Source: Desulfofarcimen acetoxidans DSM 771
Lineage (GTDB): Bacteria; Bacillota; Desulfotomaculia; Desulfotomaculales; Desulfofarciminaceae
DNA: 64,000 nucleotides
Direction: 5' to 3'
Assembly: GCF_000024205.1 (NCBI RefSeq)
Contig: NC_013216.1
Coordinates: 620,001 to 684,000, forward strand
The position numbers and the translations under genes are program-made. Below the pieces are notes generated by a model. It made no database searches. It worked only from the letters and a program-made list of their open reading frames with translations, and had not been told where the DNA came from. Position 1 is the first letter of the stretch. Every line of letters begins with the position of its first letter. This document shows, one piece after another, positions 1 through 64,000 of this stretch.

Positions 1-227
1 TTTACCGGAATGCTTTCAATATCGGGCTGCCTATTCTGGAATCAACAGAAGCAGTGGAAGGTATAGATGAAGGAAATGAGGTTTCCGTTAATGCGGAAAC
101 AGGTACTATTACCAATGTGACCAAGGGAGAGACCTATCAAGCTACGGTGGTGCCTCCGTTTATGCAGCAAATAATTGCCGCAGGTGGACTTATTAACTAT
201 GTCGCAGAAAGGATGAAGGTTAAGAAA
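1..227 (+). CDS. leuD: 3-isopropylmalate dehydratase small subunit, C-terminal part (no stop before leuB)
   Basis: This is the C-terminal part of LeuD, which with LeuC isomerises 2- to 3-isopropylmalate in leucine synthesis. The reading frame is open from the window edge (codons begin at position 3). It shows the family motif [14 protein letters not shown] near the start and [17 protein letters not shown] close to the expected C-terminus. The frame then runs through residues MKVKK into the leuB start codon without any stop. A TAA exists at 220-222 but in another frame. The gene order leuD-leuB is normal for a leucine operon; the missing stop is not. The upstream part of the gene lies outside the window. 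Identity is firm; whether the product is fused to LeuB is open. Confidence 0.85.
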
Positions 228-1301
228 ATGTATAAGATTGCCGTACTTCCCGGAGATGGAATCGGACCGGAGATTACTGAACAGGCGTTAAAGGCCTTAA
301 AAGCCGTAGCGGAACATTTTGGCCATGAATTTCAGTTTACCGAAGCCTTAGTCGGCGGAGCTGCCTATGACGCGGTGGGACACCCGCTGCCGAAAGAAAC
401 TTTGGACCTGTGCTACAGCAGCGATGCCATTTTGCTGGGTGCTGTAGGTGGTGACAAGTGGGCTGATCTGCCTCCTGAATTAACTCCGGAAAGAGGAGCA
501 CTCCTGCCCTTGCGCAAATTATTGGGCCTCTATGCTAACCTGCGCCCGGCAGTGGTATTCCCGGCACTTGCCAATGCCTCCACCTTAAAGCCGGAGGTAG
601 TGGAAGGTTTGGATATTATGGTAGTGCGTGAACTGACCGGAGGTCTCTACTTCGGCGAGAAGAAGAGAGAAGATTTGCCGGACGGCACTGTTCGTGTAAC
701 CGATACGCTGGTTTACACCACTGAGGAAATCGTGCGCATAGCCCGCCTGGCTTTTGAGCTGGCTGCTAAGAGGCGTAAGAAAGTCACCCTGGTGGATAAG
801 GCCAATGTGCTGGAATCTTCACGCTACTGGCGTGAAGTAGTTGCCAATATGGCTGCTGAGTATCCCGATATTGAGTTTAATACCATGTATGTGGATAATG
901 CGGCTATGCAGTTGGTAAAAATGCCTAAACAGTTTGACGTAATTGTTACTGATAATATGTTCGGTGATATTTTAAGCGATCAGGCTTCCCAGCTTACCGG
1001 TTCTCTGGGCATGCTGGCTTCCGCCAGTATCGGCGGTAAAATCGGCTTGTATGAACCCAGCCATGGTTCAGCGCCTAAATATGCCGGTTTGAAAAGAGCT
1101 AACCCAATCGCTACGGTAATGTCAGGAGCCATGCTGCTGCGCTATTCCTTCGACATGGAGAAAGAAGCTAAGGCCATAGAAGACGCGGTTACCGAGGTAT
1201 TGAAAAAATATCGCACCAGGGATATTATGGAGGAGGGCCTACAGTTAGTCAACACTGACGAGATGGGCGACCGTATAGCCGAACAGATTTTAGCCGGCTA
1301 A
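228..1301 (+). CDS. leuB: 3-isopropylmalate dehydrogenase
   Basis: LeuB is the cytoplasmic NAD-dependent dehydrogenase that oxidatively decarboxylates 3-isopropylmalate to 2-oxoisocaproate in leucine synthesis. From ATG 228 the protein has 357 residues, the usual family length, and begins [16 protein letters not shown], the classical N-terminus. Other family signatures seen are [10 protein letters not shown], the [10 protein letters not shown] metal and substrate motif and the [12 protein letters not shown] nucleotide-binding loop. A weak SD (AAGG at 216-219) lies ahead of ATG 228, so separate translation is plausible. However, the leuD frame reads into leuB with no stop, so a LeuD-LeuB fusion product is also possible. 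Confidence 0.96.
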
Positions 1302-1589
1302 ATTGCAGAAGGATATGCAGATTCAAGCCAGCAGATAATATATACTCATGTAGGGCGGGAACCGTCCGAAATGCCTGGTATAAACTGTTCAGACCTGCCG
1401 CTTATAGCGGCAGGCGAACATATACCGGGAAGCCCCTGCTTTTTCGGGAAAAGCCGCGGGCAAGTTCAGCCGCTTTTGGCAGTACACCAACAGTACAGCC
1501 TGGCGGTTTTTAAATACTATATCAGAGTTTAATGTGCGGTAAAAAGCAGTTTGGTTATGCAAAATTTTTTAATAAGGGGGAGAGAGGGC
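1302..1589 (+). other. leuB-cimA intergenic leader with hairpins
   Basis: No gene is seen here. A perfect 9-bp hairpin with a 3-nt loop (CCTGCCGCT at 1394-1402, AGCGGCAGG at 1406-1414) is not followed by a T-run. Further downstream, around 1468-1507, a GC-rich imperfect stem ends in GGCGGTTTTT and could act as a weak terminator or attenuator for cimA. A stretch near 1352 (AGGGCGGGAACCG) loosely resembles a T-box core but has an extra base and no specifier loop that I can see. Its regulatory role is unproven. Confidence 0.35.
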
Positions 1590-3155
1590 ATGTCAACTAT
1601 AGAAATATATGATACTACTTTGCGTGATGGCGCCCAGGGGGAAGGCATATCCTTTTCTGTAGAGGATAAAGTAAAAATTGCGCTGCGCTTGGATAAATTG
1701 GGTGTTCATTACATCGAAGGAGGTTGGCCTGGCTCCAACCCCAAGGATTCCGATTTTTTTAAGCGGATTAAAGACTTTCCCCTGGAGAAGGCCGTAGTTT
1801 CAGCCTTTGGCAGTACCAGAAAGCCGAATAGCGATGTGAAAGAGGATGTGAACCTGAAAGCTATTGTCGATGCCGGTGTGCAGGTAGCCTGTATATTTGG
1901 CAAGACATGGGATTTCCAGGTTGTGTATGCGCTCAATACTACTCTGGAAGAGAATTTACAAATGATTAAAGAATCAGTTGCCTACCTGAAGTCAAACGGC
2001 ATGCAGGTATTTTATGATGCGGAACATTTTTTTGACGGCTGTAAGGCCAATACAGAGTATGCATTGGAAACTGTTAAAGCGGCCCAGGCGGGTGGAGCGG
2101 ACCGTATTGTGCTCTGTGATACCAATGGCGGAACCATGCCCTGGGATATTCAGGAAATAGTTAGTAAAGTAAAGAGTGTTGTCACAGTTCCTCTGGGTAT
2201 TCACTGCCATAACGACAGTGAAATGGCTGCAGCCAATTCTGTTATAGCGGTTCAGTCCGGGGTTATACAGGTTCAGGGTACTATGAACGGTTATGGAGAG
2301 CGCTGCGGCAACGCCAATCTCTGCTCGGTAATTCCTAATCTGGAAATAAAGTGCGGGCTTAAATGTTTGCCTGAAGGTAACCTGGCGCAGCTTACGGAGG
2401 TTTCCCGCTTTGTCAGTGAGGTTGCCAACATGCACCTGCATAACGGCCAACCTTTTGTGGGTACCAGTGCTTTTGCCCATAAAGGCGGCATTCATGTCAG
2501 CGCCATTATGAAAAATTCCAAAACGTATGAGCATATTACTCCGGAATTGGTGGGCAACCAGCGGCGGGTTCTGGTCTCTGACCAGTCTGGATTATCCAAT
2601 TTGCTTTATAAATTCAAAGAGCTGAATGTGGATTTAACCCAGCAGACAGAAGAGAATAAGCAACTGCTCATGCATATAAAGGAACTGGAGAACCAGGGAT
2701 ACCAGTTTGAGGGAGCGGATGGTTCTTTTGAACTGTTAATGAGACGCATATCGGGTCAGTATGAAAATCCTTTCAAACTGGAAAGCTTGCGGGTCATCAT
2801 GGATATGAAGGAAAACGGGCCGACCAGCACCGAGGCAACCATTAAAATCTGGGTGGGCGATCAGGTCAAACACACGGCTGCGGAAGGCAACGGGCCGGTC
2901 AATGCACTGGATAATGCCCTGCGTAAATCCTTGGAAGGTTTTTACCCGGCTATTAAAGAGATGCAATTAAACGATTACAAGGTGCGCGTGCTCAATGAAA
3001 AAGAGGGCACTGACGCGGTGGTGCGGGTTTCGATTGAAACAGGTGACGGTAAAAATTCCTGGGGTACAATCGGTGTATCAACGAACATAATGGAAGCAAG
3101 CTGGCAGGCGCTGGTAGACAGCCTGGCCTACGGTTTGTTGAAGCAAAATGATTGA
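1590..3155 (+). CDS. cimA: (R)-citramalate synthase
   Basis: CimA condenses pyruvate with acetyl-CoA to citramalate, the entry to the threonine-independent isoleucine pathway; the product is processed by the leu isomerase and dehydrogenase encoded just upstream. The start at 1590 follows an AGGGGGAGAGAGGG ribosome-binding stretch and gives 521 residues, typical of the long CimA/LeuA2 family. It opens with IEIYDTTLRDGAQ (DRE-TIM metallolyase signature), contains GIHCHNDSEMA and GYGERCGNANL for metal and acetyl-CoA binding, and ends in a LeuA-type regulatory dimer domain (about residues 390-515). The alternative is a homocitrate or isopropylmalate synthase, but overall sequence and length fit CimA best. 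Confidence 0.92.
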   Translation: MSTIEIYDTTLRDGAQGEGISFSVEDKVKIALRLDKLGVHYIEGGWPGSNPKDSDFFKRIKDFPLEKAVVSAFGSTRKPNSDVKEDVNLKAIVDAGVQVACIFGKTWDFQVVYALNTTLEENLQMIKESVAYLKSNGMQVFYDAEHFFDGCKANTEYALETVKAAQAGGADRIVLCDTNGGTMPWDIQEIVSKVKSVVTVPLGIHCHNDSEMAAANSVIAVQSGVIQVQGTMNGYGERCGNANLCSVIPNLEIKCGLKCLPEGNLAQLTEVSRFVSEVANMHLHNGQPFVGTSAFAHKGGIHVSAIMKNSKTYEHITPELVGNQRRVLVSDQSGLSNLLYKFKELNVDLTQQTEENKQLLMHIKELENQGYQFEGADGSFELLMRRISGQYENPFKLESLRVIMDMKENGPTSTEATIKIWVGDQVKHTAAEGNGPVNALDNALRKSLEGFYPAIKEMQLNDYKVRVLNEKEGTDAVVRVSIETGDGKNSWGTIGVSTNIMEASWQALVDSLAYGLLKQND

Positions 3156-3176
3156 TAGAAAATTATTTCAGAACAC

Positions 3177-3205
3177 TTGATCTATTCTAATTAATATGAT
3201 AAACT
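3177..3205 (+). promoter_or_regulatory. possible sigma-A promoter downstream of cimA
   Basis: TTGATC (3177-3182) and TAAACT (3200-3205) are separated by 17 bases. This could start a transcript into the riboswitch region, but a terminator-like hairpin lies between it and the aptamer, so its role is doubtful. Confidence 0.25.
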
Positions 3206-3293
3206 ATTTATATAGTTAAGATAAATATGATTGTTCAGGCTGGGCGAGTTAATTTGTATTTATTCGCTTTCACAAGTGATTTACGACTTCTGG

Positions 3294-3332
3294 GTGGGAA
3301 GCCATGTTTGGTTTTCCACTTTTATTTTAATT
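3294..3332 (+). terminator. Rho-independent terminator after cimA
   Basis: A 10-bp stem with G-T wobbles (GTGGGAAGCC at 3294-3303 against GGTTTTCCAC at 3310-3319, loop ATGTTT) is followed directly by TTTTATTTT. It probably ends the leu-cimA transcript. Confidence 0.55.
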
Positions 3333-3349
3333 AACAAAACTTAATAAAA

Positions 3350-3492
3350 TTTTCTATCGCTGAATTCATTTAGAAGCGGGGGAACCACTTCCTGGGGTGA
3401 GTCCTTATTGAGTTTAAAAATTCAATTAAGGTAGGGTTATTCTTCGGCCCGAATCCGTCAGCTAACTTCGTAAGCGTTGAAGGAAAAGAGAG
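3350..3492 (+). promoter_or_regulatory. c-di-AMP (ydaO/yuaA class) riboswitch aptamer
   Basis: The conserved blocks of the ydaO/yuaA RNA are present in order: TATCGCTGAA, GCGGGGGAACC (about 3376-3386), TGGGGTGAGTCC, GTAGGG, then CCCGAATCCGTCAGCTAAC with CGTAAGCGTTGAAGGA. This class binds cyclic di-AMP and usually shuts off expression of osmolyte, potassium and cell-wall genes. Here it lies in the leader of the eam-ablA-ablB operon. Downstream TGTGTGTT at 3522-3529 can pair with the 5' arm of the terminator at 3579, which would form the competing antiterminator. Confidence 0.92.
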
Positions 3493-3578
3493 CAGGCAGA
3501 CTTGCTTTGCTGTGCCTTTGCTGTGTGTTTATTATTGGCACTTCATAGCTTTTCTTTGCATTTTGCTAAAACGCAATT

Positions 3579-3626
3579 AACACACAATAACCCTCGCTAA
3601 TTTCGGGTTATTGTGTGTTTTTATTT
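3579..3626 (+). terminator. riboswitch expression-platform terminator
   Basis: A perfect 15-bp stem (AACACACAATAACCC at 3579-3593, GGGTTATTGTGTGTT at 3605-3619) with an 11-nt loop is followed by TTTATTTT. It sits between the aptamer and the eam ribosome-binding site, as expected for an off-switch that terminates when c-di-AMP is bound. Confidence 0.88.
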
Positions 3627-3649
3627 TAATTTTGAATGGAGGAGATGAT

Positions 3650-4948
3650 GTGTCAGTTTATTTAAATGAAAATGATACTTTTAACTGCGAAGACAAAAGG
3701 GCTATTGGTCTTAGAAGGGCGACAGGTTTAAAGAAAAGCATAAGTGATTACCTGGAGAAGAAGGATAAAATTCCAACAGGTTTTGATTTGCAGCAGTGTA
3801 TTCTTTCTAACAGGGAGAAGTTGTTTAGGCACTTTAATGCTAATGAGGAAAAGTGGCGGGATTGGCACTGGCAGATATCGCACCGGATTAATGATGTCGA
3901 GTTGTTATCGAGTTTAATACAGCTTAGCGAAGAGCGGTGCGCTCAAATCAGAAAGGTGGGCCTGAAGTTTCGCTGGTCTGTATCTCCTTATTATGCCTCA
4001 CTTATAGTGCCTGACAGCCTGAACGATCCGGTTATGCTGCAGTCAGTTCCCAGTATAAAAGAATTGGACGTTAGCGGCTATGCTGATCCCATGGCGGAAG
4101 AATTAACTTCTCCCGCTCCCTGCATAACCAGGCGTTATCCGGACAGGCTGATAATTAATGTAACCAATAAATGTGCCATGTATTGCCGCCACTGCCAGCG
4201 CCGCAGGGGCATAGGCGATGTTGACAGGCATCAAACACACCAGGACCTGTTGGCGGCACTGGATTATATACGCAAGAACAAGGAAATTAGAGATGTATTG
4301 ATTACGGGGGGCGATGCGCTTCTCCTTAGTGACAAAAAAATAGACTGGCTGCTCAGTGAGCTTGACAGTATCAAGCATGTGGAAATTAAGCGCCTGGGCA
4401 CCAGGACAATAGTTACACTTCCTCAGAGGATTACGCCGGAACTGTGTGAGGTATTAAAGCAGCACCCGCCGGTATATATCAATACACAATTCAATCACCC
4501 GCAGGAGATTACACCGGAGAGCAAGCTGGCCTGCGACATGCTGGTTAGCGCGGGCGTGGTTTTAGGCAACCAGGCTGTTTTGTTAAAAGGAATAAATAAC
4601 AATCCGCATGTGATGAAAAAACTCAACCAGGAATTGCTAAAAATAAGAGTCCGTCCTTATTATATTTTTCATGCTAAACAGGTTATAGGCACACGGCACT
4701 TTATTACTTCGGTGAATGAAGGAATTGAGATAATGGAAAAGCTGCGCGGCTATACCTCAGGTCTGGCGGTTCCAACCTATATAATCAACGCGCCAAATGG
4801 TTACGGTAAAATTCCCATCTTACCAAAGTATCTTTTAGGCATTGATAACAGTTCCGTACGCTTGCGCAATTGGGAAAACAGGCAAATTGATTACACAGTT
4901 TTTCCGGAAAAAAGAGATAGTCGGAATTTTATAAAACCGGTATATTAG
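3650..4948 (+). CDS. eam: glutamate 2,3-aminomutase (KamA-family radical SAM enzyme)
   Basis: This radical SAM, PLP-dependent aminomutase of 432 residues starts at GTG 3650 behind GGAGGAG; the longer frame back to 3611 would begin inside the terminator. The cluster-binding motif is C175-x3-C179-x2-C182 (CAMYCRHC) and the PLP lysine is K387 in PNGYGK. The two aspartates that hold the lysine side chain in lysine 2,3-aminomutase (D293 and D330 in the clostridial enzyme) are K343 and N380 here, with the same 37-residue spacing. From memory, that Lys/Asn pair marks the characterised clostridial glutamate 2,3-aminomutase. The product would be beta-glutamate, a compatible solute. It is first gene of the riboswitch operon. 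A paralogue with another amino acid substrate remains possible. Confidence 0.82.
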   Translation: MSVYLNENDTFNCEDKRAIGLRRATGLKKSISDYLEKKDKIPTGFDLQQCILSNREKLFRHFNANEEKWRDWHWQISHRINDVELLSSLIQLSEERCAQIRKVGLKFRWSVSPYYASLIVPDSLNDPVMLQSVPSIKELDVSGYADPMAEELTSPAPCITRRYPDRLIINVTNKCAMYCRHCQRRRGIGDVDRHQTHQDLLAALDYIRKNKEIRDVLITGGDALLLSDKKIDWLLSELDSIKHVEIKRLGTRTIVTLPQRITPELCEVLKQHPPVYINTQFNHPQEITPESKLACDMLVSAGVVLGNQAVLLKGINNNPHVMKKLNQELLKIRVRPYYIFHAKQVIGTRHFITSVNEGIEIMEKLRGYTSGLAVPTYIINAPNGYGKIPILPKYLLGIDNSSVRLRNWENRQIDYTVFPEKRDSRNFIKPVY

Positions 4949-5023
4949 GAATGTTTTGAATTGCATTAATTTTATGCGTTAAGTGGGTTTTATTCATAAC
5001 AAATGATTTTTAAGGAGGTAAGA

Positions 5024-6307
5024 ATGAAACAAAAACTTTTATTTGCAAATATCACGGAGGAATCCAATTGGTCTGACTGGCGGTGGCAATTACGAAATCG
5101 CATCATGTCATCAGACGAGTTAGATCAGTATGCTAATTTGTCTGTTTATGAGAAAGCCAGCATTCAAAAAGCTATTGATGTGTTCCCAATGGCTATCACT
5201 CCTTATTATGCGTCACTTATAAATAAGGATGATTCAACATGCCCTATTCGCATGCAGTGCATACCAAATCCCAAAGAGTTAATTAAAGGTTCCGGGGACA
5301 TGGATGATCCTCTGCATGAGGATGGTGATTCACCTTGCCCGGGGCTGACACACCGATACCCTGATAGGGTACTGCTTTTGGTTACCAACGAATGTTCGAT
5401 GTATTGCCGGCACTGTACTCGCAAGCGTAAAGTTGGCGATAATGAAAAGGTTTCGAAAGACAGTGATATTATAAAGGCTATTGAATACATTAAAGCTCAT
5501 CCTGATATACGTGATGTATTGTTATCCGGCGGAGACCCCTTTGTTTTGTCAACCAACAGATTGGAGCAAATTATACGAAGGGTAAGAGAAATTCCGCATG
5601 TTCAGGTAATTCGTATTGGAACCCGTACGCCGGTAGTAATGCCGCAAAGGATCACTGATCATTTGGTCAAAATGCTTAAGAAATATCATCCTATCTGGAT
5701 AAACACCCACTTTAATCACCCTCGTGAATTTACAGAGGAGTCTGCCCGCGCTCTTGCCAAGCTGGCTGACGCCGGTATTCCTCTGGGTAATCAAACGGTG
5801 TTGCTGAAGGGAATAAATGATTGCGCCTTCATTATTAAAAAATTAGCGCACCTGTTGGTTAGTAACCGTGTTCGCCCCTATTACCTTTACCAGTGTGATT
5901 TATCCCGCGGCATTGAGCATTTTCGTACTCCTGTAAGTAAAGGGGTGGAAATTATGGAGGCGCTGATTGGGCATACCTCAGGGTTTGCAGTGCCGACTTT
6001 TGTGGTAGATGCGCCGGGGGGCGGGGGGAAAATACCGGTTCTGCCTAATTATCAACTGTCCAGCACAAGTACCAAAACAGTATTGCGCAATTACGAAGGA
6101 GTTATCTGCATATATGAAGAACCGGCAAACTACAATTCAAGTTGTTCATCCACCTGTAATGTGTGTAAGGGGTCCAGTGCTTTACATGATCCTATCGGAT
6201 TGCAAAAACTTATAAATCCAAATGCTAAGATGGTCAGCTTAATACCGGAAGGGAACAGGCGCAAAAAGCGTTTAAAAATTTATAAGGATATTTTACATGA
6301 CAATTAA
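5024..6307 (+). CDS. ablA: lysine 2,3-aminomutase
   Basis: AblA converts L-lysine to beta-lysine using a [4Fe-4S] cluster, SAM and PLP. The start at ATG 5024 follows AAGGAGG with ideal spacing and gives 427 residues. It has C124-x3-C128-x2-C131 (CSMYCRHC), the PLP lysine K336 in APGGGGK, and both substrate aspartates, D292 (YQCDLSRG) and D329 (VVDAPGG), one residue off the clostridial reference numbering. It lies 75 nt after eam and overlaps ablB by 11 nt, so the three genes form one operon under the c-di-AMP riboswitch. Pairing with AblB points to osmolyte synthesis rather than lysine fermentation. Confidence 0.94.
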   Translation: MKQKLLFANITEESNWSDWRWQLRNRIMSSDELDQYANLSVYEKASIQKAIDVFPMAITPYYASLINKDDSTCPIRMQCIPNPKELIKGSGDMDDPLHEDGDSPCPGLTHRYPDRVLLLVTNECSMYCRHCTRKRKVGDNEKVSKDSDIIKAIEYIKAHPDIRDVLLSGGDPFVLSTNRLEQIIRRVREIPHVQVIRIGTRTPVVMPQRITDHLVKMLKKYHPIWINTHFNHPREFTEESARALAKLADAGIPLGNQTVLLKGINDCAFIIKKLAHLLVSNRVRPYYLYQCDLSRGIEHFRTPVSKGVEIMEALIGHTSGFAVPTFVVDAPGGGGKIPVLPNYQLSSTSTKTVLRNYEGVICIYEEPANYNSSCSSTCNVCKGSSALHDPIGLQKLINPNAKMVSLIPEGNRRKKRLKIYKDILHDN

Positions 6308-7187
6308 TTTAAGAAATATGATAGAGAATTCACAAGACCGGTGGGAACATCTAACTGGACAGGCTTTTCAATGCAGCATTCTCATTTCCCCCTACAATAA
6401 GAGAATTACTGTTTATGAATTTTCTCTGCGATTAGACAATGGAATAGAAGAAATGATTCAGATTCTTACGGAAAAGGCATCGGAATATCAACTTGATAAA
6501 ATATGGCTTAAAGCCAGAGCCAGGTGGAAAGAAAAATTTTTGCGCAGCAAAATGAAGCTTGAGGCATCTATCCCCGGCTATTACGGCGGTGTCGAAACTG
6601 CCATGGTTTTTGCCAAATATCTTACAGTCCGGAGGGAGACACCCTCGGGATTAAGCAACAAGAACCATGCTATAAAACCAGTGTATAATGCTTTGAGGGG
6701 GACACATAGTGATTCGGCGGTTCCTCATGGGGTAATTATTAAGCAAGGAGAGGCAGCCAATTGCCGAGATTTAGCCTCATTGTATAGCAAGGTTTTTGCT
6801 ACTTACCCTTTTCCGATATTCAATTCTGATTACCTGGCACATACGATGGATCAGAATGTCTATTATGTTTTAGCCTTATATAATAACGAGATCGTAGCCG
6901 CTGCGTCTGCTGAGATAAACACATTAGATAAAAATGCTGAAGTTACTGATTTTGCTGTTCTCCCGGAATGGAGAGGCAGGCGATTGGCCAGTTGCCTTTT
7001 GCTGCATATGGAAGATGTATTAAAGAATACTGAGATAAAGTGTTTGTACACTATTGCCCGCAGCAGTTCTGTCGGTATGAACAAAGTTTTTGCTAATTTT
7101 GGTTATGGATTTGGCGGAGTTTTGATCAATAATTGCAATATTGGCGGCGGTTTTGAAGATATGAATGTTTGGTCGAAAGTTCATTAA
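6297..7187 (+). CDS. ablB: beta-lysine N6-acetyltransferase
   Basis: AblB acetylates the epsilon amino group of beta-lysine to give N(epsilon)-acetyl-beta-lysine, an osmolyte. The 296-residue protein has a C-terminal GNAT domain (about 145-290) with the acetyl-CoA loop VLPEWRGRRLASCLL. The N-terminal half carries MKLEASIPGYYGGVETAMVF-type sequence seen in this family. The start codon lies inside the end of ablA (11-nt overlap), implying translational coupling. Function rests on the ablA neighbour as well as sequence. Confidence 0.9.
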   Translation: MTINLRNMIENSQDRWEHLTGQAFQCSILISPYNKRITVYEFSLRLDNGIEEMIQILTEKASEYQLDKIWLKARARWKEKFLRSKMKLEASIPGYYGGVETAMVFAKYLTVRRETPSGLSNKNHAIKPVYNALRGTHSDSAVPHGVIIKQGEAANCRDLASLYSKVFATYPFPIFNSDYLAHTMDQNVYYVLALYNNEIVAAASAEINTLDKNAEVTDFAVLPEWRGRRLASCLLLHMEDVLKNTEIKCLYTIARSSSVGMNKVFANFGYGFGGVLINNCNIGGGFEDMNVWSKVH

Positions 7188-7215
7188 GATTTTTAATAAC
7201 ACAATAAGAATAATA

Positions 7216-7252
7216 AGCCTGCTGGTGTTCTGTGCCGGCAGGCTGCCTTTAT
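7216..7252 (+). terminator. terminator after ablB
   Basis: AGCCTGCTGG (7216-7225) pairs with CCGGCAGGCT (7235-7244) and is followed by GCCTTTATT. It separates the osmolyte operon from the convergent ytrI gene and may serve both strands. Confidence 0.7.
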
Positions 7253-7266
7253 TGAAAATAAAGGTG

Positions 7267-7782
7267 TTATTTAGCAAGATAACCTAATGTGTTGGACTTC
7301 TTTTTTTGGGGTTGGCAGGTTATGTATATATTCAGAACATTTTCCTTTACTATTAGTAAATTTACCTTTTGTGTAAAAATAATTTTATCCGCAGTAATTT
7401 CACGACCGTCAAGGATGAGAGCCAGCTGTAAGAAGTTTATCTTAGACAGTTCCTGACCAAGCATGGTTACTAACCTTTGCTTAACGTCTTTTATCGTTTC
7501 TATTTTAACTTGCTCCTGTTCCAATTTTGTGAGGTTATCATCAATAACAGTCGCATAAACGTTGATAGCAGACAGAACCGGGTGTGTTTTATCAATGAGA
7601 TTTAATTTGAGTTGTTCTATTTCGCTTTGATTGCCGGCAAGCTGTTCCTCAAGATTTTTTAACCGAAAGAGCAATTCATCTATATAATGTCCGGTATAAG
7701 CGTTCAGTCCTGACGCGCCAAGAGATAAACCCAGTAAAAAAGGGGCGAGTAAGTAAAAAATTTTTGTCTTAATTTTTACCAC
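7267..7782 (-). CDS. ytrI: YtrI-like sporulation membrane protein
   Basis: A 171-residue protein with one N-terminal membrane segment (about residues 8-28) followed by a coiled-coil stretch (about 35-75, rich in Glu, Gln, Leu and Asn) and a short C-terminal domain. Sequence alone is weak. Length, topology and the 14-nt overlap with the ytrH homologue immediately upstream match the Bacillus ytrH-ytrI pair, which is made in the mother cell during sporulation. I call it YtrI mainly on that context. Confidence 0.65.
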   Translation of the reverse strand: MVKIKTKIFYLLAPFLLGLSLGASGLNAYTGHYIDELLFRLKNLEEQLAGNQSEIEQLKLNLIDKTHPVLSAINVYATVIDDNLTKLEQEQVKIETIKDVKQRLVTMLGQELSKINFLQLALILDGREITADKIIFTQKVNLLIVKENVLNIYITCQPQKKKSNTLGYLAK

Positions 7783-8104
7783 CGGTTAAGTTCACCACCA
7801 CAAAATATCCTAAATGTGTGCCGGAAAAACTGCTGAGAATAAAGAAAAACTGTTTTACCATAGCTTTTAAGTCACCTTGAAAGATCCCTGATTCTAAGAT
7901 TTCAAAAGTTGAAAAAGATCCGCCAATAGCTGCAACGATTGCCCAGATTTTAATTTCCTTGGCCAAAGACAGCATGGTTGCTACCGGAGGTTCCTTCATA
8001 AGCAAAGCTGCCAGTGATCCCATTAGAGTGGCGCCTATCATAATACCAAAGGCAGTAAAAAATATCAGAACTAATTTGGGAAAGAATACATGCAAAATTA
8101 TCAC
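7769..8104 (-). CDS. ytrH: YtrH family sporulation membrane protein
   Basis: A 111-residue integral membrane protein with three hydrophobic segments (about residues 8-36, 52-66 and 86-108). It contains GIMIGATLMGSLAALLMKEPP and the C-terminal GTHLGYFVVVNLTGGKN typical of YtrH. Members of this family support efficient sporulation in Bacillus. It is the first gene of a two-gene minus-strand operon with ytrI. A candidate promoter on the minus strand lies in the 8105-8160 region, but I cannot decide its sigma class. Confidence 0.82.
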   Translation of the reverse strand: MIILHVFFPKLVLIFFTAFGIMIGATLMGSLAALLMKEPPVATMLSLAKEIKIWAIVAAIGGSFSTFEILESGIFQGDLKAMVKQFFFILSSFSGTHLGYFVVVNLTGGKN

Positions 8105-8485
8105 ACCTTTTATATGAAAACTACTCTACTTATATATTTAAAGTAAGGTGTTTCTATGTCAATAATGTGTGTATAGGATTTTGTACATTGCGGCGTTAGC
8201 CGCGCTTCGAAAATCAACCACTTTAACGGACTATGAGTGTATAATAGGATTGGGGGAATTTCTTTAAATGAAGAGAATAGAAATTGCAATAATGATAAAC
8301 AACCTGTTCAAGCAACTAAAATGAGTGATCTAATATAGCATATTATTGTAGTTATTTAACGTAGAAAGAATTAAATACGTTAAACACCGGTACACTTATA
8401 CACAAATCAATTATTTGAAACTTGTTGACTTCGGGTTGGCTGGAAGTTACGATAAATATAATTATTAGATTAGGGGTGAGGCCTC
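8105..8485. other. divergent intergenic region between ytrH and cdaA
   Basis: About 380 bp, AT-rich, without a supported gene. It holds a small GCGGC-GTTA-GCCGC hairpin near 8190 and the promoter region for cdaA. On the minus strand a TTGACA-like element near 8160 could drive ytrH. Nothing else is recognised. Confidence 0.4.
8425..8453 (+). promoter_or_regulatory. probable sigma-A promoter of cdaA
   Basis: TTGACT (8425-8430) and TACGAT (8448-8453) are separated by 17 bases, 33 bp ahead of the cdaA start codon. Confidence 0.5.
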
Positions 8486-9313
8486 TTGGACTTTTCGCAA
8501 TTAATTAAACTAGGTTTACCCCGGATTAGTTTTTCTGTCACTACGTTAATTGACTTAATGATTGTTGCTTTTGTAGTGTACCGGATATACTTGCTGATCA
8601 AGGGAACACGTGCGGTTCAATTGATTAAAGGATTGATCGTGCTGGTAGTGGCCATGGTTGTAAGTGATTGGATTCACCTCAACACAGTTAACTGGCTTTT
8701 GCGCCAGGCTGTAACGGGGCTGATTGTTGCTCTTCCGGTAGTGTTTCAGCCCGAGCTGCGCAGAGGTTTGGAAAAACTGGGTGGCGGCAGGTTTTTAGCC
8801 AGGAATGTATTCATGCTGGCAGAGGAAGAGAAAAACACAATGATTAGAGAGGTTGTGCGCGCGGTTCAGATGCTGGCTAAAAACAGTATCGGAGCCTTGA
8901 TTGTTTTGGAGCGTGGTACAGGCCTGGAGGAGTACGTTGACACAGGTACAAAAATAGACGGCGAGATATCCGCGGAATTGCTGGTAAACATATTTATACC
9001 GAAAACGCCACTGCATGACGGTGCTGTGGTAGTTAGGGGAGATCGCATACTTGCCGCTGCCTGCGTGCTGCCCCTGGATGAGAGTCCTAACGTAAACAAA
9101 GCCTTGGGTACGAGACACCGGGCCGCTTTGGGTATCAGTGAGCAGTCTGACGCCATGGCTGTGATTGTCTCCGAGGAAACAGGGGTAATCTCTCTGGCCG
9201 TGGAAGGCGGGTTAATTCGCTATCTGGATGATATCAGCCTGGCAGAAAATTTAAATAAAGGACTGGGAGGCAGCACCAAGTTAAAGTTTTCTACCTTGTG
9301 GAAATTTAAATAG
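8486..9313 (+). CDS. cdaA: membrane-bound diadenylate cyclase
   Basis: CdaA makes cyclic di-AMP from two ATP at the membrane. The 275-residue protein starts at TTG behind AGGGGTGAGG. It has three N-terminal membrane segments (about residues 15-90) and a DAC domain (about 115-255). The catalytic DGA motif (LHDGAVVV) and the RHR motif (GTRHRAALG) are both intact. It precedes glmM and glmS as in other Firmicutes, but the usual partner cdaR (YbbR domains) is absent from the 129-nt gap that follows. The second messenger it makes is the ligand of the riboswitch at 3350. Confidence 0.96.
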   Translation: MDFSQLIKLGLPRISFSVTTLIDLMIVAFVVYRIYLLIKGTRAVQLIKGLIVLVVAMVVSDWIHLNTVNWLLRQAVTGLIVALPVVFQPELRRGLEKLGGGRFLARNVFMLAEEEKNTMIREVVRAVQMLAKNSIGALIVLERGTGLEEYVDTGTKIDGEISAELLVNIFIPKTPLHDGAVVVRGDRILAAACVLPLDESPNVNKALGTRHRAALGISEQSDAMAVIVSEETGVISLAVEGGLIRYLDDISLAENLNKGLGGSTKLKFSTLWKFK

Positions 9314-9376
9314 AACCCCATGAATTGTTGTACCTAAAATGGAATTGTGTCATATGCTGTAGTTATATCATTTAAA

Positions 9377-9406
9377 TTGACAAGAAACTTGACTGCAGTT
9401 TATAAT
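9377..9406 (+). promoter_or_regulatory. sigma-A promoter of glmM
   Basis: TTGACA (9377-9382) and TATAAT (9401-9406), both perfect consensus, are separated by 18 bases and lie just upstream of glmM. This suggests glmM can be transcribed independently of cdaA. Confidence 0.75.
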
Positions 9407-9442
9407 TAGCAATGTATATTTTTTCTAAGGGGGATACGCAAA

Positions 9443-10798
9443 GTGGGGGTAATGTTTGGCACCGACGGTGTGCGGGGAGTGGCTAACAGGGAATTAACAC
9501 CGGAACTGGCTTTTAAACTGGGCCGGGCCGGCGCTTATATATTGTGTAAAGATAACTGCAATGATCGGAGAATAATCATAGGCAAGGATACCCGTATCTC
9601 AGGAGATATGCTGGAAGCAGCCTTGGCAGCCGGGATCTGCTCTGTAGGTGTAAATGTCCTGAAGGTCGGAATTTTGCCAACTCCGGCGATTGCGTATTTA
9701 ACCCGTTCCCTGGGAGCGGCGGCAGGTGTGGTTATTTCCGCTTCCCATAACCCGGTGGAAGATAACGGGATCAAGTTTTTTGGCCCCACCGGTTATAAAC
9801 TGCCGGATGAAACAGAGGATAGCATAGAGACAGCCGTTTTAGGCGATTTTGCAGGTATTCCTTCGCCGACCGGAAGTGCTTTGGGCCGTACTTATGAGTT
9901 AAAGGATGCCCTGGACAGGTACATCATGTTCCTGCAGGATACTATGGATGTTGATTTAACGGGTTTAAAAGTAGTGGTTGACTGTGCCAACGGCGCGGCC
10001 TACAAGGTAGCGCCCAGGGTATTGAAAGAACTTGGGGCTGAGGTAATACCTATTTTTAATAGGCCTGATGGCGTAAATATTAATGCCTGGTGCGGTTCAA
10101 CTTACCCGGTGGCCCTGCAGGAATCGGTGGTTGCGACAGGAGCGGACATTGGCCTGGCACATGACGGTGACGCCGACAGACTTATAGCCGTGGATCATGA
10201 AGGCAATATAGTAGACGGCGACAGAATAATGTTAACCATTGCTAAATATATGAAGGAAAATGATAAATTAACCAGAAATACTGTAGTGGTAACTGTAATG
10301 AGTAACCTGGGACTGCACCTGGCACTGCAGAAAGCGGGCATAAAAGTTGTGCAAACGAAAGTTGGTGATCGCTATGTGATGGAGAAGATGCTTAAATTAG
10401 GAGCCAGATTCGGAGGAGAGCAGTCGGGGCATATTATATTCTTAAAGCATAATACCACCGGTGACGGTGTTTTAACGGCCTTGCAGCTGATGAGAGTAAT
10501 GAAGAAAACCGGCAGAAGCCTGAAAGCTCTGGGAGAGCAGATGGAACGATTGCCGCAGCTGCTGGAAAATGTGCGTGTAGCCGATAAAGCAGCAATTATG
10601 AACAGCCCGGAACTCAGCGCGGCTATAGAAAAATACGAAGAGCAATTAGCCGGGCAGGGCAGAATACTGGTAAGGCCGTCAGGTACAGAACCGCTGGTCA
10701 GAGTGATGGTGGAAGGCAGGGACAAAAAAGAACTGGAGCAAATCAGCGCGGCAATGATTAAGCTGATCCATGAATTAAGCCAGGGAGGTGATAGGTAA
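9443..10798 (+). CDS. glmM: phosphoglucosamine mutase
   Basis: GlmM interconverts glucosamine-6-phosphate and glucosamine-1-phosphate on the way to UDP-GlcNAc. The 451-residue protein starts at GTG 9443 behind AAGGGGG, giving [15 protein letters not shown]. The active phosphoserine lies in [12 protein letters not shown], the metal loop is DGDADR and the phosphate loop is [12 protein letters not shown]. It is followed by the glmS ribozyme and glmS. In other Firmicutes GlmM binds and inhibits CdaA, so its place next to cdaA is functionally sensible. Confidence 0.97.
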
Positions 10799-10812
10799 GG
10801 ATGAAAAATTAA

Positions 10813-10960
10813 AGAAGCGCCTGAACCCTTGTATGTAAAAGGGTTGACGAGGAGGGGGTTTATCGAGATTCGGCGGATGCCCCCCGGTTGGTCGTGACCG
10901 AGAAAGGTATGACAAAAGCGCCGGGTAACCGGCGTCACAAAAATACTGGTCGACATAGAT
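10813..10960 (+). promoter_or_regulatory. glmS ribozyme (glucosamine-6-phosphate-activated)
   Basis: The catalytic core is recognisable in order: AAGCGCCTGAAC with the predicted cleavage just 5' of G 10817, GTTGACGAGGA, GGGGTTTATCGA, TTCGGCGGATGCCCCCCGGT, and the distal stem GCGCCGGGTAACCGGCGTCAC. The RNA self-cleaves when glucosamine-6-phosphate is abundant and so lowers glmS expression. It lies between glmM and glmS as expected. Confidence 0.95.
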
Positions 10961-10993
10961 GGAGTAGTGTTATTAGTCTGTAATAGAGTATTT

Positions 10994-11024
10994 GCCGCGG
11001 GCTTTGCTGTGTCCCGGCTTTTTT
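10994..11024 (+). terminator. terminator-like hairpin between ribozyme and glmS
   Basis: GCCGCGGG (10994-11001) pairs, with a two-base bulge, with CCCGGC (11013-11018), followed by six T. It would end transcripts before glmS unless read through. Such an element is not a required part of the ribozyme. Confidence 0.6.
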
Positions 11025-11094
11025 GCTTGCAATATTTACGAAATATATCAATTTGCAAATGAAGTTTAAATTCCTGATACGGAGGAAAATAAAT

Positions 11095-12921
11095 ATGTGT
11101 GGAATAGTAGGATATATTGGCACACAAGAAGCTGTGCCTATTTTAATAGATGGTTTAAAGAAACTGGAATACCGTGGTTATGATTCGGCGGGCATTGCAG
11201 TTTTAGAAAATGGCATAAGGGTGGAAAAGAAAGTGGGTAAGCTGGCGGCTCTGGAAGAATCCCTGGAGGGTATAACCTTTACCGCCCAAACAGGCATCGG
11301 ACACACCCGTTGGGCTACACACGGCAAGCCTTCCGATGAAAACGCGCACCCGCATACTGATTGTACGGGAAAATTTGCCGTAGTTCATAACGGTATTATT
11401 GAAAACTACCTGCATTTAAGAGACAGGTTAAAAGAAGAGGGACATGAATTTATTTCAGAAACAGATACCGAGGTTTTGCCGCACCTGCTGGAGAAATATT
11501 ACCGGGGGGATCTGGTGGAAGCCGTGCGCCTGGTTATACAGCAATTGCGCGGTTCTTATGCTATGGTAGTGCTTTGCATGGAAGAGCCTGATAAAATTGT
11601 GGCAGCCAGGCAGGACAGTCCTCTTGTGGTGGGCCTGGGAGAAAACGAGAACTTTCTGGCTTCGGATATTCCGGCTATTTTGAAATATACCAAGCGTGCC
11701 CTAATCCTGGAGGATGGGGAAATAGTTGTTCTCACAGCTGATAAAGTAACGGTTTTTAATAGAAGCAATCATGAAGTTGATAAAAAGGTCTTTGAAGTAC
11801 CATGGAAAGCTGAACAGGCGGAGAAGCAGGGCTATGAACACTTCATGCTGAAAGAAATTTTTGAGCAGCCCAAAGTTCTGCGTGATACTGTAAGGGGAAG
11901 AATCAGTGATGATAATAGCTCGGTGCTGTTAAAAGACATATCACTGGGCAGGGAAGAAATCAAGAAAATTAAAAAATTGTTCATTACGGCCTGCGGCACT
12001 GCATACCATGCCGGTGTAGTCGGCAAATACGTCATAGAAAAACTGGTTCGACTCCCGGTGGAGGTGGATATAGCTTCCGAGTATCGCTACCGCGACCCGA
12101 TTATTGATCCTGACAGCTTGGTAATAGTGATCAGCCAATCGGGTGAAACCGCCGATACGCTGGCGGCACTGAGGGAAGCACATAGAAAGGGTGCTAGGGT
12201 AATAGCGGTAACTAATGTTGTGGACAGTTCCATAGCGCGTGAGGCGGATGACGTGATTTATACCTGGGCCGGACCGGAGATAGCTGTAGCCTCTACCAAG
12301 GCTTATACTACCCAGCTCATAGCAATGTATCTGCTGGCTCTGTACTTTGCGGAGATTCGAGGTACATTGCAAGGGTCAGAAATAAATGAGATACTCACCA
12401 GTCTGAGGCAGGTACCCGGGCAGGTTCAAGAAATGCTGAATGATACTGCACAGATACAGGATTTTGCCGGACAATATGCCAGGCATGAAAATGCCTTCTT
12501 CATTGGCCGTGGACTTGATTACACGGTAGCTACGGAAGGCGCATTGAAGCTAAAGGAAATTTCCTACATTCACGCTGAGGCTTACGCTGCCGGAGAACTA
12601 AAACACGGTACACTGGCACTGATTGTGGAGAATATGCCGGTAGTTGCTCTGGCTACCCAGCCGGCGCTGCTGGAGAAGATGATCAGCAATATTAAAGAGG
12701 TTCACGCCCGCGGAGCATCAATTATAGGTGTGGCACTGGAAGGCATAGCTGAGATGGAAGAAGTTTCGGAGAAGGTTATTTATATACCAAGGACTCACCC
12801 GGTATTGACTTCGGTGCTGACAGTAGTGCCCCTGCAGCTGCTGGCTTACTATATGGCAGTGGCCCGCGGCTGCGATGTTGATAAACCGCGTAATTTGGCC
12901 AAGGCGGTTACGGTGGAGTAA
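11095..12921 (+). CDS. glmS: glutamine-fructose-6-phosphate aminotransferase (isomerizing)
   Basis: GlmS makes glucosamine-6-phosphate from fructose-6-phosphate and glutamine, the first step toward UDP-GlcNAc. ATG 11095 follows GGAGGAAAATAA and gives 608 residues. After Met removal Cys2 (MCGIVGYIG) is the glutaminase nucleophile. The glutaminase domain (1 to about 240) has GHTRWATHGKP. The two SIS domains carry TACGTAYHAG and ISQSGETADT, and the tail ends KPRNLAKAVTVE as in the family. The much longer upstream frame lacks a better start. Confidence 0.98.
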   Translation: MCGIVGYIGTQEAVPILIDGLKKLEYRGYDSAGIAVLENGIRVEKKVGKLAALEESLEGITFTAQTGIGHTRWATHGKPSDENAHPHTDCTGKFAVVHNGIIENYLHLRDRLKEEGHEFISETDTEVLPHLLEKYYRGDLVEAVRLVIQQLRGSYAMVVLCMEEPDKIVAARQDSPLVVGLGENENFLASDIPAILKYTKRALILEDGEIVVLTADKVTVFNRSNHEVDKKVFEVPWKAEQAEKQGYEHFMLKEIFEQPKVLRDTVRGRISDDNSSVLLKDISLGREEIKKIKKLFITACGTAYHAGVVGKYVIEKLVRLPVEVDIASEYRYRDPIIDPDSLVIVISQSGETADTLAALREAHRKGARVIAVTNVVDSSIAREADDVIYTWAGPEIAVASTKAYTTQLIAMYLLALYFAEIRGTLQGSEINEILTSLRQVPGQVQEMLNDTAQIQDFAGQYARHENAFFIGRGLDYTVATEGALKLKEISYIHAEAYAAGELKHGTLALIVENMPVVALATQPALLEKMISNIKEVHARGASIIGVALEGIAEMEEVSEKVIYIPRTHPVLTSVLTVVPLQLLAYYMAVARGCDVDKPRNLAKAVTVE

Positions 12922-12990
12922 GGAATGAAACGGATATAAAATGTTTGTAGTATTAAAATAAAATATGAACAATCAAAATAAGGAATGCTC

Positions 12991-13029
12991 AAAAACACCT
13001 CTTGATATAAATTTTCAAGAGGTGTTTTT
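12991..13029. terminator. bidirectional terminator after glmS
   Basis: AAAAACACCTCTTGA (12991-13005) pairs perfectly over 15 bp with TCAAGAGGTGTTTTT (13015-13029). The A-run and T-run make it usable for glmS and for the convergent gene at 13042. Confidence 0.85.
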
Positions 13030-13041
13030 GCAGCAATACAT

Positions 13042-13503
13042 TTATTTACTATTAATCCATACATGAAACTCATAGAAAATGAACCAGCTAATAAGCCACA
13101 AAAAGAATGAGATATGAATATCAAATCCGTTTGTATAAGCCAATATTTTAGTGTATCGTGTTAATCCAAATTCTGCGCTTATGAAAAATAGAGACCAGGA
13201 TAAAGCCCAAATAGCTTTACCTTTTAAGCTGCTTGGACAAAACATAATCCAGACCATAACAATTACAGGCAGTGCAAAGTAATTAAAAGGAATTGAGACA
13301 ATTGTATATTGGGCAAACAATCGCGTTGGGTAGCTCCATATTTTTAAATACTCTGCAATGTAACACCATATATCGGCATACAAAATAGCGAATAAGCCAA
13401 CTGGAATAAACTTTTTGATGTCTTTTCGCTTTATCAGCAGCAAAATCAGAATAGTAAAAAAGATGGCTGCTCCGATATACTGGATTAGGCTTTCAAATGA
13501 CAT
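13042..13503 (-). CDS. polytopic membrane protein, CBO0543-like
   Basis: A 153-residue protein with about four or five hydrophobic segments and short loops rich in Lys, Trp and Tyr (LIKRKDIKKFIPVGLF after the first segment). Length and pattern recall the CBO0543 family of clostridial and bacillar membrane proteins, whose function is unknown to me. It stands alone between two plus-strand genes and shares the terminator with glmS. No catalytic motif is visible. Confidence 0.6.
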   Translation of the reverse strand: MSFESLIQYIGAAIFFTILILLLIKRKDIKKFIPVGLFAILYADIWCYIAEYLKIWSYPTRLFAQYTIVSIPFNYFALPVIVMVWIMFCPSSLKGKAIWALSWSLFFISAEFGLTRYTKILAYTNGFDIHISFFLWLISWFIFYEFHVWINSK

Positions 13504-13625
13504 GACTTTTCCTCTTTATTGGGGTCTTAATTAATGTATTGTCTTTAGTATGATCTATTGTAAAATAGTATTATACTTGGGTAGAAAGAAAAATAAACGA
13601 GAAGATGTATTTGTAGGGAGAGCCT

Positions 13626-15380
13626 ATGCAGATTCCGAATTACGTGTTGAAAGTTATTAATAAGCTGAAAGAAAATGGCAAGCAGGCCTTTTTAGTGGGG
13701 GGCTGCGTGAGAGACCTGCTGATGGGAAGTGAGCCCGCTGATTATGATATAGCCACCTCCGCAGCTGCTCAAGAAATTTTGTCTCTCTTTGGTAAAACCG
13801 TACCTATTGGCGAAAGGCACGGCACTATCTCGGTTCTGTTAGATGGTTTTACCGTAGAAGTTTCAACTTTCAAGGGATATGTTCGTGAGGAAGGCCCGGG
13901 TGGTTTGGAGAAAGACCTCTCACTAAGGGATTTTACAATAAATGCAATGGCTATTGATGGAGAAGGAGGCTTTTATGATCCGTTTGGCGGTCAGAAAGAT
14001 CTTGAGCAGAAGATTATCAGATCCCCGGGCAATGAACCTGAGCAGCGGTTTATAGAGGATCCTTTGAGAATGATGCGGGCCATCCGGTTTTGCTGTTCGT
14101 TTGGGTTCTCATTGCACCCGGACACGAATAAGGCCATAGCAAAAAATCATGCTCTGATTCAAAGATCTGCGCCGGAACGGGTAAGGGAAGAACTTAATCG
14201 CATTTTGATATCAGACCTACCGTCCCTGGGAATCCGGCTTCTGGCGGAGACGGGATTGCTGCGGCATGTTATGCCTGAGGCTATATCTTTGGTCAATTTT
14301 GATCAGCGGGATAAACCGCATAGTAAGGATGTTTTTGAACATACCATGGCTGTATTGGAAGCGACACCTCCGCGCCTTAATGTTCGTTTGGCAGCCTTGC
14401 TGCATGATATAGGGAAAACCCTAACTTTTAGTGCGGACGAACGAGTAACCGGACATTTCTATGGGTACAGCCTTAAGGGGTGCAGGGTAATTGAGAGTAT
14501 ATTGAAGCGGCTAAGGTATGACAATAAGACCATTGAGAATGTATCGGTACTCGTAGGTGAGCATATGAGCTGTTTTCCCAAGTTAAGGGATGTCAGCCTG
14601 AAGAGACTGGTTAAAAGGGTGGGGGAGCATAACCTGGACGACTTGTTCGATTTACAGAGGGCAAATATTCTAGTGTCGGCCACACCATTTGATTTCTCTG
14701 ATTTGGATGCTATGCGGCAGGGCATAGAGAGAATTCTCAATGAAAAGTCTCCTCTGAGAATAAAAGATTTGGCGGTTAACGGCCGCGATCTTATTGCCAT
14801 TGGATTCCGGTCCGGCCCCGAAATGGGCCGGATGTTAGAATTGCTGTTAGATGCAGTGCTGGATGATTCGGTTAAGAATGACCGTGTTGCCTTGCTAAAA
14901 ATAGCCGAAGAGTATCTAATGGATCGTGAGAGGGGCAATTCTGAATGTGATAAGGAGGCAAAAATGAAACATTATAGAAAAGAGCTGTGGTTTGAGGTTA
15001 AAAAGAGGCGAGAATTAATTAATATTACCCCTCTGGTGAGAGAGTGCCTGCAGGAGAGTGGGATCAAGGAAGGTTTGTTATTATGCAATGCCATGCATAT
15101 TACTGCAAGTGTTTTTATAAACGATGATGAGTCCGGCCTGCACCAGGATTTTGAGAACTGGTTGGAGGGGCTGGCCCCTGAAAAACCGTATTCACAGTAC
15201 AGACATAATACATATGAAGATAATGCCGATGCTCATTTAAAACGCACCATTATGGGCAGAGAAGTGACAGTAGCGATTACGGCAGGGAAATTAGACTTGG
15301 GACCCTGGGAGCAAATTTTCTACGGTGAGTTTGACGGAAAAAGAAGAAAACGTGTTCTGGTTAAAATAATCGGAGAGTAG
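13626..15380 (+). CDS. cca: CCA tRNA nucleotidyltransferase fused in frame to a YjbQ domain
   Basis: The first 445 residues are a class II CCA-adding enzyme or poly(A)-polymerase-like protein. The nucleotidyltransferase head has [12 protein letters not shown] and the DYDIATS metal motif, followed by DFTINAMA and the [14 protein letters not shown] segment. An HD domain carries LLHDIGKT (about residue 260). The same frame continues without stop into a 139-residue YjbQ (UPF0047) domain, giving 584 residues. Family members normally end near 400-470 residues. A TGATAA just before the internal start lies out of frame, so either a true fusion or a small frame change explains this. Confidence 0.9.
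14964..15380 (+). CDS. yjbQ: YjbQ (UPF0047) family protein, possible independent product
   Basis: An internal ATG at 14964 lies behind a perfect AAGGAGG with 5-nt spacing, so this 138-residue YjbQ protein is probably also made alone. The family is annotated as secondary thiamine-phosphate synthase from complementation data. Visible signatures are [11 protein letters not shown], a central [10 protein letters not shown] and [15 protein letters not shown] near the C-terminus. It is in frame with the upstream CCA enzyme with no stop between. The strong internal ribosome site suggests these were two genes that lost their separating stop. Confidence 0.78.
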
Positions 15381-15503
15381 TTATAAAAGAAGATTAATGC
15401 TCGTTTAAAAAGCTTTGGCCCGCAAATGCTATGGAAAGTTTGAGGCAGCTATTAGAAGTAAGAAGCATGTAATAAAAAATAAATTTAAAGGTGGTTGTTA
15501 TCT

Positions 15504-15692
15504 ATGCCGTTTGTCCATGTAGAACTTCTTGAAGGTAAGACACTTGAACAAAAAAGAGAGATGGCTAAAGGTATTACTGATGTAATAGTTAAGGCTGGTG
15601 GTGTAAATCCTGATTCCGTTTATGTGATTTTTAAAGATTTGGCTAAAACTGAGCTGGCTAAAGCCGGGCAATTAATTGCGGACAAGCAATAA
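15504..15692 (+). CDS. 4-oxalocrotonate tautomerase family protein
   Basis: A 62-residue protein, the exact size of the small tautomerase family. The start at ATG 15504 puts the catalytic Pro directly after Met (MPFVHVELLEG), which decides against the longer frame at 15495. The usual KREMAKGITDVIVKAGGV helix and PDSVYVIFKDL strand follow. The substrate is unknown; such proteins are common in anaerobes without an aromatic pathway. Confidence 0.9.
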   Translation: MPFVHVELLEGKTLEQKREMAKGITDVIVKAGGVNPDSVYVIFKDLAKTELAKAGQLIADKQ

Positions 15693-15721
15693 GAGATTAA
15701 ATTATTTTCAGCAAAATCTAA

Positions 15722-15778
15722 AAAATAAAGTGATGCACAGGGTTTTACTCTGTTAACAGTGCATCACTTTATTTTTTA
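15722..15778. terminator. terminator after the tautomerase gene
   Basis: A 17-bp perfect stem (15722-15738 with 15759-15775) has a 20-nt loop and is followed by further T. Confidence 0.88.
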
Positions 15779-15980
15779 TACTCTCGGAAATTATGCTTAT
15801 AATGGATTTGTGGATAAGTTAAGCTTAGTACTATATAATTTCCGATGAGATTCCCATGCTGTGTTATTATTTTGTATGACGGTGACAGTAATAATTAATA
15901 ATAACTATAAACTCATGCTTAACCTTAAATGTTATTTAAACGCTTGAATTTACCGGCTTTATACTCTAAAAATTGGAGAG

Positions 15981-17126
15981 ATGTCATTGAATAACCATCA
16001 TGTATATGTAGCTGTAGCTAAGTGTCCCGCCTATGAGAGGGATTATGTAAATACCTCTGTAAAAAATTTAATTGATTTTTTGGGAGGTATAGAGAATTAT
16101 GTTTTGCCGGAGCAGAAGGTAGCCGTAAAACCAAACTTGATTGCTAAAAAGAGTCCGGAGGAAGCAGCCACTACTCACCCGCTGGTGGTGGAAGCGGTAG
16201 TCAGGCTGGTTCAGGAAGCAGGGGGCAATCCTTTTATAGTAGACTCGCCTGGCGGGCCTTCCAATAAAGGGCTGCTCAGTGCGGTTTACCGTGCAACAGG
16301 GATGGAGGCAGTAGCCAAACGTACAGGCTGCCGGCTGAATTGGGATATGGGAGAGATTGAATTAAATCATCCACGGGGCAGGGTGGTGAAAAAGCTTACG
16401 CTTCTAAAAGCCCTGGCGGAAGCAGATGTGATTATAAGCCTGCCCAAGTTGAAAACTCATGGCATGACTAAATATACAGGTGCCGTTAAGCTAATGTACG
16501 GTGCAATTCCAGGATTAAAAAAAGCTCAGTATCATTTTAACATGCAAAAGCTGGAGGAGTTTTCGCAGTTATTAATTGATATAAATACTTTGCTGCCCGC
16601 CTCATTAAATATTATGGATGGCATAATTGGTATGGAAGGTGACGGTCCTACCGCAGGTTCTCCCCGTGAGCTGGGATTTCTCTTAGCCAGTCAAAGTCCA
16701 TTTGCTCTTGATCATATTTGTGCCGGTTTAATTGGGCTTGACCCGGCAATCCTGGTTTTTCTGAAATTAGCCGCCGAGCAGGGTCTTTATCCCCCTGCGT
16801 CATCTATTAAAATATGTGGGGATAAGCTGCCTGAATCTATTGTGGCCTTTAAAATACCCGGCCACAAACAGATTGATTTTAACCTGCCCGGGCCGCTCAA
16901 AAAAATAGTTGGCAGACTTCAGCCCAAACCGGTATTCAATTTACAGGCCTGTAGAGGTTGCGGCGAGTGTCAGAAATGCTGTCCGGCTCAGGCTATAACT
17001 ATGCTAAACAATAAACCATTATTAACATTGAGTGAATGCATACGCTGTTATTGCTGCCAGGAGCTTTGTCCTCATAAAGCAGTGCATATTCAACAGCACT
17101 GGCTTGGTAAAAAATTAATGAGATAA
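15981..17126 (+). CDS. DUF362 domain protein with a C-terminal 2[4Fe-4S] ferredoxin domain
   Basis: A 381-residue protein with a DUF362 domain (about 8-300; VAVKPNLIAKKSPEEAATTHP and VDSPGGPSN near the start) and a ferredoxin tail (about 315-375). The tail has CRGCGECQKCC and CIRCYCCQELC, enough cysteines for two [4Fe-4S] clusters, though spacing in the second motif is slightly unusual (CxxCxCCxxxC). The role is unknown; the family is common in anaerobes and likely redox-linked. It is monocistronic here, with an AT-rich leader on both sides. Confidence 0.88.
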   Translation: MSLNNHHVYVAVAKCPAYERDYVNTSVKNLIDFLGGIENYVLPEQKVAVKPNLIAKKSPEEAATTHPLVVEAVVRLVQEAGGNPFIVDSPGGPSNKGLLSAVYRATGMEAVAKRTGCRLNWDMGEIELNHPRGRVVKKLTLLKALAEADVIISLPKLKTHGMTKYTGAVKLMYGAIPGLKKAQYHFNMQKLEEFSQLLIDINTLLPASLNIMDGIIGMEGDGPTAGSPRELGFLLASQSPFALDHICAGLIGLDPAILVFLKLAAEQGLYPPASSIKICGDKLPESIVAFKIPGHKQIDFNLPGPLKKIVGRLQPKPVFNLQACRGCGECQKCCPAQAITMLNNKPLLTLSECIRCYCCQELCPHKAVHIQQHWLGKKLMR

Positions 17127-17434
17127 AAATTAAGTATTATTTATAATTTATAACATTAAATCAATATTAAGACGTCATTATTATATGATTATTTACTAAA
17201 ACATTCTGAAAAATTATTTTAAAATATAACAAATTACAACATTTAACAAAGGTATTTTTATAGTCTCACATAATATTATAGTTATATTGCCATAATCACA
17301 TTCACATTATATTTTATGAGCAATATTTTGCATATGGAAATTCTAGAAATAATATAAACATTTAATATAAACATTACGAATTATTAATCAAGGGATTTTT
17401 CCAATCCAACGCTTTTTTAGAAGAGGTGGAAAAC
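17127..17434. other. AT-rich intergenic region upstream of the chemosensory operon
   Basis: About 300 bp of very AT-rich DNA with no supported gene or hairpin. Several TATAAT-like and TTAACA-like words occur, but none stands out in this composition. It must contain the operon promoter. Confidence 0.4.
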
Positions 17435-19486
17435 ATGTCTGACAATTTTAGCAGCGATCCCATGCTTGAGATGTTTATTTTTGAAACTAACCAGTTTACT
17501 GAGCAGTTGGAGCAAATAATTTTAGACAGCGAAAAATCCTGTGGGTTTGATACAGCTTCAATCAATGAGATATTTAGAATTATGCATACCATCAAGGGTT
17601 CTGCGGCTATGATGCTATATAATAATATTTCCGGTTTAGCCCATTCAATGGAAGACCTATTCTATGTTTTGCGAGAAGAGAAGCCCCGAAATGTAAATTA
17701 TTCCGGGATAAGCGATATAGTTCTGGAGGGTGTTGACTTTATAAAAAATGAAATTGCAAAGCTGGAAAACGGTAAACCGTCAACCGGTGATGCTTTAGCA
17801 TTGGTTGAAGTAATTGAAGCTTTTGTAACAAAAATAAAGTCTTGCAATGATATTGCGGAAACACCGGTTAACACTGCTGCGGAGGAACAGCAGAAATTTT
17901 ATATTAGTCCCCAAGCATTGCCGATAACAACAGCGAATAACACCTATGAGGCCGTGATAACTTTTGACGAAGGGTGTGAAATGGAAAATATAAGGGCCTT
18001 TTCGGTGGTACATAGCTTAAAAGAAAAAAATGTAGTTTTAGAGTTTGAGCCGCCAGACATTATTGATAACGAAAACAGTGCCGGTATAATCAGGCAGGAA
18101 GGTTTTCGTATTGTATTCCGGACAAACATGACAATTGAAGAAGCACGTACCTTGCTTATTAATGAAACATTATTTTTAAGAGAGCTTGAAATAAATGTTG
18201 TAGAAACTCCAGCTGAACCGGTTAAAAAGAGAAAAGAAATAGTGCTTGAAGATGATTTGCCGGAGGATTTGGCTGTTGCCGGAAGTGTTGAATCCGAGGA
18301 TGCTCAGCCAGGGAGCAAGCAGAGTTTTATCAGTGTTAATATCTTAAAGCTGGACAGGCTTTTAGACTTGGTAGGGGAGTTGGTTATATCGGAAGCTATG
18401 GTATTACGCAACCCTGAAATAACAGTACTGCAAATAGAGAGTTTTCAAAAAGCTGCCAGACAGTTGGAGAAAATCACTTCCGAACTGCAGGATACAGTCA
18501 TGTCTATTCGTATGGTGCCTCTATCCACTACTTTTCATAAAATGAACAGAATTGTTCGGGATATGAGCAAGAAGTTGGGGAAAAATGTACAGTTAGCCAT
18601 AATCGGAGAGGAAACAGAGGTTGATAAGAATATAATTGAGCATATATCTGATCCCCTGATGCACTTGATACGCAACGCTGTGGATCATGGTCTGGAAACA
18701 ACTGAGGAGAGGCTGGCTGCAGGCAAACCGGAAACCGGAACTGTTACACTTGAAGCAAATAATGAGGGCGGGGATGTCTGGATTATTGTCAGGGATGACG
18801 GCAGAGGTCTTAATCGCAAAACAATAATCGAAAAGGCCAGGGAAAGCAGTCTATTGAAAAAGAATGAAAATGAGCTTTCCGAGAGGGAGGTTTATTCCTT
18901 AATCCTGATGCCCGGCTTTTCCACAAAAGAACGTGTAACGGAGTTTTCCGGGCGCGGTGTAGGTATGGACGTAGTGGTTAGGAACATAGAAAAAGTTGGA
19001 GGGCAGATTTTAATTGACAGTTCACCTGGTACAGGTTCAGTAATTTCTATAAAGATTCCTCTTACCCTGGCCATTATAAACGGGATGGCTGTGAAAGTGG
19101 GTAAATCCAGCTATGTTATTCCAACTACTATGATCAGAGAATCTTTTAGAGCAAGGGAAGAGGATGTAATTAGAGACCCTGATAATAACGAAATGATATT
19201 GATACGTGGTGATTGCTATCCAATAATTAGACTGCATAAATATTACAAGAAAAAGGAAGCTGTTACTAATATGCAGGAGGGAATTATCGTAATGGTTGAA
19301 AATGAGTTCAGAGGAGCATGCCTGTTTGCCGATGAGCTCCTGGGGGAACAGCAGGTGGTTGTCAAGTCTCTGCCCCGCTACATAAAAAAAGTAAAAGGTA
19401 TTGCCGGGTGTACTCTGTTAGGTGATGGGAGTATAAGCCTTATTTTAGATGTTGCGAACATAATAAACCAGGGGGAGGAGAGGTAG
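17435..19486 (+). CDS. cheA: chemotaxis histidine kinase CheA (first cluster)
   Basis: A 683-residue CheA starting at ATG 17435 behind GAGGTGG. The P1 phosphotransfer domain has H51 in MHTIKGSAAMM. A divergent middle region (about 165-285) follows, then the P3 dimerisation domain (LDRLLDLVGELVISE), the P4 ATPase domain ([27 protein letters not shown]) and the P5 CheW-like domain up to GDGSISLILDV. It phosphorylates CheB and probably the hybrid kinase or receiver of this operon. It is the first gene of a seven-gene cluster with no motor genes, so the output may or may not be motility. Confidence 0.95.
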   Translation: MSDNFSSDPMLEMFIFETNQFTEQLEQIILDSEKSCGFDTASINEIFRIMHTIKGSAAMMLYNNISGLAHSMEDLFYVLREEKPRNVNYSGISDIVLEGVDFIKNEIAKLENGKPSTGDALALVEVIEAFVTKIKSCNDIAETPVNTAAEEQQKFYISPQALPITTANNTYEAVITFDEGCEMENIRAFSVVHSLKEKNVVLEFEPPDIIDNENSAGIIRQEGFRIVFRTNMTIEEARTLLINETLFLRELEINVVETPAEPVKKRKEIVLEDDLPEDLAVAGSVESEDAQPGSKQSFISVNILKLDRLLDLVGELVISEAMVLRNPEITVLQIESFQKAARQLEKITSELQDTVMSIRMVPLSTTFHKMNRIVRDMSKKLGKNVQLAIIGEETEVDKNIIEHISDPLMHLIRNAVDHGLETTEERLAAGKPETGTVTLEANNEGGDVWIIVRDDGRGLNRKTIIEKARESSLLKKNENELSEREVYSLILMPGFSTKERVTEFSGRGVGMDVVVRNIEKVGGQILIDSSPGTGSVISIKIPLTLAIINGMAVKVGKSSYVIPTTMIRESFRAREEDVIRDPDNNEMILIRGDCYPIIRLHKYYKKKEAVTNMQEGIIVMVENEFRGACLFADELLGEQQVVVKSLPRYIKKVKGIAGCTLLGDGSISLILDVANIINQGEER

Positions 19487-19490
19487 CGAC

Positions 19491-19991
19491 ATGGCACAAT
19501 TAAAGGAAAATATTCTTGACAAGGAATATTTTGAGGACACTCAAAAGGATAAATATCTGACATTCTCCATGGGAAAGGAGGAATACGGTATCGAGATAAG
19601 ATATGTTACGGAAATTATAGGTATGCAGGCTATAACTGAGGTTCCTGAGCTTCCGGATTACATCAAGGGAATCATAAATCTAAGAGGCAAAATTATTCCT
19701 GTAATGGATGTTAGGCTTCGTTTTAAAAAAGAGTTCAAGGAATACAATGATAGAACCTGTATAATCGTTATAGATATAAAGGATATTTCAATAGGCTTAA
19801 TTGTAGATGCTGTATCTGAAGTAATGTCCATAGCAGAACAGGATATTGTTCCTCCTCCGGATTCTAAGACCGGTTTCCACAACAGGTATGTTAAGGGAAT
19901 TGGTAAAATCGATAACGGCGTCAAACTTTTATTGGACTGTGATAAACTCCTGAATGATGAAGAAACTGAAGATCTGAGCCTTCCGGTATAA
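19491..19991 (+). CDS. cheW: CheW adaptor protein
   Basis: A 166-residue CheW that links receptors to CheA. The core (about 22-160) begins KYLTFSMGKEEYGI and has PDYIKGIINLRGKIIPVMD and GLIVDAVSEV. A roughly 20-residue charged N-terminal extension precedes it. The start lies 4 nt after the cheA stop. Confidence 0.95.
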   Translation: MAQLKENILDKEYFEDTQKDKYLTFSMGKEEYGIEIRYVTEIIGMQAITEVPELPDYIKGIINLRGKIIPVMDVRLRFKKEFKEYNDRTCIIVIDIKDISIGLIVDAVSEVMSIAEQDIVPPPDSKTGFHNRYVKGIGKIDNGVKLLLDCDKLLNDEETEDLSLPV

Positions 19992-20032
19992 AAAAACGGA
20001 GGTTTTAAATAAGAGAAGGAGTTGATTGAATA

Positions 20033-22312
20033 ATGAAATGGTTTTACAACATGAAAGTCAGCGCTAAGCTGTTTGTGGCATTTATTCTTGTAGCGATCAT
20101 AACCGGAATAGTAGGTATGATTGGTATAGTAAATATAAGAGAGATTAATGAAAAGGATACCCAACTTTATAAGAACATGATTGTGCCAATTGCTGAATTA
20201 AGTCAAATTACAAATTCTTTTCAAAGAATGAGAGTAAGCCTCCGTGATATTATTCTTGCCCAAACTCCTGATGATATTGCAGTGAATAATAATAAAATTA
20301 TGGATAGATTGGCTGAGATTGATAAGTATTCGGCAGACTTTGAGAAAACAATGATATCACAGGAAATAAAGGATGCTTTTAGCCAATTTAAGAACTCAAC
20401 CAAAGCATATCATGCGGAACTTGAAGTAATAGTAGAACTGGCCAAAGCTAATAAAGATGCCGAGGCTACTGCTTATATGTATGGCAGCCAGGCGCAAAAA
20501 GCCTCCCAGGTTGAAGAGGATGCTATTGCAAAACTGGTTAATTTGAAAGAAAAAGCGGCAAGAGAAACTTCATATAATAATTCCGAGCTTGCAGTTAATG
20601 CTGAAAAAATGATGATTATATTTATCATATTAAGCATACTGATCTCTTTAAGCCTCGGTTTATTTATTTCAAATATAATCAGCAGGCCTGTGAGAAAGCT
20701 TTCTGAAGCTGCCGGCAAACTGGCAATTGGAGATATTAATGTCACTGTTGAAGCTGTATCAAAAGATGAGATTGGTAATTTAGCCCTGGCATTTGGCAAA
20801 ATGGTTGAGAATATCCGGGAGCAGGCAAACAATGCGGAAAAAGTTGCTCAGGGCGATCTTTCTGTAGAAATAAAGGCAAAATCAGACAGTGATGTGCTGG
20901 CCAAGAGTATGAAACTTGTTGTAGAAGAACTGAGACATCTGGTGGATGATACAGTAATGCTTACGCAGGCGGCTGTTCAAGGCAAGCTGCAAACCAGGGC
21001 CGATGCGGATAAATTCAGCGGTGGCTATAAGGAAATAGTTGAAGGTGTGAACAATATTCTCAACGCGGTAATAGAGCCGGTGAAGGAGGCTTCCTCAGTA
21101 CTCCAGGAGATGGCTAAAGGAAATCTGAAGGTCAGTGTGAACGGTAATTACAGGGGAGATCACGCGGAGATTAAGGATGCTCTGAATTTCACTCTTTCCA
21201 CTGTTTCCGGTTATATCAACGAAATATCTTCTGTTCTTACCAATATGGCCGATGGGAACCTGGCAGTAGGCATCAGCGGTGAATATCTGGGTGACTTTAT
21301 AGAAATTAAGAATTCATTGAACAGCATTGTCAAGTCTTTTAATGAAATACTGGGAGATATGAATACAGCTTCAGAGCAGGTGGCTACCGGTTCAATGCAG
21401 GTATCTGATTCCAGTCAGGCATTATCTCAGGGTTCTACAGAACAGGCCAGTGCCATTGAAGAGCTGACTGTCTCAATGACAGAGATTGCTGCACAGACCA
21501 AACAAAATGCGGTTAATGCCAGCCAAGCCAGTGAGCTTGCTCTGGAAGTTAAGAATAATGCAATAAAAGGTAATGAGCGGATGAGGGAAATGCTGCAGGC
21601 AATGGATGAAATAAATATATCTTCAGGGAATATTTCCAAAATAATTAAAGTTATTGATGAAATTGCCTTTCAGACCAATATTCTTGCTTTAAACGCCGCG
21701 GTGGAAGCTGCCAGGGCCGGCCAGCACGGGAAAGGGTTTGCCGTTGTAGCTGAGGAAGTGAGAAACCTGGCTGCAAGAAGTGCTAATGCGGCCAAGGAAA
21801 CAACTTCTATGATTGAAGGTTCGATCAGCAAGGTTGAGAGCGGGACAAAGATTGCTAAAGAGACAGCACAAGCCTTAAACAGTATTGTGGAAGGCGTAAC
21901 CAGGGCGGCTAATCTTGTTGGTGAAATCGCTAATGCCTCCAGTGAACAGGCTACTGGAATTGCTCAGGTAAATCAGGGTATTGAGCAGGTGTCAATGGTG
22001 GTGCAAACTAATTCAGCTACTGCCGAAGAGAGTGCGGCTGCCAGTGAGGAATTATCAGGCCAGGCAGAAATTCTTAAAGAAATGGTTTCTAAATTCAGGT
22101 TGAAAAAAACCGGTTCATCTTTTAATAATGGGGGTGAGCTTAATGAGAACTTTTTGAGAATGCTGGAAGAAATATCTGAAAGCAGAAAATCTTCTAAAGC
22201 AGCCAACAGGGCCGAACAGGAGATGGATTATGCATTAGCTCAGGTTGCCTCCGCCGGACAGACTGTAAAACCCAAAATTTCTCTCAGTGACAGGGAGTTT
22301 GACAAATATTAA
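20033..22312 (+). CDS. methyl-accepting chemotaxis protein with several HAMP-type units
   Basis: A 759-residue transmembrane receptor. The first membrane segment (about 11-33) is followed by a four-helix-bundle ligand domain (about 34-190) and a second segment (about 193-215). A HAMP domain follows ([21 protein letters not shown]), then two or three further HAMP-like units, each marked by GDL or GNL (about residues 270-430). The signalling tip has [20 protein letters not shown], with [11 protein letters not shown] after it. It is translated just after cheW. The extracellular ligand is unknown. Confidence 0.93.
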
Positions 22313-22410
22313 ACTCAAAAACACAAAGTCACTTAAGGCAACTTTCTTGGTAGTTTTGCAACAATGCAACCGGCTTCTACAGGCAAAATGAGTGAAGGAA
22401 AGGGTGACTC

Positions 22411-23238
22411 ATGGCTCAAGAAGGGGTTAATATATCCGAAAAGGAATTCAGCCGGCTGGCCTGTTTTATTAAACAGCATTTTGGAATAAATCTGGTGCAA
22501 GAGAAAAAACTGTTGGTGGTAAGCCGGTTGCAAAACTTTTTGATACGGAACAACTTTAAAAGTTTTTCCGAATACTTTGATTATGTTGTTGCGGACAGAA
22601 CAGGTAATGCAGTAGTCACTCTGCTCAATAAACTGACTACAAATCATACTTTTTTTATGCGTGAAGCAGATCACTTTGATTTTTTCAGAAACAAGGTTTT
22701 GCCTTACCTTTCACAAAAGGTTAAGGACAAGGATTTAAGAATCTGGAGTGCCGGGTGTTCTACCGGTCAGGAATCTTATACTCTTTCCATGATTATAGAC
22801 GAGTACTTTGGGGCGGAAAAAAAATTATGGAACACAAAAGTTCTGGCCACAGACATATCTACTATTGTTCTGGAAAAGGCGAAAAAAGGTGAATACTCGG
22901 ATGAGGAAATTTGCATGATACCCAGGCACAGGAGATTTAGCTATTTTATAAAAAATGATAATCAGAGGTATTGTATAGTTAATGAAATAAAGAAAGAAGT
23001 CATTTACAGAAGGTTTAATCTTATGGATGAGGTTTTCCCTTTTAAAAAAAAGTTTCAGGTTATTTTCTGTAGAAATGTTATGATCTACTTTGATCGAAAG
23101 ACCAAGCAGGAGCTGGTGAATAAGTTTTATGATTTTACAGAACCGGGAGGTTATTTGTTCATCGGTCATTCAGAATCACTCAATCAAATAGAAACAGGTT
23201 TTAGGTATATTAGGCCTGCCATATATCGTAAGGCATAG
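22411..23238 (+). CDS. cheR: chemoreceptor glutamate methyltransferase CheR
   Basis: A 275-residue SAM-dependent CheR. The N-terminal helical domain (1 to about 75) precedes the catalytic domain with TTNHTFFMREADHF, the SAM loop WSAGCSTGQESYTL, FCRNVMIYFD and the C-terminal GYLFIGHSESL. It methylates receptor glutamates for adaptation, opposed by the CheB encoded next. Confidence 0.96.
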   Translation: MAQEGVNISEKEFSRLACFIKQHFGINLVQEKKLLVVSRLQNFLIRNNFKSFSEYFDYVVADRTGNAVVTLLNKLTTNHTFFMREADHFDFFRNKVLPYLSQKVKDKDLRIWSAGCSTGQESYTLSMIIDEYFGAEKKLWNTKVLATDISTIVLEKAKKGEYSDEEICMIPRHRRFSYFIKNDNQRYCIVNEIKKEVIYRRFNLMDEVFPFKKKFQVIFCRNVMIYFDRKTKQELVNKFYDFTEPGGYLFIGHSESLNQIETGFRYIRPAIYRKA

Positions 23239-23288
23239 AAGGAAATCAAGTGCAGCCGGTTTTTATGAACCGGTGGAGGTAGCGAAGT

Positions 23289-24332
23289 ATGATAAAGAAA
23301 AAAATTAAGGTTCTTGTGGTGGATGATTCCCTTGTGTTCAGGGAGACACTGGCTAAAAGCATTTCGAAAGATCCGGGGATTGAGGTTGTCGGTACGGCTT
23401 CGGATCCTTTTATGGCCAGAGATAAGATACTGGAATTGGAACCTGATGTGTTAACTCTTGATGTCGAAATGCCGAAGATGAGCGGGATTGAATTCTTAAA
23501 AAGGCTTATGCCTCAGTATCCCATTCCTGTCATAATGGTAAGTTCTGTGGGTGAAAATGTTTTTGATGCGCTCAATGCGGGCGCAGTGGATTTTGTTGCC
23601 AAGCCAAATTTCGGAATAGAAAAAGGCATTGATGCTTTGATCAATGAATTAATAGTTAAGATTAAGATAGCTTCCACAGCTCGATTAAGTCATTGGAAGA
23701 ATAAATCAACCTGCAGCGGCATAGTGGGAAAAGATAACGGCCATGCCGGCAATTCTATCATTGCCATTGGAGCTTCTACAGGCGGCACGGAAGCTATCTT
23801 AAGTATATTAAAACAGTTTCCCGGAAATATGCCCGGCATAGTAATTGTGCAGCACATGCCTCCGGTTTTTACAAAAATGTATGCTCAAAGACTTAATAAT
23901 AGCTGCCTCCTGGAAGTCAAAGAAGCTCAGAAAGGTGACAGGGTGCTTCCCGGAACTGTTTTAATTGCACCCGGGGATTACCATATGAGAATCAAGAAGG
24001 CCGGAGATAATTATTCAGTTGAATGTTTAAAAGGTGAAAAGGTTAACGGTCACTGTCCTTCAGTGGATGTGCTTTTTGAATCTGTAGCTGAAAAGGCGGG
24101 TTCTGCTGCCATAGGAGTAATTTTAACCGGCATGGGGCATGACGGTGCCAGGGGGTTGCTTTCCATGCGGAAAAAAGGAGCCCTCACGATTGGGCAAAAT
24201 GAGGAAACATGTGTGGTTTACGGCATGCCCAAGGTAGCTTATGAGATAGGAGCGGTGCAAAAACAGTCGTCACTTTTGTCCATACCACAGCTTATATATT
24301 CCATGTTGGATAACATTCAAAAATATAGATAA
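23289..24332 (+). CDS. cheB: CheB protein-glutamate methylesterase/deamidase (first cluster)
   Basis: A 347-residue CheB. The receiver domain (1 to about 120) has LVVDDS and the phospho-acceptor Asp in LTLDVEMPKMSG. The esterase domain has the catalytic Ser in IGASTGG, His in VQHMPPVF and Asp in GMGHDGARG, all intact. It lies 50 nt after cheR behind GGTGGAGG. It removes the methyl groups added by CheR. Confidence 0.95.
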   Translation: MIKKKIKVLVVDDSLVFRETLAKSISKDPGIEVVGTASDPFMARDKILELEPDVLTLDVEMPKMSGIEFLKRLMPQYPIPVIMVSSVGENVFDALNAGAVDFVAKPNFGIEKGIDALINELIVKIKIASTARLSHWKNKSTCSGIVGKDNGHAGNSIIAIGASTGGTEAILSILKQFPGNMPGIVIVQHMPPVFTKMYAQRLNNSCLLEVKEAQKGDRVLPGTVLIAPGDYHMRIKKAGDNYSVECLKGEKVNGHCPSVDVLFESVAEKAGSAAIGVILTGMGHDGARGLLSMRKKGALTIGQNEETCVVYGMPKVAYEIGAVQKQSSLLSIPQLIYSMLDNIQKYR

Positions 24333-24401
24333 CATTTTTCTTAATTGCTTGGTTTTTGCATTGGAATTGTACATAAAAACATTAAACTTGAATAAGGGCT
24401 G

Positions 24402-26708
24402 ATGCATATGTGGGATAACCGTGACTTAACTATTAAAGGCAACGATACAGTAATGGAGTGTAGGCGTCTTTCTAATATTTTGGAGTGTATTGGAGACGGT
24501 TTGATTACAGCGGCTACAGACGGCAAAGTCCAGTTTATGAACAAGGTTGCGGAGAAATTTTTATGCTGGGATCTGGCAGAGGCAAAAGGGAAAAACATAG
24601 ATGAAGTATTTAGAATGATTAATCTGGAAACTAACGAGATATTGTATACGCATTATGACCAAATTATTGCAACACAATCACCAAGAGGCTTGAGGAAGGA
24701 TACGGTACTGCTTTCCAGGGATGGTATGCTCAGGTACGTATCAGCCAGTATATCTCCCGTGAAAGATATGAATAATTTTGTGGAAGCTATTGTCATTGTA
24801 TTCAGGGATATTACCAGGCGAAGGAGTATAGAAGACGCGATTAATAGTAAGCAAGCAAAATTGAAGGCAGTTTTTGATGCGGCACCGGTAGGCATAATGA
24901 TAGTAAACTCTTGTCACATCATAATTGAGCTTAATGATGCGCTTGGTAAAATACTGGGAAGACGTCCTGATCAAATCTTGCTCAAAAAAGTTGGTGAGGG
25001 GTTAGGGTGTAAACACAGACTGGAAAATAAAAAAAGTTGTGAAAACGGAGAAATAAAGTGTCCTTTGAGATACACAATACAGAAGGTAATTGAAGAACAG
25101 ACAGAATGCAAGGGCATCGAGATTTTATTTGAAATGAAAAAAGGAGATAATATCCGGAAGGTATGGTTCAAACTGAATGCCGTACCTATAGAGATAGAAA
25201 AAGAAAAACATGTTTTGATGGTAATTGATGATATTAATGAACACAAGCGACTGATTAAAGAACTAAAAAAAGCAAAAGAGGCTGCGGAAGCAGCTAGCAG
25301 GGCTAAAAGTGAGTTTTTGGCCAATATGAGCCATGAAATAAGAACTCCTCTTAACGGTTTAATCGGCATGTTGGATCTAACATTATTATCTGATTTAACA
25401 GTTGATCAAAAGGAAAACCTCAGTATTGCCAGGACATGTGTTGATTCGCTAATGAATGTATTAAATGATATACTTGATTTTTCAAAAATAGAAGCAGGAA
25501 AGCTGCTAATTGAAAACGTGGGGTTTAATTTGCCGGAACTGGTTGAGAAGACAGTGAAATCTTATTCCGCTAAAGCAAGTGAAAAGGATATCGGGATAAA
25601 ATACAGTGTGTGCAGTGATGTGCCGGAAACTCTTAGTGGTGATCCAAACAGGCTAAGGCAGGTATTAAATAATCTACTGGGTAATGCGATCAAGTTTACA
25701 CAGATTGGATCTGTTGGTATTGAGGTAGAACTATTAGAGAAGACCAGGGAGTATGTAACGCTCAAATTTATAGTCACTGATACTGGCATAGGAATATCTG
25801 CAAGTGATAGAGAAAAGCTTTTTCAGGGCTTTAGTCAGGTAGACGGTTCCTACACCAGGAAATACGGTGGTACAGGACTGGGACTGGCTATATCCAAGCA
25901 GCTTATTGAAAAAATGGACGGACAAATATGGGTTGAAAGTAATAATCATGGGGGAAGTAAATTTATTTTTACGACAAGACTAAAAACCGGCGCGTTTTCT
26001 CCCGAAAAGAAAAGTAATACATGCGTATATGTGGCTTCAAGAGAGTTGGATATTTTACTGGCTGAAGATGATAAGGTAAGTCAGATGGTTATCTTTAGGA
26101 TGCTGGAAGAGTTTGGTCACTCAATAACTATTGTTAATAACGGTAAAGAAGCTCTGGAAATACTGGCTAAGCATGATTATGATTTAATTCTAATGGATAT
26201 TCAAATGCCTGTAATGGATGGATTGGCAACAACTAGTATTATTAGGCAGAATGAATGTGTTAAAGGAAAACGAACACCAATAATTGCTTTAACTGCTTAT
26301 GCCGTCAAGGGCGATAAGGAAAAGTTCTTATCCCATGACATGGATGATTATGTGTCAAAACCGGTAACCATGGTAGACTTATTTAACACCATAGAGCGAC
26401 TGAACAAAAAGATAACGATAAACAGGCCTGGATGTTCCGGCAGTTATGTTAATAAAGTCAATGACCGATTTTTCAAAGACATAGCTGTTAAGACAGCTAA
26501 TATTAGAAAGGCTGTTGCTGAGAGTAATGATCTTCTTGCAGAAAAAATGGCACATTTAATAAAAAACGATTCGGAAATATTGCAGGCAGATTTTCTGAAA
26601 AGTCTGGCATTTAAAATTGAGCTTGCGGTACGCAAGGGAAAAATTGAGCAGGCCAGTGATCTGTGCAGTAAAATTGAAATGGAATTAGACAGACTTAAGC
26701 TATTGTAA
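24402..26708 (+). CDS. hybrid sensor histidine kinase (PAS-PAS-HisKA-HATPase-REC-Hpt-like)
   Basis: A 768-residue soluble hybrid kinase. Two PAS domains (about 20-135 and 150-285) come first; the second holds four Cys in a C-x10-C-x5-C pattern region (GCKHRLENKKSC, GEIKC). A short coiled coil leads to HisKA with H311 (ANMSHEIRTPLNG). The HATPase has LLGNAIKFT, TDTGIGI and GGTGLGLAIS. The receiver has D599 in LILMDIQMPVMDG. A C-terminal helical segment with AHLIKND looks like a degenerate Hpt. No membrane segment is seen, so it probably senses a cytoplasmic signal. It closes the chemosensory operon with the receiver gene that follows. Confidence 0.92.
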   Translation: MHMWDNRDLTIKGNDTVMECRRLSNILECIGDGLITAATDGKVQFMNKVAEKFLCWDLAEAKGKNIDEVFRMINLETNEILYTHYDQIIATQSPRGLRKDTVLLSRDGMLRYVSASISPVKDMNNFVEAIVIVFRDITRRRSIEDAINSKQAKLKAVFDAAPVGIMIVNSCHIIIELNDALGKILGRRPDQILLKKVGEGLGCKHRLENKKSCENGEIKCPLRYTIQKVIEEQTECKGIEILFEMKKGDNIRKVWFKLNAVPIEIEKEKHVLMVIDDINEHKRLIKELKKAKEAAEAASRAKSEFLANMSHEIRTPLNGLIGMLDLTLLSDLTVDQKENLSIARTCVDSLMNVLNDILDFSKIEAGKLLIENVGFNLPELVEKTVKSYSAKASEKDIGIKYSVCSDVPETLSGDPNRLRQVLNNLLGNAIKFTQIGSVGIEVELLEKTREYVTLKFIVTDTGIGISASDREKLFQGFSQVDGSYTRKYGGTGLGLAISKQLIEKMDGQIWVESNNHGGSKFIFTTRLKTGAFSPEKKSNTCVYVASRELDILLAEDDKVSQMVIFRMLEEFGHSITIVNNGKEALEILAKHDYDLILMDIQMPVMDGLATTSIIRQNECVKGKRTPIIALTAYAVKGDKEKFLSHDMDDYVSKPVTMVDLFNTIERLNKKITINRPGCSGSYVNKVNDRFFKDIAVKTANIRKAVAESNDLLAEKMAHLIKNDSEILQADFLKSLAFKIELAVRKGKIEQASDLCSKIEMELDRLKLL

Positions 26709-26760
26709 ATGCAGCGGTGAGTGATATTAAAGAGAAAATATCTGGTAGGGGGGTTGCAGC

Positions 26761-27156
26761 ATGAAGATATTAATTGCCGAGGATGACATGGCCAGCCGGA
26801 AATATTTATTTAAATTGCTTTCTAAATATGGCGACTGCGATATTACGGTTGACGGTTTTGAAGCATTGGACGCTTTTATGCTGGCACTAAACGACGGCGA
26901 GCCTTATAACCTCATTTGCCTGGATATAATGATGCCCAGACTTGATGGGGTTAAAACATTAAAGGCTATCCGGCATCTTGAAAAAGAAAAGGGAATCAAT
27001 GATTCCCAAAGGGTTAAAATTATAATGACCACAGCATTGAATGAAACCAGTACTGTATTTGGCGCCTTTGATAATGGTTGTGATGCATATGCGGCCAAGC
27101 CTATCGACAGTGTTAAAATGGTAGAGGTTATGCAGAGACTGGGTTTGATAACTTAG
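26761..27156 (+). CDS. single-domain response regulator (CheY-like)
   Basis: A 131-residue stand-alone receiver domain. The acidic pair is in LIAEDD, the phospho-acceptor is D55 (LDIMMPRLDG), the switch Thr is in IIMTTALN and the conserved Lys in AAKPID. There is no output domain. It lies behind AGGGGGG as the last gene of the cluster and may be the diffusible output of CheA or of the hybrid kinase. Confidence 0.92.
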   Translation: MKILIAEDDMASRKYLFKLLSKYGDCDITVDGFEALDAFMLALNDGEPYNLICLDIMMPRLDGVKTLKAIRHLEKEKGINDSQRVKIIMTTALNETSTVFGAFDNGCDAYAAKPIDSVKMVEVMQRLGLIT

Positions 27157-27188
27157 CATGATACTCACTTGGGGTATTCCGGGTATAT

Positions 27189-28580
27189 CTATTTAGTTAC
27201 TTTTATTTCTAGGATATTTTCGTAAAGAGGTTCCCCAATATAGTAAATGTTTACTGAATCGCCTTTTTTAACAGATGTATTATTACCGTCCTTATCTACC
27301 ACCCTGGCATTATCCCAGTACAAGAAACTGAAGGGTTTGTATTTTATGCCGGTGCTGCCGGAACTGGTTTTATGCTCCAGACTAAGAGATCTGCCGATGG
27401 ACTCAACTTTACCCGAGGTTGTTTTTATATCCAATATTGTAATGGATTTAATTGTTTTGTTTTCTGTTAAGCCGATTTTTATAAACTGATCAGGTTTTAA
27501 TTGCTTAAATATATTTATTGCGGCAGGATTTTTATTTTTAGATTTTTCATCAATGATGGTTGCGTCCCAGGCTACAGGAAAGGTCGCTCCATTATTTAAC
27601 ATGTCTTTAACGGACATAATAACCGGTTCTCCTTCGGCCAGATTTATGAAGCTGGCATAGGTGCTGTTTTTAATCTGGTCAAAGTTCCTTTTTTCCAGTA
27701 ATTCCAGATAGGCAATTTTTTTATTGGTATCTAAAATACCATTTATTCGGTAATTAACGGCCTTTTTGATAGAGAACCTTTCTCCTTGAAAGTAGCATGG
27801 GCAATCAGTATTGGCTGCTGCAGTTATTGATTCTTTAAGAGAACTAATTTCTATCTTTAAATCCTTCTTATCCTCTGATACTCTGGAAATCCAGCCGTTA
27901 ATTTTGTATTTAGGTTCAATATTTATCCAGCCCTGATCGTATGCCTGCGATAAAGTAGCAGCCAGTTCACTTCTGAGAATTGGTTTTAGCGGCTGAAAAG
28001 AGCCGTCTGGATAACATAGCATAATTTTTTCCCGATAAACTGTCTGGACAGCGGCAAGATATGTCTCAGGAATGCTGTTAGTGTCAATAAACTGGTGAGG
28101 GTTGCCCTGAGTTGTTAAACCAAATACTCTTGTTAAAATAGCCGCCGTCTCAGCCCGGTTAATTGGCCGGTCATATTGAAAGATTTCCATTATACCCTGA
28201 GGGATGAATCTTTTTTCCAGAGCAAAATCCAGATAGTTTTGTCCCCAGGGGACAGGATACTCACTGGGCGGCGCGTTTTTTACCTGTTTAACTTTGGCGA
28301 TTTGTTCTTTATAGCCGCAGCTGTTTAAAATCATGGTTATAGCTTCCAGGCAGTTAACTTGCTGGTCAGGCCGGAACGTGTAATCGGGATAACCGCTGAC
28401 TAAGCCCAGAGCATAAATCTTCTCAACCTGTTGTCTGGCCCAGTGTGTTTCTATATCCAACAGGGTTGCCGGCTTTTGTTTTGCTGCGGCAGTACAGGCT
28501 TGCGGGAGAATTAACACAGAAATTAACACAGAAATTAACACAGTGAAACACTTGTTTAGTCTGTTAAATAAATTAAACAT
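27189..28580 (-). CDS. SLH-domain secreted protein
   Basis: A 463-residue exported protein. The signal peptide (1 to about 33) contains VLISVLISVLI, encoded by three 12-nt repeats. Three S-layer homology repeats follow (about 38-225), recognisable by HWARQQVEKIYALGLVSGYP, FRPDQ, RAETAAILTRVFG and CYPDGSFQPLKPILRSELAATL. They would anchor it to secondary cell-wall polymer. The remaining about 230 residues are mixed beta-type sequence of no recognised family. It is downstream of the propeller gene, 15 nt apart, on the same strand, so probably one operon. Confidence 0.87.
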   Translation of the reverse strand: MFNLFNRLNKCFTVLISVLISVLILPQACTAAAKQKPATLLDIETHWARQQVEKIYALGLVSGYPDYTFRPDQQVNCLEAITMILNSCGYKEQIAKVKQVKNAPPSEYPVPWGQNYLDFALEKRFIPQGIMEIFQYDRPINRAETAAILTRVFGLTTQGNPHQFIDTNSIPETYLAAVQTVYREKIMLCYPDGSFQPLKPILRSELAATLSQAYDQGWINIEPKYKINGWISRVSEDKKDLKIEISSLKESITAAANTDCPCYFQGERFSIKKAVNYRINGILDTNKKIAYLELLEKRNFDQIKNSTYASFINLAEGEPVIMSVKDMLNNGATFPVAWDATIIDEKSKNKNPAAINIFKQLKPDQFIKIGLTENKTIKSITILDIKTTSGKVESIGRSLSLEHKTSSGSTGIKYKPFSFLYWDNARVVDKDGNNTSVKKGDSVNIYYIGEPLYENILEIKVTK

Positions 28581-28595
28581 TAACTATATCTCCTC

Positions 28596-29717
28596 TTATA
28601 AATCAGATATTTTCATCAATACACCCTTGTTGGTATAAACAATAATACTGCCGTCTTGCAGTATTATTGGAGTCCGGGAAACGGCGTCCTTTTCGTCGAA
28701 TTGTTTTTGCCATAAGGATTTTCCGGAAAAGCTGATACTGAAAATTCTCCCGTCACTGCCGCCGGCATAAAAACGTTTGTTGGTGCTGTCTACAGCAATT
28801 CCCGAGGCCAGATTTATTAAAGGTAAAGACCATTCTTGGGCACCCGTGGCAGCATCCAGACAGTATAGTTTTTGGGCAGCGGAAAAAACGATCTTATTTT
28901 CGGAGGAAAAACTGATTTGTGACAGGTTGTCTGCTTTAACTGAATAATCCCATATAGCTTTGCCCTTAACGGGATCAATACAGTAAACCTTGCCACGGTG
29001 ATATTCATCCAGTTTCGCGGGATTGGCCGCAACATATAAATTTTCATTAGGACCTGTGCTCATGCGCATATTTTTTATAGCACCAAGTGTCATTGACCAA
29101 ATTCGCTCACCTTTAGAATTTAAAGCAAGAAGGGTGCCGCTTTGTTTATCCCCTTCGCATACATAAAGTCGCTGGTCGTCACTCAGGCAATCAAATATAT
29201 TTTTCTCGCTGGAATAACGCCAGATAAAATTTTTCCCCGCTTCCAGTCCGTAGACGCTGTCACCTGTTCCTACATAAAGCAGATTTGACGGGCCGGGACA
29301 AACTATGGCCCCGCTGTTGGAACCTTTATTTAGAGGGGATATTTTAAAAGTCCAGTTCAAACTCCCGTTGAGTTTTATTTGTTGTATTCCGTTGGCGGCA
29401 CCGGCATAGATATTAGGGCCGTTAAATACCGGGGAATGAGTGATTTGACCTGATAAATCGAGCTTGCGCTCCCATTCCCTTTTTCCGGTTTCTATATTGT
29501 AGCACAGGATGGCATTGCCGGCCGGGCAATAAAGGAGATTATTAGGTGCTATCAACGGACCGGCAGTAAGTTTACTGGGGCATTTTATCATCCAGTCGGT
29601 TTTTGCATAAGGCGAGAAAAGCTCTCCGGCGTGCACAGGTGCGGTCAAACCTGTTAAGACAAATATAATTGATATGATTAATAGAACATTTTTCTTTATT
29701 ATTTGTCTAAAAGCCAT
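28596..29717 (-). CDS. secreted PQQ-type beta-propeller repeat protein
   Basis: A 373-residue protein with a signal peptide (about 1-30, ending APVHAGE) and roughly seven PQQ-like beta-propeller blades. The blades show repeated motifs such as LLYCPAGNAILCYNIETGKREWE, split here as variants of GxxxxxNxxTGxxxW, and YCLDAATGAQEWSL. It has no catalytic residues of a quinoprotein dehydrogenase, so it is likely a binding or scaffold protein outside the membrane. It is probably transcribed with the SLH protein gene. Confidence 0.87.
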   Translation of the reverse strand: MAFRQIIKKNVLLIISIIFVLTGLTAPVHAGELFSPYAKTDWMIKCPSKLTAGPLIAPNNLLYCPAGNAILCYNIETGKREWERKLDLSGQITHSPVFNGPNIYAGAANGIQQIKLNGSLNWTFKISPLNKGSNSGAIVCPGPSNLLYVGTGDSVYGLEAGKNFIWRYSSEKNIFDCLSDDQRLYVCEGDKQSGTLLALNSKGERIWSMTLGAIKNMRMSTGPNENLYVAANPAKLDEYHRGKVYCIDPVKGKAIWDYSVKADNLSQISFSSENKIVFSAAQKLYCLDAATGAQEWSLPLINLASGIAVDSTNKRFYAGGSDGRIFSISFSGKSLWQKQFDEKDAVSRTPIILQDGSIIVYTNKGVLMKISDL

Positions 29718-29934
29718 ATTAATCCTCCCTGCTAAAAATAAGGAACAAACTGATGTATATGCACAATTATATTAAATATACTAACATAACTAAGACTCAG
29801 GCAAAAGTACCAACAATAGAAAATTGCAGAATATACGTTTTGCAAAAGGAAGGATTCAGAGTTTTTATGTAGAATTTATCTTTGTTCGCAGTTAGTGAAA
29901 GAACAACTATTAAGCAAAAAGGAGGAATTGATAA

Positions 29935-30426
29935 ATGGAAAGATTGTGGGCCCCCTGGCGTACAGTATATATCGGCAAGGATCACGGTGACACATGTATT
30001 TTTTGCGATAAGCTGCATTCAAATGAGGATGCTGCCAACTATACAGTGCTGCGTGGCGATAAAACCTTTGTTATAATGAACCTGTATCCGTATAATAACG
30101 GGCACTTGCTCATAGCACCCAAGCGCCATGTGGGAGATTTTAATGATTTGGAAGCAGATGAACTTTTAGAACTGGGCCAGATGACTCAGCGCATGGTGAG
30201 AGTGTTGCGTTTGGCTTTAAACCCGGAAGGTTTTAATATAGGAGTTAATCTTGGGAAGATAGCCGGTGCCGGGGTGCCCGGACATTTTCACACTCATATA
30301 GTACCGCGCTGGGGTGGAGATAATAATTTTATGCCGGTTCTCGGGGATATAAGGGTTATATCTGAGGGAATGGACATGACTTATCAAAAGATAATGGAGG
30401 CTCTGGCTAAGGAAGGCAAGAAATAG
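29935..30426 (+). CDS. HIT family hydrolase/phosphorylase (Ap4A-type)
   Basis: A 163-residue histidine-triad protein starting MERLWAPWRTVYI behind AAAGGAGGAA. It has a CIFC zinc-like pair near residue 21, NGHLLIAPKRHV, and the triad HFHTHIVPRW. Length and N-terminal APWR fit the Ap4A phosphorylase-like branch of the family, which breaks dinucleoside polyphosphates. Substrate is inferred. The preceding about 217 bp hold no gene. Confidence 0.9.
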   Translation: MERLWAPWRTVYIGKDHGDTCIFCDKLHSNEDAANYTVLRGDKTFVIMNLYPYNNGHLLIAPKRHVGDFNDLEADELLELGQMTQRMVRVLRLALNPEGFNIGVNLGKIAGAGVPGHFHTHIVPRWGGDNNFMPVLGDIRVISEGMDMTYQKIMEALAKEGKK

Positions 30427-30522
30427 GATTATTTCTTTTAGCCGCAGCCCTTTACATGGTCAGGTAAATATGTTATCATTATTGAGCAGCGAAAAGCTGG
30501 ATATATTGATTGCAATTTATTC

Positions 30523-30551
30523 TTGACAATAAGCAATCGATTTGTTATTAT
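30523..30551 (+). promoter_or_regulatory. sigma-A promoter of the tRNA operon
   Basis: TTGACA (30523-30528) and TATTAT (30546-30551) with exactly 17 bp between them, 34 bp before tRNA-His. Confidence 0.8.
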
Positions 30552-30585
30552 TTATACTGCAGTTTATAATTGCAGATATTTTTAC

Positions 30586-30663
<78 letters not shown>

Positions 30664-30682
30664 TACATATTTTCATAGTCCT

Positions 30683-30757
30683 TGGGGTGTAGCCAAGTGG
30701 TAAGGCAGCGGTCTTTGGAATCGCCATTCGTTGGTTCGAATCCAGCCTCCCCAGCCA
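30683..30757 (+). tRNA. tRNA-Gln (TTG)
   Basis: Cloverleaf with anticodon TTG (TCTTTGGAA), D-arm AGCCAAGTGGTAAGGC, T-loop GTTCGAATC and encoded CCA. The acceptor stem TGGGGTG/CTCCCCA has one T-T mismatch. Confidence 0.97.
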
Positions 30758-30759
30758 AA

Positions 30760-30787
30760 AAATGAGAGGTCTGTCAACCTCTCATTT
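30760..30787 (+). terminator. hairpin between tRNA-Gln and tRNA-Leu
   Basis: AAATGAGAGGT and ACCTCTCATTT form an 11-bp stem with a 6-nt loop. It lacks a clear T-run, so partial termination or a processing signal is equally likely. Confidence 0.5.
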
Positions 30788-30801
30788 GTGTCCGAAAGCA
30801 A

Positions 30802-30886
30802 GCGGGTGTGGCGGAATGGCAGACGCGCTAGACTTAGGATCTAGTGTCTTTATGGCGTGGAGGTTCAAGTCCTCTCACCCGCACCA
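30802..30886 (+). tRNA. tRNA-Leu (TAG)
   Basis: A class II tRNA with anticodon TAG (ACTTAGGAT), a long variable arm (TGTCTTTATGGCGT), acceptor GCGGGTG/CACCCGC, A73 and encoded CCA. Confidence 0.97.
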
Positions 30887-30888
30887 AT

Positions 30889-30933
30889 AATAACAAGGGT
30901 TTCAGCACTTTGCTGAAACCCTTGTTATTTATC
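30889..30933 (+). terminator. terminator of the tRNA operon
   Basis: A perfect 19-bp stem (30889-30907 with 30911-30929) and 3-nt loop, followed by TATCTT. It lies 2 nt after the CCA of tRNA-Leu. Confidence 0.85.
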
Positions 30934-30942
30934 TTGATTTAA

Positions 30943-30964
30943 TTTGCTAACATTTTGCTAACAT
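30943..30964. repeat. tandem 11-nt repeat at the island edge
   Basis: TTTGCTAACAT occurs twice back to back just downstream of tRNA-Leu. It marks the junction between the host-like tRNA region and the GC-rich island. It may be an attachment-site relic, but no second copy at the far edge and no integrase gene was found. Confidence 0.4.
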
Positions 30965-31156
30965 TGTATATTTTATGAGTATAGCTGATCCCGAAAGATG
31001 CTCCGAAGCCTCCTGACAAACGGCGCAGAGAAAATAAATCCTCCGGCAGGTACTGACACCGGAAAATCCATAAAGAGCAAAGAATATGTGGCTGCGCAAA
31101 AGCATGGCAATATATAATATCTTACCGGCAAATTTAAGCGTATGGAGGGTCATCCC

Positions 31157-33631
31157 ATGAAAAAGAGCAAAACGCTCAAAAGAGAGCGCGTCAACCGCGC
31201 ACTCATGAACATATTTGAATATCCGCTGACCATCGTGGAGGCGCCTATGGGCTATGGCAAGACCACGGCTGTGCGGGAATTTCTTGCAGCGAGAGACGTG
31301 CGGGTCTTGTGGACCTCCTTTTATTCAGATAGCGATACGGGGGAGGCATTTTGGGACAGGGTGGTGATGGCGGCCGGCAGCTTCGATGAGATGGCAGGCA
31401 AGCGGCTGAAAGGCTTTGGTGTTCCCTCCGACGCATTGCATGTCAGATCGTTCCTTTCCCTTATGAATGACTTGGATTATCCGCCGGATACGACCCTTGT
31501 CATAGACGATATCCACTACGCAAGAGACATCCTGCGCCCCGAGCTTTTCGGATGGTTTATCACGGAGCTGCCCGATGATTTTCATATTGTCCTCATCACC
31601 CGGGATATTTCCTTCCTCGACCTTGCGGAGCTTTTCGCCAAGGGGCTGTGCAATATCGTGTCCCAGCAAACCTTGCGTTTCACCGGCGAGGAGCTCCGCG
31701 CCTACTGTATCCTGATGGATTTCCGCCAGGGCGAGGACGCGCTGGAAAAGGTCAGCAAATACACGGGAGGCTGGATATCCCTGGCATATTTAATCCTGCT
31801 GGGGCTGGAACAGGGAATTCCCATAGGCCAAAGCAGCGTGATCAATGAGCTGGTGGAGAAAATTCTCTACAACGCTTACGACGAAACGATTCAAACATTT
31901 CTTCTGCGCCTTTCCGTTATGGATACCTTTACGGAGGAACAGGCCCGGTATGTGACGGAGGAAAAACGTGCCGGCGAAATTCTGAAAAAGCTGCGTCAGG
32001 AAAATGCCTTCGTTTTCTACGACGAGGCAATAGGCGTTTACCGAATCCATCATGTGCTGTCGGATTTCCTGCGGGCCAGACAGACGGATCACGCGGAGGT
32101 TTCTTTGCTCTACCGGCAGGTGGGTGAATGGTTCCTTGAGAAAAAGGCGTTCAAGCCGGCCTATGCCTATCTTTGCCGCGCCGGGGAAACAGAGCGTGTC
32201 CTATCCCTTTTGGACGAGGAGGATGCCATTACCAAGGACTCCTCCGAATTTGAGGGTGCCCCGGAAATGTATGCCGCCGCACCCCGGAAGCTGCTTTTTC
32301 AGTATCCGTTTGCCTATCTGCAATATATCGCCTCGCTGCTCCTTTTCAGCGGCGACCCCGCTGCGGCGCGGGACGCCGTATCCCGCCTTGACGAGCTGGA
32401 GGAACATTACCGGCGGATTGCGGATATCCACCCAAACCGCCGCAGCCGCGTCCTTGCGGAAATCAGCGTCGTGCGCATTTTCGCTGTGTTCAATGACGCG
32501 CGTCAAATGGTGGACTGCACCAACAAGGCGCTCCGGCTTTTGGAGGGAGGTGTTTCATGCCTGGTCAGGCGGGATGCCGAATTCACCTTTGGCTCACCCC
32601 ATTTCCTGTACACCTATTACAGAGAGCCGGGAAGCTTAAAGGAAACGGCGGAATTTATGGCTGCCGAATTCCCCGTATTTCCAAGAATCTCCTCCGGTTG
32701 CGGCACGGGCTGCGACTATGTGACGCTGGCCGAACACGCGCTGGAAACAGGGGACTGGCAGGCGGCGGAGCTGAACGCCTTCAAAGCCATATACAAGGCT
32801 CAGACAATGGAGCAGACCGGCATCATCCTCTGCGCCGGACTGACGCTTGTTCGGTTTTATATCTATCAGGAAAAGATAATCGAGGCGCTGGAGCATCTGC
32901 GGCAGCTCCGGGCTGATGTGTCCAAGGAAGATAACGCCGTTTACAACACCACGCTGGATTTGATCGAAGGCTATGCCTACGGCTGCATGACCCGGCCGGA
33001 CAGCATCCCCGAGTGGCTGCGGACAGGCGAACTATCCATGGCCAACTTCATGTATCGAGGCATGGCGTTTAACTTTATCGTCTATGGCAAGGCCGTGCTG
33101 CTGGCAAAGGACTACATCCGTCTGGAGATACTGACCGAAACCTTTCCGCAATACTTTGGTATTTTCCATAATCAGCTCGGCTTCCTGCACAATCATATCC
33201 TTGCCGCCGCAGCCAAATACCGCCTGTACGGGATGGAGAAGGGCTGCGCGGCACTTGCGGAAGCAATCGGCATGGGGCGGGCGGATCACCTGATTTTGCC
33301 CTTTGCGGAGTATGCGCCCGAAATGATTGACATGCTGCGGCATATCGCACAAAACAATTCCGGTGACGGCTACATCATAGAACTGCTCGAAGCCTGTGAA
33401 CACTACATAGAAAGTCTGAGCCGCGCCCCAGAGAGTACCGTGACGCTCACGGAGCGGGAACTGGAGGTTCTGACCCTCGCCGCCGAAGGGCTCAGGCGGA
33501 ACGAAATTGCCGCACGACTATATGTGTCCGGGACCACAGTTAAGACGCATCTGGCGAATATCTACCGGAAGCTGGAGGTTGGCGGCAGGACTGCGGCCGT
33601 AAAAAAAGCCGGGAAGCTGAAAATTATTTGA
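31157..33631 (+). CDS. LAL/MalT-type LuxR family transcriptional activator
   Basis: An 824-residue regulator; ATG 31157 is preferred because GGAGGG lies 7 nt upstream, inside the longer frame from 31142. It has an N-terminal STAND-type ATPase with Walker A APMGYGKTT (K35) and the Walker B-like TTLVIDDIHYA, a long helical repeat region, and a C-terminal LuxR HTH (LTERELEVLTLAAEGLRRNEIAARL, split as TERELEVL and VKTHLANIYRKL). MalT-like activators bind an inducer or partner protein. It is the first gene of the GC-rich island and probably controls the genes after it. Confidence 0.92.
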   Translation: MKKSKTLKRERVNRALMNIFEYPLTIVEAPMGYGKTTAVREFLAARDVRVLWTSFYSDSDTGEAFWDRVVMAAGSFDEMAGKRLKGFGVPSDALHVRSFLSLMNDLDYPPDTTLVIDDIHYARDILRPELFGWFITELPDDFHIVLITRDISFLDLAELFAKGLCNIVSQQTLRFTGEELRAYCILMDFRQGEDALEKVSKYTGGWISLAYLILLGLEQGIPIGQSSVINELVEKILYNAYDETIQTFLLRLSVMDTFTEEQARYVTEEKRAGEILKKLRQENAFVFYDEAIGVYRIHHVLSDFLRARQTDHAEVSLLYRQVGEWFLEKKAFKPAYAYLCRAGETERVLSLLDEEDAITKDSSEFEGAPEMYAAAPRKLLFQYPFAYLQYIASLLLFSGDPAAARDAVSRLDELEEHYRRIADIHPNRRSRVLAEISVVRIFAVFNDARQMVDCTNKALRLLEGGVSCLVRRDAEFTFGSPHFLYTYYREPGSLKETAEFMAAEFPVFPRISSGCGTGCDYVTLAEHALETGDWQAAELNAFKAIYKAQTMEQTGIILCAGLTLVRFYIYQEKIIEALEHLRQLRADVSKEDNAVYNTTLDLIEGYAYGCMTRPDSIPEWLRTGELSMANFMYRGMAFNFIVYGKAVLLAKDYIRLEILTETFPQYFGIFHNQLGFLHNHILAAAAKYRLYGMEKGCAALAEAIGMGRADHLILPFAEYAPEMIDMLRHIAQNNSGDGYIIELLEACEHYIESLSRAPESTVTLTERELEVLTLAAEGLRRNEIAARLYVSGTTVKTHLANIYRKLEVGGRTAAVKKAGKLKII

Positions 33632-33675
33632 TTTTGCGGAGCAATATACTCCGTTTGGACGATACCAATTTTAAA

Positions 33676-33714
33676 AAAACCCCTTATACTTTAATCGTAT
33701 GGGGGGTTTTAAAA
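33676..33714 (+). terminator. terminator after the LAL regulator
   Basis: AAAACCCCTTATAC (33676-33689) pairs with GTATGGGGGGTTTT (33697-33710), 14 bp with two G-T wobbles, followed by an A/T-rich tract. Confidence 0.7.
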
Positions 33715-33747
33715 TTTCTACCGCCCCAAAGAAAGGAGGCGCCTTCA

Positions 33748-34005
33748 ATGAGCAAAATGCTCAAGGTAACGCCGGGAGACGATTATACCCTGCTCGTGGA
33801 ATTTGAACACGGCAACAGCATCCTCTTTCACATGAAAGATTTAATTGAAACCATGCCATATAGCAGCTTGAAGGATTTGAGCCGTTTCAAGGATATCACA
33901 TTGGAGGAAAAGGCCATCCGCTGGCCCGACCCCGTACCCGGGGAAGCGGCGCTATACCCCATTCGGCTGACAGTGGACAACATTCTGTTCGCCATAAGGG
34001 AGTAA
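33748..34005 (+). CDS. DUF2442 domain protein
   Basis: An 85-residue protein; ATG 33748 lies behind AAAGGAGG, which decides against the longer frame that crosses the terminator. It has the DUF2442 pattern (KVTPGDDYTLLVEFEHGNSI, then FKDITLEEKAIRWPD, IRLTVDNIL). The family is small, of unknown function and often carried near toxin-antitoxin or mobile genes. It lies 48 nt upstream of the giant surface protein. Confidence 0.8.
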   Translation: MSKMLKVTPGDDYTLLVEFEHGNSILFHMKDLIETMPYSSLKDLSRFKDITLEEKAIRWPDPVPGEAALYPIRLTVDNILFAIRE

Positions 34006-34053
34006 AGCGGAGAAGCTGTACGAATCAATTTTGAGAAGTAAAGGGGAATGAAC

Positions 34054-37000
34054 ATGAAAAAAGCAAAAAGACTATTGACGCTTTTACTGACCGCTTTCAT
34101 GATATTTGCCATGCTGCCGCCGATGGCAACGGCGGCGGGGGTGACAAGGCTTGAGGCGGAGAACGCGATCACGTCCGGCGGTGCCGGAGTTGCCGACGGA
34201 CAGGCGGGCGCGTCGGGCGGCAAAGTGGTAGGATACTTCAACTCCACAGCCGATTCCGTTACCTTCGCCGGCTTACAGGAAGCTGCGGGCGTTGTGATTG
34301 GTTATTCGAGCGTCTATACGGGGACGATCAGTATCTACTTAAATAATACGCATGTCCGGGACGCAGCGTTTACTTCTACCGGCGGCTGGACGGGTGCGGA
34401 GCACTTTAAAACGATTGTTCTTGATATCGACATAAAAAGTGGCGACAACCTGAAAATTCAACGTGATTCGGGCGATGTGGCCTTGAATGTGGATTACCTT
34501 GACTATTCGCCCTTCACGCCTATACCGGCGGACGGCGCCATCACGGCGGACGGCACATATAACCTGTCCGCTTACAGCGGCGACAAGGCCATTACGATTA
34601 CGGCGGGTCGTACCGTCACCTTGACGGGCGGCGGCACGACCTTCACCAAGTCCGGAATCAACTGCGGAACGGGCGTTAACCTGACGCTGAACAACGTGAC
34701 CATAAATCATAGTAGCTGCGCCCTCGCCTTCACTGGCGCGGGCAATACGCTGACGCTTGTGGGCGCAAGCAGCCTGCGAAGCGGATATGAGCAGCCCGGG
34801 GTTAAGGTGGAAGGTGCCACGGAACTAACCATCCGGGGCAACGGTTCGCTCTCGGCATACGGCGGTAAATTCGGCGCGGGCATCGGCAGCCCTGGCAGCG
34901 GCAGCCCTGGCAGCGGCGGAGTAATCACCATCGACGGCGGCACGGTAACGGCCACTGGCGGCGAATACGGCGCGGGTATCGGCGGCGGTTCCCTTGGCAG
35001 CGGCGGAGTAATCACCATCGACGGCGGCACGGTAACGGCCACCGGCGGCGAAAACGGCGCGGGCATCGGCGGCGGCTACCGTGGCAGCGGCGGCAAAATC
35101 ACCATTAAAAAAGGCAAGGTAACGGCGAATGACGGCTCCTTTGCCGCGGGCATTGGCGGCGGCGGCAGCGGCGGCGGCGGGACCATCACCATCACGGGCG
35201 GTGAGGTGACGGCAACCAGCGGCAGCAACAGCGGCGGCGCGGGGATCGGCGGCGGAGGCGGCTCAGTCGGAGGCAACGGCGGCACCATCACCATCAGCGG
35301 CGGCAAGGTAACGGCCACCGGCGGCGGATACGGTGGCGCGGGGATCGGCGGCGGCCGGGGCAGAGGCGGCGGCACCATCACCATCAGCGGCGGTACGGTA
35401 AAAGCAACCAGCATCGCCCAAGGCTCGGGTATCGGCGGGGGCGGAGGCGGCGCCACCGCTGTCGCCGGTGACGGCAACATCATAAAGATCAGCGGCGGTT
35501 CGGTAAACGCGATCGCCGGCAGCGATATCGATAAGATCGGCGGCGGCGGAGGCGCAGGGGCTACCCCCTCCGACGCGTTGGAAAACGGGGACGGCGTTGA
35601 GGTGTACCTCACCGCCATACGGCTTGTGGGCGGCGACACGGGAAACGTGGCGATATCGTCGCTGGCCACCGATTTGGACGGTTATGACCTGAACGATGTT
35701 TTCAGCGACAGCTCCGGCAAGCTGTACCTTTATCTGCCGCAGGGAACGAAGATCACGGGGGTGAACGCCGCCGGCATAATATTTGCGGGTAATGCGGTCA
35801 CGGGGAGCCCGCCCACGGAGCATACTTTCGAGTGCGACCTCCCGCCTGACGAGCGGATTACAACCGACCTTAACCACCTTGTCTGGGACGCCATAAAAGG
35901 CAGTAACAGCGAGCAGGCTGATGTGAAGGTCGCCTTAAACCTGCCCAAGACAGGGGAAAACGGGACGACCATAGCATGGAGCGCATCCCCCACGGGAATT
36001 ATTAACACCGATACGGGCACGATAACCAGGCCGCTTGACAGTGCCAAAGCGGTTAGTTTGTCGGCAACGGTTTCCTATGCGGGCGGGACGGCAAAAACAA
36101 AGACCTTTAACCTGACGGTTCCCAAACATACGGGAAGATTTGAGGCGGAGGACGCGGTCATCGTCAGCGGGAGTATTTTCAGCGGCGCGGAGGCTGCGGG
36201 AGCTTCGGAAGGGAAGCAGGTCGGAAATCTTAGCGTAAAGGGAATCAGCAGCGTCGAATGGAGCAGCCTGCCCGCGTCGTCCTCGGTCGAAATCCGCTAC
36301 GCAAGCCAAAACAACGGAACGATCAGCATCTATAAAAACGGCACGCACGTCATGGACGCCTCGTTCACCGCCAGCGGAGGATGGTACGGCGAGGGGCGCT
36401 TCGCCAGCTTATGGCTCTCTTTGGAAATCGCCGCCGGTGATAGCATAACAGTACGGTATGACGACGGCGACGCGGTTTTGAATCTGGATTATATCGAGTG
36501 CTACATAAGCTCATTCGAAAACGCCTCCATCAGCCCGGCAAGCGGGACGTTTGACAAAACCCATCCGGCGGATGTGACCACGACCATCCAGTGGAACGAC
36601 GCAGCCGCCGTGAAGGATGTAAAGGCGGGCACAGCCTCCATCGGCGCCGCGAATTACAACGTGAGCGGAAACACGCTGACCGTCAATAAGGGCTATCTTG
36701 CGACCCTGCCCATGGGCGAAAAGGTTTTGACCGTCGAGTTTCAGCGCGGGGCCTCGGCGACGCTGACCGTCAACATCACAAAATCGTGGGGTACGACCAT
36801 TGCGGCGGACGGCACATATAACCTGTCCGATTACGGCAGCAATAGCGCCACTAAGATCAATACCGGACTGACCGTCACATTGGAGGGCGCCGCCGCGACT
36901 TACACCAATGTCACATTCTACTGCGAAGCGGGCGTCAAGCTTACGATTAACAACGTGAACATCGACAACAGCGCCTGTCATCAAGTCTACGCCCTCTCTT

Positions 37001-40000
37001 TCACCGGTGAAGGCAGCACGCTGACGCTCGCCGGAACGAATACGCTCAAGGGCGGTGCAAGAGAGCCCGGCTTAAAGGTGGAAGGCACCACACAGCTCAC
37101 CATCCGGGGCAGCGGTTCGCTTACGTCAACCGGAGGCGAATTCAGCGCGGGCATCGGCGGAGCCATCAACTGCGCCGGCGGCATCCTCACCATCGACGGC
37201 GGAACGGTAACGGCCATCGGCGGCAGCAGCGCCTCAGGCATCGGCGGAGGACATAACTGCGGCGGCGGCACCACGACCATAAACGGCGGCACGGTAACGG
37301 CCAGCGGCGGCCAGTACGGCGCGGGCATCGGCGGCGGCAATACCGGCGGCGGAGGCAATACCATTATAAACGGCGGTACGGTAACGGCTACCGGCGGCGT
37401 CGGCAGCGCGGGTATCGGCGGCGGTTACAATGCCATCGGCGGCAGCACTGTTACCATAAACGGCGGTACGGTAAAGGCAAGCGCCGGCAGCCTGGGCGCG
37501 GGTATCGGCGGCGGCGGCTCTAATGTTATGGGTAATGTGCCCGGAACAGGTACCGTCACCATCTCCGGCGGCACGATAGAGGCAAAAGGCGGCGGAAGCG
37601 GCGCGGGCATTGGCGGCGGCGGAGCTAACGGGACTTCCGCCGGAGGAGAAGGCGTCGTGACCATCACCGGCGGTACGATAACGGCAAGCGGCGGCGGCGC
37701 GGGTATCGGCGGCGGCAACAATTTGGGGTCTTCTTTTTATAGCGGAGGAGCGGGCGTCGTTACCATCACCGGCGGCTCGGTAAACGCAGCCAGCACCGGC
37801 GGTGCCGCGAGCATAGGCGGCGGCAAGGGCTCCATCGGCAGCACGGTAAAGAACGCCGCCGGCGCTGATGTGCACCTCACCACCATACAGCTTTCGGGCA
37901 GCGGCGCGGATAACGCGGCGGTATCGTGGCTGACCACCAATTTGGCCTATACCTATGGTGTGAAAAATGTATCCAGCGACAGCCTTGGCAAGCTGTACCT
38001 GTATCTGCCCCAGGAAACGGTAACCACGAAGGTAGGCGTTCCCAGCGGAAATATATTTTCCGGAAACGCAACCACGACAGCCACGCCCGCGACGTTTGAG
38101 TTTCCGCTTTCCGCCCTCACGCCCGACGTGCGAATCGAAGCCGCCATTGCCCTCCTTGACTGGAACACCATAAAAGGCGGCAACAGCGCGGAGAATGATG
38201 TGAAAACGGCTCTTAACTTACCAAAGACAGGGGCGAACGGCACGGCCATAGCATGGAGCGCCTCCCCCACGGGGATTATTAACATCGATACGGGCGGGGT
38301 AGCAAGGCAGCTCGACGGTAACAAAGCGGTTACTTTGACGGCGACGGTTTCCTATGCGGGCGGGACGGAAAAGACAAAGACCTTTAACCTGACGGTTCCC
38401 GCAACTACGGGAAAGTTTGAAGCGGAGGATGCGGCTACTAACGCGAGGATTTTCGGCGATGCTCAGGCTGTGGGCGCTTCGGGAGGAAAACAGGTTGGGG
38501 ATATCAATAAAGTGGGCAGATACGTCCAATGGAACAACCTGCCCGCGTCGCCTATGGTTGAAATCCGCTACGCCAGCCCAAACAGCGGAACGATCAGCAT
38601 TTACAAAAATGGCGCGCATATTCAAGACGTTACATTCGCCTCTACGGGTGGTTGGTACGGCGAAGGGTGCTTTGGCAGCCTATGGCTTCCTTTGGAAATT
38701 GCCAGCGGAGACAGCCTGAAAGTTCAATATGACACGGGTGACGCGATATTGAATCTGGATTATCTCGCGTGTTACGCAAGCCCGATCGAGGGTGCCGTCA
38801 TCAGCCCGGCCAGCGGGACCTTTGACAAAGCTGCGCCGGCGAATGTGACCGCGACCGTCACCTTGAACGACGCGGTTTCCATATCCGACATCAGGGCGGG
38901 TACAACTTCCATCGGGACGGAAAGCTACAGCGTGACCGACATCGACGGCGCCACAGCCACCCTGGCCATCAATAAGGAATATCTGGCGGTAAAGGCCCCG
39001 GGCAGCCTCGTATTGACTGTCGTATTCGCCAAAGGCGCACCGGCGACGCTGACCATAGCGATTAACGATGCGGTACCGGATACCCCAGTCAGCATCGCGG
39101 CCATCACAGGTGTGACAGCTCCGGTATGCGGCGCGGCGCCTGCGGCAGGGATCATCGAAACGGCACAATACACCGGGACTGTGGCCTGGAATCCTGTCCA
39201 TAACCCTTTTGCGGCAAGCACGGTGTATACAGCGACCATCACTCTTACTCCTAAAGCCGGTTATACCTTTAACGGTGTTACCGGGGACTTCTTCACTGTG
39301 ACCGGAGCAACCGCGACCAACGCTGCCAATTCCGGCATAATCACGGCGGAGTTCCCGGCGACGGGAGCAGAGCCTGCGGTGACCTACAGCGTCACCTACG
39401 ACGCCAACGGCGGTACCGGCACCGCCCCGACAGAGAGTGTCAAAACCGCCGGCGCAACCTTCGCGGCGGCAAACAATACATTTACCCCGCCGGGCGGCAA
39501 GAAGTTCAAGTACTGGTATACCAATCCCCTTGGCACGGGAGGCACCGCTTACGCCAAGGACACGCCGGACGCGACGGTGACCATGCCGGCCCACGACCTT
39601 ATCCTCTACGCCGTTTGGGAAGATGTAAGCACAGCTGTCAAAAGAGGTTACCTGGAAGTCAAGACCCTGGCCGGAGGGGCAGTGAAGCTGAACGGCGATT
39701 CGGAGCCCCTTTTGACGGTATATAGCAAGCCGTGTGAAATGGGTGACTCCATTCGCCTGGAAGCCGAGGCAAATCCGGGATATATCTTTGCTTATTGGCT
39801 GAACGTGGAAAGCTCAAGTGTCATTTCCACCAGCCCGGATTATGAAATCATTATGGGATCAGGGATTAACCTGATAGCGGTGTTCAGCAAAGCTCCCGCC
39901 GCGGGGGATACCTGGTACACAGTGACGTTTAAAGACAAGGCCGGAAGAATTCTGCAAATGACGAGTGTGGCGAAGAACGGATCGGTAACTCCACCCGCCG

Positions 40001-40671
40001 CCCCACCGTTGTTCGGATATACCTTTTCCCACTGGAGCCAGCCCTCAAACAATATAACCTCCGATCGGGTGATCACCGCTGTCTATCTAAGAGATACAGT
40101 TACGGGCACCCATACGGTAACCGTGACGGGCGGAACCCTGTCCACGGGCGGAACTGCAGGCAGCTACAAGTTCGACATGCCGGTAACGGTGGTGGCGGAC
40201 GGCGCGCCGGAGGGGCAGAAGTTCAGTCATTGGGAGCAGGACGGCGCAAAGGTGAGCACGAAATCCACGTTTACATTCTTTACCCCTATGGAGAACACCA
40301 CGCTTGTCGCCGTGTTTGTTGACATCGGTGAGGAGATTGAAAATAAACCGTTTATCACATTGTCTGATGATGTAATGGTAAATTCGACAAACGGGACCAT
40401 CATGTTCACGGCAATCAAGGATCTTCCGGCTGGCTTCACTTTGGTGGAGAGCGGCGTGTTGCTGCTGAAATCAGCGGCACCGGTGACTGTGGATACGCCA
40501 AACGTAATTCTCGGCAAAATACTGGATACCTCCGCCAACCAGTTCTATATCATCAAGGGGAATGTCGAAGACGGCGACACCTGGTACGGGAGAGCCTATT
40601 TGATTTACAAGGACAGCGAAGGCAATACGGCAACGGTATACAGCGCTAATATTGCGCAGGGAACGAGGTGA
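34054..40671 (+). CDS. giant secreted Gly-rich beta-repeat protein
   Basis: A 2205-residue exported protein; ATG 34054 has AAGGGG 7 nt upstream (34048 is an alternative). A signal peptide (about 1-29) is followed by a twice-repeated block: a carbohydrate-binding-like domain (RLEAENA, RFEAEDA), a Gly-rich parallel-beta repeat array (about 270-500 and 1020-1260), and an Ig-like domain (LNLPKTGxNGTxIAWSASPTGII). A third carbohydrate-binding-like unit (KFEAEDA) follows, plus two X2-like domains (ISPASGTFDK). The C-terminal third has an Ig-like module, an InlB-type repeat (VTYDANGGTGTAP), several bacterial repeat modules and a final about 110-residue domain. There is no LPXTG, SLH or membrane anchor. 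A likely role is surface adhesion or sugar binding. Confidence 0.85.
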   Translation: MKKAKRLLTLLLTAFMIFAMLPPMATAAGVTRLEAENAITSGGAGVADGQAGASGGKVVGYFNSTADSVTFAGLQEAAGVVIGYSSVYTGTISIYLNNTHVRDAAFTSTGGWTGAEHFKTIVLDIDIKSGDNLKIQRDSGDVALNVDYLDYSPFTPIPADGAITADGTYNLSAYSGDKAITITAGRTVTLTGGGTTFTKSGINCGTGVNLTLNNVTINHSSCALAFTGAGNTLTLVGASSLRSGYEQPGVKVEGATELTIRGNGSLSAYGGKFGAGIGSPGSGSPGSGGVITIDGGTVTATGGEYGAGIGGGSLGSGGVITIDGGTVTATGGENGAGIGGGYRGSGGKITIKKGKVTANDGSFAAGIGGGGSGGGGTITITGGEVTATSGSNSGGAGIGGGGGSVGGNGGTITISGGKVTATGGGYGGAGIGGGRGRGGGTITISGGTVKATSIAQGSGIGGGGGGATAVAGDGNIIKISGGSVNAIAGSDIDKIGGGGGAGATPSDALENGDGVEVYLTAIRLVGGDTGNVAISSLATDLDGYDLNDVFSDSSGKLYLYLPQGTKITGVNAAGIIFAGNAVTGSPPTEHTFECDLPPDERITTDLNHLVWDAIKGSNSEQADVKVALNLPKTGENGTTIAWSASPTGIINTDTGTITRPLDSAKAVSLSATVSYAGGTAKTKTFNLTVPKHTGRFEAEDAVIVSGSIFSGAEAAGASEGKQVGNLSVKGISSVEWSSLPASSSVEIRYASQNNGTISIYKNGTHVMDASFTASGGWYGEGRFASLWLSLEIAAGDSITVRYDDGDAVLNLDYIECYISSFENASISPASGTFDKTHPADVTTTIQWNDAAAVKDVKAGTASIGAANYNVSGNTLTVNKGYLATLPMGEKVLTVEFQRGASATLTVNITKSWGTTIAADGTYNLSDYGSNSATKINTGLTVTLEGAAATYTNVTFYCEAGVKLTINNVNIDNSACHQVYALSFTGEGSTLTLAGTNTLKGGAREPGLKVEGTTQLTIRGSGSLTSTGGEFSAGIGGAINCAGGILTIDGGTVTAIGGSSASGIGGGHNCGGGTTTINGGTVTASGGQYGAGIGGGNTGGGGNTIINGGTVTATGGVGSAGIGGGYNAIGGSTVTINGGTVKASAGSLGAGIGGGGSNVMGNVPGTGTVTISGGTIEAKGGGSGAGIGGGGANGTSAGGEGVVTITGGTITASGGGAGIGGGNNLGSSFYSGGAGVVTITGGSVNAASTGGAASIGGGKGSIGSTVKNAAGADVHLTTIQLSGSGADNAAVSWLTTNLAYTYGVKNVSSDSLGKLYLYLPQETVTTKVGVPSGNIFSGNATTTATPATFEFPLSALTPDVRIEAAIALLDWNTIKGGNSAENDVKTALNLPKTGANGTAIAWSASPTGIINIDTGGVARQLDGNKAVTLTATVSYAGGTEKTKTFNLTVPATTGKFEAEDAATNARIFGDAQAVGASGGKQVGDINKVGRYVQWNNLPASPMVEIRYASPNSGTISIYKNGAHIQDVTFASTGGWYGEGCFGSLWLPLEIASGDSLKVQYDTGDAILNLDYLACYASPIEGAVISPASGTFDKAAPANVTATVTLNDAVSISDIRAGTTSIGTESYSVTDIDGATATLAINKEYLAVKAPGSLVLTVVFAKGAPATLTIAINDAVPDTPVSIAAITGVTAPVCGAAPAAGIIETAQYTGTVAWNPVHNPFAASTVYTATITLTPKAGYTFNGVTGDFFTVTGATATNAANSGIITAEFPATGAEPAVTYSVTYDANGGTGTAPTESVKTAGATFAAANNTFTPPGGKKFKYWYTNPLGTGGTAYAKDTPDATVTMPAHDLILYAVWEDVSTAVKRGYLEVKTLAGGAVKLNGDSEPLLTVYSKPCEMGDSIRLEAEANPGYIFAYWLNVESSSVISTSPDYEIIMGSGINLIAVFSKAPAAGDTWYTVTFKDKAGRILQMTSVAKNGSVTPPAAPPLFGYTFSHWSQPSNNITSDRVITAVYLRDTVTGTHTVTVTGGTLSTGGTAGSYKFDMPVTVVADGAPEGQKFSHWEQDGAKVSTKSTFTFFTPMENTTLVAVFVDIGEEIENKPFITLSDDVMVNSTNGTIMFTAIKDLPAGFTLVESGVLLLKSAAPVTVDTPNVILGKILDTSANQFYIIKGNVEDGDTWYGRAYLIYKDSEGNTATVYSANIAQGTR
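34857..35550 (+). repeat. first array of Gly-rich beta-repeats in the giant protein
   Basis: About eight imperfect coding repeats of 23-30 residues, with core ITIxGGTVTATGG followed by GAGIGGG. The DNA is strongly GC-rich. The pattern fits stacked beta-helix rungs. Long reverse-strand frames here are composition artefacts. Confidence 0.85.
37117..37840 (+). repeat. second array of Gly-rich beta-repeats in the giant protein
   Basis: About nine units of the same type as the first array (GGTVTASGG, GAGIGGG), in a second copy of the surrounding domain block. The two arrays are about 2.26 kb apart and differ in rung number and spacing. Confidence 0.85.
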
Positions 40672-40676
40672 CGACG

Positions 40677-40799
40677 ATGAAAAAGCCCTACGAAAGCCCG
40701 GAAATCGAAATCACCGAATTTGAGATCAGCGAGAACATCACCACCATCACCGCCAGTAGTGATGAGCAACTCGGGGCACCTATGGGATGGTATGAATAA
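40677..40799 (+). CDS. 40-residue peptide, candidate modified-peptide precursor
   Basis: A short gene starting 5 nt after the giant-protein stop. The peptide opens MKKPYESPEIEITEFEIS, continues with ENITTITASS and ends in a different, Gly/Pro/aromatic tail (APMGWYE). An acidic leader-like half followed by a Thr/Ser-rich stretch and short tail fits a RiPP precursor or a tagged substrate peptide. I recall similar MKKxYExPxxEI small ORFs in clostridia, with no known function. It is followed by a strong hairpin and then by genes for an HprK-like kinase, a PqqD-like protein and a peptidase. The role is inferred from this setting only. Confidence 0.72.
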   Translation: MKKPYESPEIEITEFEISENITTITASSDEQLGAPMGWYE

Positions 40800-40801
40800 C
40801 C

Positions 40802-40840
40802 AAAACAGGCAGGCGGAAGTTATCTGCCTGCCTGTTTTAC
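40802..40840 (+). terminator. terminator/attenuator after the peptide gene
   Basis: AAAACAGGCAGGC (40802-40814) pairs perfectly with GCCTGCCTGTTTT (40826-40838), 13 bp, 11-nt loop. It lies 2 nt after the peptide stop and would keep the kinase-PqqD-peptidase transcript below that of the peptide. Confidence 0.85.
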
Positions 40841-40885
40841 TAAAGCGTAAAAATTTAGCGGTAGCGGAAAGGAGTGATCACTTTG

Positions 40886-41605
40886 ATGTACAAAATAGCC
40901 GGCCTGAATGTAAAGATGGAATGCTCGGGAGAGACACTGCTTACGCAGGGAGAACCCTACCGGACCGCTGCCGCTGGTCAGCCGGACATGATAATAGATA
41001 TCAGCGATGAAGCGCTGGTAAAGATAAAAGAGAGTTATCCCCAGTTTTGCTTTGACGAATGGGAGTATATCCATAAGGGCTTTGCCTTTTCCTACAAGCT
41101 GCTGGAGCACTCCGGCTTCTGTCTTCACGCTTCGGCGGTGGCGATGGGCAATAAGGCCGTGCTGTTTTCCGCTCCCTGCGGGACGGGAAAATCAACCCAC
41201 GCGGGATTATGGCAGCAGTATTTCGGCAAGGATAAGGCGGTTATCATCAACGACGACAGGCCCGCATTGCGCCTGCTCGGAGATGAAATCTATGTATATG
41301 GGACGCCGTGGAGCGGAAAAACCAATCTGAACGCCAATATTAAAGTACTCTTGCAGGCGGTTGTCTTTCTAAAACAGGCAGGAGAAAACCATATTGAAAG
41401 GCTTACCAATAAAGAGGCCATAAAGCGCCTGATCCGCCACAGCATACGCCCCAACCACGACAAAGGTAAAATGGACGCACTTTTGACCCTGCTGGACACC
41501 CTGCTGCAAAAAACACCTGTATACCATTTGGATTGCAACATCAGCATGGACGCTGTAAAGCTCGCTTATGACACCATAAACAAAAGGATGAGATGTATAA
41601 TATGA
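40886..41605 (+). CDS. HprK-like serine kinase domain protein
   Basis: A 239-residue protein with the HPr kinase fold core: LHASAVAMG followed by Walker A SAPCGTGKST (about residues 96-104), then AVIINDDRPAL with the acidic pair, and YGTPWSG. The N-terminal 75 residues are a separate small domain. It lacks the HprK N-terminal domain and resembles kinases of modified-peptide clusters, some of which phosphorylate a precursor peptide. ATG 40886 is preferred; an upstream GTG at 40874 overlaps the ribosome site. It overlaps the PqqD-like gene by 4 nt. Confidence 0.85.
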   Translation: MYKIAGLNVKMECSGETLLTQGEPYRTAAAGQPDMIIDISDEALVKIKESYPQFCFDEWEYIHKGFAFSYKLLEHSGFCLHASAVAMGNKAVLFSAPCGTGKSTHAGLWQQYFGKDKAVIINDDRPALRLLGDEIYVYGTPWSGKTNLNANIKVLLQAVVFLKQAGENHIERLTNKEAIKRLIRHSIRPNHDKGKMDALLTLLDTLLQKTPVYHLDCNISMDAVKLAYDTINKRMRCII

Positions 41606-41865
41606 GAATTAAAGAGGGATATCTTTTGCGGGAAGTTGCGGGAAGCCATGTAGTCGTGCCTACCGGTAAAGCAACCCTTGACTTTACCGGTGTGATCACC
41701 CTGAACGAAACAGGCGCGTTTCTGTGGAAGCTGCTTGCCGATGGTAAAACCGGTCAGGAACTGCTCGGGGCCCTGCTGGAAGAATACGATACCACTGAGG
41801 CAAAGGCAAAAGCAGATATTGATTTATTCCTTACTAAACTTAAGGCGGCTGATTTGATTGATTAA
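41602..41865 (+). CDS. PqqD family peptide-binding protein
   Basis: An 87-residue PqqD-type protein, the fold that binds leader peptides of ribosomal natural products. ATG 41602 gives the typical start MRIKEGYLLREVAGSHVVVP and an ATGA overlap with the kinase gene. Other family features are FTGVITLNETGAFLWKLL and the helical tail LLEEYDTTEAKAKADIDLFL. It is likely the recognition partner for the 40-residue peptide. An alternative start lies at 41593. Confidence 0.88.
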   Translation: MRIKEGYLLREVAGSHVVVPTGKATLDFTGVITLNETGAFLWKLLADGKTGQELLGALLEEYDTTEAKAKADIDLFLTKLKAADLID

Positions 41866-41875
41866 AATAGCGGCG

Positions 41876-42337
41876 ATGTCGGAGCTTCACCCTCTGATAG
41901 TGGAAACTCTGCAAAACGACGGAAAAGTAATTCTTACCATAACGGGAACCAGTATGCTGCCTCTGCTGCGCCACAAAAAAGACCGGGTATTCTTGATTAA
42001 GCTGCAGGAGCGGCCCTTAAAAAAACATGACCTTCCCCTGTTTGTACGTGAGGATGGCAAATACATATTGCACAGGATTATAAATGTAGCGCGGTCGGGA
42101 TATGTAATTGCCGGCGATAACCAATGTGTCACAGAATATCCGGTACGGCATGCCCAGGTGATAGGCGTTGTTCAGGGAATATGGCGCGGTAGCAGATACA
42201 TCTCCTGCGGCGGTTTTTTATACCGGGCCTACAGCATACTTTGGGTATCCGCATATCCCCTTCGGCGGCTGTATTTAAGAGGAAAACAGTTTTTGCACCG
42301 GACAATCAGGTATTTAAAATACCGCAATGGGGATTAG
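41876..42337 (+). CDS. S24/S26-like peptidase with Ser-His motif
   Basis: A 153-residue signal-peptidase-like protein. The nucleophile is S26 in TGTSMLPLLRH; the general base position is H66 in ILHRII, as in SEC11-type enzymes, not the Lys of bacterial LepB; D81 lies in AGDNQ. There is a moderately hydrophobic C-terminal stretch (about 107-128) but no N-terminal anchor. It follows pqqD closely (the longer TTG frame at 41858 overlaps it). It may cleave the leader of the neighbouring peptide. Confidence 0.8.
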   Translation: MSELHPLIVETLQNDGKVILTITGTSMLPLLRHKKDRVFLIKLQERPLKKHDLPLFVREDGKYILHRIINVARSGYVIAGDNQCVTEYPVRHAQVIGVVQGIWRGSRYISCGGFLYRAYSILWVSAYPLRRLYLRGKQFLHRTIRYLKYRNGD

Positions 42338-42341
42338 AAAA

Positions 42342-42407
42342 ATGAAGGATAAACAAACGCTTCTTTGGCTTTATGAAAATTCAAAATCGCAGCTTGAATA
42401 TGTATGA
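42342..42407 (+). pseudogene. truncated start of a fourth cassette gene
   Basis: An ORF of 21 codons (MKDKQTLLWLYENSKSQ and four more) starts 4 nt after the peptidase stop and breaks off exactly where the duplicated toxin-antitoxin segment begins (42409). In related cassettes a nucleotidyltransferase-type gene often follows, which I recall only loosely. It is best read as a gene cut off by the segment's arrival. Confidence 0.45.
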
Positions 42408-42478
42408 ATATTGGATAATATTTTTGATTGCGGGGTATAATTATGGTATAATAATACCACTGAGAGGAGTTGGTGTTT

Positions 42479-42739
42479 ATGCCAAAAATAATCCCTATTC
42501 GAGACTTGAAAAATACAAGTGAAATCTCTCAAATGTGTCAGGAGGCATCTGAACCAATATATATTACCAAAAATGGTTATGGCGATATGGTCATCATGAG
42601 CGTAAAAATGTACGAAGAAAAATTGTATATGTTGGATATATATAATAAACTGGCTGCCGCCGAAACGCAAATAGCTGAAGGAAAGGTGCTTGAAGGGGAT
42701 TCTTCTTTGAAAAGTATAAGAGAAAAATACAATGTATAA
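42479..42739 (+). CDS. Phd/YefM-type antitoxin, copy 1
   Basis: An 86-residue antitoxin; the N-terminal DNA-binding part has IIPIRDLKNTSEISQMC and EPIYITKNGYGDMVIMS, the classic Phd/YefM pattern. ATG 42479 lies behind GAGAGGAG. An imperfect palindrome GGTATAATAATACC (42445-42458) overlaps a TATAAT -10 and is a likely autoregulatory operator. It overlaps the toxin gene by 8 nt. Confidence 0.9.
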   Translation: MPKIIPIRDLKNTSEISQMCQEASEPIYITKNGYGDMVIMSVKMYEEKLYMLDIYNKLAAAETQIAEGKVLEGDSSLKSIREKYNV

Positions 42740-43040
42740 GTTAGTTGTTTCGGAACTTGCCCATGAGGATTTGGACAATATCGTAGCGTATATTGTTGTC
42801 GAGCTTGCAAACCCCATAGTTGCTGCAAATTTCCTTGATGAGGTTGAAAAATACTACGGCTATTTGAAAAATAATCCGTTTATGTATGAACGGTGTCATG
42901 ATGCTCACCTGGAAAAGGAAACCTACCGAAAGGCAACCATTAAAAACTATGTGCTGGTTTATAAGGTTGATGAACCAAATAGAGTGGTTATCATTTATCG
43001 CTTTTTTTATGGTGCTCAGGACTATGTAAAACTAATATAG
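42732..43040 (+). CDS. RelE/ParE family toxin, copy 1
   Basis: A 102-residue toxin of the RelE/ParE superfamily with HEDLDNIVAYIVVELANP near the N-terminus, then ERCHDAHLEKETYRKATIKNY and a C-terminal VVIIYRFFYGAQDY. Such proteins cut mRNA on the ribosome or poison gyrase; which applies here cannot be told. Its start codon lies within the end of the antitoxin gene. Confidence 0.9.
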   Translation: MYKLVVSELAHEDLDNIVAYIVVELANPIVAANFLDEVEKYYGYLKNNPFMYERCHDAHLEKETYRKATIKNYVLVYKVDEPNRVVIIYRFFYGAQDYVKLI

Positions 43041-43230
43041 AGAATAAATCGAAGTGATATGTATGGTTAGCTGCCATTATATTGTTGTTGTTCATAAAAT
43101 CCATTCTTAACATACAATTAAATAAAAGATTGATTATGGCGTTTTTTTGATCAAGCATTCCAAAATCATGTATGATTAATAAAGGCACAAGTTATTTTCA
43201 ACAGACGGAAATCTCCTGCCTTTAGCTTTT

Positions 43231-43377
43231 TCAATCAAATATGCTGTTTAAGCTGATATATAACTCCCCCAAGGTTTCCACCTTGGCCTGCTCATTATCC
43301 TTAAATACTATGGCTTCCCCATATTCATCATTTTCCATCAGTCTGTAAACTAAAATTTCTTTGCGGACATAGTTTAC
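43231..43377 (-). pseudogene. C-terminal fragment of a Uma2 family gene
   Basis: The last 48 codons of the gene intact at 52355-52936 (RKEILVYRLMENDEYGEA and onward). The rest is absent beyond the edge of the duplicated segment. Confidence 0.85.
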
Positions 43378-43696
43378 AGTATAATGTCGTAAAATTGTGT
43401 AATAAACAAGGATTAGTTATAAAAAAATTGAAAGGGAATTGGACGCATCCAATTCCCTTAAGTGTAGTCCGAAGACGTCCACCGCTATTCTAAATATAAT
43501 ATACAATTTTTGAAAAAAATATGCGAGTAGTTTAGGAATGGGGATGCACTAGATTTTGTGCAATGATCTTTTCCTGAACAATTAGACACCAGATTAAGTA
43601 GTTTTTCTCCGTTTTTCGTAATTTTTTGAATTCATATATCTTATTAATTGATGGAGCCAAATACTTACGATGGTGGTTATCGACTAATAAATGTTT
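43378..43696. other. non-coding accessory DNA with one hairpin
   Basis: No gene is recognised. A 12-bp stem with a CGCA tetraloop (AAGGGAATTGGA at 43432-43443, TCCAATTCCCTT at 43448-43459) is the only clear structure; it has no T-run. Confidence 0.4.
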
Positions 43697-43867
43697 TTAA
43701 TGCATATAAGGCTTGCAACCAGTGAAACCAGTCGATGAGTGTATGTTATCCAATATGCCGTCCACTGTGTTTTGGGCAGCGGTGGGATTTTGTAAGTCTT
43801 CAAAAATGTATGCCCATATTTCGTCAAGGTCACTTAGAGCCTCAGGAGAATAATGAAGCTTATTCAT
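43697..43867 (-). pseudogene. relic RelE/ParE toxin, 5' part
   Basis: On the reverse strand a toxin-like start MNKLHYSPEALSDLDEIWAY is followed by IFEDLQNPTAAQNTVDGIL. It then loses similarity and stops after 56 codons, about half the normal length. It overlaps the preceding antitoxin stop by 8 nt, the usual arrangement. Confidence 0.7.
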
Positions 43868-44003
43868 TGGTTTTCTCTTTGAAATGTGCTCTCACAGCTT
43901 CATGTGAAACCCATCCCTTTTCCTCGCCTGATTTCCGGCCCTTGGCAAGTTCACCCATCAGCTTGATTGTCGCCTGTGCTTTCTCGCAATTACTTTTACT
44001 TTA
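43860..44003 (-). pseudogene. relic antitoxin, 3' part
   Basis: The reverse strand encodes an antitoxin tail (KAQATIKLMGELAKGRKSG, then GWVSHEAVRAHFKEKTNE) ending at TAA 43860-43862. The N-terminal DNA-binding half is missing, replaced by a hairpin region. Confidence 0.65.
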
Positions 44004-44038
44004 TAAAAGGCTGCATTTTTAATGGCAGTCTTTTATAA
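44001..44038. terminator. hairpin at the end of the relic
   Basis: TTATAAAAGGCTGC (44001-44014) pairs with GCAGTCTTTTATAA (44025-44038), 14 bp with one G-T pair. Its function is uncertain. Confidence 0.5.
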
Positions 44039-44090
44039 TAAGCTTCATTGTTGGAAAAGACAAATATATAATAATTTATGTCTTATATAT

Positions 44091-44119
44091 TTGACAAAAT
44101 GACTTTAATATGATACTCT
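44091..44119 (+). promoter_or_regulatory. sigma-A promoter of the XRE regulator gene
   Basis: TTGACA (44091-44096), 17-bp spacer, TACTCT (44114-44119), 20 bp before the start codon. Confidence 0.65.
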
Positions 44120-44138
44120 TTTATTGGGGGTGATAGCG

Positions 44139-44354
44139 ATGGGGAAAAATTTGCGAATAAAGGCTGCACGTGCAGCAAAAGACATGACACAAAAAGACCT
44201 GGCGGATGCTGTCGGAGTTGCTCGCCAAACAATGAACGCTATTGAAAAAGGCGACTATAATCCCTCGATAAACTTGTGTATTTCGATTTGTAAGATTCTT
44301 GGTAAAACCCTTGATCAACTTTTTTGGGAGGATGATGAGTATGAAAATAAATAA
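44139..44354 (+). CDS. XRE family small HTH regulator
   Basis: A 71-residue single-domain HTH protein (MTQKDLADAVGVARQTMNAIEKG, split as MTQKDLADAVGV and RQTMNAIEKGDYNPS) ending in LDQLFWEDD, the YozG-like type. ATG 44139 follows GGGGGTG. These small repressors are usually cotranscribed with a membrane protein, as here. Confidence 0.93.
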   Translation: MGKNLRIKAARAAKDMTQKDLADAVGVARQTMNAIEKGDYNPSINLCISICKILGKTLDQLFWEDDEYENK

Positions 44355-44799
44355 AAATGGTTTGGATGAAATGCAAAAAGAAAAACGTAATAGCATTGGT
44401 AATCAAATGTTCTTACTAATGTTTTATGCTCTTTTACTTGATTGCGGACTCTATGGAGCGGGGATTCGCTGGCTTAAATATCCTGCAAACATTATGGTAA
44501 TCATCATGGTTTGCATGGGTATTTATCTTATTAGAACGATAGCGGCAAACGCATATCTGCCTCCAAAAGCTCAAAACAGGAAAACAGCAATATCCCTGAT
44601 CATAGCGATAGCCTTTTCTGTTGTTCTTGTAATAGCTGCTTTTAACCTTTTCGGGAATCTATCTGCCCAATTTTCTGTTGAAGATGCGAATGATAATTCT
44701 GCGCTAATTCTCTTTATTGTATCGGCTGTAGGTTTATTCATTTCGCTGCTTGTAGCCATAATAAAGAAGGTAAAAGATAAGAGTGATAGCGAGGAGTAA
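44341..44799 (+). CDS. DUF6773-like membrane protein
   Basis: A 152-residue protein with four hydrophobic segments, found next to small XRE regulators. ATG 44341 is chosen because GGGAGG lies 9 nt upstream; it overlaps the end of the XRE gene. Function unknown; the pair likely forms a regulator-target unit. Confidence 0.75.
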   Translation: MKINKNGLDEMQKEKRNSIGNQMFLLMFYALLLDCGLYGAGIRWLKYPANIMVIIMVCMGIYLIRTIAANAYLPPKAQNRKTAISLIIAIAFSVVLVIAAFNLFGNLSAQFSVEDANDNSALILFIVSAVGLFISLLVAIIKKVKDKSDSEE

Positions 44800-44987
44800 G
44801 GTATAGCGAGGAATATAAGTATAAAGCAAATTAATGTGTCATCTTTCATTACCTAACTTACCAATCAGATATTGAAGCAAAAGGACTCGAGCCCTCGTGG
44901 TTTGAGTTCTTTTGTTTGGATAATTTTTCTGATATCATAAATGCAGATTATTTGTATTTTTCGGAAGATGGCAAGGAGGAAACAGGA

Positions 44988-45782
44988 ATGTCGTTTGCGA
45001 ATATCATATTTGCCACTATATGTTGGCTGTGCTCATTGATTTTTGGGGTAATTGCTCTTTGGGCGTTCAAACGTAAAGACCCGATGCACTTTTGGTCAGG
45101 AAGTACCGTAAGGCCTGAAGAAATAGCGGATATTTCCGCATACAACCGTGCGAACGGTTTGATGTGGGCAATTTACACCGTTTGTATGGTTGTGATAGGT
45201 ATATTGTCACTTTTCAGCATTATAATAGGCGCTATTTTATTAGGAATTATATGCGTTCCCGGCATTGTTGTCTTAATCGTTGCATATAATCGGATTTATA
45301 ACAAATACAGAGGCACATCGGTTACTTATAAAACTGATGATTCAACATCAAAGACGCCAAAAGCGGTCATTATCGCTATAACTTCAATTTCTGCAATAAT
45401 TCTTATTGCGGTGGGTGCGTTGTTTTTTTATGGTGAAAAAGACCCTGACGCAAGCATACTTGATGACCGCATACAAATAAAAGCTATGTATGGATTAAAC
45501 ATTGACTTCTCTGAAATTGCTGATATATCTCTTATAGAGAAAAGTATGAGCGATATTGGTATTGGCGCAAGGACTAATGGTTATGGCGGTATCGGAGAAG
45601 CCCTAAAAGGAAATTTCAAATCAGATACCCTCGGTGAAACTTTACTCTTTGTTCAATCGAAGTCATCTCCTACAATAAAGATTGAACGAACTAACAAGAA
45701 AGATGTATATATAAGTTTCCGTAACAGCGAAAGTACGGAGCAACTATACCGCGAATTGATAGCAACCATACCGCTAAAATGA
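44988..45782 (+). CDS. membrane protein with a C-terminal PH-like domain
   Basis: A 264-residue protein. The first about 110 residues hold three membrane segments around HFWSGSTVRPEEIADISAYN (DUF3784-like pattern). A fourth segment (about 122-142) is followed by an extracytoplasmic or cytoplasmic domain similar to bacterial PH-like domains (IQIKAMYGLNIDFSEIADIS and later LGETLLFVQS). ATG 44988 follows AAGGAGG. The role is unknown. Confidence 0.7.
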   Translation: MSFANIIFATICWLCSLIFGVIALWAFKRKDPMHFWSGSTVRPEEIADISAYNRANGLMWAIYTVCMVVIGILSLFSIIIGAILLGIICVPGIVVLIVAYNRIYNKYRGTSVTYKTDDSTSKTPKAVIIAITSISAIILIAVGALFFYGEKDPDASILDDRIQIKAMYGLNIDFSEIADISLIEKSMSDIGIGARTNGYGGIGEALKGNFKSDTLGETLLFVQSKSSPTIKIERTNKKDVYISFRNSESTEQLYRELIATIPLK

Positions 45783-45881
45783 ACATTCGCATTATTATTA
45801 TTTATCCGCTAACAAGCGTAACCGGAAGCTGACAAATTCCAGTTTGCTGAGTAGGTAATTTTGTATTTAAGGAGGATATAA

Positions 45882-46526
45882 ATGAACAAAATGATTAAGA
45901 TTAGGAATGAAGAAGAAACAGATTATGAGAAAGTAGAAGAAATTACAAGGAAAGCTTTTTGGAATTTATATATTCCGGGGTGCATTGAACACTATTTAGT
46001 TCATGTTATGCGACCCCACAAAGATTTTCTGCGGGAGTTGGATCTGGTGATTGAAGTTGATAATCAAATCATCGGGAATATCATGTATACGAAAACAAAA
46101 CTAATTGATGAGTCTGGGGAAGAAAAAGACACCCTTACTTTCGGTCCGGTTTGCATTTTGCCAGAATATCAGAGAAAGGGGTATGGAAAAAAACTAATGG
46201 AGTATTCATTTGAACAGGCGGGCGCACTTGGTTATGATGTTATTGTAATATTTGGAAACCCGAATAATTATGTAAGCTGTGGTTTTAAGAGTTGCAAAAA
46301 GTACAATGTCTGTCTTGAGAATGGGACATATCCGGCGGCAATGATGGTAAAAGAACTCAAACCAGATGTCTTGGACGGAAGAAAATGGGTTTACTATCAA
46401 AGTCCTGTATTTGAGATAGACGAACAAGAAGCTGGGCGCTTTGACGAGGGTTTGGAAAGCCTAGAGAAAAAACACCAGCCAAGTCAGGAAGAATTTTATA
46501 TTCACAGCCATTCTATTATTCAGTGA
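45882..46526 (+). CDS. GNAT family N-acetyltransferase
   Basis: A 214-residue GNAT protein starting behind AAGGAGG. The acetyl-CoA loop is FGPVCILPEYQRKGYGKKLM, followed by FGNPNNYVSCGFKSC. The C-terminal about 60 residues form an extension. Substrate unknown; it is flanked by other stand-alone accessory genes. Confidence 0.9.
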   Translation: MNKMIKIRNEEETDYEKVEEITRKAFWNLYIPGCIEHYLVHVMRPHKDFLRELDLVIEVDNQIIGNIMYTKTKLIDESGEEKDTLTFGPVCILPEYQRKGYGKKLMEYSFEQAGALGYDVIVIFGNPNNYVSCGFKSCKKYNVCLENGTYPAAMMVKELKPDVLDGRKWVYYQSPVFEIDEQEAGRFDEGLESLEKKHQPSQEEFYIHSHSIIQ

Positions 46527-46685
46527 GTTTCCTTTAGTGGTATAAGAATAAACTACAACTTCCAATTTGCAGAGCAGATCAGTATGCCTGCCTAGCCCGC
46601 AAAATCTTTTTTATATAAAAAAATGTGGTGTTCCGGATGCAAAATCTATTACATCATGCGGACAGACAGGAACGGAGGAAACGGT

Positions 46686-47249
46686 ATGGCGAGATATATC
46701 GCAGCAGTAACATTGATTTTGCTAATAATTCTTGTTTTATTCCGGGCTTTCCAATTAAAAAAGCTGGGGATAAAAGCGGTTCGTTTTGGCGAGATGGATA
46801 AGAAGGATTTCTTCATCCCCCCATTTGCCTTGCTGTTATTCTACATTGTGTTCTCAAGCGCGTCTGGTCCGACTGAAATCGGAGCTGAATTGTTTCATAA
46901 TGAATTGGTCTCCTGGGCAGGCGTGGGTATATGTATCATGGGGATTTTATTCTTTGTATACGCACTGATTTCATTTGGAAAAAGCTTTCGTGTCGGTTTA
47001 GATGAAGATCACCCAGGGGAGCTTATTACCACCGGCGCATTTTCAATCAGCCGCAATCCCATATATGCGGCATTCGGATTGATTCTGACAGGCGTATTTT
47101 TGATTATTTCAAATTGGATAATACTGGTTTATGTGATTGCAGGAATATGGCTTTTTAACCGGCAAATCCTGCTGGAGGAAGAATCGCTAAGAAAAATATA
47201 CGGCGAAAAATATGTGGAATACTGCAACAGAGTCAGACGTTTCCTATAA
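46686..47249 (+). CDS. isoprenylcysteine carboxyl methyltransferase family membrane protein
   Basis: A 187-residue polytopic membrane protein (about five segments) with the ICMT/phospholipid methyltransferase signature GELITTGAFSISRNPIYAAF and a C-terminal EEESLRKIYGEKYVEYCNRVRRFL region (split EEESLRKIYG, YVEYCNRV). ATG 46686 follows GGAGG. A SAM-dependent methyltransferase on an unknown, probably membrane-associated, substrate. Confidence 0.85.
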   Translation: MARYIAAVTLILLIILVLFRAFQLKKLGIKAVRFGEMDKKDFFIPPFALLLFYIVFSSASGPTEIGAELFHNELVSWAGVGICIMGILFFVYALISFGKSFRVGLDEDHPGELITTGAFSISRNPIYAAFGLILTGVFLIISNWIILVYVIAGIWLFNRQILLEEESLRKIYGEKYVEYCNRVRRFL

Positions 47250-47756
47250 TTCGGGGATTAACCATGGAAGGATTGTGTACTGAAGTTTAATGTGATCAGA
47301 GGCAGATATGATAGCAATCTTAGATCAGGAATTTTGACATTAAGGATGAACAGAATATTCTTTATGTGAAAATCCGGCTGGAAGATCGATAAGCCCCTCC
47401 ATTAAGTCCTCAAAACGAGGATTCAGTTCAATTGACATTTCGTAATTAGCTTTGAGCTCGATACTGTAAACAGCAGCATTTTCTTTGCCTCCAGCGTGGC
47501 CGTGCGGTACTCGTTTTGGATATTCTGGTATTTGCCGCATCAGTATTGAATTTTACGATGGAGAGCATCTGAATCCGCTAATTCCGCCTCGGCTTTGGTC
47601 TGCTCCGCTTTTAAAGCTGAGAATTTCTTACTACTGCTTTCTTCCATACTATTCAAAACCTCTATGGAAAACTTGGATTTTCCCATGGGCGAAGTGAAGT
47701 TTACCGAAGGCAAGGCGACCGTAAAGCAGAGCTTGAAGGAATAGGAAGAGGCGAAA
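47250..47756. other. degenerate accessory DNA, no intact gene
   Basis: About 500 bp without a supported gene. A short plus-strand frame (47664-47744, MENLDFPMGEVKFTEGKATV) resembles the end of a pilin-like surface protein, and a reverse-strand frame ends near 47340. Neither is long enough to name. Confidence 0.35.
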
Positions 47757-48052
47757 ATGAACCAGAACAAAGAACTTTGGGAGGTATTGGCAGATAATTA
47801 CGACACTCGCAATGGGCAAGACGGGGTCCTGTTTCCTTTGAGAAAGCAGGCAACCCGCCTACGCTGTATAACCGCCGCTTGTCTGACTATATCAATGCGC
47901 TGGCGTGCACGGGGTTTGCCAATGCGCGTGTGGTGGAAGAAACGGATCAAGACACATTGGCGGGGGATTGCGAGTTTTCAAGCAAATATTATGCGTCCCG
48001 CAAAGCGAAGCGGTTTCCGCTGAGCATCGTGATGAAAGCGAGGAAGGTATGA
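47757..48052 (+). pseudogene. broken SAM-dependent methyltransferase
   Basis: The first about 22 codons (MNQNKELWEVLADNYDTRNG) are followed by a frame change. A second frame then gives LYNRRLSDYINALACTGFAN, ETDQDTLAGDCEFSSKYYAS and FPLSIVMKARKV, the C-terminus of a small methyltransferase. The central SAM-binding domain is missing. Confidence 0.65.
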
Positions 48053-48076
48053 GCAAACTTATCTTGGTAAAATCAG

Positions 48077-48322
48077 ATGATTAACGGCAAAACATGGGCA
48101 AGTGGATTGTTGTTTTCTAATGAGAGCTTGAGGCCAGAACAGAAAATCAACATTACTCAGGGTAATGAATTGGACTTGTCGGCGTTTGCAGATGACAGTT
48201 TTGATATAACCTTGCTGTTGGGTCCTTTGCAGAAGCAGGAATGCCGCTGTGTGCTGGAAACTAAGACCATTGCAGGCTTGCGGCAGTCAGTGCAGTGGTT
48301 GAAAGAGAGGGACTGGCTATGA
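48077..48322 (+). pseudogene. fragment of a second SAM methyltransferase
   Basis: An 81-codon frame with ITQGNELDLSAFADDSFDIT and LLLGPL, the middle of a class I methyltransferase, then unrelated sequence. No N-terminal SAM loop or C-terminal part is present. Confidence 0.55.
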
Positions 48323-49362
48323 ACATCGCATTACAACCCGCCGCCACTGTAGATGCCGAGGCTATGGCTGCCATTCAGAAAAAGGCCTTCAAGCGGCTAT
48401 ACGACATCTACCACGACGAGGGTAACCCATTCTTGCGCGGCGTAGACGAAATCATGCACTGGCTTGAACGCCCGAACTGGAAGGTATTTAAAATTTTTGC
48501 AGACGGCATATTGGTTGGCAGTATCGCCGCCTGCGAGCGGAATGGGCGGCCCGGCGAGTGCTATCTTGCGAGGTTGTATGTCTTGCCGGAGATGCAGGGT
48601 AAAGGTATTGCAAGCAGGGCAGTTTTACTCTGCGAGTCGAAGTTTCCGAACGCATCCCATTGGTCTTTGGATTTTCCTGCCGACCAACCCGCCAATCGGC
48701 GCTGTTATGAAAAAGCGGGATATTGGGATACCGGCGAAACACGGGAGCAAAGCGAGGGAAAAATCACACTTGCGCTCTATGAAAAACGCATCCCCGCTTT
48801 CCACGATATCAAACAGAATATGGACCACCGCGCAGCGCTGTTTCCAATTGTCCTGCGGGAGTACAACCCCGCCTATCCCAGGTGGTTCGCAGAGGAAAAG
48901 GCGAATTTGACACGGCTGGTTGGCGCTGAAAACATCGAACGCATCAGTCATTACGGCAGCACCGCCGTTCCCGGCTTACTCGCCAAGCCTACGGTGGATA
49001 TTCTGCTTGAAATTAAGCCCGATACGGATATAGATAGATTGAAAGCGGCGCTGCCAGAAGGTGAATATGTATGTCTGCAGCCACCCGCACTGACAATAGA
49101 CGAGCAGCCGCCTCACTTGATGATTCTCAAAGGCTACACGCCCTGCGGTTTTGCCGAAAAGGTGTTCCATATTCATGTGCGATACGCCGGGAGATGGGAC
49201 GAGCTGATTTTCCGTGATTACCTTATCGCTCACCCCGGAGCAGCGGCAGAATACGCGGCGCTCAAGCGTGAATTATTTAAGCGATTTGAACTTGACCGGG
49301 ATGGATATACCGAGGCCAAAAGCGCGTTTATTCGAGAAGTTACTGAGAGGGCGAAGGAGTAG
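48319..49362 (+). CDS. GNAT acetyltransferase fused to a GrpB (UPF0157) domain
   Basis: A 347-residue two-domain protein. Residues 1 to about 165 are GNAT (YLARLYVLPEMQGKGIASRA, ANRRCYEKAGYWDTGE). Residues about 175-347 are GrpB, a nucleotidyltransferase-fold family (ISHYGSTAVPGLLAKPTVDI and later FRDYLIAHP). ATG 48319 follows GAGAGGGA. GrpB and GNAT domains occur together in small resistance-like cassettes, but the substrate is unknown. Confidence 0.85.
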   Translation: MNIALQPAATVDAEAMAAIQKKAFKRLYDIYHDEGNPFLRGVDEIMHWLERPNWKVFKIFADGILVGSIAACERNGRPGECYLARLYVLPEMQGKGIASRAVLLCESKFPNASHWSLDFPADQPANRRCYEKAGYWDTGETREQSEGKITLALYEKRIPAFHDIKQNMDHRAALFPIVLREYNPAYPRWFAEEKANLTRLVGAENIERISHYGSTAVPGLLAKPTVDILLEIKPDTDIDRLKAALPEGEYVCLQPPALTIDEQPPHLMILKGYTPCGFAEKVFHIHVRYAGRWDELIFRDYLIAHPGAAAEYAALKRELFKRFELDRDGYTEAKSAFIREVTERAKE

Positions 49363-49439
49363 CAGGAAAAGGCTGTCGCTATGCGATTTCACAATGAGTC
49401 GGACTATGTGAAAGGCATCATGATTCGGAGGGAGGCGCA

Positions 49440-50234
49440 ATGACCTGTCTGATTTTTATTGAAGGCGTATCGGGTGTTGGAAAGTCTACCACGGCGAAGA
49501 AGCTGTGCGAAGCATTAAATGTGCGCGGTGATTCGGCGGACTGCTATTTGGAGGGCAATGTGGACAATCCTGTGGATTTATTTTGTTGTGCCTGCTTGTC
49601 AAAACCCGAGTTTACCGCGCTCTTGCAGAACTACCCAAATGAAGCAGAACACTTGCTAAAAAACAGTATCCAAGAATCCGATTATGTTCTGGTTCGCTAC
49701 GCCGACACAAATGCTCCTTTTTTTGCGCCGCCGCTTTTGGACGCGCTGAAAGTACGGGAAGGATTCTATCGTCCACAGAATCCCATCACGCCGGAACAGT
49801 ACACACAGGTATATACAGATTGCTGGCGGCGGTTTATTTCCCAAAACCAAGTAAAATCAGATTACATGATTTTTGACGGCAGCTTTTTGTATCACCGCGC
49901 AAACGACTTGATACAAAATTATAACGCCACGAATGGGATGATTGCCAGCCACTTGACATCATTGCTTGCGGTAATGTCACCGTATGGGCCCCTTCTGTAT
50001 TATCTCTCATCAGAGGATGTAGGCGAACGGCTTGCAAAAGCAAGGGAAAGCCGAGGACAGACCTTGGCAACAGCAGAACGAATTGCATTTGAGGAGGAGC
50101 GAAAAAACCGTCAAATGCAGATATTAGGGATTCTACCCATTCAGGCGCACATCATTGATGTTTCGGATGAGAATTGGTCGGCATCTTTGAACCGGATACT
50201 GGAGATGCTCGACAAAGAGGTGATGGGCATATGA
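49440..50234 (+). CDS. P-loop kinase-like protein (thymidylate-kinase fold)
   Basis: A 264-residue protein with Walker A EGVSGVGKSTTAKKL at the N-terminus, an internal DGSFLYHRANDL and a lid-like AKARESRGQ. It resembles small-molecule or nucleotide kinases without a clear subfamily. The start lies behind GGAGGGAGG, overlapping the stop of a tiny 20-codon frame (49381-49443) that I do not count as a gene. Confidence 0.75.
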   Translation: MTCLIFIEGVSGVGKSTTAKKLCEALNVRGDSADCYLEGNVDNPVDLFCCACLSKPEFTALLQNYPNEAEHLLKNSIQESDYVLVRYADTNAPFFAPPLLDALKVREGFYRPQNPITPEQYTQVYTDCWRRFISQNQVKSDYMIFDGSFLYHRANDLIQNYNATNGMIASHLTSLLAVMSPYGPLLYYLSSEDVGERLAKARESRGQTLATAERIAFEEERKNRQMQILGILPIQAHIIDVSDENWSASLNRILEMLDKEVMGI

Positions 50235-50377
50235 AACAGACAATCATTTACGGCACAGGAAATCCCGCTAAGCTTGCCTCCATGCGAAAGGTGCTTGCCG
50301 GGTTTGAGCTTAAAATCATTGGCGCAAAGGAAACTCACGCCGCTCTTCCCGATGACAATTCCATCAATTCAATCTAA
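50231..50377 (+). pseudogene. truncated RdgB/HAM1-like nucleotide pyrophosphatase
   Basis: Forty-eight codons beginning MKQTIIYGTGNPAKLASMRK, the N-terminus of a non-canonical purine NTP pyrophosphatase, ending early after PDDNSINSI. A full gene would be about 190 codons. It overlaps the kinase stop by 4 nt, so it was once an operon partner. Confidence 0.7.
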
Positions 50378-50469
50378 TAGACAGATTCGTTTTCGGTAAG
50401 TATTCAGTGAAGCAGCCATAAAAATTAATAATCGCAAATTAAAAATCTGATAAAAAGAAGGGACACGCA

Positions 50470-50855
50470 TAACCCTTGATATGAAGTTAGCAGGAAAGCG
50501 CAGTGCGGGAAATCCTCACGCTGCGTTTGACGAGGCGGGGGCTGGAAACGGGACAGATGATCCGCTTGGGGGGGACACTCGCTCGAAAGGGGAGAAACAG
50601 TTTGGCCTCACAAGGTCTAGGACTCTCACCGCGCCTGTCCCCGACCCTACCTGAGAGGGCCTCGGGGTGAGATTCCCTGGGGCTACTCACCGGATACTGA
50701 TAACAAACTCCAGATCAAACGCTGAGAAATGGAAGAAGCGAATTGAAAAATATCTTAATACTAAACTTAAACTCACCTTGAGTCCAACCAAAACATATGT
50801 TACTGATGTTAGAAAAAAGCCAATACACTTTCTTGGTTTCCGCTATAAAACATAA
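50470..50855 (+). mobile_element. group II intron remnant with reverse-transcriptase scrap
   Basis: A GC-rich structured stretch (AGTGCGGGAAATCCTCACGC, GTTTGACGAGG and onward, about 50495-50690) looks like group II intron RNA. It is followed by a frame with EKWKKRIEKYLNTKLKLTLS, PTKTYVTDVRKK and HFLGFRYK, the end of the reverse-transcriptase domain. The rest of the maturase and intron domains V/VI are not seen. Confidence 0.6.
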
Positions 50856-51304
50856 CAATTGGTATCACTAGCCTTGGATTTGTCAAATGGGAAAAAGTAA
50901 ATCTCAAAAATCCAAATGAAACATCATATACACCGGAAGGTAGGAAACTCTATAAAGAACGCACAAATAAAACTAAAAAGCACAACCAGCGGATGAGTCA
51001 ATGGACTTTCGGTGAATTACGCAGGATGCTGGAGTATGAGTTAAAGCGTCATGGCATTAAGCTGATATCAGTGAATGAACGCGGTACTTCGGGTACTTGT
51101 CCAGCTTGTGCAGAGTATACCAAGCAAACAGGTCGCACCTATAAATGCGGCAAGTGCGGTTTCGCCGGCCCGCACCGGGATATGGTCGGTGCTTCCGGAA
51201 TTCTGGATAAATCGGTTAACGGTAAATTCACCAAAGGCCGTAAGTTACCTGAGAAGGTCGAATATGCACGGTTGAAGGTGTTGGCACTGAAAAAAACTGC
51301 TTAA
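50856..51304 (+). pseudogene. tnpB: TnpB (IS200/IS605 OrfB) C-terminal fragment
   Basis: An open frame with no start of its own until 50993. It carries the C-terminal part of TnpB: YTPEGRKLYKERTNKTKKHN, MLEYELKRHGIKLISVNERG, the zinc ribbon CPAC/CGKC, and the RuvC-III motif AGPHRDMVGA with its Asp. The N-terminal two-thirds, including RuvC-I and -II, are missing, so nuclease activity is not expected. Confidence 0.82.
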
Positions 51305-51471
51305 ACGTATCTACGATGAGTAGTAGATGCCCATGGACCGGGCCAAGGCTGTGGTAACACAGTGCTGTAGCTCATGAGAGAGTGTAAGACCTTGCTTTGC
51401 CAGGGCAGTTCTCAATGAAATGAGAAACCTTACGGGTAGAAGCCTCCGGGCTCGTCCCGGAGGATGTTCAC
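51305..51471 (+). mobile_element. IS200/IS605 right end with omega-RNA-like structure
   Basis: After the TnpB stop come conserved-looking hairpins ending in GAAGCCTCCGGGCTCGTCCC and GGAGGATGTTCAC, typical of the right end of TnpB elements, where the guide RNA scaffold lies. The bases beyond 51471 would be the guide. The left end was not found. Confidence 0.6.
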
Positions 51472-51601
51472 AATTAATCCCCTCGCCTAATATATATCAT
51501 TGTATCATTAATAACGTTAACATTAAGTTGATTATTGGATAATATCCTTGATTGCGTGGTATAATTATGGTATAATAATACCACTGAGAGGAGTTGGTTT
51601 T

Positions 51602-51862
51602 ATGCCAAAAATAATCCCTATTCGAGACTTGAAAAATACAAGTGAAATCTCTCAAATGTGTCAGGAGGCATCTGAACCAATATATATTACCAAAAATGGT
51701 TATGGCGATATGGTCATCATGAGCGTAAAAATGTACGAAGAAAAATTGTATATGTTGGATATATATAATAAACTGGCTGCCGCCGAAACGCAAATAGCTG
51801 AAGGAAAGGTGCTTGAAGGGGATTCTTCTTTGAAAAGTATAAGAGAAAAATACAATGTATAA
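51602..51862 (+). CDS. Phd/YefM-type antitoxin, copy 2
   Basis: An 86-residue antitoxin identical in protein sequence to the one at 42479. The upstream palindrome and -10 are also conserved, with a slightly changed ribosome-site region (GAGAGGAGTTGGTTTTATG). It can be expected to cross-regulate and cross-neutralise with copy 1. Confidence 0.9.
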   Translation: MPKIIPIRDLKNTSEISQMCQEASEPIYITKNGYGDMVIMSVKMYEEKLYMLDIYNKLAAAETQIAEGKVLEGDSSLKSIREKYNV

Positions 51863-52163
51863 GTTAGTTGTTTCGGAACTTGCCCATGAGGATTTGGACA
51901 ATATCGTAGCGTATATTGCTGTCGAGCTTGCAAACCCCATAGTTGCTGCAAATTTCCTTGATGAGGTTGAAAAATACTATGGCTATTTGAAAAATAATCC
52001 GTTTATGTATGAACGGTGTCATAATGCTCACCTGGAAAAGGAAACCTACCGAAAGGCAACCATTAAAAACTATGTGCTGGTTTATAAGGTTGATGAACCA
52101 AATAGAGTGGTTATCATTTATCGCTTTTTTTATGGTGCTCAGGACTATGTAAAACTAATATAG
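51855..52163 (+). CDS. RelE/ParE family toxin, copy 2
   Basis: A 102-residue toxin that differs from copy 1 at two residues only (Val to Ala in AYIAVEL, Asp to Asn in ERCHNAH). It overlaps the antitoxin by 8 nt. Confidence 0.9.
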   Translation: MYKLVVSELAHEDLDNIVAYIAVELANPIVAANFLDEVEKYYGYLKNNPFMYERCHNAHLEKETYRKATIKNYVLVYKVDEPNRVVIIYRFFYGAQDYVKLI

Positions 52164-52354
52164 AGAATAAATCGAAGTGATATGTATGGTTAGCTGCCAT
52201 TATATTGTTGTTGTTCATAAAATCCATTCTTAACATGCAATTAAATAAAAGATTGATTATGGCGTTTTTTTGATCAAGCATTCCAAAATCATATATGATT
52301 AATAAAGACACAAGTTATTGTCAACAGACCGGAAATCTTCTGTCTTTAGCTTTT

Positions 52355-52936
52355 TCAATCAAATATGCTGTTTAAGCTGATATATAACTCTCCCAAGGTT
52401 TCCACCTTGGCTTGCTCATTATCCTTAAATACTATGGCTTCCCCATATTCATCATTTTCCATCAGTCTGTAAACTAAAATTTCTTTGCGGATATAGTTTA
52501 CTATCCAGTATTCCTTGACCATATGCTTCTCATACAAATGCAGTTTTTTAACATAGTCTCTTGAAGGTGAAGAGGGAGAAACGATTTCAATAATTAAATC
52601 AGGTGATCCTGTACAAAATTTTTCAGTTATTATTGAACTATCGCAAACAACAAAAATATCCGGCTGTACTATTGTATTTGCATGATTTACATCTTGATTG
52701 TTTTCCGGCAATAACACATCTAACGGTGAAATAAAAACTTCACAAGTATTGTTTGTTGCTTTTATATAATTTGCAATCAGATTATATAATTTACCGGCTG
52801 TCCTTTGATGCTGTATTGAAGGTGAAGGTGTCATATATAGTATTCCTTCTATTACTTCGCACCTGGTATCCTGCGGCAGTTGCATATAATCCTCGTATGT
52901 ATAATGCTTGTCTCTTTGCCCTAAAGGGTAAGACAT
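52355..52936 (-). CDS. Uma2 family endonuclease-fold protein
   Basis: A 193-residue protein of the Uma2 (DUF820) family, a PD-(D/E)XK-like nuclease fold. It has YTYEDYMQLPQDTRCEVIEG, VQPDIFVVCD and SPDLIIEIVSPSSPSRDYVKK. The start at 52936 follows GAGGAGGAG and is preferred over 52987. The role is unknown; Uma2 genes are often multi-copy. A 3' fragment of it was carried with the duplicated segment to 43231. Confidence 0.88.
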   Translation of the reverse strand: MSYPLGQRDKHYTYEDYMQLPQDTRCEVIEGILYMTPSPSIQHQRTAGKLYNLIANYIKATNNTCEVFISPLDVLLPENNQDVNHANTIVQPDIFVVCDSSIITEKFCTGSPDLIIEIVSPSSPSRDYVKKLHLYEKHMVKEYWIVNYIRKEILVYRLMENDEYGEAIVFKDNEQAKVETLGELYISLNSIFD

Positions 52937-53039
52937 TTCATACTCCTCCTCTTGAACATAATATAATATTACCATTATAGGGAACATTGAGCAATGTAAT
53001 TAAGTCTCTCACAAATTTTTAAATTGAAGGCGGGATAAT

Positions 53040-53402
53040 ATGGACTGTGCTTTTTGTAATGTTAAAGAAAATATATTGCAAAACGAGTTGGCCTTTGCTA
53101 TTTATGATAAATATCCTGTAACCAGTGGACATATGTTGTTGATCCCCTTTCGTCATTTCTCCGGTTATTTTGAAGCCACATTAGAAGAAAGAGAGGCATT
53201 GCACGGCTTGTTGTCGGTATGCAAAGAATTCTTGGATGCAAAATACCGGCCTGACGGGTATAACATTGGTGTTAATTGTGGTGCGGCAGCCGGCCAAACT
53301 ATCTGGCACATGCATATGCATTTAATCCCGCGCTACTTTGGCGATATTGAAAATCCGGCAGGTGGGGTAAGAGGAGTTATTCCTGATAAGAGGATCTATT
53401 GA
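53040..53402 (+). CDS. HIT family protein (second)
   Basis: A 120-residue histidine-triad protein with CAFC at the start, SGHMLLIPFRH and the triad HMHMHLIPRY. It is shorter than the HIT protein at 29935 and lacks the APWR start, so a different subfamily. Probably a nucleotide hydrolase. Confidence 0.9.
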   Translation: MDCAFCNVKENILQNELAFAIYDKYPVTSGHMLLIPFRHFSGYFEATLEEREALHGLLSVCKEFLDAKYRPDGYNIGVNCGAAAGQTIWHMHMHLIPRYFGDIENPAGGVRGVIPDKRIY

Positions 53403-53438
53403 AGAATATGAATGGTAAATGAATAACAAATAGTTTTT

Positions 53439-53487
53439 AAACAGCCTGATGTTACTTGTCTTTTTGGCAGTGCATCCGGCTGTTTTT
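53439..53487 (+). terminator. terminator after the HIT gene
   Basis: AAACAGCC (53439-53446) pairs with GGCTGTTT (53478-53485), extended by GATG/CATC, followed by TT and A/T. Confidence 0.65.
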
Positions 53488-53677
53488 ATTTAAAAAAATC
53501 TGTATTAAGGAATTATTTATACTGTTTTTTCTAAAAAAATTGAACTATTCTGAAAAAGGTATTGCAAAAATGATGTTGAAATAAATAACTGTACATAGCA
53601 ATTCTTAGAAAATAATTCCGAGAGGAGGCAATCAGGTACATTATATAATTCTAATAACATGCGAGGGAGATTGTTAA

Positions 53678-55240
53678 ATGAGACTAAGATTGGGAGCAAA
53701 AATCGGAGCCGGTTTTGCAGTAGTATTAGTTTTAACAGTTATAGTTTCTGTCATATCAGCTATTGAATTTGAGAAAATCAATAATAGCTACAGCGAAGTG
53801 CCGATTGTTTTGAAGAGGGTTCTGGCTGCTGAACAAATCAAATATAATGTAGCCATGCAGTCAGCCACTATTAGAGCATACTTTGCTTATCATGATATAA
53901 AGTTTATGGATCAATGCAACCAATATGGTGAGGAAAACGTCAGAATTGAGCAGCAGCTTATTAGAGAAGCCAGGTATGAGGAAAACCGCCGCGCCGGCGA
54001 AGAGATGCTGCGGCTGAGCACTGAATATAATAATATTATTAAAGATACCGCCAGGTTGTTTGACCAGGGTAAAATAGCCGAGGGTACGGCTCAAGCTGTT
54101 GATAAAGGTGTGCCAATATCAAAGGCATTAACAGAAAAGGTTACTGAATATACTGTAAGGAGAGAGGAAGAAATATCGAAATCTTCTCAAACGGTTGCGG
54201 ATATTAGCGGCGAAGCGAAAAACACAGTCTTTATCATATCTATTCTCGTCTTTTTATGTGGGATTGCAGTCAGCTGTTTTGTAACCAGGATGATTACTAA
54301 ACCTATAAAACTGCTTACAAACAGCGCGATAATAACTTCAAAGGGTGACCTCACAGCACGTGTGCAAAATATTAAAGGCGGGGATGAGATAGCCGAATTG
54401 GCTGCGGCAGTGAACGAAATATCGGAAGCCATGCGGCAGTTTATGCTGAAAATAAAGAACAATGCTGCCAGGCTGGCTGGCCACAGCGAGGAGCTCATGG
54501 CAGTCGGTGAGGAAGCCAGTGCCACAATTGAAGAGATATCCGGTACTGCTCAAGGCATGGCGGCGTTATCAGAGGAAAGCACCGCGGGTGCGGAAACTGC
54601 TGCTGAGGGTGCCGAGTATGTTAAACAGGCAGCCTATGAGGGTAACAGATCTGTGCAGGATGCCGTAGTCAAAATGGGTAAGATTCAAGAAGATACCCGC
54701 GATTTGCTTATAACCGTTAAAGAGCTGGGAAATCGTTCACAGCAGATTGGCCAGGTGATCGAAGTCATTTCCGGCATAGCCGGCCAGACTAATCTTTTGG
54801 CCTTAAATGCGGCTATTGAAGCAGCCCGCGCCGGTGAGCAGGGACGTGGCTTTGCCGTGGTAGCCGAGGAAGTGCGCAAGCTGGCGGAGCAATCAGCGGA
54901 ATCTGCCAAACAGATAGCGGGAATAATCGAAATGATTCAAAATGATATGCAAAAGGCCAATCACAAGATGGATTTGGGGGCAATAGAAGTCGAAGAAGGT
55001 GTTAAAATAGCCAACCGGGCCGGGGTCGCTCTGAATAGAATTATAGAATTGATTGAGCAAAGTGTGGAATCGATTAAACAGATTGCTGAAGGGTCCAAGC
55101 AGTCCAGTGAAGGGACGCAGCAGCTATCATCGGCAACTCAACAGGTTTCATCTACAGTACAGCAGCAGGCGGCAGCCGCACAGGAGTTGGCCGGAATGGC
55201 AGATGAACTGCGGGATATGCTCAGTGGATTTAAGCTATAG
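53678..55240 (+). CDS. methyl-accepting chemotaxis protein (second cluster)
   Basis: A 520-residue receptor. Membrane segment 1 (about 9-30), a four-helix-bundle sensor (about 31-182), segment 2 (about 187-208), one HAMP ([16 protein letters not shown]) and the signalling domain with [20 protein letters not shown] and [11 protein letters not shown]. It lies directly upstream of motA-motB-cheA-cheB but is separated by its own terminator. Ligand unknown. Confidence 0.94.
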
Positions 55241-55242
55241 AG

Positions 55243-55279
55243 AAAAAATGCATGCCTGGTTTACCGGCATGCATTTTTT
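55243..55279 (+). terminator. terminator after the receptor gene
   Basis: AAAAAATGCATGCC (55243-55256) pairs perfectly with GGCATGCATTTTTT (55266-55279), loop of 9 nt. Confidence 0.88.
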
Positions 55280-55528
55280 CTCTTCCTATGGATATGTCCT
55301 TAACTGCACAAAAATAACATCTATAATAAATGACGTAAGTTTGCTCTCCTGTACTAATAATTCTTTGACTAAAATTTCAGTATAATTTAAAATTATAACA
55401 GTATTTACTATGTAAATTAATAAAAGGACCTATTTTTCTTCTTATTATTGCAGGAAGTTTATGACTGGAGGCGAAATTAATTTAGTAATCCCAATTACAG
55501 CAGGTTTTGCGAGGGGAATGATTTTAGG

Positions 55529-56311
55529 ATGGATTTAGCGGTATTGATAGGCGTTGTGGGAGGATTGCTTTCCCTCGTTTTGGGTTTTATGTGGGAAGGC
55601 GGGCACGTAGGCTCGTTAATTCAAAAAACTGCGGCTTTGATTGTTTTCGGCGGCACTTTTGGGGCTACTGTGGCCTGTTTCTCCGTTCAAGATTTAAAGG
55701 TAATCCCACAGATATTGAAAAACGCCTTAACCGTGAAACTTCCGGAGGAAAGTGAAATTATTGACCAGATAGTTGATTTGGCTGATCAGGCCAGGCGGGA
55801 AGGTTTATTGTACTTAGAGGATCAAATTAGTTCGATGGATAATGAGTTTTTAAAAAAAGGTATTCAACTGGTTATTGACGGTACTGAAGCAGAGTTGGTA
55901 CGCAATATCATGGAAACAGAAATTATTTCTTTAGAGGAGCGCAATGAGGTGGGGGCAAGCTTTTTTGAAGCTGCCGGTGGCTTTGCTCCCACTATGGGAA
56001 TTATTGGAACTGTAATGGGTCTGGTGCATGTTTTAGGAAACATGGATGATCCGACGACTTTAGGTCCCAAGATTGCCGTGGCTTTTATTGCAACTCTTTA
56101 CGGTGTTGCCAGTGCCAATGTTCTTTATTTGCCGTTGGGGGCAAAGATAAAAAATGTAAGCAAAAAAGAAGTTATAATTAAAGAACTGGTAATGGAAGGT
56201 GTCATAGCGCTGCAGGGAGGTAATAACCCGCTGCTGATTAGAGAGAGGTTAAACGCCTATTTGAACCCTAATAAGAGACCGCCCGGCAATAAACCCTATG
56301 AGGAGGATTAA
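55529..56311 (+). CDS. motA: flagellar motor stator protein MotA
   Basis: A 260-residue stator subunit with four membrane segments and the cytoplasmic loop containing the rotor-interacting charged residues (LADQARREGLLYLEDQI). It has the conserved GFAPTMGIIGTVMGLVHVL near segment 3. With MotB it forms the ion channel that drives the flagellum. The stop overlaps the motB start (TAATG). Confidence 0.95.
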   Translation: MDLAVLIGVVGGLLSLVLGFMWEGGHVGSLIQKTAALIVFGGTFGATVACFSVQDLKVIPQILKNALTVKLPEESEIIDQIVDLADQARREGLLYLEDQISSMDNEFLKKGIQLVIDGTEAELVRNIMETEIISLEERNEVGASFFEAAGGFAPTMGIIGTVMGLVHVLGNMDDPTTLGPKIAVAFIATLYGVASANVLYLPLGAKIKNVSKKEVIIKELVMEGVIALQGGNNPLLIRERLNAYLNPNKRPPGNKPYEED

Positions 56312-57138
56312 TGAGCAGGAAAAGAAAAGGTAAAGCTGAGAAAGAAAACGGTGAGCGCTGGCTGATAACTTATTCTGATTTAATAACCCTCTTAATGATA
56401 TTTTTTATAATAATGTTTGCCATGAGCGAAATAAGCAACCAGAAATTTGTCGCCATGGCCAGCAGCCTGAGTATTGCTCTGGGGGGGTCGGAACATATTC
56501 TGCCGGGTGCCGGTCCTTCCGCTATTGAAAGCAATCCGTCGCCTCCGATACAAGTGCAGCAGATACAAAAAGAAGCGGAGCAGTTAAAGGAACTGCAGAA
56601 AGAATTGCATGATCTTATTGAGAAAAAAAATTTGACCGGTCATATACTGGTTTCTATTGAGGAACGGGGACTTGTGGTAAGCTTTCTCGACCCGGTGCTG
56701 TTTCCTTTAGGATCGGCGCAGCTTACTCCCAAGGCCAAGAATATTGTACAGGAAGTGGGACAGATCCTTTTAAAATCAGACAACTATATAAGAATCGAAG
56801 GTCATACGGACGATATACCGATAAATACGGCTATCTACCCATCCAATTGGGAGTTGTCCGCTGCCAGGGCTACCAGTGTAGTGCAGGAATTAATCAAAAC
56901 CATGTCCTTTCCCCCCGAGCGCCTTGCCGCCACAGGTTATGGTGAATATCGCCCTCGTGTGCCCAATGATTCTATGGATCACAAACAAATGAACAGGCGG
57001 GTGGATATAGTGGTGGTGCGGAGCAAATATGAACAGTCTGAGCCTATGATTTTGCAAACTGAAGATCAGAAATCAGAAGGAAATACAACTGATACCCTGA
57101 TTCCGCAAATGCAGAGGCAGGATAATAAATCTCTCTGA
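56311..57138 (+). CDS. motB: flagellar motor stator protein MotB
   Basis: A 275-residue protein with a single membrane segment (about 20-45) carrying the ion-binding Asp in TYSDLITLLMIFFIIMF (D23). A C-terminal OmpA-like peptidoglycan-binding domain (about 125-245) has IRIEGHTDDIPI and SAARATSVVQEL. The start overlaps the motA stop, giving coupled translation. Confidence 0.95.
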   Translation: MSRKRKGKAEKENGERWLITYSDLITLLMIFFIIMFAMSEISNQKFVAMASSLSIALGGSEHILPGAGPSAIESNPSPPIQVQQIQKEAEQLKELQKELHDLIEKKNLTGHILVSIEERGLVVSFLDPVLFPLGSAQLTPKAKNIVQEVGQILLKSDNYIRIEGHTDDIPINTAIYPSNWELSAARATSVVQELIKTMSFPPERLAATGYGEYRPRVPNDSMDHKQMNRRVDIVVVRSKYEQSEPMILQTEDQKSEGNTTDTLIPQMQRQDNKSL

Positions 57139-57170
57139 AGTTTAATCATAGTTAAAGGAGGTGGATAATA

Positions 57171-59258
57171 GTGTTTTCATTCTCAAACGAAGAAATAGCT
57201 GTTTTTTTGGATGAATTGGATGAAAAAATACAAATACTTGACGAAAACATTTTGCTACTGGAACGGGAAGGGGAAAACCCTGTCGTAATGCAGGAGATTT
57301 TTCGTGCGGCTCATACAATTAAGGGTTCCTCAGGTGTCATGGGATTTGAGAAAATGGCAAATCTCACTCACGAGATGGAAAACCTGTTTGATGAATTGCG
57401 GCAGGGGCGTATGGGTGTTTCCGATTTCTTAATAGATTTGCTTTTTGAGACCCTGGATACCTTAAGGCTTTTGCGTGATGAAGTGGTCGGAGAGGTATCT
57501 GAGGTTGCGGAAACAGAAGGAATAATAACTAAATTGAGGGACATCAGAACAGGCAATGCAGCTAATATGGAGGAAACAGAGAAATTAAACGAGCCGCGAA
57601 TAAATGAGGAACACGGCGACGCGAACTCGCTTCAACTTGAAGAAGACGAATATTATAATAAAATACATCTGGAAGATGTGGATGAAATCACGGTTCGTGA
57701 AGCTGAATTAAAGGGTTTTCGTACTTATCAGCTGTTTGTTCAACTGGATTACGACACTCAAATGAAATCAGTACGGGCTTATCTGATATTTGAAACGTTG
57801 CAGAAAATCGGGGATATTATTAAATGCGATCCTGAAGTGGAAAAGATCCAGGAAGGCGAATTTGAAAATGACTTCCAGATTATCTTGATTACCAGAGAAG
57901 ATGTTGACAGTCTGAGAAATGTGCTTTTGAGTATTGCGGAGGTCAGGGAAGTAAAGGTTAAGCCATTAGTGCTGCCTGCTGAAGAAGAAGTGGAATTAGT
58001 TGTGGAAGAACATAAAGCCAGACTTGAAGAAAATAGTAAGACAGATTCCGCGGAGAAAGAAAAGAAGGGTATTCAAACTGTTCGGGTGGATGTGCAGAAA
58101 CTGGATAACTTAATGAATCTGGTAGGAGAGTTGGTTATTGATCGCACCAGATTGGATAAATTTGCTGAGATTTTTGAAACAAAATACGGGTCGGACGCCC
58201 TGGTAGAAGTGATTAGCGAGATATCCAATCACCTGGGGCAGGTAACAGGTGATTTGCAGGAAGAGATCATGAAGGCCAGGATGCTTCCGGTCGCTCATGT
58301 TTTCAATCGTTTTCCCAGGATGGTGCGGGATGTTGCCCATAAACTCGGCAAAGAAGTTGACTTTATCGTGGAAGGCCACGAAACTGAATTGGACAGGAAT
58401 GTTATTGAGATAATCGGCGATCCTCTCATCCACCTGATCAGGAATGCCGTGGATCACGGTTTGGAAACTTCTGAGGAGCGTATCAGGCTTGGCAAGCCGG
58501 TGCAGGGCAAGTTGATCCTGAAGGCGTCTTATCAAGAAAGCCAGATTCTGATTACTGTGGAAGATGACGGCCGGGGAATGGACCCCAATGTAATTCGTCA
58601 GAAATCCATAGAAAAAGACATTTTAGATTATGATACCGCAAATCGCATGAGCGAACGCGATATACTTAACCTGTCATTTATGGCCGGATTTTCCACTGCC
58701 GATGCTGTCAGTGATTTATCCGGGCGCGGTGTAGGTTTGGATGTGGTTCGTACTCAAATCGAGAATATTAACGGCATGGTGGAGCTCAGCAGTACACCAG
58801 GTAAAGGAACCAAATTCACTATTAAGCTTCCTTTGACGCTGGCTATTATCAGGACATTAATGGTGGCACTGGATCGTCAGGTTTATGCTTTCCCGCTTAC
58901 TAATGTAGTAGAGACTTTGAGCTTAGGCCAGGAAGAAATTAAGTTGATTAGAAACACAGAAGTTATAATTGTCAGGGGAGATATTTTGCCTTTGCTTCGT
59001 CTTGATGTCTTTTTTCAAGCGAGCAACACGCCTGAAAATAAGATTTATGTGGTTGTGCTGGGTGTCGGGTCAAGAAGGATAGGTGTGGCTGTTGACCGGC
59101 TGCTGGGTGAGCAGGAGATTGTTATTAAATCTCTGGGCAGTTATCTGGGACAGGTGCGCGGCTTATCCGGTGCGGCTATTCTTGGAGACGGGCAGCTTGC
59201 CCTGATTATTGACGTTCGTGGACTGGTTAAAGAATTAAGCAGTGAGGATTTAGTCTAA
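57171..59258 (+). CDS. cheA: chemotaxis histidine kinase CheA (second cluster)
   Basis: A 695-residue CheA starting at GTG behind AAAGGAGGTGG. P1 has H48 ([13 protein letters not shown]), a divergent P2-like middle follows (about 170-280), then P3 ([15 protein letters not shown]), P4 ([27 protein letters not shown]) and P5 ending in [13 protein letters not shown]. It lies 32 nt after motB and overlaps cheB (TAATG). Its last about 90 bp occur again at 61918-62008. It is the likely flagellar CheA. Confidence 0.96.
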
Positions 59259-60333
59259 TGGCAAAAATAAAGGTTCTGATAGTTGATGATTCCGCGCTGA
59301 TCCGAAATTTAATCAGCCGCCTGTTGGAAGAGCAGGGTGAATTTCAGGTTATCGGGACGGCACGCAACGGCAAAGAGGCTTTGGAGCGTATTCCTCAGCT
59401 GAAGCCTGATGTTGTGACTATGGATGTGGAAATGCCTGAAATGGACGGGTTAGCGGCACTCAGGCGTCTGATGCGCCAGAACCCGGTTCCGGTAGTTATG
59501 TTGAGCGCCCATACCTTTGCCGGGGCCAAGGCGACTATTGACGCTCTGGCCTACGGTGCGGTGGATTTTGTCGCAAAGCCTTCCAAATCTTCTGAACTCG
59601 GCAAGATGGTTTCTGATTTGGCGGTAAAGCTGAAGATAGCGGCTAAGGTTGCCATGAAGAGAATGACCGGGCGGCCGGTGGTTTCCAGGGTGACCAGGCC
59701 GGCGACGGCATCACGCTCGGGCAAAACAGATCTGTTGGTTATAGGTTCTTCTACCGGCGGGCCGGCCGCGCTGCAGACCCTGGTGCCGGCACTGCCCAAG
59801 GATTTTCCGTCTGCCGTGGTTCTGGTACAGCATTTTCCGGTTGGTTTCAGCCAGGCCCTGGCTGAAAGCCTGGGCCGGAGATGCCGGCTTACAGTGAGTC
59901 ATGCCGTTCACGGGGAAGCTGTGCGGCCGGGTCATGTTTTGGTGGCGCCTGCCGGTATGGAATTTACTTTTCAGGGCAGGCCGGGATCTGTCACAGTAAA
60001 TCTAAGCCACGGCAAAGCTCCTGTGTCGCTGGGCAGTTTTCGCCCTTCCGTGGATGTGGTTATGACATCGGCAGCCAGGACGTACGGGGACAGGGTAATG
60101 GGAGTTTTATTGACCGGTATGGGGAGAGACGGGGCCCAGGGTATGCTGGAGATTAAAAAGGTTAGAGGCAGAACTATTGCTCAGGATGAAAGCACCTGTG
60201 TTGTTTTCGGAATGCCCAAGGAAGCTATTAAGTTAGGTGCGGCGGATAAAGTAAGTCCCTTGCCGGAAATTCCGGCGGATATTCTGAATATGCTGTAAAG
60301 ATAACTCAAGCCTGAACCGTACGGTTCAGGCTT
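59168..60333 (+). repeat. cheA-tail/cheB duplicated segment, intact copy
   Basis: From the last codons of cheA through cheB and its terminator this stretch is repeated at 61918-62731 with few substitutions. The second copy lacks an internal 352 bp. Confidence 0.92.
59258..60298 (+). CDS. cheB: CheB methylesterase (second cluster, intact)
   Basis: A 346-residue CheB. The receiver (1-120) has LIVDDSALIRN, phospho-Asp in TMDVEMPEMDG and the conserved Lys in FVAKPS. The esterase has Ser in IGSSTGGPAA, His in VQHFPVGFSQ and Asp in GMGRDGAQG. It is translated with cheA (TAATG overlap). Confidence 0.96.
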   Translation: MAKIKVLIVDDSALIRNLISRLLEEQGEFQVIGTARNGKEALERIPQLKPDVVTMDVEMPEMDGLAALRRLMRQNPVPVVMLSAHTFAGAKATIDALAYGAVDFVAKPSKSSELGKMVSDLAVKLKIAAKVAMKRMTGRPVVSRVTRPATASRSGKTDLLVIGSSTGGPAALQTLVPALPKDFPSAVVLVQHFPVGFSQALAESLGRRCRLTVSHAVHGEAVRPGHVLVAPAGMEFTFQGRPGSVTVNLSHGKAPVSLGSFRPSVDVVMTSAARTYGDRVMGVLLTGMGRDGAQGMLEIKKVRGRTIAQDESTCVVFGMPKEAIKLGAADKVSPLPEIPADILNML

Positions 60334-60344
60334 GAGTTATCTTT
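60297..60344. terminator. extended 22-bp palindrome after cheB
   Basis: AAAGATAACTCAAGCCTGAACC (22 bases, split here as AAAGATAACTC and AAGCCTGAACC) pairs perfectly with its complement at 60323-60344 around GTAC. Only the inner 10 bp are found in the second copy, followed there by a T-run. The extension has removed the T-run, so its terminator strength is doubtful. Confidence 0.75.
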
Positions 60345-60412
60345 ACAATAAAAACCAAGTTTGGCGATATATTTTACTAAATGTAGGTATTTATGGGTTT
60401 AGAGTTTTGTCC

Positions 60413-60700
60413 CTACATCCAACGCTCTGCTGCTTTTAGGACTGGCTCGAAACGTTTTTTATCAATAACAACCTCACATTTCAATGCATTGAGAATCTCC
60501 ACCAATTGAGATGAAGGTTGCGTAATACTCAACCAGGAACGATTTGTCTGTTGAATGGCAAGACGGTTAATCAGGCATTCCTTTAAAAGACCAAAAACTT
60601 CTTCAGTAGAATAACCCAGGTGTGTTTCCATTTCAGCTTCAAATATTTTCTGTAATGTGTCTTTAAACAGGTTTTTGTTGATTCCCCAATTGTTTTACTT
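60413..60700 (-). pseudogene. IS256-type transposase remnant and adjoining scrap
   Basis: On the reverse strand, NLFKDTLQKIFEAEMETHLG resembles the N-terminal region of mutator (IS256) transposases. It then passes into unrelated sequence (72-codon frame 60413-60631) that I do not recognise. No catalytic DDE region is present. The rest of 60345-60826 has nothing else identifiable. Confidence 0.5.
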
Positions 60701-60826
60701 CTTATGTCTTGCATAAGTGGCTAACTGCTTTATTGGTAAGTCTAGCCATTTACACAAACATTAAGACATCCACATGAGCATTGGGTACCTGTTGAACTGA
60801 GCGAATCCATTAACCGGGCCTCACTT

Positions 60827-61825
60827 TTAATTTAACTCATTTTTTAGCTTTTGGACAATGTTCTTGTCCAAGCCTGTTATTTCTACAATATCATCAATAG
60901 AAAATCCCTTCTTCAAGGCCACTCTAGCCGTATCTATCGCCTTTCGCAGTTCACCTTCCTTTAAGCCTTCCGCTTTGCCTTTTTCTACTCCTCTGGCCTC
61001 CGCCTGCTGCTGCATCTCATCCAGGGTTACCTCAAGGTTCATAATCATAAACTCCACCTCCGATTGGTTGGTTTCCTCCATTATTCGGTCGATTTCCTTT
61101 TGCAGTTGGCCCGACATTTTCGGTTTGATGACATTTTTGAGCCAGACAATGAATTGCCGGAATTCATCCGGGGTCAGTTTCCTCAACACCCTGATTGATT
61201 TCCGCAGACGACTGATCAGTTCCTTATGGGTCATTGTCTGATCCAGGAGAAACACACTGGAAATCAAGTTCGCCATTTCGTACAGTTCTTGATCGCTGTA
61301 CCCGTTAACGTCAAAAAGTATATAGCTGAAATCCAGCACTCGCCTCCCGAACTTTTCGTGGTCAGCCAACATTTCCCGGAAATTCATCTTAGCAGACCAA
61401 CTGTTCTTACCGTTGTAAAGTACAGCCGGTACTATTGCGGGTAAACGGAAACCTTTGCGCTCCCTTTCTTCTTTCGGAGTGTTATTGTAAGTTTCCCGCC
61501 ATATCTGCACCATATATTGCAGCAGGCGGAAGGGCATCAGAAAATCCACAGTGGATTGTAGTTCCAGAAGTATGTAGAATATGACATCCCTTTCCTTCAT
61601 CCGCAGCCTATATACCACGTCTGCCTCTTTTTCACTGAAATCTTCCAACACGTATGACTTATCAACCAGGATCAATCTGTCTTCATCTATTTCATTCACC
61701 CACTCCTCCTGCACAAAGGTTCTGATCAACTCCAGGAATGTCTTTTTGTTGGTGAGTAGCTGTTTATAGCCTTTGTCATGAGGGTGGTGTGGATGTTTTG
61801 TGTCAGTTTGACCATTTTCCGTCAT
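60827..61825 (-). CDS. Rpn/YhgA-like nuclease family protein
   Basis: A 332-residue protein of the Rpn (recombination-promoting nuclease, PD-(D/E)XK-like) family. It has DKGYKQLLTNKKTFLELIRT at the N-terminus, EADVVYRL and a FYILLELQSTVDFLMPFRLL stretch, and a coiled C-terminal tail with a KGFSIDDIVEITGL motif. The start at 61825 follows GAAGGGAG. It lies between the two copies of the cheA/cheB tail. Known Rpn proteins cut DNA and raise RecA-independent recombination; activity here is inferred. Confidence 0.85.
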   Translation of the reverse strand: MTENGQTDTKHPHHPHDKGYKQLLTNKKTFLELIRTFVQEEWVNEIDEDRLILVDKSYVLEDFSEKEADVVYRLRMKERDVIFYILLELQSTVDFLMPFRLLQYMVQIWRETYNNTPKEERERKGFRLPAIVPAVLYNGKNSWSAKMNFREMLADHEKFGRRVLDFSYILFDVNGYSDQELYEMANLISSVFLLDQTMTHKELISRLRKSIRVLRKLTPDEFRQFIVWLKNVIKPKMSGQLQKEIDRIMEETNQSEVEFMIMNLEVTLDEMQQQAEARGVEKGKAEGLKEGELRKAIDTARVALKKGFSIDDIVEITGLDKNIVQKLKNELN

Positions 61826-61917
61826 GGGATCACTCCCTTCGTAATTATTATATCACAGACTGCCCTGGATGGTCATTGGATCATAAAAACATTGATCTTC
61901 CTGTTATTTATCCTGTT

Positions 61918-62008
61918 CGGTGCGGCTATTCTTGGAGACGGGCAGCTTGCCTTGATTGTTGACGTTCGTGGACTGGTCAAAGAATTAAGCAGTGAGGATT
62001 TAGTCTAA
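61918..62008 (+). pseudogene. cheA 3'-end fragment
   Basis: The last about 30 codons of the CheA at 57171 ([20 protein letters not shown], then KELSSEDLV and stop), joined to unrelated upstream sequence. No start codon or remaining CheA domains. Confidence 0.9.
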
Positions 62009-62696
62009 TGACAAAAATAAAGGTTCTGGTAGTTGATGATTCCGCGCTGATCCGTAATTTAATCAGCCGCCTGTTGGAAGAGCAGGGTGAATTTCAGGTT
62101 ATCGGGACGGCACGCAACGGTAAAGAGGCTTTGGAGCGTATTCCCCAGTTAAAGCCTGATGTTGTGACTATGGATGTAGAAATGCCTGAAATGGATGGGT
62201 TAGTCCGGCTGCCGTGGTTCTGGTGCAGCGTTTTCCGGTAGGTTTCAGCCAGGCTCTGGCCGAAAGCCTGGGCCGGAAATGCCGGCTTACAGTGAGTCAT
62301 GCCGTTCACGGGGAAGCTGTGCGGCCGGGTCATGTTTTGGTGGCCCCTGCCGGTATGGAATTTACTTTTCAGGGCAGGCCGGGATCTGTCACAGTAAATC
62401 TAAGCCACGGCAAAGCTCCTGTGTCGCTGGGCAGTTTTCGCCCTTCCGTGGATGTGGTTATGACATCGGCAGCCAGGACGTACGGGGACAGGGTAATGGG
62501 AGTTTTATTGACCGGTATGGGGAGAGACGGGGCCCAGGGTATGCTGGAGATTAAAAAGGTTAGAGGCAGAACTATTGCTCAGGATGAAAGCACCTGTGTT
62601 GTTTTCGGAATGCCCAAGGAAGCTATTAAGTTAGGTGCGGCGGATAAAGTAAGTCCCTTGCCGGAAATTCCGGCGGATATTTTGAATATGCTGTAA
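62008..62696 (+). pseudogene. broken second cheB
   Basis: The receiver start (MTKIKVLVVDDSALIRN to PEMDGL) matches the intact CheB, then a 352-nt deletion (117 codons plus 1) shifts the frame. The second frame resumes at VLVQRFPVGFSQALAESLGR and runs to the normal C-terminus. The catalytic Ser segment and the receiver's second half are lost; the His motif reads QRF instead of QHF. Confidence 0.92.
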
Positions 62697-62706
62697 AGAT
62701 AACTCA

Positions 62707-62738
62707 AGCCTGAACCGTACGGTTCAGGCTTTTTATTT
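62707..62738 (+). terminator. terminator after the broken cheB
   Basis: AGCCTGAACC-GTAC-GGTTCAGGCT is a 10-bp stem-loop with TTTTTATTTT following. It is the standard form of the element that is extended in the other copy. Confidence 0.9.
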
Positions 62739-62769
62739 TGGCTAAAAGATAAAAATTCTATACTGTCAC

Positions 62770-62796
62770 TAAAGTTAAATAAAAACCTGTCGATAA
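62770..62796 (+). promoter_or_regulatory. sigma-28 (sigma-D) promoter of flagellin
   Basis: TAAA (62770-62773), exactly 15 bp, then GTCGATAA (62789-62796), one base from the sigma-28 -10 consensus GCCGATAA. The start codon lies 79 bp downstream. Confidence 0.85.
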
Positions 62797-62874
62797 TATG
62801 ATTAAGAAGCTAAGTTGGTAGCTTTCTTAAATGGCATGGATGCCAAAATTATTTTTCAGGGAGGAATGCATAGT

Positions 62875-64000
62875 ATGATTATTAACCACAATATTGCGGC
62901 GCTTAACACTTATCGCCAGATGTCTGCAGCAAGTAGTTTATCTCAGAAGAATATGTCCAGGTTGTCATCCGGTTTGCGTATCAACAGTGCATCTGACGAT
63001 GCTGCCGGTCTGTCGATTTCAGAGAAAATGCGCGCTCAAATCAGAGGTTTAGACCAGGCCAGTAAGAATGCCCAGGACGGTATTTCCCTCTTACAAACAG
63101 CTGAGGGTGGATTAACCGAGGTTCATAGCATTTTAGACCGTATGAAGGAATTGGCTACTCAGTCAGCTAACGATACTAACACAGATAAAGACCGTGTTGC
63201 GCTTCAGAATGAAATGAACCAGCTGACCTCTGAAATTAACCGTATTGGTAATACTACTGAGTTTAACGACACAAAGGTGCTTAATGGTGGCGGAACTGAT
63301 CCGACGGCAGCTGTAAAGGTTTCAGGGAATGGTTTGACGGTACCTGGTATGAGTGGCGGTGAGGGTGCGGCAGAACAATTAGCGAGTGCTGATATTACGT
63401 TTGTCACCCCAACTACTGCCGGTGACTATAAGGACAAATCCTTTACTATCACAATAGGCACAAGAACACTTACTGTTAATACTACTGCTAAGAATACCGG
63501 TGCTGTGGGAGTAACCGCTTCGTCATCTGGTGATACAATTACACTTGCGACCTCTAATGATGGTACTAACTATACAACTGGTAAAGATGTTGCAGCTGCT
63601 TTAAAAGATGAAATTAGTAGAATAATCTCTGCAGATAGCAATTTAAAAGGTAATTATACTGCTGCAGCAGATGTTACGGGTAAACTTACGATCTCGACTA
63701 CAGCACTTACTATGGATGAAAACGGAAAACTACAGGGTATTGGTACTTCAGGTAAGGTTTCACTTGACAAAGGAACACTAGTAGTAACGGAATTTTCAGC
63801 TATTAGTAATACTGGTGCAATCGGTAAAAATGCTACTTCGGTAATAGATTTTTCGAATGCAACTACCAAAGATTTGGTTGGTTCCGGTATCGTAATTAAC
63901 GGTAAGAAAGTAGACTTCTATGATAGTGCGGACGGTAAGTATACGGGAAGTGCGGATTTTGCTATTGACTTAAATGTTGCAAGGAACCCAGAGCAAATTG
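62875..64000 (+). CDS. fliC: flagellin, N-terminal part (runs off the window)
   Basis: The filament protein. ATG 62875 lies behind GGGAGG and gives MIINHNIAALNTYRQMSAAS, the conserved D0 helix, followed by D1 (SGLRINSASDDAAGLSISEK, split RINSASDDAAGL, and LQTAEGGLTEVHSILDRMKE). From about residue 140 the sequence is the Thr/Ser/Gly-rich variable region. The frame stays open for 375 codons to the edge, so the gene is long for a simple flagellin. It is the target of the sigma-28 promoter. Confidence 0.95.
   Translation, partial: MIINHNIAALNTYRQMSAASSLSQKNMSRLSSGLRINSASDDAAGLSISEKMRAQIRGLDQASKNAQDGISLLQTAEGGLTEVHSILDRMKELATQSANDTNTDKDRVALQNEMNQLTSEINRIGNTTEFNDTKVLNGGGTDPTAAVKVSGNGLTVPGMSGGEGAAEQLASADITFVTPTTAGDYKDKSFTITIGTRTLTVNTTAKNTGAVGVTASSSGDTITLATSNDGTNYTTGKDVAAALKDEISRIISADSNLKGNYTAAADVTGKLTISTTALTMDENGKLQGIGTSGKVSLDKGTLVVTEFSAISNTGAIGKNATSVIDFSNATTKDLVGSGIVINGKKVDFYDSADGKYTGSADFAIDLNVARNPEQI

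Follow-up and report, generated by a model that had tools for sequence, protein, structure and literature searches.

The closest described counterpart of the locus analysed here is the system of linear polyphosphorylated peptides (LPPs), encoded by the lpp cluster of Paenibacillus alginolyticus, a member of the Bacilli (Popov et al., 2026; PMC13381572). According to the main text of that study, the genes lppA-K-B-S-D-N encode a precursor, an HprK-like kinase, an RRE, an archaeal-type signal peptidase, an MsbA-like exporter and an NTP transferase. The RRE binds a YxxP leader, LppK adds several phosphates to Ser3 of the core, and LppS cuts after the leader with the assistance of the RRE (PMC13381572). 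In the case studied there, LppK depends on a Ser adjoining the leader. What LPPs do biologically is described in the same text as unknown, and the role of the NTP transferase is left open. A literature search found no paper on this system besides PMC13381572. An HprK kinase, an RRE and an NTP transferase are also common to lasso peptide clusters of the paeninodin/pseudomycoidin type (PMC8498205), and SynChlorMet includes an HprK-like protein (ScmC) and a PqqD-like protein (ScmD).

The window, meaning the whole 64,000-nucleotide stretch of the Desulfofarcimen acetoxidans DSM 771 genome that was analysed, very probably contains a truncated LPP-type gene cluster in a variant found in Desulfotomaculales and Clostridia, a grading that includes the mechanism proposed below. 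The features concerned are as follows:

34048..40671, + strand: giant secreted surface protein of 2207 aa (Pfam: beta-helix repeats, CBM_X2, aBig_2, InlB-like repeats)
40677..40799, + strand: precursor peptide of 40 aa, LppA-like (ORF, family HMM, dN/dS)
40689..40706, + strand: YESPEI, the RRE-binding motif YxxPx[LVI] of the leader (alignment; motif from PMC13381572)
40755..40760, + strand: Ser27-Ser28, predicted phospho-acceptors (position matches the conserved ITxS; by comparison with Ser3 of the LppA core in PMC13381572)
40802..40838, + strand: hairpin between precursor and enzyme genes (MFE -32.7 kcal/mol, z -5.0)
40874..41605, + strand: HprK-like kinase, LppK-like (AlphaFold2 fold, invariant residues)
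41593..41865, + strand: PqqD-type RRE, LppB-like (PF05402, E 4e-18)
41858..42337, + strand: archaeal-type signal peptidase, LppS-like, a putative leader peptidase (motifs, fold)
42342..42407, + strand: truncated start of an ABC exporter gene, LppD-like, reading MKDKQTLLWLYENSKSQLEYV and then stop (homology to the intact sister copy)

The precursor ORF begins 5 bp downstream of the stop codon of the 2207-aa secreted protein and translates to MKKPYESPEIEITEFEISENITTITASSDEQLGAPMGWYE, in which a leader beginning MKKPYESPEIEITEFEISEN is followed by a variable tail. The peptide gene is real, conserved and under purifying selection (dN/dS 0.11-0.21 across sister copies and the nearest relative). Each of the three kinase genes in the host genome, the window copy and two paralogues, has a peptide with the same leader just upstream, and a leader-profile search recovered 54 related peptides across Desulfotomaculales and Clostridia, all sharing the strand of the kinase and, with few exceptions, located upstream of it. 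An earlier note, made from the letters of the window alone, had placed a 40-residue peptide beside genes for a kinase, a PqqD-like protein and a peptidase; this arrangement holds at the coordinates above and is more than a chance association, and the search of other genomes that the note had called for found it conserved. The strong hairpin and the coupling of the three downstream genes, also described in that note, were recovered as well, with the kinase, PqqD and peptidase genes standing in a row and overlapping. A hairpin 3' of the peptide gene recurs in the family, with z < -2 in 36/51 peptide genes compared with 56/182 control genes, and the one in the window is a probable attenuator. Approximately 11 of 51 peptides have no Ser in the expected stretch, a count that includes at least one in which the motif search misplaced the leader.

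The kinase, for which ATG 40886 is the likely start, gave an AlphaFold2 model with pLDDT 93 whose closest folds are HPr kinase/phosphatase (HprK/P) and PEP carboxykinase (PEPCK). Residues H81, G99-T104 (the P-loop) and D123-D124, numbered from that ATG, are invariant. No solved structure was matched by the kinase sequence, and no relative was present on the viral contigs searched. The RRE has sequence relatives in the PDB among lasso RREs (TbiB1, PbaB1, TfuB1) together with LppB itself, and it carries all three LppB contact residues for the YxxP motif, N33, D70 and F74, which are kept in 112, 67 and 112 of 123 RRE homologues, respectively. For the peptidase, 82 sequences share the GxSM.P, HR and GD motifs with few or no exceptions, and S32, H72 and D87 are invariant or nearly so, this Asp being one candidate counterpart of LppS D93; these predicted catalytic residues and the fold, nearest to the Sec11 subunit of the human signal peptidase (SPC), agree with a Ser-His-Asp archaeal-type signal peptidase. 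Comparisons among sister copies and the nearest relative gave dN/dS values of 0.16-0.18 for the kinase and 0.16-0.31 for the RRE, so that purifying selection acts on these genes too, and of 0.21-0.35 for the peptidase, where constraint is weakest (0.35 between window and sister copy). A leader peptide with an RRE, a kinase and a Ser-His leader peptidase supports the phosphorylation and cleavage put forward in the earlier note. A role in defence was also considered and rejected, as PADLOC gave no match for the kinase, RRE, peptidase or NTP transferase.

Among characterised families, the resemblance is closest to LPP. Intact operons of the present family match it in all six gene functions and in their order: the sister copy and relatives combine the precursor with a signal peptidase (SpI), a discrete RRE, an HprK-like kinase, an MsbA-like exporter and an NTP transferase, the kinase and the transferase being putative counterparts of the published LPP proteins. 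Like LPP, the family has a YxxP leader, an RRE that is a separate protein and keeps the N/D/F contact residues, an archaeal-type signal peptidase and no cyclase, and lasso clusters coexist in the same genome. The 40-aa precursor lies within the 35-200 aa of LPP precursors and has their conserved N-terminus with YxxPx[VLI], here YESPEI, and variable C-terminus. The leader consensus, however, differs beyond that motif: the published YxxPxVLxHQxIxFETxxS is replaced by MKKxYExPEIEIxxFExEDIITxS, with EIEIxxFExEDIITxS where HQxIxFET would be expected, and because of this difference the locus is filed as an LPP variant. It also differs from LPP in its occurrence in Desulfotomaculales and Clostridia rather than Bacilli, in its tie to giant secreted and SLH proteins, as opposed to the capsule loci described in the main text of PMC13381572, and in the truncation of the window copy. 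The proposal of a new peptide-modification system is not supported, because this set of genes, arranged identically, had already been described in Bacilli in 2026 (PMC13381572); the locus belongs to an established RiPP type, from which it departs in its leader consensus, and represents no new modification chemistry.

SynChlorMet is a more distant match. The window kinase and PqqD protein are weakly similar to its components and missed the corresponding NCBIfam cut-offs (22 bits vs 125 for the kinase and 20 bits vs 100 for PqqD); the NCBIfam HprK and PqqD models likewise matched the kinase and RRE only below cut-off.

The truncation was evident from a sister copy with a complete operon in the same genome, at about 3.91 Mb of contig G000:C1. 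Homology to it covers 38118-42395, approximately 4.3 kb at 93% identity, and ends inside the exporter gene, which in the window runs for 21 codons and then stops. The two copies differ in the sequence after the peptidase and in the portion of the giant gene retained, and the window keeps the kinase, RRE and peptidase with the exporter stub, the NTP transferase being gone. The absence of a transporter, remarked on in the earlier note, is therefore correct for an intact gene in the window but not for the system: the missing transporter is the result of truncation, as seen from the stub and the intact exporter of the sister copy. Nor is it supported that no further enzyme belongs to the system, since the full operon includes an NTP transferase as well as the ABC exporter, both lost here by truncation. 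With neither of these genes, the window copy may be silent or decaying, and export of its product would need the exporter of the sister copy. Directly after the truncated exporter gene are genes for a Phd/YefM antitoxin and a ParE toxin (42470-43040). Upstream of the giant gene, at 31142-34005, are a MalT-like LuxR regulator and a DUF2442 protein, both kept in the nearest relative (L014); regulation of the locus by this pair is possible.

A genome scan recovered 80 further loci, nearly all in Clostridia, and the kinase was found in 110 of 391 sampled Clostridia genomes. In the sister copy and in relatives from the same taxonomic order, the operon reads peptide, kinase, RRE, peptidase, ABC exporter and NTP_transf_5; those relatives have a large secreted protein before the peptide and, optionally, an SLH protein between peptide and kinase. 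Seven loci (L060, L069, L072, L076, L083, L097, L104) form a subfamily in which long cores rich in Ala, Ser and Gly all end in a conserved SIGSDLIIG-type tail; its gene order is peptide-kinase-ABC-RRE-peptidase-ABC. In six others (L089, L091, L095, L098, L100, L106), a dihydrofolate reductase (confirmed by Pfam in L089) comes after the kinase and RRE, a divergent SLH gene is present and no leader peptide could be recognised; the kinase/RRE pair thus has a second conserved context.

Given the functions shared with paeninodin/pseudomycoidin clusters (kinase, RRE, NTP transferase and exporter) and the presence of lasso-type clusters in the host genome, the locus could be read as a decayed lasso cluster that has lost its cyclase. 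Models for the macrolactam cyclase (Asn-synthetase-like) and the B2 transglutaminase-like peptidase, however, matched only the genome's own lasso clusters and none of the 80 related loci, in most of which a signal-peptidase-like enzyme takes the place of B2. The leaders have YxxP and not the WxxP of lasso precursors, and a C-terminal Ser is present in 0/38 peptides. Two of the three lasso-type clusters of this genome (RRE and B2 peptidase; L029, L030 and L031, at about 3.47, 2.51 and 1.67 Mb of G000:C1) do have WxxP precursors ending in Ser. Because the cyclase and B2 are absent, no C-terminal Ser occurs and the genome's own lasso precursors combine WxxP with a Ser end, the peptide is not regarded as a lasso peptide, and decay from such a cluster is very improbable. 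One of the lasso-type clusters (L030) is accompanied by phage tail-collar and F5/8-cadherin-like genes, with a large secreted protein upstream.

The link to the giant surface protein suspected in the earlier note was supported and is conserved in other genomes. A secreted protein of at least 400 aa lies directly before the peptide gene in 22/45 testable loci (further loci being cut by contig edges) vs 9/233 controls, counts that are approximate because a simple hydrophobicity criterion was used to call secretion. At several peptide loci, the protein encoded upstream carries the same C-terminal stretch as the giant protein, WYGRAYLIYKDSEGNTATVYS. SLH genes gather around the kinase, at distances of up to about 1 kb, and were confirmed by Pfam in L019, L032, L033, L041, L049 and L111, with L071 just under the cut-off. 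In the nearest relative (L014), the SLH gene that separates peptide and kinase is a pseudogene; in the window, no SLH gene is present in that gap, and this partner has been lost.

The peptides and their envelope-anchored neighbours can also share their C-termini. Five peptides (L111, L071, L063, L019, L015) match 6-8 of the last 8 residues of an SLH- or lipid-anchored protein of the same locus, as in L111, where the peptide ends in AEGDNGTGWG and the SLH protein in DEGDNGTGWG; among 141,353 cross-locus pairs, none reached 6 of 8. This is the restricted version of the C-terminus test, a comparison of all small ORFs having been swamped by repeats and overlapping frames. In L041 an internal segment, NDIADPWG, is common to peptide and partner, and in L049 the two share GIEDG. 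The tail-sharing regions, in locus coordinates, are:

L111, 6624-8063
L071, 798-2306
L063, 8675-10137
L019, 605-1964
L015, 8542-9822
L041, 6721-8929

Only 21 of the 35 residues shared by the five tail pairs have identical codons, and synonymous differences occur in all five pairs, which indicates that the match is kept at the protein level. A permutation over 12 loci gave p 5e-6, with the peptide's own partner in first or second place in 7 cases, although this set contains L063, which was picked because it matches; the comparison of 5 pairs with 141,353 is the unselected test. These data suggest, from sequence, that the core may have a twin displayed on the cell surface.

Added to the LPP explanation, the shared tails offer a possible function, in which the modified, exported core and the identical tail of the anchored partner would compete for, or mark, the same site. 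Whether the peptide would thereby regulate or anchor the upstream giant surface protein is a similarly tentative proposal. The tail identities and the clustering of large secreted and SLH proteins around the kinase speak for both. Against them, a clear tail match is limited to about 7 loci and the majority of peptide loci lack a neighbouring partner of this kind. In the window there is none: no surface protein elsewhere in the genome carries the tail of the window peptide, for which two peptide genes are the sole matches. In 40 fresh loci, of which 2 had a recognisable leader peptide, the single testable peptide/SLH pair matched at 4 of 8 residues. GDEFGWGDI-type tails of other peptide copies are confined to peptide genes in the 4 genomes searched, and an ADIVDY tail group (L032, L033, L035, L189, L256) is not locus-specific.

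Another explanation is that the surface proteins are the actual substrates of the kinase/RRE pair, the short peptide being merely a carrier or activator, as might be considered for those loci with a kinase, an RRE and a divergent SLH gene in which no leader peptide is recognisable. However, Ser, Thr and Tyr are all missing from the shared tails NQLPLG, VPGGEW and GGEIID, which rules out the shared segment as the phosphosite and makes it more likely a binding tag than a modified site, and the leader-adjacent Ser needed by LppK in the studied case (PMC13381572) also argues against this explanation, which we regard as decidedly unlikely.

For the preferred reading, an LPP-type cluster, the following mechanism is proposed. 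The YESP motif of the leader would dock on the PqqD-like RRE, and the HprK-like kinase, by analogy with LPP, would add at least one phosphate to a Ser immediately behind the leader, S27 or S28 being the probable target. The signal-peptidase-like enzyme would then cut the leader off at or near Thr25. In intact operons, the MsbA-like exporter would secrete the core and the NTP transferase would modify it further, while the hairpin after the precursor gene probably holds precursor transcripts above those of the enzymes. The product would most likely act at the cell surface with the large secreted protein encoded upstream. In Clostridia and relatives, the phosphorylated core could be a soluble twin of the anchored tail, with both predicted to bind one site, most likely on the giant protein; we advance this tentatively, at less than even confidence.

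The variant leader, the occurrence in Desulfotomaculales and Clostridia, the tie to surface proteins and the shared tails appear to be new, being absent from the main text of PMC13381572, whose 126 peptidases may include some of the present loci. The LPP-type family is thereby extended to Desulfotomaculales and Clostridia. The position of the peptides behind large secreted proteins, together with the identity of some cores with the tails of wall-bound neighbours, provides a first concrete, testable hypothesis for the role of LPPs; if the core is indeed a twin of the anchored tail, the peptide would control how the cell retains or presents the giant protein.
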